A DNA stretch of 33,223 nucleotides from Rickettsiales bacterium (GTDB lineage Bacteria; Pseudomonadota; Alphaproteobacteria; Rs-D84; CACZYB01), in the NCBI GenBank assembly GCA_031263095.1, contig JAISGI010000034.1, positions 1 to 33,223 of the forward strand, given 5' to 3'. The first letter of the stretch is position 1, and each line of letters opens with the position of its first letter. The notes beneath the pieces are model-generated. The model did no database searches and was not told where the DNA came from. It worked only from the letters and a program-made list of their open reading frames with translations. Below are positions 1-33,223 of this stretch, piece after piece. A program made the translations under genes and the position numbers.

Positions 1-339
1 GGCGTGTCGCTCCTTGGTGGTGCTACTTCGGTTGTTGCGAGCTCGTTCGCGCTTGCTGGGGACAAAGGGCCGAAGGCGTTTCAGACCTACCAAAATACTA
101 CTACTGGTGCGCCGTGCACCCCCGACGCTAATAATAGCACTACTTGCAAGCCTACCTCGACGACTTCGGACAAGAAGAATCTGCGAATCGCCTCGACCGT
201 CGGCGGAGGAGTTTCGGCAATTTCCGGCGTCATCACCGGCGTTGTCGCGAACGGTGCGGTCGAGAAGCTTAAAGAAATGGTCGGCAAGCAGGAAAAGTGC
301 GCGGAGCTTTTGGATAAAGTCGACACTTCTGGCTGGTAG
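1..339 (+). CDS. C-terminal part of a Gly/Ala-rich, probably membrane-associated hypothetical protein (truncated by window edge)
   Basis: Open frame from base 1. Hydrophobic Gly-rich segment (STVGGGVSAISGVITGVVANGAVEKLKEMV) followed by KCAELLDKVD, resembling the C-terminus of the 4321-5283 ORF. Confidence 0.6.
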   Translation, partial: GVSLLGGATSVVASSFALAGDKGPKAFQTYQNTTTGAPCTPDANNSTTCKPTSTTSDKKNLRIASTVGGGVSAISGVITGVVANGAVEKLKEMVGKQEKCAELLDKVDTSGW

Positions 340-372
340 TTCTTATTCCGTTCCACAATCCTCAACTACAGT

Positions 373-401
373 TTGACACGCCGATTTTTATCCTATATAA
401 T
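373..401 (+). promoter_or_regulatory. sigma70-type promoter for accBC
   Basis: TTGACA, 17 nt, TATAAT (373-378 / 396-401), upstream of accB. Confidence 0.8.
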
Positions 402-434
402 TGTCCTCCTGTGTTCAACAAATAAGGAGAACTT

Positions 435-893
435 ATGTTCAACAGAACCAAAGGCGTAGGAGTACTTGTCGCCGAGCTTACGGAACTGCTCGCCAAGCAC
501 AACTTGTCCGAAATCGAGTACGAGCATAACGGCCAGCGCATACGAGTCTCGAACGCGCGGCCCGTTGCGGGCGCCTCAATCGCCATGCCGTCCGTACCCG
601 CGAATTCGCCAACCGCCGCGGAAATCGCGAACATTGCCGCTCCTGCTCTTGCCGAGCTTGCCGGCGCGGTCAAGTCTCCTATGGTAGGCGTTGCCTATCT
701 CAAGCCCGAACCGGGCGCGAAGCCTTTCGCGGTCGAGGGGCAGAATGTCAAGAAGGGCGACGTGCTCTGCCTTATCGAGGCGATGAAGACCTTTAACCCG
801 GTCAAGGCGCCTGCGGACGGCGTGCTTAAAAAAATCCTCATCAAAGAGGCGGAGACGGTCGAGTTCGGCCAGCCGCTGTTCGTGGTGGAGTAG
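435..893 (+). CDS. accB: Biotin carboxyl carrier protein of acetyl-CoA carboxylase
   Basis: Pro/Ala linker and biotinyl domain with EAMKTFNPVKAP motif; directly upstream of accC; RBS aaggaga. Confidence 0.95.
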   Translation: MFNRTKGVGVLVAELTELLAKHNLSEIEYEHNGQRIRVSNARPVAGASIAMPSVPANSPTAAEIANIAAPALAELAGAVKSPMVGVAYLKPEPGAKPFAVEGQNVKKGDVLCLIEAMKTFNPVKAPADGVLKKILIKEAETVEFGQPLFVVE

Positions 894-897
894 TCCC

Positions 898-2241
898 ATG
901 TTCAAAAAAGTCCTTATCGCAAACCGCGGCGAGATCGCGCTTCGCGTCATACGTGCTTGCCGCGAGATGGGTATATCGACGGTGGCCGTACATTCGACCA
1001 TCGACGCCGAAGCCATGTATGTAAAAATGGCGGACGAGTCGGTCTGTATCGGTCCCGCGCCCTCGTCCGAATCCTATCTAAACAAATCGGCCATAATTTC
1101 GGCCGCGGTGGTTACCAACGCGGACGCGGTACATCCTGGGTACGGTTTTTTAAGCGAAAACGCCGAGTTCGCGGAAATGCTTGGCGCGCACGGAATCGAG
1201 TTCATCGGCCCTACGCCCGAACATATCCGCAAGATGGGCGACAAGGTCGAGGCGAAGCGTACTGCGGTCGAGCTTGGCATACCAGTAGTGCCGGGCAGCG
1301 ATGGCGCTCTTGACAATCTTGACGATGCAACCAAGACCGCAAAGAAAATCGGTTATCCGGTAATAGTCAAAGCAGCGTCCGGTGGCGGCGGGCGAGGGAT
1401 GAAAATCTGTTTCTCCGACAAGGAGCTTAAAGAGCAATTTCCCATTGCGCGGGTGGAGGCCAAGTCCGCTTTCGGCGACGACCGTGTGTATATGGAAAAG
1501 TATCTTGTGGATCCCAAGCACATTGAAATCCAGTTGCTTGGCGACAAGCACGGCAACGTCATCACGCTTGGCGAGCGGGACTGCTCTATCCAGCGCAAAA
1601 ACCAAAAGATAATCGAGGAGGCGCCTGCGTCCATACTTACCAAAAAGCAATCAAAGGACATTCAAGCTGTGGTGGGAAAGGCTATGGCCAAGATGGGTTA
1701 TCGTGGTGCTGGGACAATCGAGTTCCTGTTCGAAAACGGCAAGTTCTATTTCATGGAGATGAATACTAGGCTTCAGGTCGAGCATCCTGTTACCGAGCAA
1801 GTCTATGGCATAGACCTTGTGCGCGAGCAAATTCGCGTGGCGGCCGGAGAAAAGCTCGGCTACAAGCAGGCGGACATCATCGCAAACGGTTGTGCAATCG
1901 AGTGTCGTATAAATGCCGAGGATCCGGAGACTTTCGCGCCGTGCCCTGGAACGGTCACCTCGTACCACGCGCCAGGAGGGCTTGGCATACGCGTGGATTC
2001 CGGGCTTTATTCCGGGTACAAGATTCCTCCTACCTACGACTCGATGGTGGCGAAGCTTATCACATTCGCGCCTACGCGAAAAGAGTGCATCGAGCGGACC
2101 CGACATGCGCTTGGCGAATTCGTTGTCGATGGCGTGAAGACGCTTATCCCCCTGCAGCAGGAGATTTTGAGTCAGAAAGAATTTACTGACGGTACTTATC
2201 CTATACATTGGCTGGAAGATTGGTTAAAAAACCGCAAATGA
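898..2241 (+). CDS. accC: Acetyl-CoA carboxylase, biotin carboxylase subunit
   Basis: MFKKVLIANRGEIALRVIRACREMGI..., GGGGRGMK ATP-grasp motif, EMNTRLQVEHPVTE. Confidence 0.97.
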   Translation: MFKKVLIANRGEIALRVIRACREMGISTVAVHSTIDAEAMYVKMADESVCIGPAPSSESYLNKSAIISAAVVTNADAVHPGYGFLSENAEFAEMLGAHGIEFIGPTPEHIRKMGDKVEAKRTAVELGIPVVPGSDGALDNLDDATKTAKKIGYPVIVKAASGGGGRGMKICFSDKELKEQFPIARVEAKSAFGDDRVYMEKYLVDPKHIEIQLLGDKHGNVITLGERDCSIQRKNQKIIEEAPASILTKKQSKDIQAVVGKAMAKMGYRGAGTIEFLFENGKFYFMEMNTRLQVEHPVTEQVYGIDLVREQIRVAAGEKLGYKQADIIANGCAIECRINAEDPETFAPCPGTVTSYHAPGGLGIRVDSGLYSGYKIPPTYDSMVAKLITFAPTRKECIERTRHALGEFVVDGVKTLIPLQQEILSQKEFTDGTYPIHWLEDWLKNRK

Positions 2242-2268
2242 AAATCTCGCTGCGCGATATTTTCATTT
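2236..2268. repeat. 15-bp inverted repeat overlapping the accC stop codon
   Basis: AAATGAAAATCTCGC-TGC-GCGATATTTTCATTT, one mismatch in 15 bp, 3-nt loop. Confidence 0.8.
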
Positions 2269-2280
2269 GGAAGATATGAG

Positions 2281-2312
2281 AAAAAAAGCTAGGGAGACCT
2301 CGGCTTTTTTTC
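2281..2312 (+). terminator. Rho-independent terminator after accC
   Basis: AAAAAAAGC-AGG-GAGA-CCT-GCTTTTTTT. Confidence 0.65.
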
Positions 2313-2337
2313 GTTTTTATTTTTGGATTGTCGAAAG

Positions 2338-2886
2338 CTAATCCAGCACGGACAGGATTTCGGGGAATTCGGTATAGCCGCTTTCGGCATTCAGATGTCC
2401 GCCGCCTTGGATGATTGTCAGTGGTACGTCCAGTTTGGCGCTTACATATTCGGCTGCGGCGCGAGGAACATAGGGGTCGTCGTCCCCATAGAACAATGTT
2501 GCTGTGCCCATATTATTTCTGATTTTATCCCAATCGAAATCTCGGTCGATGAAGTCCCTGTTATATTCGTCGTATTCCTTATTTCCGATTTTGCCTGCAA
2601 ATGGACTGACGAAGACGGATTTGGCAACTGGTCTTTCTAGGACGTTTAGGATTGAGAGCAGGTATGCTGCGCCGCAACTGTGCCCTATCAGGGTGGTGTT
2701 TGCGTCGAAGTCGGGCGTCTCCGTGTGTAAGACCTTGCACCAGCTTGCAACCGACTGGTTTTTTGGCGTTGGAAAGCGCGGGATATATACGCGGTGCCCC
2801 TTTGCCTCAAGCTGCCTTCTCAACCACGGGAACCAGTTGCCATCGGGTGAGCCGCATGTGCCGTGTATGATTACTATGTCCATCAT
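2338..2886 (-). CDS. Alpha/beta hydrolase of the RBBP9/YdeN type
   Basis: MDIVIIHGTCGSPDGNWFPWLRRQLEAKGHRVYIPRFPTP..., LIGHSCGAAYLL nucleophile elbow, DDDPYVP, GGGHLN. Confidence 0.8.
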   Translation of the reverse strand: MMDIVIIHGTCGSPDGNWFPWLRRQLEAKGHRVYIPRFPTPKNQSVASWCKVLHTETPDFDANTTLIGHSCGAAYLLSILNVLERPVAKSVFVSPFAGKIGNKEYDEYNRDFIDRDFDWDKIRNNMGTATLFYGDDDPYVPRAAAEYVSAKLDVPLTIIQGGGHLNAESGYTEFPEILSVLD

Positions 2887-2889
2887 CCC

Positions 2890-4239
2890 CTACAAGCTCC
2901 CTATTGCGCCCAGGATAAGCCGTTCGGCCTGTTTTTTGCATGGATCACAGTCGAGCGAGGTGGGGAATTCCTCGTTCGCGGGCGAGGCGAGGCCGGAATG
3001 CAAGCGTGGATTGTTCAGTGCCTTGACCAAGCCGTCGATTTTCTCGGCCGTGTCGCATGTTGACATATTTCCACCGCATATCGGCTTGGCCAGTCGGTTC
3101 AAAAAATCCGCGCACATAGAGCCATCGACGGTCGCGCAGCGGAAGCATTGGCGGACCTTGAGCGCGGCGGTATCCTCGGTTCCGTTTCCGAACGCCATGG
3201 TTATGTCGTACCTGCTGTAGAGCGGATCGCCGACGGAGTCCCTCGACACCCTTAGGTACCTGTCGCCGCATTTGAACCTTTGATCGTTCTCGCTCCAGAG
3301 ATAGCCGCCCTGGCTTGTTTTCACGTCGTCGTCAACTAGGCCGCAGGGGAGCTTTTTCTTGGTGCCGGAGTATTCGAGCAAGGTCTTGCCAGCGGTGAAC
3401 TGTGCGTGTTCCTGCTTGTCGAACAGAACTTCGGTATCGAGGTCGGAATAGCTTGTCGCATAGTCGGGCGCGAAGTTCGGCTTTAGGCATGCGGTGCCGG
3501 AGGCAGCGTTCTTAGTCCAGGAATAGACCGGGAGCGTCGCCTCGCCGCTGTCCGTCGTCGCGGTATAGTCGTCGTGGTGGAGCGAGTAGGCGACTTTCAT
3601 GCGGAAGCGGTCGTCCCTTTGCGCGCCGGTGCCACCGAAATTATAGTATGCGTTTATGGGGTCGTTCAGGTTCTTGACTATGCCTTGACCTCCTATTACG
3701 AGCGTGCCGTCGGTGGGCGCACCACAGATTTTTGGGTAGGCGGGCGAGTAGGCTCCGCGCGTGGCGGGCAGGCTTCCGTCCGGGCGGCGGATGTAGGCGT
3801 CCTTGTCGAAGTATCTATAAAAATATCCGGCAAAATCGAGAGAGCCGGCGTTTGCGGTTGCGGGCGCGGCATGGATGAAGCCTTGGGTTGCGGAGGTGCC
3901 TATAGGCATGACGTAGCCGCCGAGGGTTTTCGAGTCGGAGGATTTGGTGCATACCGGCTCGCCGTTTTCGGTCGTATAGTTGCAGTTGATACAATGGTTC
4001 TGGCTGTCCTTCAGGCACACGTACGGTTCGTCAGGATGGGTGCCCCAGCGAAGTCCGGTGGTAGCGACGATTTGCGAGAGCGCGGATTTCTTCGGCGCGA
4101 TATAATTGTTCGGCGTGTTCGGGTAGGACTGTTTCGCCTCGGTCGCGATATTGTCGATTACCCTTTGCGTATTGTCGGCGGCGCGTGCGGCGAGCGGCGC
4201 GAACAAAAATATTGCGGCGAGTTTGGTTATTCCCCTCAT
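2890..4239 (-). CDS. Secreted Cys-rich hypothetical protein
   Basis: N-terminal signal peptide (MRGITKLAAIFLFAPLAARAAD), many Cys (CLKDSQNHCINC, CFRCATVDGSMC, CDPCKK); followed by the RBBP9-like gene in an operon. Confidence 0.7.
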   Translation of the reverse strand: MRGITKLAAIFLFAPLAARAADNTQRVIDNIATEAKQSYPNTPNNYIAPKKSALSQIVATTGLRWGTHPDEPYVCLKDSQNHCINCNYTTENGEPVCTKSSDSKTLGGYVMPIGTSATQGFIHAAPATANAGSLDFAGYFYRYFDKDAYIRRPDGSLPATRGAYSPAYPKICGAPTDGTLVIGGQGIVKNLNDPINAYYNFGGTGAQRDDRFRMKVAYSLHHDDYTATTDSGEATLPVYSWTKNAASGTACLKPNFAPDYATSYSDLDTEVLFDKQEHAQFTAGKTLLEYSGTKKKLPCGLVDDDVKTSQGGYLWSENDQRFKCGDRYLRVSRDSVGDPLYSRYDITMAFGNGTEDTAALKVRQCFRCATVDGSMCADFLNRLAKPICGGNMSTCDTAEKIDGLVKALNNPRLHSGLASPANEEFPTSLDCDPCKKQAERLILGAIGSL

Positions 4240-4245
4240 GGAAGT

Positions 4246-4274
4246 ATTATATATCTAATTGAGGGTTTGTTCAA
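4246..4274 (-). promoter_or_regulatory. Promoter of the Cys-rich secreted protein gene, spaced so +1 falls on the ATG
   Basis: On the minus strand TTGAAC, 17 nt, TATAAT, then 6 nt to ATG. Confidence 0.65.
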
Positions 4275-4275
4275 T

Positions 4276-4306
4276 TAAAAAAGCCCCGCAAGAGCGGGGC
4301 TTTGGA
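4276..4306 (-). terminator. Terminator for the 4321-5283 gene
   Basis: AAAGCCCCGC-TCTT-GCGGGGCTTTTTT on the minus strand. Confidence 0.85.
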
Positions 4307-4320
4307 TAGAGAGAACAGGA

Positions 4321-5283
4321 TTACGGAAGCGCTTTGGCGGCGTCCTCGCATTCTTTGAGTTCCTTCTTGAGCTCGGCGAGCTGGCTTAGGCCAATACCGC
4401 CAGCGGCGGCTGCGGTAATACCTCCGGCAGTTCCAAGAATATTTAAGCCCATACCTCCTATGAGGCTTGTATCATCGTTGCTTTTTTTGCCGGCGGCGGA
4501 GAGAACGCTTGTTCCTTCGACAGCGGCTTCTTTATTTTCCGCATCTTTTTTCGCTACTGCCGTGGCAGCGCCGGATAAAAGTTTTGTGCCGCTTGCAAGC
4601 GTGCTTACTCCGCCGCCGATGGTTCCGGCAAGCAGGGCGCCGAATAGCTTGTCCGCTTTTTCGACTATGCTGCCGCACTTGCCCTTCACGTTCGCGGTGT
4701 CGACTGCTGCCGTGTTTTCGCTTGCGGTATAGACGAAGCGGATGCGGTCAACTATCTTGACGCCCGACGAGCTGTTCGTCCTATCGTCGTAGCCGGTATA
4801 GACCGCTATACCCTCGCGTATGTCCTTTTCCTCGCAATCCGCGACGGCGGTGTCGGACACCTTAAACGTACCTGTCCTATCCGTGATGTTCAGCGACGTT
4901 ATTCCGCAGAATGCGGTCGAGCCGAACGTCGGGTACGCGCTTATCGCCTTGTCCCCGTATGTGGTCAGTGTGGAAGCTCCGCTGGTGTTGAACATGTCGG
5001 TCGCAAGGTCGGCTACGTTATATTCCTTGCCCTGCTCAAGCTCGATGAACGTATCGTTGAAGTAGGTTCCGGCGGGAATGTTTATGCCCGGAGTTTCCGT
5101 AGTAGTAGTGCTGTTGTCTCTGCCGCCGGGCGCGTACGACCCTCCACCGCGGCCAAGCCGGCGTCCGGAAGCATCGGCTCCGCCACGGCCTGGTGCCGTG
5201 TTGCCACGCTCTAGTGCAGCTTCGGCGGCGGCCCCGGCGATAAGCGCGAAAGCTACCAAAGAAACCTTGTGCATTGTGTTCAT
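4321..5283 (-). CDS. Secreted/surface Gly/Ala-rich hypothetical protein with C-terminal hydrophobic segments
   Basis: Likely start MNTMHKVSLVAFALIAGAAAEA (signal peptide), RBS AGGAGAG; the track's longer start is less likely. C-terminus resembles ORF 1-339. Confidence 0.65.
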   Translation of the reverse strand: MNTMHKVSLVAFALIAGAAAEAALERGNTAPGRGGADASGRRLGRGGGSYAPGGRDNSTTTTETPGINIPAGTYFNDTFIELEQGKEYNVADLATDMFNTSGASTLTTYGDKAISAYPTFGSTAFCGITSLNITDRTGTFKVSDTAVADCEEKDIREGIAVYTGYDDRTNSSSGVKIVDRIRFVYTASENTAAVDTANVKGKCGSIVEKADKLFGALLAGTIGGGVSTLASGTKLLSGAATAVAKKDAENKEAAVEGTSVLSAAGKKSNDDTSLIGGMGLNILGTAGGITAAAAGGIGLSQLAELKKELKECEDAAKALP

Positions 5284-5311
5284 ATATCTCTCCTTTATAA
5301 AGTCTATGGTT

Positions 5312-5340
5312 ATTATAGCACATTTTACCCCCCCCCGCAA
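5312..5340 (-). promoter_or_regulatory. Putative promoter with a G9 tract reaching from the -35 into the -35/-10 spacer
   Basis: Minus strand TTGCGG (GGGGGGGTAAAATGTGC, 17 nt) TATAAT; poly-C at 5328-5336 on plus. Confidence 0.5.
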
Positions 5341-5403
5341 GTTCTATTTTTCAAAAAATTTCGGGAAAAATGGAAAAAAGTGCAAGATGTTGCAAAAAAG
5401 TTC

Positions 5404-5432
5404 TTGACTTTTAAGAACAAAAGGTGTATAAA
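5404..5432 (+). promoter_or_regulatory. Promoter upstream of the phage-like operon
   Basis: TTGACT, 17 nt, TATAAA. Confidence 0.65.
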
Positions 5433-5483
5433 GGTGGTATCTAATGACCGAATTATATCGTTAGATGTTTTACATTGTTCTAG

Positions 5484-5508
5484 GCCTCCGCATTGTGGGG
5501 GCTTTTTT
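5484..5508 (+). terminator. Terminator/attenuator between the 5404 promoter and the first phage-like gene
   Basis: GCCTCC-gcattgt-GGGGGC-TTTTTT; preceded by a 7-bp hairpin CTAATGA...TATCGTTAG at 5441-5464. Confidence 0.65.
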
Positions 5509-5530
5509 CAAACATATATAAGGAGTGAGA

Positions 5531-5770
5531 ATGCTTCCGCTTGCACCAGGGAGGGATTTCACGTGGAAAGAAGTCCTCTCAATCATCCTAATCCCGGTTT
5601 GCTGGTTCCTTTACAGCCAGACCGAAAAAGTCAGGGACGAACTTTACAACTTCCGCGTGTCGGTCGCAAAGAACTATGCCACGCACGAGAAGCTTGCCAG
5701 GCTTGAGGAGAAGCTTGACAAAATATCGGAGCAGATTGCCGCGCTGTCCGTAAAAGTAGCGGCGAAATAA
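5531..5770 (+). CDS. Small protein with N-terminal TM and coiled coil (possible spanin/lysis-accessory protein)
   Basis: MLPLAPGRDFTWKEVLSIILIPVCWFLYSQTEK... then heptad-like KLARLEEKLDKISEQIAALSVKV; RBS AAGGAG. Confidence 0.5.
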   Translation: MLPLAPGRDFTWKEVLSIILIPVCWFLYSQTEKVRDELYNFRVSVAKNYATHEKLARLEEKLDKISEQIAALSVKVAAK

Positions 5771-5779
5771 GGAGGGCAC

Positions 5780-6190
5780 ATGGAGAGAGAGGAAATTTTC
5801 AGGCTTAAATGCCACAATGGGCGCAACGCCCTTGTCCTTGCCAAGACTTTGAAAGCGATGAGTGCGGAGGCGGAGCTTGCGGCGGCATTTGCGAGTGTGG
5901 CGCTCAACCGTTTTATATATGAGAGCGAAATCGACGGAGAGGCGTCGTTCGTTCAGGTAGTTGCGGGCGGCGTATTGTTCTCCTGCTGGCGGAATGCGCG
6001 GGCGATGGATTTAGTCGAGCCGGGGGCGGAGCTTGTCGCGTTCGCCTCGGCCGCGCTTAAAGGCGAAGTGGCGGATATTACCCTCGGTTCGCGCAGGTTC
6101 GTGAAAGAGGGCGCAAGCGAGATTTGGACGACGGGACTTAAACCTGCCGCGCGTATCGGCGGATATTTATTCTATAACAACTGCGATTAG
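5780..6190 (+). CDS. SleB-like cell wall hydrolase domain protein (possible endolysin)
   Basis: Pattern ...AFASVALNRF...FVQVVAGGVLFSCW...ALKGEVADITLGSRRFVKEGASEIWTTGLKPAARIGGYLFYN resembles the Hydrolase_2/SleB fold. Confidence 0.5.
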   Translation: MEREEIFRLKCHNGRNALVLAKTLKAMSAEAELAAAFASVALNRFIYESEIDGEASFVQVVAGGVLFSCWRNARAMDLVEPGAELVAFASAALKGEVADITLGSRRFVKEGASEIWTTGLKPAARIGGYLFYNNCD

Positions 6191-6199
6191 GAGGAAAAT

Positions 6200-6406
6200 A
6201 TGAAACAACTTAAAGGCATACTCGAAGGTAAAAAGACCTATGTGGCGGCCGTGGTCGGCATAATCACCGTGCTTGGCGCCTATATGACCGGCGAAATCGA
6301 GGCTATGGAGGCAGGCGAAGTCGCGTTGTCGCTCCTCGGCGTGATGTTCCTCAAGCGCGAGATGAGCGCGAGCGCGGCAGCGAAACTTTCCAAACTTAAA
6401 AAATAG
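6200..6406 (+). CDS. Holin-like small membrane protein
   Basis: LEGKKTYVAAVVGIITVLGAYMTGEIEAMEAGEVALSLLGVMFLKREM; located in the lysis-like block; RBS AGGAGG. Confidence 0.55.
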   Translation: MKQLKGILEGKKTYVAAVVGIITVLGAYMTGEIEAMEAGEVALSLLGVMFLKREMSASAAAKLSKLKK

Positions 6407-6415
6407 GAGCCTAAC

Positions 6416-6967
6416 ATGACAGAAAAAAACGAAAGCGTGCTTGCTATGGGGCTCGAGACCTCGGGCGCGCCGTCCGAATATGAAATAATCCTCAAAGGCG
6501 GTATAATCGAGCGCGACGCTGAAATAGACAAGCGCTTGGCCGAGGCGGGCTTCTCGAACGAGCAGGCCCAGCTTGTCTATGACCTTGCCGAGGAAACGAT
6601 AGTTCCGGCCATGATGCGCGTGGCCGCCAAGTTCCGCGCGTCGCGCGAGCTTGAAAAACTTGAGAACTATTTCGGCGGCGAGGACAGGTTCGACGAAGCG
6701 GCGCGGCAGATTTCCGCATGGGCGTCGAAGAACGTCGATGCTGCTACTCTTGATGCGCTTGCCTCTTCGTACTGGGGTGTGCTTGCGCTTTACAACATGA
6801 TGAATTCGGGCGAGCCGGGAATGCTTGGTGCGGGACGTACCGCCGATAGTGCGACGAATGAAAAGAAGCTTCGCGACATGATGAGCGATCCGCGTTATTG
6901 GCGCGACAATGACGTCGACTTCATCAAGAAAGTCGACGACGGATTCAAGAACCTCTATCGCGCGTAG
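6416..6967 (+). CDS. Phage capsid assembly/scaffold-like protein
   Basis: Acidic N-terminus and C-terminal SDPRYWRDNDVDFIKKVDDGFKNLY, typical of podoviral scaffold/assembly proteins. Confidence 0.6.
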   Translation: MTEKNESVLAMGLETSGAPSEYEIILKGGIIERDAEIDKRLAEAGFSNEQAQLVYDLAEETIVPAMMRVAAKFRASRELEKLENYFGGEDRFDEAARQISAWASKNVDAATLDALASSYWGVLALYNMMNSGEPGMLGAGRTADSATNEKKLRDMMSDPRYWRDNDVDFIKKVDDGFKNLYRA

Positions 6968-7009
6968 TAAAAAAATATAAAAATTTCGATATTTTTTTAT
7001 TGTTTTTTA

Positions 7010-7038
7010 TTGCACGGAAGTTTTTTTCATGGTACAAT
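7010..7038 (+). promoter_or_regulatory. Promoter for the Lys-rich protein
   Basis: TTGCAC, 17 nt, TACAAT. Confidence 0.5.
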
Positions 7039-7071
7039 GAACTTGTCTTTTGTTTGAATAAGGAGAGAACA

Positions 7072-7377
7072 ATGTTCAAAAGTATAGTCAAGAAAGCGGC
7101 GCCCGCGAAAAAGCCCGCCGTGAAGAAAGCTCCCGCAAAGAAACCAGCAGCGAAACCTGCGGTCAAAAAAGCGGCACCCGCGAAGAAACCCGCGGTAAAG
7201 AAGGCTCCGGCCAAGAAGCCCGTTGTAAAAAAGGCGGCTCCGGCTAGGACATCTGTGGTCAAAAAGGCCGCCGCAAAAAAGCTTGTGGCGAAAAAAGTCG
7301 TCGTGAAGAAGGCTGCCGTCAAGACCGTATCGGTCAAGAAGGTCGTTGCAAAAAAAAAAGTAGCGAAAAAAAAGTAG
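7072..7377 (+). CDS. Lys/Ala/Pro-rich histone H1-like repeat protein
   Basis: MFKSIVKKAAPAKKPAVKKAPAKKPAAKPAVKKAAPAKK...; RBS AAGGAGAG; track ORF starts earlier. Confidence 0.8.
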   Translation: MFKSIVKKAAPAKKPAVKKAPAKKPAAKPAVKKAAPAKKPAVKKAPAKKPVVKKAAPARTSVVKKAAAKKLVAKKVVVKKAAVKTVSVKKVVAKKKVAKKK

Positions 7378-7418
7378 TCGCTTCTTATAAAACCAGCCCC
7401 AGCAAGGGTGAGAAAGTT

Positions 7419-7940
7419 GTGTTCAAGGACACTTTTTTCGATTCCATGCTGGGGTTTTTCTATATGCACACGCGCAAGATGCTGACCGTGTGGCTTGCTA
7501 TCGTGGTAGCCAGCTCGTTCCTGTCCGCGTTCGCGCGCAAGCTTTTGGTCTATCGCGAACTAAAGTTCGGCATACACCCGCTTGAGATAATGTTCACCGG
7601 CGTAATAGACGCAGTATTCCTGACCCTGCATCTGTTCGTGCCGGTGTTCGTGGCTGCTGTCATCATCCGCTATGCCATTATCCGCGCGAAGAAGATACAT
7701 CTGCCGCACTTCTTCGAGCCGACGTTCAGGCGCCAGGCCTCAATCTCTTTGGGACTGGCGATACTGCTTGGCGGATTCTTCTATGCCGACATATACTCGA
7801 GCACGGGATATTCCGAATCGGTAATGAAGTACTCGGCCAAGGTGGGCGTGCTTGCGTTCGCGGCGGTGCTGTTCACCTTTACCGCCTTGTACGGGTTGAT
7901 ACGCGGATTTTCGCCGATAGTGCGCGACGAACGTAAATAA
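7419..7940 (+). CDS. Multi-pass membrane hypothetical protein
   Basis: About four hydrophobic segments; start GTG 7419 or ATG 7446. Confidence 0.6.
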   Translation: MFKDTFFDSMLGFFYMHTRKMLTVWLAIVVASSFLSAFARKLLVYRELKFGIHPLEIMFTGVIDAVFLTLHLFVPVFVAAVIIRYAIIRAKKIHLPHFFEPTFRRQASISLGLAILLGGFFYADIYSSTGYSESVMKYSAKVGVLAFAAVLFTFTALYGLIRGFSPIVRDERK

Positions 7941-7963
7941 GATTTTTGAACAACTATACTTTT

Positions 7964-7992
7964 AAGAGCCTCTTCCTTGAGGCTCTTTTTTT
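7964..7992 (+). terminator. Rho-independent terminator upstream of the capsid gene
   Basis: AAGAGCCTC-TTCCTT-GAGGCTCTT-TTTTT. Confidence 0.9.
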
Positions 7993-8054
7993 ATTCCCCA
8001 TAAGGGAGTGCGGCGCGAAAGCGCTTTTTTCAACAAGCAAGAAAGGATACATAT

Positions 8055-8876
8055 ATGTCAATAGAAGAATCTTTCATCAAGCAATTTGAAGCCGAGGTGC
8101 ACCTTGCTTTCCAGCAGACAGGGACCAAGTTGCGCTCGACCGTGCGCACCAAGAACAACGTCAAGGGCGGCTCGACTACTTTCCAGAAAATAGGCAAGGG
8201 CGCGGCGACTACCAAGGTACGGCACCAGCCTATGGCGGTAATGAACCTCGACCATACTCCGGTGGAGTGTATGCTTCAGGATTTCTATGCGGGCGAGTGG
8301 GTGGACGAGCTTGACGAAATCAAGACGAACATAGATGAGCGGCGCGTGGTGGCCTCGGCCGGAGCGTATGCCCTCGGGCGTAAGTCGGACGAGCTTATCA
8401 TTGCCGAGCTTGCCAACGCGGTACAGTCCATAGACGTCGATTCCGAGGGGATGACCAAGGCGAAAATCCTGAACGCGCTTGAAATCCTCAACACCAACGA
8501 TGTGCCGGACGACGGCCAGCGTTTCGCGGTCGTGGGCGTTCACCAGTGGAACGAGCTCTTGAATCTGCCGGAATTTTCCTCGGCCGACTATGTGGGTGAA
8601 TCGTATCCCCTTTTGAAGGGGGTCGAATCGCGCAAGTGGCTTGGCATAAACTGGATTATGCACAATGCGCTTCCGGCGGCGTCGGATGTACGTTCGTGCT
8701 TCATATACCACAAAAACGCGATAGGGTACGCGAGTGGGCAGGATGTCAAGACCGACATTTCTTGGAGCGGAGAGAGAGCAGCGCATTTCGTCTCGAACTC
8801 GATGAGCCAGGGCGCGAAGCTTGTCGATTCGGAAGGGGTTGTGAAAATCAAGTGCGACGACACAACCAGTATATAG
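8055..8876 (+). CDS. Phage major capsid protein
   Basis: MSIEESFIKQFEAEVHLAFQQTGTKLRSTVR...VKGGSTTFQKIGKG...DFYAGEWVDELDEIKTNIDERRVVASAGAYALGRKSDELI, typical of podoviral capsid family. Confidence 0.85.
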   Translation: MSIEESFIKQFEAEVHLAFQQTGTKLRSTVRTKNNVKGGSTTFQKIGKGAATTKVRHQPMAVMNLDHTPVECMLQDFYAGEWVDELDEIKTNIDERRVVASAGAYALGRKSDELIIAELANAVQSIDVDSEGMTKAKILNALEILNTNDVPDDGQRFAVVGVHQWNELLNLPEFSSADYVGESYPLLKGVESRKWLGINWIMHNALPAASDVRSCFIYHKNAIGYASGQDVKTDISWSGERAAHFVSNSMSQGAKLVDSEGVVKIKCDDTTSI

Positions 8877-8887
8877 TTGAAAATGTA

Positions 8888-8916
8888 AAAAGCCGGATTC
8901 ATTCCGGCTTTTTTAC
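8888..8916 (+). terminator. Terminator after the capsid gene
   Basis: AAAAAGCCGGA-TTCA-TTCCGGCTTTTTT. Confidence 0.9.
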
Positions 8917-8945
8917 AACTTTAATTTTTTTATGAGGGAGGGACT

Positions 8946-9173
8946 ATGCTCAGCAAAAATCTATCGGTGCTTGCCTATTCGAACGGATTCACGCTTTGGC
9001 ACTATAAATCGCCGGAGGTGGCGGAGAGGGTCGAGGCCGAGGGATATTTCGTCCAGGTGGCGTCCATATTATCAGCCGGCGACGTTATGTTCGTCTCGTT
9101 CGAAGATGGCGGCGGGCGTCGGACCGTCTTTTACAACATAGGCGATGGAGCCCGAATAAGGAGGATGCAATGA
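8946..9173 (+). CDS. Small phage virion-associated protein
   Basis: MLSKNLSVLAYSNGFTLWHYKSPEVAERVEAEGYFVQVASILSAGDVMFVS resembles small proteins found between capsid and tail adaptor genes. Confidence 0.5.
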   Translation: MLSKNLSVLAYSNGFTLWHYKSPEVAERVEAEGYFVQVASILSAGDVMFVSFEDGGGRRTVFYNIGDGARIRRMQ

Positions 9174-9724
9174 ATTTTACCGATATAGACCTTGCGAGCC
9201 GGGCCTTGAACCTTATCGGCGCGCGGGAGATAAGCTCGCTTGACGAGGGAAGCGCGGAGGCGCAGGCGGCGGCTGGAATTTATCCGCTTGTCAAGCGTCG
9301 CCTCATATCCTCGTTCACTTGGAGTTTCGCTAGGAAAAGCGAGAGGTTGAACCGGCTTGACGGCGAGGGCGCCTGCGGGTATATCGCGAGGTTCGCGCTG
9401 CCCCCGGACTTTATACGCGCGGTCGGAATATCGCCGCGGGTGGAGTACAAAATCGCAGGTGGAGAGCTTGTGTGCAATGCTTCGGCCGTGGAGCTCGACT
9501 ATATCGCGGACGTGGGCGCGGAGGGGTTTTCGCCAATGTTCGTAAGCGCGCTTGTATCCGCCTTGGCAGCTGAATTCTCGCTCTGTCTTTTGGACGACGG
9601 GACGAAGTTCAACACGCTTCAGCGCCGCGCCATGCTTGAGCTCAAAGAGGCGCGCTTGTGCGAATCGCAGCAGGAGAGCCCCAAGCGAATCGCCAGCTTT
9701 CCATTATCCAACGCAAGGAAATAA
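9170..9724 (+). CDS. Tail tubular protein A-like / head-tail adaptor
   Basis: MNFTDIDLASRALNLIGAREISSLDEGSAEAQAAAGIYPLVKRRLISSFTWSFARKSERL; 4-bp overlap with upstream ORF. Confidence 0.7.
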   Translation: MNFTDIDLASRALNLIGAREISSLDEGSAEAQAAAGIYPLVKRRLISSFTWSFARKSERLNRLDGEGACGYIARFALPPDFIRAVGISPRVEYKIAGGELVCNASAVELDYIADVGAEGFSPMFVSALVSALAAEFSLCLLDDGTKFNTLQRRAMLELKEARLCESQQESPKRIASFPLSNARK

Positions 9725-9725
9725 A

Positions 9726-11666
9726 ATGTACAGACAGAGCATAACGCTTGCCTCGTTCGCGCGGGGCGAGATTTCGCCCGACCTTTACGGCCGCGGCGAC
9801 TTTTCCGCCTATCGCGCCGGAGCCATGCGGATACGGAACATGAGGCCGATGGGTACCGGTGGAATCGCGCGGAGAGACGGGCTTGTCTTTATGGCCGAGC
9901 TTGGCCAGCCGGGAGTGCTTGTTCCGTTCGAATCGAACAACGGCAAGCGGTTCATATTCTTCCTTAGTGCGGGCAAGCTTTGCATATACAACGAGAAAGG
10001 TGCGGCATGCGACCTGTACGACGATGCGCGCAACGAGGTCAAGTCCATTACTACGCCGTACAACGCGGATGCCGTCTCGGCCTTGCGGCATGCGCAGAAA
10101 GGGGATGACGTATATCTTGCCACCGCGACTGCGAAACCGAAGATTATCCGCTATAACCCGTACACCGACATATTCACCATGCTCGACTGGGAGTTCGCGA
10201 AGAAGAGCGGGGCGGACAGGCTTTTGTGCCCGTTCGCCAAGTTTCCGATAGTCGAGAGGGTATTACTTACCCCATCGGGCACCACCGGCAACATAACCAT
10301 CACGGCAAGCGAAACGATATTCCGCGGCGGGCATGTCGGTGTCAGGTTCAATCTGAACGGCGGGCAGGTGGAGATAACCTGGATAAGCGCTACTATGACC
10401 TATGCCGAAGCTACGGTGCGTGCAGCCCTTTCGTCGACAGCAGCAACCAAGGATTGGACGGAGCAGGCGTTTTCGGTCGCGCGCGGATGGCCGTCGAGCC
10501 TTACTTTCCACCAGGGGCGTCTTGTCATCGGAGGATCGCGCGATCTGCCCAACCGCATGTGGATGTCCAAGACAGGGGAGTACAACAACTTCGACCTTGG
10601 CGAGGGGTTGGATGACGAGGCTATCGAATTCGACATACTTTCGGACAGAGGGCATTTGATATGTTCGGTTTTTTCCGGCAAGCACCTGCAGGTGTTCACG
10701 ACGGATTCGGAGTGGATGGTGTCAGGGTTCCCGCTTACCCCGTCCTCTCTTGCCATAAAGGAGCAGACGCGAATCGGGTCGATATTCGCTAAGAACCTCG
10801 CTCCGCAACTGGTCGAGGGCTCGACTGTATTCGTGGCCAAGAACGAGCGCGAGATACGCGAATTCTATTATGGCGAAATCGAGGGCGGATATTTTTCCGA
10901 CGATCTGGCCTCGCTATCCTCGCACCTGCTCAACGCCCCCATCGACCAGGACTATGACCGAGTGGGGCGGACGCTTTACATAGTGCAAGGCGACGGGACA
11001 ATCGCCGCACTGCTCATCAACAAGGCCATGGAGACGAGTGCTTGGTTCGCATACGAGACCGATGGCAAGTTCCTTTCCCTATGTGCAATCGGCGGGAGCG
11101 TATGGGTGGCGGTAGAGCGCTTTGGGCAGTACTTCCTCGAGCGATTTTCCAAGGACGCGGTATGCGATTCGTGCGTAGTGCGCGACCTTGCTGTGCCTAC
11201 TGCGGAAGTGTCCGGCCTTGGGCATCTTGAGGGCAAGACGGTATGTGCAAACGCGGATGGGTATGTGTTCGAGGCCATAGTTTCGGGTGGGAAAATACAA
11301 CTCCCCATACCGGCGCGGCGGATTTGCGTCGGGATGAAATTCGCGCACCTGCTATGCCCCCTACCGCCATTCATTGGGAGGTCGAGGCCGCCGAAGGCGA
11401 GCCGGCTTCTCGACCTTGCCATACGGGTAGAGAATACACCTCTGCTACAGGCGGATGTCGGCGAAGGGCTTAAAAGTTATACCGGACAGCAGCTTGACAC
11501 GACGGAGATTCTCGACAGAAGCCTTGGCGACTTTACCGGCGACATACACATCCGGGCGCGCGGGTTCGTGCGAAACTTCGAGAGCGCGCTTTACAAAATC
11601 TCGGGAGACAAACCGTTCAAGCTTAAAATACTAAACATAACCGCCACTATCGAGTGCGTGAAATAA
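9726..11666 (+). CDS. Tail tubular protein B-like / tail nozzle protein
   Basis: MYRQSITLASFARGEISPDLYGRGDFSAYRAGAMRIRNMRPMGTGGIARRDGLVFMAEL...; start trimmed from 9552 to the ATG at 9726. Confidence 0.75.
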   Translation: MYRQSITLASFARGEISPDLYGRGDFSAYRAGAMRIRNMRPMGTGGIARRDGLVFMAELGQPGVLVPFESNNGKRFIFFLSAGKLCIYNEKGAACDLYDDARNEVKSITTPYNADAVSALRHAQKGDDVYLATATAKPKIIRYNPYTDIFTMLDWEFAKKSGADRLLCPFAKFPIVERVLLTPSGTTGNITITASETIFRGGHVGVRFNLNGGQVEITWISATMTYAEATVRAALSSTAATKDWTEQAFSVARGWPSSLTFHQGRLVIGGSRDLPNRMWMSKTGEYNNFDLGEGLDDEAIEFDILSDRGHLICSVFSGKHLQVFTTDSEWMVSGFPLTPSSLAIKEQTRIGSIFAKNLAPQLVEGSTVFVAKNEREIREFYYGEIEGGYFSDDLASLSSHLLNAPIDQDYDRVGRTLYIVQGDGTIAALLINKAMETSAWFAYETDGKFLSLCAIGGSVWVAVERFGQYFLERFSKDAVCDSCVVRDLAVPTAEVSGLGHLEGKTVCANADGYVFEAIVSGGKIQLPIPARRICVGMKFAHLLCPLPPFIGRSRPPKASRLLDLAIRVENTPLLQADVGEGLKSYTGQQLDTTEILDRSLGDFTGDIHIRARGFVRNFESALYKISGDKPFKLKILNITATIECVK

Positions 11667-11675
11667 GGAGGCAAC

Positions 11676-12134
11676 ATGGGAACCACAGCAGGACTTTTAT
11701 CCGTCTTTGACTATGCCAAGGACAAGGTAGATTCCAAGCGCAAGAGCGTCGCGGCGAACGCCGAGGCCAAGCGCGAGAACGAGTATCTTGGCGAGCTTGA
11801 CGAAATTGAAACCCAGAAAATCCTTGCCAAGCAGGGGATATTCGAGGAGCAGAAGGAGAATCTCCTCAAGGAGAAGCTTGCCAGCAACAAGGCGCGCATG
11901 GCGGCGGCAGGGCTTGGCGGAACTTCGGCTTCGTTCGATGCGGCTGCGCGCGCTCTTGCAAAAAAGGCCGAGAAGGAGACGCTTGCGAACGAGTATTTCG
12001 CGGATTTGGATCTGCGCAAGCTTGAGCTTGTCTCGGCGTACAAGCAGAGTTCGAACCTCCTTCAAGCGTCGAAAAGCGGAAGCGGGTCGGCGGAAGTCGC
12101 GCTTGTCAAAAAAATAATCAGCGGGAAGAAATAA
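11676..12134 (+). CDS. Internal virion protein-like coiled-coil protein
   Basis: Helical, charged, NKARMAAAGLGGTSASFDAAARALAKKAEKE; position between tail tube and tail fibre genes. Confidence 0.5.
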   Translation: MGTTAGLLSVFDYAKDKVDSKRKSVAANAEAKRENEYLGELDEIETQKILAKQGIFEEQKENLLKEKLASNKARMAAAGLGGTSASFDAAARALAKKAEKETLANEYFADLDLRKLELVSAYKQSSNLLQASKSGSGSAEVALVKKIISGKK

Positions 12135-12836
12135 ATGAGTAGCAGAATCACCTATATTGCGGACGGGCTTTCGCGCGAGTTTGCTTTTGCGTTCCGCATA
12201 TTCTCACCCGCGGACCTGTGTGTCGAGATAGACGGAGAGCGTTATTCCGACTTCGCCATCGAATCGCTGGGCACGGGCGGAAAAGCCATATTCGACGTCG
12301 CTCCGCCGACCGGTTCCAGAGTGTGCCTTTACCGGCGGCTTGACTTCTCGCGCGAGTCGGCGTTTTCAACCGGTGGAGTATTCCGTGCCGAAGATCTCAA
12401 TACCGAAATCGCGTACAACCGCGCGTGCGCGGAGCAAGCATACGACGCTTCTGCGCGCTCAATCAAGCTTGGCGCAGGGATTGCCGAAACGTGCGAGCTC
12501 GAGCTGCCGCGACCGCAGGCAAACCTTGTGCTTGCATGGAATGCGGATGGCACCGCGCTTGTCAACCGGGATGTAGATTTGGCTGAGAAGGTCGCGTATC
12601 TGGAGGATCTGGTCGCGACGGCGGAGGGAATATACTCCGACCTTGCCGGTGCGTTCGGATCTTCCCTTGACGCGGGAGCGTTCGGTGTTGTCAAAAACCT
12701 AATCTCGCTTGTCAGGGGTGTCATACCCGAATCGTTCATCGATCTTGGCCAGGTCGCGGACGGCGCGGACGAGCCGCTTGACAACGGAAGCATAACCGAT
12801 GACGTCCTTGAACTTCAAGATCTCGGGCAGGTTTGA
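12135..12836 (+). CDS. T7-type tail fibre N-terminal domain protein
   Basis: YIADGLSREFAFAFRIFSPADLCVEIDG...VCLYRRLDFSRESAFSTGGVFRAEDLNTEIAYNRACAEQAYD. Confidence 0.8.
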   Translation: MSSRITYIADGLSREFAFAFRIFSPADLCVEIDGERYSDFAIESLGTGGKAIFDVAPPTGSRVCLYRRLDFSRESAFSTGGVFRAEDLNTEIAYNRACAEQAYDASARSIKLGAGIAETCELELPRPQANLVLAWNADGTALVNRDVDLAEKVAYLEDLVATAEGIYSDLAGAFGSSLDAGAFGVVKNLISLVRGVIPESFIDLGQVADGADEPLDNGSITDDVLELQDLGQV

Positions 12837-13413
12837 AGAATTCGTATGCGAGTGGAATTTGTCGAATGGGATGACAACGCCTGCACATCACTTGCGAATC
12901 GCGAGATTCCTTGAGCGTGTAGCTGGGTCGGAGAAGAAGCGCGGCCTGCTTTTGGCCTTTCGCGGGAGCGGCAAGTCGAGCATTGTCGGGCTGTTCCTAT
13001 GCTGGCTGCTAGGCCGCGATCCGAACGTGCGAATCGTGGTAATATCGGCCGATTATCCGCTTGCCAAAAAGATGGTACGGAACGCGAAACGGATAATCGA
13101 ATCGCATCCGAAGCTTGCTTTCCTGCGGCCTCTCAAACACTCCGAATGGGCGGGCGGGTGCATAACGGTGGCGCGGGACAGGCCGCTTCGCGATCCCTCA
13201 ATCCTTGCCGCCGGTATGGGTTCGAATATCACAGGAAGCCGGGCGGACGTGGTGATCTGCGACGACGTGGAGGTGCCCAAAAACTCGAATACGCGCGCGA
13301 AACGCGAGGAGCTGCGTGAGCGACTTCTCGAGCTCGAGTTCGTTCTTGTCCCAGGAGGGGTACAGATTTTCATCGGTACGCCGCATACGGTGCATACTAT
13401 TTACAGGGTGTAA
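12799..13413 (+). CDS. Terminase large subunit, N-terminal ATPase half only
   Basis: Walker A AFRGSGKSSIVGLF, ADYPLAKKMVRNAKRIIE, TGSRADVVICDDVEVP Walker B, ends at IGTPHTVHTIYRV*. No nuclease domain follows. Confidence 0.85.
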   Translation: MTSLNFKISGRFEEFVCEWNLSNGMTTPAHHLRIARFLERVAGSEKKRGLLLAFRGSGKSSIVGLFLCWLLGRDPNVRIVVISADYPLAKKMVRNAKRIIESHPKLAFLRPLKHSEWAGGCITVARDRPLRDPSILAAGMGSNITGSRADVVICDDVEVPKNSNTRAKREELRERLLELEFVLVPGGVQIFIGTPHTVHTIYRV

Positions 13414-13417
13414 AAAT

Positions 13418-13440
13418 CCGCTTCACTTGCGGCGTTTTTT
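13418..13440 (+). terminator. Terminator immediately after terL-N
   Basis: CCGC-TTCACTT-GCGG-CGTTTTTT. Confidence 0.55.
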
Positions 13441-13450
13441 GTGGTATAAT
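13422..13450 (+). promoter_or_regulatory. Promoter for ftsZ, overlapping the terL-N terminator
   Basis: TTCACT, 17 nt, TATAAT. Confidence 0.55.
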
Positions 13451-13476
13451 TACGTCAAATTTCCATGGGAGAGAAA

Positions 13477-14880
13477 ATGGACGAAATTCAAAATCTGGTG
13501 CCGAAGCTCAAAGTCCTTGGCCTTGGTGGCGCGGGTTGCAACGCTGTGGATTCAATGATAGAAAACGGTGTTTCGGACGTGGAGTTCATTGCCGCGAACA
13601 CGGACGCGCAGTCGCTTGCCCTTTGCAAAGCCTCGCGGAAAATCCAGCTTGGGCGCAAGACGACGCGTGGGCTTGGTTCGGGCTCAAAACCAGAGGTCGG
13701 GCTTGCCGCGGCGGAGGAATCCATTGCCGAACTTGCCGAGGCTATTGAGGACGCGGACATACTTTTTCTTGCTGGCGGAATGGGCGGAGGAACGGGTTCG
13801 GGCGCGATGCCGGTTGCGGCCTCGCTCGCTCGGGAAAAGGGCGTACTTTCCATCGCGGTTGTGACCACTCCGTTCGATTTCGAGGGAGAGAAAAAATCCG
13901 CAATAGCAAAGGACGCGCTTGCCAAACTTTCTGCCTCGTGTGACTGTCTTATCGTTTTGCCGAACCAGAACCTTTACAAGGTTGCGGGCGAGGGTTCGAC
14001 GTTCAAGGCTGCGTGCAAGATTTCGGATAATGTGCTTCTTGAGGCTGTGAAAAACCTTACCGATCTTATCATGAAGCCGGGGCTTATCAACCTAGACTTT
14101 GCGGATATACGTGCGGTAATGGAAAGCAGGGGCAGGAGCATAATCGGTGTCGCAATCGAGCGAGGGGAGAACCGCGCCGCGCGTGCGGTTGAGAGAGCTC
14201 TTGCCAATCCTCTGTTCGCGAGCGAATCGATACATGGTGCCTCTGGCCTGCTTGTCAACATAACTGGCAACGCGGACAACCTTGCGCTCTCTGAAGTGCG
14301 CGAGATTATGGATACGGTCAGGGCATCTATCGACACGGCGAGCGTGGATTTCGTATTCGGGACGTGTTTCGACGAATCTATGGGGGACGACCTTAAAGTC
14401 GCCATAATCGCGACTGGAATCGGAGCGGAGGAGCGGGCTTTCGCACCTCGGCCGTCGACGGTTTTTGCGCCTATGCCGAAGCCGGTCGAACCCAAGGAGG
14501 AAAAGCCTTTCAGCGCGAGTAAGCCCAGCTCCATAGAGGCATTTATTGAGGACGAGGCCAAGGAAATCAAGAAAGCGAGCGAGCTTTTCGCATCCAAGGA
14601 CGACGACGATCCAGAACCGCCCAAGGGCCGCAAGCCAAACCCTTTGACCGAATTCTTCACCAAGCTTGGCTCGGGCAGCGAGGGTAAGTTATTCGACGAT
14701 GTGGCCGGTTCGGACATAAAGCTTTCCGTCGATTCCGTTTCGAGCGAGGAGGACAATGTAGTCTTTCTTGCCGGCAGTGTCGAGAAGGGCGCCAAGGAAG
14801 ACAAACAAATCGACCTTATGGAGATGATTAGGAAGATGGAGGAAAACCTCGAGCTTCCGGCAATATTCAAACGCAATTGA
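13477..14880 (+). CDS. ftsZ: Cell division protein FtsZ
   Basis: KVLGLGGAGCNAVDSMI, FIAANTDAQSL, AGGMGGGTGSGA, TPFDFEG, GLINLDFADIRAVM T7 loop, C-terminal ELPAIFKRN. RBS GGGAGA favours 13477 over 13465. Confidence 0.95.
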   Translation: MDEIQNLVPKLKVLGLGGAGCNAVDSMIENGVSDVEFIAANTDAQSLALCKASRKIQLGRKTTRGLGSGSKPEVGLAAAEESIAELAEAIEDADILFLAGGMGGGTGSGAMPVAASLAREKGVLSIAVVTTPFDFEGEKKSAIAKDALAKLSASCDCLIVLPNQNLYKVAGEGSTFKAACKISDNVLLEAVKNLTDLIMKPGLINLDFADIRAVMESRGRSIIGVAIERGENRAARAVERALANPLFASESIHGASGLLVNITGNADNLALSEVREIMDTVRASIDTASVDFVFGTCFDESMGDDLKVAIIATGIGAEERAFAPRPSTVFAPMPKPVEPKEEKPFSASKPSSIEAFIEDEAKEIKKASELFASKDDDDPEPPKGRKPNPLTEFFTKLGSGSEGKLFDDVAGSDIKLSVDSVSSEEDNVVFLAGSVEKGAKEDKQIDLMEMIRKMEENLELPAIFKRN

Positions 14881-14908
14881 AAAATACTTCGTCGCGCTGA
14901 TTTTATAT

Positions 14909-14938
14909 GACTCCCGGAAAACTCCGGGAGTTTTTCGC
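14909..14938 (+). terminator. Terminator after ftsZ
   Basis: GACTCCCGGAAAACTCCGGGAGTTTTTC. Confidence 0.85.
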
Positions 14939-14974
14939 TATTATTCATTTCATTTATCCAGCAAGGAGGCAAAC

Positions 14975-16387
14975 ATGGATATGCAAAATCTGTACCGCAT
15001 GTATCTGCAGGCTATCGAAGGTCGGCAAGGCAGGGAGGCGCTTTGGGACGAGTGCGAGAAGCACACCCTTGCCGCAAGTCTTGGTCGTGCGGAGGACATA
15101 TTCGATTCCACGGCCGTGATTGCGGCGGAGAATTTGGCTTCGTCCCTGCTCTCCCAGCTTACGCCGCCATGGTCGAAGTGGTTTGGGCTTGGCTTTGGCG
15201 CGGCCCATGGCGATGCGGCGGCGCAAGAAGCGCTTGAGGATTACGAGCAGATAATCCAGTCTCATTTCGACCGGTCGAATTTCTATGTTGAGGCGCACCA
15301 GTGCTATCTTGACCTTGTAATACTCGGCACGGCGACAATGTTGTTCGAAGAAGCTCCGGTCGGTGCTGGCAGCGCGTTCAAGTTCACTTCGGTTCCCATG
15401 CGCGAGGTCGCGCTTGCCGAATCGAACGGGCGTATCGAGACCGTGTTTCGCACGACCTCGATTGCGCTTGGCGAGTTGCGCCTGAAGTTTCCGACGGCGG
15501 AATTCTCGGCAGCCGAGGTCGGTATTATCGCCAAAAATTCCGAGGCGCGAATAAATCTTGTCGAAGCTGTGTTGCCGCGAGAAGCGCGCGGGTACAACTA
15601 TATTGCGTTTCTGGACGATGTGGACAACCTGCTCGCGCGGCGAGAGAAAATCATCCTCAAGGAAGGAGTGTTTTCGACCTCGCCTTTCATCTGCTTCCGT
15701 TGGATGAAGACGCCGGCGGACGTGTATGGTCGCTCGCCTGTCATGAAGGCTTTACCGGATATAAAGACCGCGAACAAGGCGGTCGAGCTTGCGCTTAAAA
15801 ATGCGTCCATAGCCGTTTCCGGCGTGTGGCAGGCGGACGACGACGGGGTTATCAACCTTGAGAACATAACGCTTGAGCCGGGTACAATAATCGCCAAGGC
15901 GGTCGGGTCGTCGGGTCTTGTGCCACTTCGCACCGGTGCGGATTTCGACATATCGCAGCTTGTTATCGGAGAGCTTCGCGCAAGCATAGGGCGTGCGTTA
16001 TTGGCCGACCGGTTAGCTTCGGCCGCGACGTTGCGCATGACCGCGACCGAGGTTATCGAGCGTGCGGATGAGATGAGCCGCATACTTGGCGCGACCTATG
16101 GCCGGTTGCAGAGCGAGCTCCTTACGCCCGTAATCCTGCGCGCGATTTCAATCCTTAAACGCAGGGGCGAGATTTCGGACATCATGGTCAACGGACGCGA
16201 GGTCGACCTCAAGTATCGTTCTCCCTTGGCCTCTCACCAGGCGGCGCGGGATGCGAGGAACGTGCTTACCTGGGTCGACGCTGTGGCCAAGCTTGGCGGA
16301 GAAGCGCTTGAGGCCATAGATCGTCGCGCGGTGGCAGGGTTCCTAGCCCGCGCTTTCGGGGTGCCGGAAAAATTGACGAGTAACTGA
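14975..16387 (+). CDS. Phage portal (head-tail connector) protein, podovirus type
   Basis: LWDECEKHTLAASLGRAEDIFDSTAVIAAENLASSLLSQLTPPWSKWFGL..., YGRSPVMKALPDIKTANKAVELALKNASIAVSGVWQADDDGVINLENITLEPGTII; RBS AAGGAGG. Confidence 0.85.
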   Translation: MDMQNLYRMYLQAIEGRQGREALWDECEKHTLAASLGRAEDIFDSTAVIAAENLASSLLSQLTPPWSKWFGLGFGAAHGDAAAQEALEDYEQIIQSHFDRSNFYVEAHQCYLDLVILGTATMLFEEAPVGAGSAFKFTSVPMREVALAESNGRIETVFRTTSIALGELRLKFPTAEFSAAEVGIIAKNSEARINLVEAVLPREARGYNYIAFLDDVDNLLARREKIILKEGVFSTSPFICFRWMKTPADVYGRSPVMKALPDIKTANKAVELALKNASIAVSGVWQADDDGVINLENITLEPGTIIAKAVGSSGLVPLRTGADFDISQLVIGELRASIGRALLADRLASAATLRMTATEVIERADEMSRILGATYGRLQSELLTPVILRAISILKRRGEISDIMVNGREVDLKYRSPLASHQAARDARNVLTWVDAVAKLGGEALEAIDRRAVAGFLARAFGVPEKLTSN

Positions 16388-16400
16388 AAATAGGTACAAT

Positions 16401-17264
16401 ATGAGCGAAGAATCATTCCTTGCGGACTATGATCTCCTGAAAATCCCCATTATTGAGAACGGGGAGGCGGCGTGGCCGGAGCGTTATTCGCCCCAGAAAA
16501 TCGAGGAGCTGCGCGTGCGTGTCGGGGATGCGAAATTCTCCTCTCAAATGATGTTATCGCCCGTGGATTCCTCGGGTGTGCAGTTCGACGTTGCCCGTCT
16601 TTCTTTCTACTCGGACGACCTTGTATTCAACGAGGGGAACGGTGCGATTTCGTTCTCTATCGGGCGCGCTAAAATCGTGCGGTGCAGCTGTTGGTGGGAT
16701 CCGTCGTATGCTGAAATCGGCGGAGACGCAAGCGTCGTGTGTGTCGTATTTTCCGGAGAGGACGGCCTGCGCTATCTGTACGACGTCGAGTATCTGCGCG
16801 GCGGTGGAGAAGGCTCGGGCTATGTACAATGCGAGCAGGTAGCCCGCTTTTTACGGCGGAATTTCGTGCCGCAAATTTTTATCGAAGCGAACGGAATAGG
16901 CAAGTTCCTGCCTGAAATGCTGCGCGAGCGGCTGACTCTGGACGGGATGGCGTGCAAGGTTGTAGAGCAAACCTCGAGCAAGTCCAAGGCCATACGAATC
17001 GCGGATGCTTTCGACGCCGCGCTTGCCGGAGGGCGGCTGCTTGTCCATTCGCGTGTGCGGAGTACGCCTTGGGCTCAAGAATTCTCCGAGTGGAGCGCCG
17101 TCTCGAGCGCGCATGATGACGGGATGGATGCTGTGGCGGGTGCGCTTCTGGCCTCTGGTGTGCGCATGCCCGCACGCAGCGCCGAGCTTGACAACGCTTT
17201 CCGCGGGCGTTTCGGGCATGGCAAGAAAAAGCTTAAAATCAAGCGGTTCCGGGCCATAATTTAG
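16401..17264 (+). CDS. Terminase large subunit, C-terminal RNase H-like nuclease half only
   Basis: AAWPERYSPQKIEELRVRVGDAKFSSQMMLSPVDSSG linker, then acidic residues in CWWDPSYAEIGGDASVV, IFIEANGIGKFLPE and HDDGMDAVAGALLA. No Walker motifs. Confidence 0.85.
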   Translation: MSEESFLADYDLLKIPIIENGEAAWPERYSPQKIEELRVRVGDAKFSSQMMLSPVDSSGVQFDVARLSFYSDDLVFNEGNGAISFSIGRAKIVRCSCWWDPSYAEIGGDASVVCVVFSGEDGLRYLYDVEYLRGGGEGSGYVQCEQVARFLRRNFVPQIFIEANGIGKFLPEMLRERLTLDGMACKVVEQTSSKSKAIRIADAFDAALAGGRLLVHSRVRSTPWAQEFSEWSAVSSAHDDGMDAVAGALLASGVRMPARSAELDNAFRGRFGHGKKKLKIKRFRAII

Positions 17265-17267
17265 GGC

Positions 17268-17296
17268 TTGATTTTTGCCTCGTCGGCAGGTAAAAT
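17268..17296 (+). promoter_or_regulatory. Promoter for tRNA-Glu
   Basis: TTGATT, 17 nt, TAAAAT. Confidence 0.5.
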
Positions 17297-17311
17297 CACG
17301 CCTCGGTCTGC

Positions 17312-17387
17312 GTTCCCATCGTCTAGAGGCCTAGGACAAGAGCCTTTCAAGCTCTGAACACCGGTTCGAATCCGGTTGGGAACGCCA
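17312..17387 (+). tRNA. tRNA-Glu (anticodon UUC)
   Basis: GTTCCCA...TGGGAAC acceptor, anticodon arm AGAGC-CTTTCAA-GCTCT, T arm CCGG-TTCGAAT-CCGG, encoded CCA. Confidence 0.95.
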
Positions 17388-17432
17388 ATTTCCCCTTGAC
17401 CGCTCCGGCTTTGGCGTATATCATCATTTTTC

Positions 17433-18344
17433 ATGACCATCATAGACGCGACGAGGGCGAAGTTGAAGGCGTACAGGCGCGTATTGTTCAGGCCTCGCTA
17501 TTTCCCCCTTTATGTCGCATTCATCCTTTTCATCATCTTGGCCGCGATATGCGCGCGCGTGGTTGTGTATGACGCGAGTCGACATTTTTCCTCGGCCCGC
17601 GCGCTCAGCCAGGCTTTCTATGAGGCCGAGTTCGACCTTGCGCGCGTGCGCAGCGGCGAAGCGCAAGTCCCCAGAATCTTCATCAAATCTCTGCCGAAAG
17701 ACTTCAACATGGTCGAGAGCCCTGCCGAAAAAAAGGAGCTGTTCATCAAGTTCCTGCTTCCTCTTATCCTTAAAGCAAACGAAGACGTCATGCGCGAGCG
17801 CGAGCGGTTCATCGCGCTTTGCGACCTCGACGGCGTTTCAGGCGAGGACAAAGAGTGGCTTGATTTCATGCGCGGCATGTACAAGACCGAGGGTGGGTCG
17901 AAGGTTGAAATACTTGCCAAGCTTGACGAAGTGCCGGTTTCGATGGCGCTTGCCCAGGCAATCCAAGAGACCGGGTGGGGCGAGTCCCGATTTCTTATCG
18001 ACGGGAACGCTATATTCGCCGAGTGGACGTGGGGTGGGCAAGGCATGCGGCCACGGGCGCGGGCAAACGGGCTTCGGCATAGAGTAAAGACTTTCTCTAG
18101 CTTGGAGGAGAGCGTGGCCTCGTACGTCAACAACCTGAACCGGACGCGCTATTATGCCGGGTTCAGGCGCATGCGGGCCAAGCTTCGCGACTCGGGCAAG
18201 CCGTTGTCCGGGAGCGTGCTTGCCAGCGCTATGTTGCACTATTCCACGCAAAAGGACGCATACATCCTTGGGGTCAAAAAAATCATACGCGACAACAAGC
18301 TTCACGAGTTCGACAATGCTCGATTGGAGGAGGCCGGGCAATGA
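17433..18344 (+). CDS. Membrane-anchored Bax-like glucosaminidase
   Basis: N-terminal TM; PVSMALAQAIQETGWGESRFLIDGNAIFAEWTWGGQGMRPRAR, ASYVNNLNRTRYYAGFRRMR. Confidence 0.8.
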   Translation: MTIIDATRAKLKAYRRVLFRPRYFPLYVAFILFIILAAICARVVVYDASRHFSSARALSQAFYEAEFDLARVRSGEAQVPRIFIKSLPKDFNMVESPAEKKELFIKFLLPLILKANEDVMRERERFIALCDLDGVSGEDKEWLDFMRGMYKTEGGSKVEILAKLDEVPVSMALAQAIQETGWGESRFLIDGNAIFAEWTWGGQGMRPRARANGLRHRVKTFSSLEESVASYVNNLNRTRYYAGFRRMRAKLRDSGKPLSGSVLASAMLHYSTQKDAYILGVKKIIRDNKLHEFDNARLEEAGQ

Positions 18345-19138
18345 AAATACTTTTCTTCGGCGATATAATCGGGCGGGTGGCGCGCAACTATCTTATCGAA
18401 AACCTTGCGCGGATAAAGGCCGATTTGGCCGCGGATTTCGTAATAGCGAATGCAGAGAACGCGGCGCACGGGTACGGCCTTACGCCGCTTGTCGCGGGCA
18501 AGATTTTGGCCGCTCCTATCGACGTGCTTACCCTTGGCGACCACACTTGGGATCATGAAAATATACGCGAATCGCTGCGTGGGGAGGAGCGGATTTTGCG
18601 GCCGGAAAACTGGCTCAAATTTCCGGAGGGGAGCGGGCACAGGCTTTATAAATGCGGGCGAGCGAGGGTGCTTGTCATAAATTTGCTTGGCACTCTTTTC
18701 ATCGCGCGGGAGAAGGTTGAAAACCCATTTACCGTCGTATCGAAAATCCTTGAACAATACACGCTTGGTAAAAACGCTGATGCGATATTCGTGGATTTCC
18801 ACGCCGAGGCGACGAGCGAGAAAGTCTCGATGGCGAACATGCTGGACGGCCGGGTTTCCGCCGTTATCGGTACTCATACGCATGTTCCGACGGCGGACGA
18901 GAGGGTGCTTGCGCGTGGAACCGCGTTTATGACGGACGCGGGGATGTGCGGGGATTTCGATTCCTCAATCGGGATGGACAAGGGCGTATCCATGCGGCGG
19001 TTTATGGGAGCGGAAGACGAGAAGCTTGCGCCTGCGGAGGGTGCGCCGACGCTTTGCGGCGTGTTGGTCGAAATTGGGCGGAGCGGTCTTGCGACATCTA
19101 TCCGACGGGTAATGTATGGGAGGATACTCAATGACTAA
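18341..19138 (+). CDS. YmdB-family metallophosphoesterase
   Basis: MKILFFGDIIGRVARNYLIENL, NAENAAHGYGLTP, LGDHTWDH, DFHAEATSEK, GTHTHVPTADERVL. Confidence 0.9.
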   Translation: MKILFFGDIIGRVARNYLIENLARIKADLAADFVIANAENAAHGYGLTPLVAGKILAAPIDVLTLGDHTWDHENIRESLRGEERILRPENWLKFPEGSGHRLYKCGRARVLVINLLGTLFIAREKVENPFTVVSKILEQYTLGKNADAIFVDFHAEATSEKVSMANMLDGRVSAVIGTHTHVPTADERVLARGTAFMTDAGMCGDFDSSIGMDKGVSMRRFMGAEDEKLAPAEGAPTLCGVLVEIGRSGLATSIRRVMYGRILND

Positions 19139-20006
19139 GATATGCGTTTTGATGGGTGGAATTTCGAGCGAGCGCGAAGTATCGCTTGCCTCGGGCGCCG
19201 CGGTTTTGAAAGCTTTGCGAAGCGAAGGGTTTGAAGTGTTTGTCTATGATTTCGACGGCATTGTGTCCGAGTTTTGCGATATGATTATACGCGAAAAGCC
19301 GGATTTGGTCTTCAACATCCTGCACGGCGAGTATGGCGAAGATGGGCGAGTGCAGGGACTTCTCGACATGCTTCATGTCCACTATACACATTCAGGATTT
19401 TTTGCGAGCGCGGCATGCATGGACAAGTCCGTAGCAAAATCTGTCTTGGCTATGCATGGGATAAAAGTTCCGCGCGGACGGGTAGTGTCGTGCGGCGATT
19501 TTCCATTCGCTGATTTCAGTGTTCCTTATGTATTGAAGCCGGTCGCGGGTGGGTCGTCGGTCGATGTGCATATCGTCAAGGAGCCTATAGCAGCGTGGCC
19601 GTGCGCTGGGGACAAGGCGTTGCTTGAAGAATACATTCCAGGGCGCGAGCTTACGGTGGCAATCTTTCGCGGACAGGCGTTCGGTATAACCGAAATCGTG
19701 GCGGCGAGCGGTTTTTACGACTATGACGCGAAGTACAAGGAGGGCGGCGCTCGGCATGTTTATCCGGCGGAGCTTCCCTTTATCGAATCGATGCGAGCGG
19801 TAGAAATTGCGGAGCGTGCGTACCGTATTTTTGGCTGCAGTGGGTTGGCGCGCGCGGATTTCCGCTATGACGGGCGGGACTTTTACTTTCTTGAGATGAA
19901 CACGCAGCCGGGGATGACCCCGCTGTCCCTTGCGCCGGAACAGGCGTCGGCGAGCGGGATTTCCTTTTCCAAACTTTGCCGCATGATGGTTGAAGACGCG
20001 TTATGA
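19131..20006 (+). CDS. ddl: D-alanine--D-alanine ligase
   Basis: KICVLMGGISSEREVSLASG, VFNILHGEYGEDGRVQGLLD, KPVAGGSSVDV, LEMNTQPGMTPLSL. Confidence 0.95.
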   Translation: MTKICVLMGGISSEREVSLASGAAVLKALRSEGFEVFVYDFDGIVSEFCDMIIREKPDLVFNILHGEYGEDGRVQGLLDMLHVHYTHSGFFASAACMDKSVAKSVLAMHGIKVPRGRVVSCGDFPFADFSVPYVLKPVAGGSSVDVHIVKEPIAAWPCAGDKALLEEYIPGRELTVAIFRGQAFGITEIVAASGFYDYDAKYKEGGARHVYPAELPFIESMRAVEIAERAYRIFGCSGLARADFRYDGRDFYFLEMNTQPGMTPLSLAPEQASASGISFSKLCRMMVEDAL

Positions 20007-21130
20007 GAAGCAACTTCATAAGCCGCTTGGCGCTCTCCAATTTCCGGTCGTACGAGAGGGTATCGGCCGAGGTCGATGGCGCGAAAACCATCGTCATCAC
20101 AGGTGCGAACGGGGCCGGGAAGACCAACATACTCGAGTCGATTTCGATGTTGTCGCCGGGCGGACCGCTTCGCAAAGCCTCGCTAGCGCAGCTTGGGCGA
20201 ATCGGCGGAAATCCAGCGGTATGGACTGTATATGCGCGCGCGGGCGAGCGGGACGTCGGAGTATCGTATGCTTATGGCAATGTTGTGGGCGAGGATGAGG
20301 AGGGTGGTCGGCGCGTGCAAATCGACGGCGAGGCGGGCGAACTATCAGCGCTTGCGCGCGCGTTCAAGTGCGTATGGCTGACTCCGCTTATGGACAGGCT
20401 TTTTACCGAGGCAGGGGGCGAACGGCGGCGGTTCCTCGACTCTTTAATCGCGAACTTTTATCCCTTTTACGGCGAACAAATATCCCAGTACAATTCCATT
20501 CTCAAAGCGCGTGCGAGGGTTTTGAAATCCTCGCACCCGGACATGACTTGGGCGGGCGCGCACGAGGCGGAGATTGCCGCACTTGGCGTTTCAATCGCGG
20601 CCATGCGTCTGGAATTCGAAGAAAAACTGAATGCGATTTTGGCGGTGTCGGAGGATGGATTTCCCGCGCTTGTCATATCTGTTTCTGGCACAGTGGAGGA
20701 CGCTCTGCGCCATGGCTCGGCGGTGGCGGCGGAGGAGCGGTTTTTGAAACTCCTCTATGACGGGCGCGAAGACTTCAAGCGGCAGGCGGCGCCGGCCACG
20801 CCGGGCGTGCACAGAAGCGACTTTTCCGCGCATAACCTTTCCAAGCAAATCGACTGCGCCCAGAGTTCTACCGGCGAGCAGAAGATTGCGGTGGCGAGCG
20901 TGCTCCTCGCCTATGCGAAAATGATTCACCTTTATTTTTCCGAGTGGCCTTTGATTATCATAGACGAGGCGCCGGCGCACCTTGACGAATCGCGGCGAGC
21001 CCAGCTGTTCGCGGCACTCGAGGCCTTGCCGTCGCAGGTATGGCTTTCGGGCACGAGCGAGGCGGACTTCGAGTATTTCCGCGGGAAAAGCGTCCGGTTC
21101 GTGTGCGTGGAGAATTCAAATTTAGCTTGA
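20003..21130 (+). CDS. recF: DNA replication and repair protein RecF
   Basis: LALSNFRSYERVS, TGANGAGKTNILESISMLSPGGPLR, STGEQKIAVASVLLAYA, IIDEAPAHLDESRR. Confidence 0.9.
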   Translation: MRSNFISRLALSNFRSYERVSAEVDGAKTIVITGANGAGKTNILESISMLSPGGPLRKASLAQLGRIGGNPAVWTVYARAGERDVGVSYAYGNVVGEDEEGGRRVQIDGEAGELSALARAFKCVWLTPLMDRLFTEAGGERRRFLDSLIANFYPFYGEQISQYNSILKARARVLKSSHPDMTWAGAHEAEIAALGVSIAAMRLEFEEKLNAILAVSEDGFPALVISVSGTVEDALRHGSAVAAEERFLKLLYDGREDFKRQAAPATPGVHRSDFSAHNLSKQIDCAQSSTGEQKIAVASVLLAYAKMIHLYFSEWPLIIIDEAPAHLDESRRAQLFAALEALPSQVWLSGTSEADFEYFRGKSVRFVCVENSNLA

Positions 21131-21182
21131 TTTTCCTGTGGAAATGTGGCCTTATATATGTCCAACCAACCCTGGAAAAGTC

Positions 21183-23660
21183 ATGAAGCTTTTAATAGTC
21201 GAGTCGCCGGCAAAGTCGAAAACTATCGGCAAATACGTGGGTTCGGATTATGTCGTCGTGCCCTCTATCGGTCATGTGCGCGACCTTGAGCCCGTGGACG
21301 GCTCGGTCGATACCGAGCGTGGCTTTGCGATGAAGTGGCAAGTCATGCCGGGCAAGGAAAAGCAGGTCAAGGAAATCGAGCGTCAGCTTAAAAAAGCCGA
21401 CGAGCTTTATCTTGCAACCGACCCTGACCGCGAGGGAGAGGCTATATCGTGGCACATCGCGGATATTTTGCGCGGACGAGGCGAGCTTACCAAACCGGTT
21501 CGTCGCGTTGCTTTCCACGAAATCACCAAGTCTGCGGTCGCGAAGGCGTTGGCCGAACCGAGGGACATTGACCAGAAGCTTGTCGATGCTTATTTTGCGC
21601 GTCGTGCGCTTGACTATTTGGTCGGGTTCAAATTGTCGCCGGTTTTATGGCGCAAACTACCGGGTTCGAAGTCTGCCGGGCGAGTACAATCGGTCGCGCT
21701 TCGTCTTATTTCCGACCGGGAGAAGGAAATCGAGACCTTTATCAAAAAAGAATTCTGGTCGGTCGATGGCAAGTTCGAGACGGGAGAGGGCAAGCCCTTT
21801 GCGGCGAAGCTATTCTCGCTTGACGGCAAGAAGCTTGACAAGTTCGATATTCCGACGGGCGCTAACGCAAGCGACATTGTGGCGCGACTTTCGGGCGACT
21901 ATAAGGTCGGGAATATCGAGCGGAAGAAGCAGGCCAGGAAGCCCGTGGCGCCTTTCACTACTTCGACCCTGCAGCAGGAGGCGTCGCGCAAGCTGGGCTT
22001 TTCGGCCAAGCTTATCATGTCCACTGCGCAGCGGCTTTACGAAGCCGGGCACATAACCTATATGCGTACGGATTCGGTCAACCTTTCGGCGGAAGCGGTG
22101 TCGGCCATGCGCGACATAATACTTCGAGACTATGGGGCCAATTATTTGCCGAAGTCCGCGGTGTCGTACGACAACAAGTCCAAGAATGCGCAGGAGGCGC
22201 ACGAAGCCATACGCCCGTCGCATTTCGAAGCTCCGCCCAAATCCCTTATGAGCGAGCTTGACGCACAGCAGCTAAAGCTTTACGAGCTTATATGGAAGCG
22301 AGCGGTGGCGTCGCAGATGGTGCCGGCCGAGCTGAACCTTGTCGCGGCGGACATCATGGACGGGAAGGGTGCGATATTCCGCGCGAATGGTTCGATGATT
22401 GCGTTCGACGGGTATATGAAGCTTTACCGTGAAGACATGGACGACGTGGACGGGGACGATGAAAACAAAATGCTTCCGACCATGGCGGAGGGGGACATAA
22501 TAAAAGCCCTCGAGATAAAGCCGGAGCAGCACTTTACCCAGCCGCCGCCGCGGTTCGGCGAAGCCTCGCTTGTCAAGCGCATGGAAGAGCTTGGAATTGG
22601 GCGGCCGTCGACCTATGCTTCGATTTTGTCGGTCATACAAGACCGCGGCTATGTCGCGCTTGAGAAGAAAAGGTTCATACCAAGCGAGCGGGGGCGAATC
22701 GTGTCCGCTTTCCTTGGCCACTTTTTCCCCAAGTATGTCGAGAACGACTTTACCGCGTTCATGGAAGACGAGCTTGACGAAATATCCAATGGAGCAAAGG
22801 ACTATCGCGACGTTTTGGGCTCGTTTTGGGGTGGGTTCAAGCAAGCGGTGGATGCGGGCGCGGAGCTCGCCCCGACCCTTGTAATTGAGGAAATCAACAA
22901 AGACCTTGAGGCGCACTTTTTCCCTCCTCGCGCGGATGGGAGCGACCCACGGGAGTGTCCGGAATGCCACGCGGGCAAGCTTGACGTTCGTCTTGGGCGT
23001 TATGGTGCGTTTATCGGCTGCTCGAACTATCCGGAGTGCAAGTACACAAAGAACCTTACCGATATTCCATCGGAAGATGGCTCGGCCGACGAATCCGGGC
23101 GGGTCAAGTCGGCGGAGGGGCAAGTGCTTGGCCAGAACGAGGCGGGTGCGAATGTCTATCTGAAGACCGGGCCTTATGGCCCGTATGTTCAGCTTGGCGA
23201 AGCGGTCAAGGGAGATCCGCGCGGGCCGGTGCGATCCTCTATTCCGAAAGGCGTGCTTGTCGACTCGCTTACGCTTGAGCAGGCGATATTTTTGCTATCG
23301 CTTCCGAAGCTGCTTGGCGTGGATGACGACGGGGCGGAGATTACTCTGCACACTGGGCGTTATGGGCCCTATGTCAAGAAAGGCGACGCTTTGAAAACCG
23401 TGCCCGAGTCGATGAATATATTCGACCTTACCTTACAGCAGGCGCACGAGCTCCTTATCGGCGCAGTATCGAAATCGCGCGGAAAAGTGCTTGGCGTTCA
23501 TCCGGCGGACGGGACACAAGTTCTTTATCACGCCAATGGCAAGTACGGCCCCTACGTGCAGCACAACCGCATTTTTGCGACAGTCAAGGAGCCGGAGGCG
23601 GAGGTCACACTCGACCTTGCGCTTTCCAAGCTTGCGGCGAAGGAGAAGTCGAAGAAATGA
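21183..23660 (+). CDS. topA: DNA topoisomerase I
   Basis: MKLLIVESPAKSKTIGKYVGSDYVVVPSIGHVRDL, TDPDREGEAISWH, ITYMRTDSVNLS; Cys-type zinc ribbon CPECHAGKLDVRLGRYGAFIGCSNYPECKYT. Confidence 0.96.
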   Translation: MKLLIVESPAKSKTIGKYVGSDYVVVPSIGHVRDLEPVDGSVDTERGFAMKWQVMPGKEKQVKEIERQLKKADELYLATDPDREGEAISWHIADILRGRGELTKPVRRVAFHEITKSAVAKALAEPRDIDQKLVDAYFARRALDYLVGFKLSPVLWRKLPGSKSAGRVQSVALRLISDREKEIETFIKKEFWSVDGKFETGEGKPFAAKLFSLDGKKLDKFDIPTGANASDIVARLSGDYKVGNIERKKQARKPVAPFTTSTLQQEASRKLGFSAKLIMSTAQRLYEAGHITYMRTDSVNLSAEAVSAMRDIILRDYGANYLPKSAVSYDNKSKNAQEAHEAIRPSHFEAPPKSLMSELDAQQLKLYELIWKRAVASQMVPAELNLVAADIMDGKGAIFRANGSMIAFDGYMKLYREDMDDVDGDDENKMLPTMAEGDIIKALEIKPEQHFTQPPPRFGEASLVKRMEELGIGRPSTYASILSVIQDRGYVALEKKRFIPSERGRIVSAFLGHFFPKYVENDFTAFMEDELDEISNGAKDYRDVLGSFWGGFKQAVDAGAELAPTLVIEEINKDLEAHFFPPRADGSDPRECPECHAGKLDVRLGRYGAFIGCSNYPECKYTKNLTDIPSEDGSADESGRVKSAEGQVLGQNEAGANVYLKTGPYGPYVQLGEAVKGDPRGPVRSSIPKGVLVDSLTLEQAIFLLSLPKLLGVDDDGAEITLHTGRYGPYVKKGDALKTVPESMNIFDLTLQQAHELLIGAVSKSRGKVLGVHPADGTQVLYHANGKYGPYVQHNRIFATVKEPEAEVTLDLALSKLAAKEKSKK

Positions 23661-25339
23661 AGACCGTATGGTATCTTTTGAAAGCATACTGGAGCAATGC
23701 CAAGGGGCACCGAACAGCTATGTTCGCGACTGCGTTCTTCTTTACCGCAAGCCTTGCGATATGGTCGTTCGAGCCAATGCTGTTCGGCAAAATCATCAAC
23801 ACTTTGCAACACGGCAGCGGCGATGGTACGATGGCGGCAATCACCCGGCTTGCAATTGTATGGGCGGGGATGTATGTTGCTTTCAACATCCTGTTCAGAG
23901 CTGCGGAGTATATGGCGACCTCGCTTGCATATAAGGTCAAGGCCGGGTTTATCGCGCGGAACTATCGTCATCTTGCCCGCCTGTCCCTTAGCTGGCACAC
24001 AGACCATCACAGCGGAGAGTCGATAAACCGTGTGAACAAGGCTGCGGATACGCTTTACCAGCTGTTCGGGTGGCAATGGCAGTATTTCGACGTGAGCATG
24101 CGGGTGGTGGGCTCGTTCACCGCTTTATTTTTCCTGAACAGCAATGTAGCGTTATTGGCCTTGGGCGTGGCGGTGTCGTTCTTTATCTTATCGTCCTTTA
24201 TCGACCGCAAGATTCAGAGGCAGATGGACAGGATAAACCTTATCCAGAACAAGATTTCGGCCGTGCTTTACGATTTCATAAGCAATATGCGGAGCATTAT
24301 AATCCTGCGCTTGGGGCACAAGACTGCGCGCGATTTGGATGCGAAAGTCGAGGAGGGGCGGCGTCCGAGTGTGTTCGTGTTCGGCGTGCTTGCCCAGTCG
24401 AAGTGGCTGTTCATATCGCTTACTTTTGTGCTGCTTGAGGTCGGGATAATATTCTACTATATCCGTTCGAGCTTGGCGGGGGGGGGTAGTGTGAACCTTG
24501 GCGAGCTGTCGGCTATATTCCTATACCTCGAGAAAATCGGGCAGTCGTTCTATCAGCTTGCGGATATATACTACAACCTTATGCAGCACAAGGCGAACCT
24601 TGAGAATGCTCGCGAAATCGAGGCGGCGAGCGATTCTATTCCGCCGGAGGGGCGTGCGTTTCCGTGGAAGAAAATTGAAGTGCGCGGTCTGCGTTTCTCT
24701 CATCCGAATCGGGCGGAAGAGGTTTTATCAGGCATAGACTTTTCATTCAAGCGCGGCGAGAAAATCGCCCTTATGGGCGAGTCGGGCGCGGGCAAGTCGA
24801 CGCTTATGCTCCTGTTGCGTGGACTGCTTCCGGAGGCGAGCGGAGAAGTGCTTGTCGATGGGAAGCGTCTCAAGAAGGGTTTTGGCGCACTTGCGCCCAT
24901 CACTACTCTCATGCTTCAAGACCCGGAGGTGTTCGAGCAGACGATACGGTACAACATTACCATGGGGCTTTCCTATCCCGAATCGGCGATAGAGGAGGCG
25001 TTGCGCCTTTCGCGGTTCGATCAAGTACTTAAAAAACTTCCGGACGGGTTAGAAACCGACATACGGGAAAAGGGCGTGAACCTGTCGGGAGGTGAGCGGC
25101 AGAGGCTTGCCCTCGCACGCAACATTTTGGCAGCGGCGGGGTCGGACATAATCCTTATGGATGAGAGCACGTCCAGCGTGGATTTTGCCAACGAGAACCT
25201 AATATACGACGGCATACTTGCGGCGTTCAAGGACAAGACAATCATCGCCTCTATCCACAAGCAAGTTTTGGTTGAAAAGTTCGAGCGGGTCGTACGCATT
25301 GAAAAAGGGCTCGCCGAAAGCAAAAACAAAGGAGCTTAA
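23657..25339 (+). CDS. ABC transporter, fused permease/ATPase (exporter type)
   Basis: Six-TM-like N-terminus, Walker A GESGAGKSTL, signature NLSGGERQRLALARNIL, Walker B IILMDESTSSVD. Confidence 0.9.
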   Translation: MKTVWYLLKAYWSNAKGHRTAMFATAFFFTASLAIWSFEPMLFGKIINTLQHGSGDGTMAAITRLAIVWAGMYVAFNILFRAAEYMATSLAYKVKAGFIARNYRHLARLSLSWHTDHHSGESINRVNKAADTLYQLFGWQWQYFDVSMRVVGSFTALFFLNSNVALLALGVAVSFFILSSFIDRKIQRQMDRINLIQNKISAVLYDFISNMRSIIILRLGHKTARDLDAKVEEGRRPSVFVFGVLAQSKWLFISLTFVLLEVGIIFYYIRSSLAGGGSVNLGELSAIFLYLEKIGQSFYQLADIYYNLMQHKANLENAREIEAASDSIPPEGRAFPWKKIEVRGLRFSHPNRAEEVLSGIDFSFKRGEKIALMGESGAGKSTLMLLLRGLLPEASGEVLVDGKRLKKGFGALAPITTLMLQDPEVFEQTIRYNITMGLSYPESAIEEALRLSRFDQVLKKLPDGLETDIREKGVNLSGGERQRLALARNILAAAGSDIILMDESTSSVDFANENLIYDGILAAFKDKTIIASIHKQVLVEKFERVVRIEKGLAESKNKGA

Positions 25340-25341
25340 AA

Positions 25342-26055
25342 ATGAGCGGACATTCCAAATGGGCGACGACCAAGCACCACAAGGCGCTTGTCGATGCAAA
25401 GCGTGGAAACCTGTTCACCAAGCTTGCCAAGGAAATAACCGTGGCGGCCAAGCTTGGCGATCCAAATCCGGACATGAACCCCCGGCTGCGCCTTGCCGTC
25501 GTTGCGGCGCGGAAAGAGTCTATGCCGAACGAGAACATCAAGCGTGCGATTGCGCGTGCTCTGCCCGGCTCGGGCGAGGGGGACTATTTCGAAATACGCT
25601 ATGAGGGTTATGCGCCGGGCGGAGTTTCCGTTATCGTCGAGTGTCTTACCGACAACAAGAACCGCACCGCCTCTGACGTGCGCGCCATATTCTCGAAAAA
25701 CGGCGGGAACCTTGGCGAAACGGGCTCGGTCGCGTTCAACTTCAACCATGTTGGCTTGTTCGTGTACAAGTCTTCGGTTGCGCCTTATGACGCGATGTTC
25801 GAGACGGCTCTCGAGGCGGGTGCTTTGGATGTCGAGGAGGAGGACGGGCAATACATGATAACTTGTGAAATCCCCCAGTTTGGCGCGCTTGAGAAAGCGC
25901 TTGCGAAATACGGCGATCCGGAGTCCGCGAAAATCGTGTGGGAGCCCAAGCTTACCGTGGAGCTGTCCGAAGAAGACTATGCCAAGCTTGAGAATTTCGT
26001 CGGACTCCTTGAGGACAACGACGATGTGCAGGAGGTTTATACCAATGGAATTTAG
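25342..26055 (+). CDS. YebC/PmpR-family regulatory protein
   Basis: MSGHSKWATTKHHKALVDAKRGNLFTKLAKEITVAAKLGDPNPDMNPRLRLAV. Confidence 0.95.
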   Translation: MSGHSKWATTKHHKALVDAKRGNLFTKLAKEITVAAKLGDPNPDMNPRLRLAVVAARKESMPNENIKRAIARALPGSGEGDYFEIRYEGYAPGGVSVIVECLTDNKNRTASDVRAIFSKNGGNLGETGSVAFNFNHVGLFVYKSSVAPYDAMFETALEAGALDVEEEDGQYMITCEIPQFGALEKALAKYGDPESAKIVWEPKLTVELSEEDYAKLENFVGLLEDNDDVQEVYTNGI

Positions 26056-26096
26056 CTATTGAAAGATTCGGCGCGTTGGTATATCCTTTTGTCCGT

Positions 26097-26170
26097 GCGG
26101 CTGTAGTTTAGCGGTAAAATGCAAGCCTTCCAAGCTCGAGTCGGGGTTTCGACTACCCCCAGCCGCACCA
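26097..26170 (+). tRNA. tRNA-Gly (anticodon UCC)
   Basis: GCGGCTG...CAGCCGC acceptor, anticodon loop CTTCCAA, T arm GGGGT-TTCGACT-ACCCC, encoded CCA. One A-C mismatch in the anticodon stem. Confidence 0.88.
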
Positions 26171-26262
26171 TAGCTCAATCTGTTCCTGTCGCTGCAACCT
26201 TGCGGGGCGCATGCCTCCCCCCCCCCTAACACCGGCGGGTCGCAGTGTGCTTGCGTGCTCGG

Positions 26263-26286
26263 TTTCGACTAATCCCAGCCGCACAA
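26263..26286 (+). repeat. Degenerate direct repeat of the tRNA-Gly 3' end
   Basis: TTTCGACTAATCCCAGCCGCACAA vs TTTCGACTACCCCCAGCCGCACCA (26147-26170), 3 mismatches in 24. Confidence 0.75.
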
Positions 26287-26354
26287 AAAAGTCAATCGAA
26301 AGTTGCTCCTTGGCTTGTAAGTTCAGTTGCTGGTACTTTCGAGTGGAAGCATGA

Positions 26355-26388
26355 GAAAAACTCCTCCGGGAATCGGAGGAGTTTTCGG
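26355..26388 (+). terminator. Rho-independent terminator
   Basis: AAAAACTCCTCCG-GGAAT-CGGAGGAGTTTT. Confidence 0.85.
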
Positions 26389-26444
26389 TTTATTTATTAT
26401 TCTTTAGTATTTGTTATCTTTTTCTAAGATTTTTTGCAGCCTGA

Positions 26445-26603
26445 TTGTTAGCTATCTTGAAGCTACGCAACATACGCTTGGTGCTTCTCAATAAAGAGAT
26501 ATCGACTATTGGGCAACTGATAAAGCTGGAGCGTCGAGACTTGCTTGCAATGCCCGATGTTGGTCGTGTATTCATAAATAGGATTGCCTTGTTTTTTTCT
26601 TGA
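26445..26603 (+). pseudogene. Cryptic 52-aa RNA polymerase alpha-CTD-like ORF (no ATG; remnant or TTG-initiated mini-gene)
   Basis: Manual translation LLAILKLRNIRLVLLNKEISTIGQLIKLERRDLLAMPDVGRVFINRIALFFS*; resembles alpha-CTD pattern S.R..N.L....I.TIG.L....E..LL..P.FGR.SLNEI. Confidence 0.45.
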
Positions 26604-26628
26604 TATTTATTGGTCGGCTTGCTATAAT
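26600..26628 (+). promoter_or_regulatory. Promoter upstream of the 69-aa ORF
   Basis: TTGATA, 17 nt, TATAAT. Confidence 0.65.
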
Positions 26629-26748
26629 ATCTCTATGCAGGGATATTTGATTCTTAGTTGCTTTTTTTGTCGGCGTTACGCCGACTAGTATTCTTTTGGC
26701 CCAGTGGGGCTGTAGCATTATTTCACGAAATAGACACAGGAGAAAGTT

Positions 26749-26958
26749 ATGAAAATACATTATGGTGAGAAGAATTATATAGAGCGCGGTCGGCTTATGG
26801 ACCTTATCCGTGCGACAAAGGCGAGCGATGGGCGGGCAAGGGCCGAAAATCTTGACAAGGCTTTCGCAGTGATGCTTGACAACGGAATATGGACTAAGCG
26901 TGCGTGGGGCACATACATGTACCTTGTCGGCGAGAGGCAAAAACTGCTTGCCATGTAG
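26749..26958 (+). CDS. Hypothetical 69-aa protein
   Basis: Own promoter, RBS AGGAGA, downstream terminator. Confidence 0.6.
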   Translation: MKIHYGEKNYIERGRLMDLIRATKASDGRARAENLDKAFAVMLDNGIWTKRAWGTYMYLVGERQKLLAM

Positions 26959-26966
26959 GTCTTCCG

Positions 26967-26999
26967 TTAAAAAAAAGCCCCCGTTTCCGAGGGCTTTTC
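26967..26999. terminator. Probable bidirectional terminator between the 69-aa ORF and rpsD
   Basis: AAAAAAAAGCCCCCGTTTCCGAGGGCTTTT. Confidence 0.75.
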
Positions 27000-27001
27000 G
27001 A

Positions 27002-27619
27002 TTATCTCGAATAGAACTCGACCACCAAGTTCGGTTCCATTTTGACCGGGTAGGGCACGTCGGCGAAAGCCGGTATGCGCGCGAAAGTCGCGGTGAACTT
27101 CTTGTCATCGACGGCAAGATAATCGGGTGTGTCGGTCTGCTTGTTATTCTGTGCCTGCAGCACCGCCGGAATCGTCCAAGACTTTTCGGTAAGCGAGATT
27201 ACGTCGCCGACCTTGGCTTGGCAGCTTGCAATATTGACGCGTTTACCGTTGACGCGGACGTGGCCGTGGCTGACCAGCTGGCGCGCGGAGAAGACGCTTG
27301 GCGCAAAATTGGCGCGGTAGATAATAGCGTCGAGGCGGCTTTCAAGCTGGGCTATGATTTCCTCGGCGGTGTCGCCGCGGCGGCGCATGGCCTCGTCATA
27401 ATAGCTCCTGAATTTCTTTTCCCCGATGTTGCCGTAGTAGCCCTTTAGCAATTGTTTCGCGGCGAGCTGTTTGCCATACTCGGTCTGTTTGCCGCGTGCG
27501 GTCGGGCCGTGCTGGCCGGGTTTGTACTTGCGCTTGTTGACGGGGGATTTGGGCTTGGCCCACAGATTTACGCCATAGCGGCGCGCTATCTTTTGTTTGG
27601 CCTTTACTCGTTGGCTCAT
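27002..27619 (-). CDS. rpsD: 30S ribosomal protein S4
   Basis: [38 protein letters not shown]...; S4 domain [37 protein letters not shown]. Confidence 0.96.
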
Positions 27620-27768
27620 TTTTACTCCTTGATTTTACAGGTTTTTTCCTGGTTTCCCGATAGTCCTTAAGGAGAGAGGCTTATCACGCGGGGAGGCCGC
27701 GCCAATCGACTCTGCGTTCTCGGATGGACAAATCATATAGGCCGAGGAAGCTCAAGTCAAGAGGAAAC

Positions 27769-27796
27769 TTGACAAAAAGTCGTAGATTGCTATAAT
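27769..27796 (+). promoter_or_regulatory. Consensus sigma70 promoter for the 67-aa ORF
   Basis: TTGACA, 16 nt, TATAAT. Confidence 0.75.
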
Positions 27797-27827
27797 TTTC
27801 CATATTATATTGAAGGAGAATTCGGAT

Positions 27828-28031
27828 ATGAAACGCATACAAAAAGGCATAATAAAGCTGAACAAGGACAGGGCCAAGGTGCGCGAAGACCTTGTTCCAT
27901 ACGATGCGCTTAGGGAGAAGGCCAAGGAGTCGCCCTTGAACACACTCGAGCGCAGGATAAAGGGACAGCAGGTTGGTTCGGCAAGGTGGCTTGTATATAT
28001 CGAAGAGCTTAGGCGGCGGTATAGCCACTAG
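27828..28031 (+). CDS. Hypothetical 67-aa basic protein
   Basis: MKRIQKGIIKLNKDRAKVREDLVPYDALREKAKESPLNTLERRIKGQQVGSARWLVYIEELRRRYSH; RBS AAGGAGAA. Confidence 0.6.
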   Translation: MKRIQKGIIKLNKDRAKVREDLVPYDALREKAKESPLNTLERRIKGQQVGSARWLVYIEELRRRYSH

Positions 28032-28034
28032 GAC

Positions 28035-29054
28035 TTAGCGGCTTATAATCTGTCGAAGCATGGTCGTGTTGCCGACGTAGTCCATGAAGTCCTTGAACAT
28101 CGTGCATTTGCTGCGGTTGATGCAGGCGGCGCACTGCGCATAATCCTTGAATCTTGCCACTATGCCCGAAAAGTCGGCGCGGGTGCGTCTTGTCTCTATC
28201 GACAGTTTTCCGCCGGCCTCGGCAAGGAAGCTGAATATCAGCTCGATATACGGGCTTTCCTTGTCGAAGCTTCGTATCACCATGCTTTTAGTGCCGTCGC
28301 TTGCGACCCATTTGTTGCCGATTTTCCTGAAGCCCTCGATGCAGAAGCTGTCCGTGTCGCCGTGGACGCTTATCATATAATTCTTGGCCTTGGGCAGCAT
28401 TTTTTTCGTCATGGAGCCGATGTCTATCTTCATCTCCTTGTACTGTTTCCTGTACCCTTTGGTGCGCACGCCTACGTTTGCGATTATGTTGAAGCTTGAC
28501 GGATAACGCGGCTGGCTTTTGCTTCTCGCTATCACGCCGATGCTTATTTCCCGCGGCGTGTCGGAGGCGAGTTCGATTACCGCGGATTTCGCGTCGGTCG
28601 GCAGAGTCCAAGAGCCGTCGCCGGAATGCGCGGCCTTGTCTATGCGCGCTCCGTCGGGCACTCCCTCAAGTTCGAACATCGTGTCCTTGGGCGGCTGGAA
28701 CGAGCGCAGGGTTATTTCCATCCTGCGGCCTTTGAGCGTATAGTCGGCGGAGATGAACGGGCCTTGGTGCATGCGGTCACCGACGAAGTGCGCGTCGGAG
28801 ACTATTTCCGCTCCGGCCGAGTTTTTTATCATCACCAGGAATTGGAACGCGGCGATGGTGTCGGGATAGCGGATTTCGGTGGCTTTTACCTCTTTCACGG
28901 GCAGGACGTATAAGCCCTCGCCGTACAACTTGCCCCGGTCGAGGCCGATTTCCTGATGGTTGGGAAAGTAGAGGAATATGCGGGAGTCCGGCGACAATCC
29001 CAAGCTTTTAGGAAAGCTCAAGTCAAGGCGAGCAAAGCTTGTCCCCGCGTCCAT
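28035..29054 (-). CDS. Hypothetical 339-aa protein, family not recognised
   Basis: Long ORF with RBS AGGAGG; C-terminal CAACINRSKC cluster. Confidence 0.65.
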   Translation of the reverse strand: MDAGTSFARLDLSFPKSLGLSPDSRIFLYFPNHQEIGLDRGKLYGEGLYVLPVKEVKATEIRYPDTIAAFQFLVMIKNSAGAEIVSDAHFVGDRMHQGPFISADYTLKGRRMEITLRSFQPPKDTMFELEGVPDGARIDKAAHSGDGSWTLPTDAKSAVIELASDTPREISIGVIARSKSQPRYPSSFNIIANVGVRTKGYRKQYKEMKIDIGSMTKKMLPKAKNYMISVHGDTDSFCIEGFRKIGNKWVASDGTKSMVIRSFDKESPYIELIFSFLAEAGGKLSIETRRTRADFSGIVARFKDYAQCAACINRSKCTMFKDFMDYVGNTTMLRQIISR

Positions 29055-29141
29055 ACATCCTCCTTACCTTTTGGAAAGTATATTACCCGGAAGTGCGTAA
29101 AACAAGGAGCCGATATTCTTAGGAAAAGAAATATGATGCAT

Positions 29142-30032
29142 TCAAGACAAAGGATTTGTAGAGCCTATTATCTTCATCTCGTACTCGAGCATTATGCCGG
29201 ATTTGGCGAAGACGGCGGAGCGCACTTTTTCAGCCAAGCCCTCTATGTCGGCGGCGGTGGCGGAGCCTTCGTTCACTATAAAATTGGCGTGCTTTGGCGA
29301 GACCACGGCGTCGCCAATGCGGGCGCCCTGCAGCCCTGTGTCTTGTATAAGTTTCCAAGCGGGCGGCGCGTCCGGAGGGTTCTTGAATGTCGAGCCGGCG
29401 GTGCGTGCGTAGCTTGGCTGGGCGGCGTCTTTTTTTGCTTTCATGTCGTCCATTTTTGCTTGGATTTCTGCGGCGGCGGGTGCGCCTTTCAGGATGAGTT
29501 TTGTCGCTATGGAATTTTTTGGCAATGTTGCCATGCGGTAGGCGAGGCTTAGCGAGCTTGCGGGCAGTATTTGGATTTCTCCGGTTGCGGTGTCGATGAA
29601 TTCCACGCTTTGCAAGATGTTGGATAGCGCTTGTCCGAAGCAGCCGGCGTTGGTGGGAAGCGCGCCGCCCATTGTGCCAGGGATGACGGATAGGAACTCG
29701 AATCCGCCTATGCTGTTTTCAAGTGCCGTCTTGGCAACCAATATGCCGGGCGCGCCCGCGCCTGCGGTTATTATGTCGTCCGCAACCTCTATCTTTGTGA
29801 AATAATCGTAAGACAGGCGGATTGTTATGCCCTCGAGTCGTCCGTCCCGTATCAGCATGTTCGAGCCGAGGCCGAGGGCGCGCACTGGAATTTCCTTGGG
29901 AGCGGCCTTTAGAAATTCGGCAAGCGACGTCAAATCGGAGGGCTCGGCAAATATATCGGCGAGGCCGCCCGGAGTCTTGAACCGCGTAAGCGGGCCCAGT
30001 GGGAAATTCCGTTTTACAATCACACCTTGCAT
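29142..30032 (-). CDS. murB: UDP-N-acetylmuramate dehydrogenase
   Basis: NFPLGPLTRFKTPGGLADIF, LGLGSNMLIRDGRLEG, GFEFLSVIPGTMGGALPTNAGCFG, GSTFKNP. Confidence 0.95.
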   Translation of the reverse strand: MQGVIVKRNFPLGPLTRFKTPGGLADIFAEPSDLTSLAEFLKAAPKEIPVRALGLGSNMLIRDGRLEGITIRLSYDYFTKIEVADDIITAGAGAPGILVAKTALENSIGGFEFLSVIPGTMGGALPTNAGCFGQALSNILQSVEFIDTATGEIQILPASSLSLAYRMATLPKNSIATKLILKGAPAAAEIQAKMDDMKAKKDAAQPSYARTAGSTFKNPPDAPPAWKLIQDTGLQGARIGDAVVSPKHANFIVNEGSATAADIEGLAEKVRSAVFAKSGIMLEYEMKIIGSTNPLS

Positions 30033-31423
30033 TCGTAGCTCAACATGCCCGGCAGGGCGGGGACAAGGTTTTTGAGGCTCCCGGCGCTCATCGACACAAC
30101 CAAATCGCCGGGTTTGAGTTCGGCGGAGAGCATGCCGGCGGCCTCTTTCAGACTATCGGGCGAGGCGGCGGGCGTGTTCTTGGCAATCTCGGCGGCAAGG
30201 TCGGCGCGGGATTTCATGCCGTCTTGAGATTCACCCGCCGAATATATCGGCAGGACAAGAACCTTGTCCGCCTGCTTGAAGCATTTGGCGAAATCGTAGA
30301 ACAGGTCGGTTATGCGCGAGTATCTATGCGGCTCGAACAGCGCGAAAACCCGGCCGTCCTGCGCGACCGAGCGGGCCATGGCAAGCGTCGTCTCAATCTC
30401 TTTCGGATGGTGGGCGTAGTCGTCGTATATGCGTGCGCCAAGCGCTTCGCCAACCAATGTGAAGCGGTGCTTGACTCCTTGGAACCTTTCGAGTGCTCTG
30501 CGGACTTCGTCGTCCGGGATGTCCAAGAACCTTGCAACCGCTATGGCGGCGAGGGCGTTCTGAATGTTATGGCGTCCGGCAAGCGGTATGTGCAAGTCCC
30601 TTATGACTCCGTAATCGCGCACGGCCACGTCGAAGCGCAGGCCATCAGCGTCCTGTCTTATACCGTCCGCGGTGATGTCGGCGTCCTTGAAGCCGTAGGT
30701 CGAGATATTCTTCGTTTCGGCGAATTCCTCGACCAGTTCCTTTAATATAGGGTGGTCGACGCAGGCGACGAAAAGGCCGTCCAGTGGAACCTTGGCTATG
30801 AAGTCGCGGAAAGCCTGCTTCAAATTATCGAAAGTCTTGTAAAAATCCAAATGTTCGGCGTCGATGTTGGTTATAACCGCTATCGTCGGCGTGAAATAGG
30901 CGAGGTTGCCGTAGGCCTCGCATGCCTCGGCCACAAGCCACTCGCCGTCGCCAATCCTGTTATGGCTGTGGTAATAGTTCATAATGCCGCCGTTGACTAT
31001 GGTAGGCGAGAGGCTTGCGGAATCTAGCATGGTTCCGATGAAGCTTGTCGTGGTGGTCTTGCCGTGCGTGCCGGCGACCGCTATGCCCTTTTTAAGCAGC
31101 ATCAGGCTGTCGAGCATTTCGGCGCGCTCTATCACCGGGATTCCAAACGCGCGCGCGGCGGAAAGCTCGGCGTTGCTTGGCGGAACCGCGCTTGAGAACA
31201 CGACATAGTCTGCGCCGTGGATATTCTCGGCCTTGTGGCCCAAAAACACCTTTATGCCTGCGGCTTGCAGGCTTTTTATATTCTCGTTCTCGACATCGTT
31301 GCTGCCTTGGACGTTGAAACCCCAGCTGTTCATAGCCTCGGCTATCGAGCTCATTCCGATGCCCGCTATTCCTATAAAATGAAAGAGCTTGGATTTATCA
31401 AAATTTCTTAAATCTAATTTCAT
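30020..31423 (-). CDS. murC: UDP-N-acetylmuramate--L-alanine ligase
   Basis: FHFIGIAGIGMSSIAEAMNSWGFNVQGSN, AGTHGKTTTTSFIG, YDDYAHHPKEIETTL. Confidence 0.96.
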   Translation of the reverse strand: MKLDLRNFDKSKLFHFIGIAGIGMSSIAEAMNSWGFNVQGSNDVENENIKSLQAAGIKVFLGHKAENIHGADYVVFSSAVPPSNAELSAARAFGIPVIERAEMLDSLMLLKKGIAVAGTHGKTTTTSFIGTMLDSASLSPTIVNGGIMNYYHSHNRIGDGEWLVAEACEAYGNLAYFTPTIAVITNIDAEHLDFYKTFDNLKQAFRDFIAKVPLDGLFVACVDHPILKELVEEFAETKNISTYGFKDADITADGIRQDADGLRFDVAVRDYGVIRDLHIPLAGRHNIQNALAAIAVARFLDIPDDEVRRALERFQGVKHRFTLVGEALGARIYDDYAHHPKEIETTLAMARSVAQDGRVFALFEPHRYSRITDLFYDFAKCFKQADKVLVLPIYSAGESQDGMKSRADLAAEIAKNTPAASPDSLKEAAGMLSAELKPGDLVVSMSAGSLKNLVPALPGMLSYECKV

Positions 31424-32460
31424 TTTTCAACCAAGTCTGCGATGTTGGATGCGGCGTCATTGCCTATGTCGATTATTCTAGCGTGTGCTGCCATTTGTGC
31501 AAGCAAATTCGGCGTTTTTATCATGCGGGCAAGCTCGGACGTCAGGGTTTGGGCCGAAAGTCGATCCTGCTCGATTATAACCGCGCCGCCTCGGGCCGCG
31601 ATTTTTTCGGCGTTGAGGTATTGCTGTTTGTCCTTGTGCTTTATCGGCACGAATATAGCCGGAATGCCAAGTGCGCCGATTTCATAGACGCTGTTGGCGC
31701 CGGCGCGTCCGATGAATATATGGCTTTCGCGCAGGATTTTGGCCGGGTTTTCGAAGAAGCTTTTCACCTTGGCGTCGATTTTATGCTTTTTATAAAATCC
31801 GGCGACGCGGGGCAGGTCTTCAGCGATTACTTGGTGAAATACCTTGATACCCTTCAGCTTCGCAAGGGCGGCTGGCACTATATCGCTGAAAATCTGAGCG
31901 CCTTGGGAACCGCCTAGGATTGTTATTATAACCTTGTACTTGACCTGCGGGTAGGGCAGGCGCGCAGCGTTCAGAATTTCTTTCCGTATCGGCAGGCCGG
32001 TAGTTATCGACTTTTCGGACGGAGCGAGCAAGGTATTATCGAACGCGAGCGCAACCTTGTCCACGAACTTGGCCAGTAAGATATTTGCGTTGCCGAGGAT
32101 GGCGTCGGCGTTGAAAATCACCGTCCTTTTCCTCAATATCGCGCCCCAGAGCACTACGGGTACGGATATATATCCGCCCATGCCAAGCACCGCGTGCGGC
32201 CGTATCCTTACCATATAATAGAACGACTGGAGGAAGCCTATGCCCAAGCGGACGAGGGTTTTGAACCTACGCCACAGTCCCTCGCCGCTCCACTGGCCGC
32301 CGGTTATGGTCGAAATGCGCGCGAAGCCTCCGGCAAAATGCCGGCCGCGGGAGTCGGTTATCAGGAATACCTCGTGCCCGCGTTTTTCCAGTTCGTCCTT
32401 TACCACGCTTGCGGGAAAAAGGTGGCCTCCGGTGCCGCCCGCCGCTATCACTATCCTCAT
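31420..32460 (-). CDS. murG: Undecaprenyl-PP-MurNAc-pentapeptide GlcNAc transferase
   Basis: MRIVIAAGGTGGHLFPASVVKDEL; GGSQGAQIFSDIVP; start trimmed from 32712 to 32460. Confidence 0.95.
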   Translation of the reverse strand: MRIVIAAGGTGGHLFPASVVKDELEKRGHEVFLITDSRGRHFAGGFARISTITGGQWSGEGLWRRFKTLVRLGIGFLQSFYYMVRIRPHAVLGMGGYISVPVVLWGAILRKRTVIFNADAILGNANILLAKFVDKVALAFDNTLLAPSEKSITTGLPIRKEILNAARLPYPQVKYKVIITILGGSQGAQIFSDIVPAALAKLKGIKVFHQVIAEDLPRVAGFYKKHKIDAKVKSFFENPAKILRESHIFIGRAGANSVYEIGALGIPAIFVPIKHKDKQQYLNAEKIAARGGAVIIEQDRLSAQTLTSELARMIKTPNLLAQMAAHARIIDIGNDAASNIADLVEK

Positions 32461-33223
32461 TTGGCGCCCTCCTGTCCCCTTAAAAGCGAGAGGACTATGC
32501 CCATGGCCATGCAGGACGAGATAAGCGAGCTGCCTCCGCTTGAGATGAACGGAAGCGTCATGCCCTTGGGTGGTATCAGGCCAAGCGCGCTTGCGATGTT
32601 GACGCATACTTGGAAAGTTAGGAAACCGACTATGCCGCCGCAGGCAAGAGAAGCGAACGGGTCCCTTATCCTTTTCATCCTGTCGAGAACTATGGCCGAG
32701 ACCCAGAAGCATGCGCCCAAGACCATTACCGAGAGGAGGATTCCGAAGCTTTCTACCATGGCCGAGAATATGAAATCGGTGTGGACGTCGGGTATATACT
32801 GCTTCAACGCTCCGCGGCCGCCGGAGAGGAGGCCTGCGCCGCGAATCGCCTCGAGGCTGGCGTCAATCTGGCGTCTGTCCTCGGGGTTGTCGGAGAGGAA
32901 GCGCTCTATGCGGTTATGAACCTGTGGGATGTGCCTGTATGAGGCGAACGAGCCCAAAGCCAGTACTGCGACAAGGGCCAGAATCCAGCGCTTCTTTGCG
33001 CCGGCAAGGAACACCTCAACACCAAAAATTGCGGCGAAGGTCATGCTCATGCCGAAGTCGGTCTGGCTCATCAGCGTCGCTATAATCCCTGCGAACATCA
33101 GGGCGATTTTCGTTTTCATCCACTTGCCGCCGCCGTTTTTGAGCGTTGCGAGCAGGGAGGCCAAAAAGACCGCGGCGACGGGTTTCAGGAACTCGGAGGG
33201 CTGAACGCTCATGGAGCCGATGC
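32457..33223 (-). CDS. ftsW: FtsW (SEDS family), C-terminal part, truncated by window edge
   Basis: QPSEFLKPV, QTDFGMSMTF, TDFIFSAMVESFG, LGLIPPKGMTLPFISSGGSSL. Confidence 0.92.
   Translation of the reverse strand, partial: IGSMSVQPSEFLKPVAAVFLASLLATLKNGGGKWMKTKIALMFAGIIATLMSQTDFGMSMTFAAIFGVEVFLAGAKKRWILALVAVLALGSFASYRHIPQVHNRIERFLSDNPEDRRQIDASLEAIRGAGLLSGGRGALKQYIPDVHTDFIFSAMVESFGILLSVMVLGACFWVSAIVLDRMKRIRDPFASLACGGIVGFLTFQVCVNIASALGLIPPKGMTLPFISSGGSSLISSCMAMGIVLSLLRGQEGAK

Follow-up and report, generated by a model that had tools for sequence, protein, structure and literature searches.

A poly-G tract in a promoter spacer of a Rickettsiales bacterium points to a putative genome-wide homopolymer switching system

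Introduction

Phase variation by slippage in homopolymers has been described for promoters in several bacteria. In Neisseria meningitidis porA, as described in PMC7864442 (citing van der Ende 1995), a poly-G tract lies between the -35 and -10 elements of an outer-membrane protein gene, its length sets their spacing, and 17 bp is the optimum. In Treponema pallidum the tract of tp0126 likewise lies between -35 and -10, with 17-bp spacing measured to be the best, and the poly-G of the tprL promoter ranges from 7 to 11 and is mostly 9; the products of both genes are candidate outer-membrane proteins (PMC7864442). Here we consider a 33,223-nt stretch from the genome of a Rickettsiales bacterium (contig 13 of the assembly; hereafter the window), in which nine consecutive G residues precede a gene for a protein with a signal peptide. 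A preliminary description had proposed that this tract is a phase-variable promoter switch, and the locus thus raises the question of whether the tract is such a switch and whether it stands alone.

Results

A G9 tract in the promoter spacer of the window gene

On the minus strand, the order of elements upstream of the window gene is AACTTGC-GGGGGGGGG-TAAAATGTGC-TATAAT-AACC...AAAGGAG...ATG. The promoter, TTGC-G9-TAAAATGTGC-TATAAT, combines a perfect -10 element (TATAAT, 5317-5312) with a -35-like hexamer that matches at only three of six positions (TTGCGG, 5335..5340, from promoter scoring at spacing 17), and the G9 homopolymer read from the sequence (5328..5336) runs into the spacer between them, which is 17 bp long taking TTGCGG as the -35; two of its nine residues overlap the last two positions of that hexamer. 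As in porA and tp0126, a homopolymer, here of more than eight residues, lies between -35 and -10. The tract, the TTGCGG-17-TATAAT arrangement and the weakness of the -35 had all been noted in the preliminary description and are borne out here; the -35 is so weak that a generic promoter scan of the window does not list the site, which scored 10 in our scan of both strands around tracts. What had been overlooked is a TG at 5320-5319, flagged as true in promoter scoring, which makes the -10 extended (TGC-TATAAT, 5312..5320; TGCTATAAT) and suggests that the promoter may rely on the -35 only in part. A ribosome-binding site, AAAGGAG, lies at 5290..5296 and the ATG at 5283-5281, all on the minus strand. 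A longer reading frame from an in-frame TTG at 5340, in which the tract would be coding, was rejected because it has no ribosome-binding site, and the tract is best read as part of a promoter.

The gene downstream (4321..5283, minus strand) encodes, as previously described, a protein with a clear signal peptide (MNTMHKVSLVAFALIAGAAAEA); it has 320 amino acids and ends in a glycine-rich hydrophobic segment evident from sequence and alignment, and a predicted intrinsic terminator lies 3' of the coding sequence (4280..4303, minus strand). The earlier label of surface protein derives only from the signal peptide and this C-terminal segment, which together suggest a secreted or membrane protein with a putative surface location. 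A Pfam search with the protein returned no match, and its fold model was unusable (pLDDT 28).

Poly-G tracts form a genome-wide class with a sharp length peak

The tract proved to be real, although its treatment as a single locus did not hold, since it is one of a genome-wide set. The genome (854,641 bases, 88.6% complete, a metagenome-type assembly of 44 contigs) contains 119 runs of eight or more G or C over its whole 0.855 Mb, or ~139 per Mb. Its best NCBIfam hits, an alphaproteobacterial-type TopA model and MsbA_rel, suggest no more than an alphaproteobacterial affiliation. In the 530 kb for which all lengths were tabulated, G/C runs are sharply bimodal, with 1758 of length 4, 272 of length 5, 11 of length 6, one of length 7, three of length 8, 97 of length 9, nine of length 10, and one of length 12, while A/T runs decay smoothly (3254, 1285, 400, 104, 22, 1, 1, and 1). 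Runs of nine thus exceed the prediction from the decay of shorter runs by about 100-fold or more, far above expectation as in contingency loci, and the whole genome contains three G8, 106 G9, and nine G10 tracts of exact length. A chance origin was rejected on the basis of this excess and of the promoter-spacer enrichment given below, and loss of mismatch repair was rejected as a cause because mutS (mutS1) is intact.

The peak at nine is shared by another species of the genus (G002; 10, 121, and 25 tracts of G8, G9, and G10, respectively) and by two genomes of another genus (G005 and G006; 2/22/4 and 4/31/9). Counts are near zero in other members of the family (G007-G010), and G057, a distant relative within the order, has the ordinary decay of 56/13/4. 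Of the 142 genomes sampled across the class, that of the window ranks highest (106 vs at most 24), although many of the others are several times larger. The analysis as a whole draws on one assembled genome for the window and on one genome per species, with gene starts and signal peptides called by simple scripts.

The window holds two further tracts. A G9 at 24478..24486 (plus strand) lies within an ABC-exporter gene (23657-25339) and is read in frame as Gly-Gly-Gly, as are, in this or a similar form, about a dozen tracts inside ordinary genes across the genome; some tracts are thus not switches by design. The third, a G10 at 26217..26226 (minus strand), is intergenic and has one copy of a tRNA-3'-end-like sequence on either side (CGGCTGGG..TAGTCGAAAC; 26120-26300). 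Separately, the window gene adjoins a set of T7-like phage genes (5525-17264) that surround ftsZ (13465-14880) and include genes for capsid assembly (6416-6967), capsid (8055-8876), and terminase (16401-17264); several of these genes occur on related viral contigs of about 10-14 kb. The neighbouring capsid has 80 relatives on viral contigs, all of them phage kin and none another copy of the locus, and viral contigs searched as a strain comparison for the promoter and for the second protein family described below yielded no matches.

Tract promoters are enriched and avoid the optimal spacing

Most of the other tracts are found either in a promoter spacer or immediately behind the ATG of a gene for a secreted protein. 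We scanned both strands around tracts for a TTG-type -35 and a TANNNT -10, and at a cut-off score of 10 or more, 25 of 112 tracts (~22%) fall in promoter spacers, compared to 3 of 305 (1%) G5/C5 runs in the same genome (p about 1e-12). The closest relatives of the window promoter are the near-identical tract promoters on C37 (TTGACA-G9-TAAATGTGC-TATAAT), C23 (TTTACA-G9-TAAATGTGT-TATAAT), and C3 (TTGCCTC-G9-TAAATATGC-TATAAT), in each of which TAAATNTG-TATAAT follows the tract. Genes with signal peptides lie downstream of 14 of the 25 tract promoters compared to 100 of 419 in the background by a crude test, and this enrichment is indicative only because three of the 14 (C37, C3:104, and C3:7491) were assigned by eye and 11 by script.

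The earlier statement that a spacing of 17 is optimal agrees with the genome's own untracted promoters, 66 of 105 of which have this spacing within the 15-19 range. Tract promoters at their present lengths depart from this preference (spacing 18 in 11, 15 in seven, 19 in six, 16 in three, and 17 in two; p = 3e-8), in a set that has laxer hexamers than the untracted one and in which one tract is counted on both strands. With strict hexamers (TTGACN, and at least 5/6 for the -10), none of about ten tract promoters counted manually has a spacing of 17, and those of G002 likewise avoid it (p = 0.002). The window promoter departs from this trend, being one of the two with a spacing of 17.

A distinct promoter subclass, TTGACAAAA-N-G9-TATTTTGTC, occurs on C11, C4, C20, and C9 of the genome and also in G002. 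It carries a GACAAAA/TTTTGTC inverted repeat around the tract, which may be an operator overlapping it, and precedes mostly non-secreted proteins, including a Fic-domain protein.

The tract recurs with homologues of the window gene

The window gene belongs to a family (family B) defined by the common C-terminal segment and with four well-aligned paralogues, and all five of these genes have a 5' poly-G tract. In the paralogue on C17 a G10 is in frame (ATG-AAC-AAA-ATA-CGC-AC-G10), while in that on C37 and both copies on C41 a G9 after the ATG is out of frame. A partial relative, on C24, lacks a tract in the stretch examined. Some genes bear a tract in the promoter spacer and another immediately behind the ATG (L040 1870-1970; L103 1410-1500): the C37 gene has a promoter tract in addition to its coding tract, a partial family-B relative on C1 has both, and C3 is alike. 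Expression of such genes would need both tracts to be permissive.

The association extends to several genera, with tracts in the promoter or the 5' coding region of homologues in G001, G004, G005, and G006. A G9 or G10 lies just after the ATG of the homologues on G004 C94, G005 C1 and C6, and G006 C31, and is out of frame in all of them. One G001 homologue (C82) has a C10 tract in its promoter spacer at the position seen in the window promoter, and in another (C51) a C12 follows the signal peptide, with the reading from the ATG, judged by eye, out of frame with the downstream match. Distant homologues on G005 C3 and G008 C6 have no tract.

Coding-start tracts are out of frame at the modal length

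A larger set of coding-start tracts belongs to a second family (family A) of proteins of about 165-209 amino acids with a signal peptide, an NYYTCTAC motif, conserved ends, and a variable middle. The genome has 42 copies with a tract after the ATG, the last of which ends C37 and was read by eye. Of these, 40 are at G9 and every one of the 40 is out of frame; they fall into two architectures with different length requirements. The single G8 and single G10 copies are both in frame. The chance of none in frame among 40 under random phase is about 1e-7, although non-independence of the gene copies lowers the effective number of events. An intact tract is missing from three further members, of which one has an interrupted tract and two have ordinary signal peptides. 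Across the genome, all four coding-start tracts that depart from the modal length are in frame (G8 on C35; G10 on C17, C3, and C21). The rule is not absolute, given that a G9 coding-start tract on C6 (23727) reads in frame and a G10 copy in G002 (C2:88439) was read as out of frame.

C35 carries about half of the 42 copies in a cluster that uses both strands; their ends are conserved, their middle varies strongly, and they may also recombine. Pfam returned no match to family A. Its fold model is confident and beta-rich, and had no significant match when searched against the PDB.

Discussion

The best reading of the site is a spacing switch like those of porA and tp0126 inside a genome-wide poly-G contingency system. 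We consider it probable that the G9 acts as a contingency tract, subject to slipped-strand mispairing, in the spacer of the promoter of a gene for a secreted or membrane protein, and is one of a genome-wide set. Slipped-strand mispairing in replication would add or remove one G, the length of the tract would set the -35/-10 spacing of the window promoter (17 at G9, 16 at G8, and 18 at G10), and a shift from 17 to 16 or 18 would lower transcription, either tuning or switching the gene. Given its extended -10, this promoter may respond in a graded way. The idea of a phase-variable promoter finds strong support in context, with ~25 tract-bearing promoters apparent in the genome, the same tract in paralogues and in homologues of other species, and the frame statistics of the coding tracts. 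At the window gene itself, the poor -35 speaks against a switch, spacing could be less important given the extended -10, and the promoter, in contrast to most of those with tracts, has its optimum spacing at G9.

The strongest competing explanation, as a neutral account of any one site, is a mutational attractor, in which replication and repair drive long G runs to nine and the run in the window promoter arose by chance with little effect on expression. The sharp peak at nine appears in all contexts, including in-frame Gly-Gly-Gly within ordinary genes, which fits an attractor at this length; mutS is present and intact, and the extended -10 may tolerate changes in spacing. The strong promoter-spacer excess over G5/C5 runs, the repeated association of one gene family with tracts in several genera, and the frame statistics of family A all weigh against it, and we regard it as unlikely. 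Less probable still, and to our minds improbable, is slippage of RNA polymerase or the ribosome on DNA that stays at G9, giving a low constant amount of in-frame product from genes with coding tracts. Such RNA-level correction would permit product from coding tracts that, at G9, are nearly all out of frame, but it leaves the promoter-spacer tracts, including that of the window, unexplained, and the four off-mode coding-start tracts (one G8 and three G10), all in frame, suggest switching at the DNA level. An assembly or sequencing artefact of homopolymers is very improbable: the assembly is of metagenome type, in 44 contigs, and a consensus length can hide mixtures, but the peak at nine in the independently assembled G002, G005, and G006 and its absence in other relatives argue against an artefact, as do the recurrence of tracts in specific conserved contexts and the occurrence of lengths 8, 10, and 12.

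Within a contingency system, G9 is best read as a mostly OFF default. We tentatively propose, at somewhat short of even confidence, that the genome is arranged in opposition to its modal tract length: G9 would be the slippage equilibrium, at which coding tracts are out of frame and promoters have spacings of 15, 18, or 19 rather than 17, and are thus off or weak, and rare G8 or G10 variants would turn on individual members of a family of more than 40 genes together with accessory secreted proteins, giving, in an uncultured bacterium with a reduced genome, sparse, nearly one-at-a-time variation of proteins by homopolymers only. The positions of the tracts are those where a change in length would be expected to alter the expression of exposed or secreted proteins. 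We infer that slippage of the tracts is frequent, that tract length governs expression, and that variation of exposed proteins is the advantage gained.

Families of exposed proteins switched by homopolymers at the 5' end or promoter include pmp of Chlamydia pneumoniae and vlp of Mycoplasma, from which the present system differs in family size and in its uniform G9 OFF state. The window promoter resembles porA, alongside which poly-C opc is named, in a homopolymer between -35 and -10 whose length would set their spacing and in the optimum of 17, and differs from it in having a weaker -35, an extended -10, and about 25 counterparts in a small genome. Like tprL, whose tract is mostly of nine, and tp0126, whose best spacing is 17, it has a promoter poly-G; the proteins are unrelated, however, and here coding-start tracts dominate with one modal length. 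Campylobacter jejuni likewise has many poly-G tracts of similar length in reading frames, with 29 loci of seven or more repeats reported for NCTC11168 (PMC4965091), compared to ~119 tracts of at least eight in 0.855 Mb here, a 42-gene family with a uniform 5' tract, and many promoter tracts. A literature search for a system of this kind in gut or uncultured alphaproteobacteria turned up no paper.

Of more weight than the single window locus is the set of tracts across the whole genome, whose ~119 near-identical G runs point to an unusually large system of random on/off switching. If this is correct, a sub-megabase and apparently uncultured bacterium commits an exceptionally large part of its gene set to homopolymer switching, the uniform G9 together with a default OFF state yields a direct prediction on how slippage equilibrium and reading frame co-evolve, and ON/OFF states would be scorable, culture-free, in existing metagenome reads.
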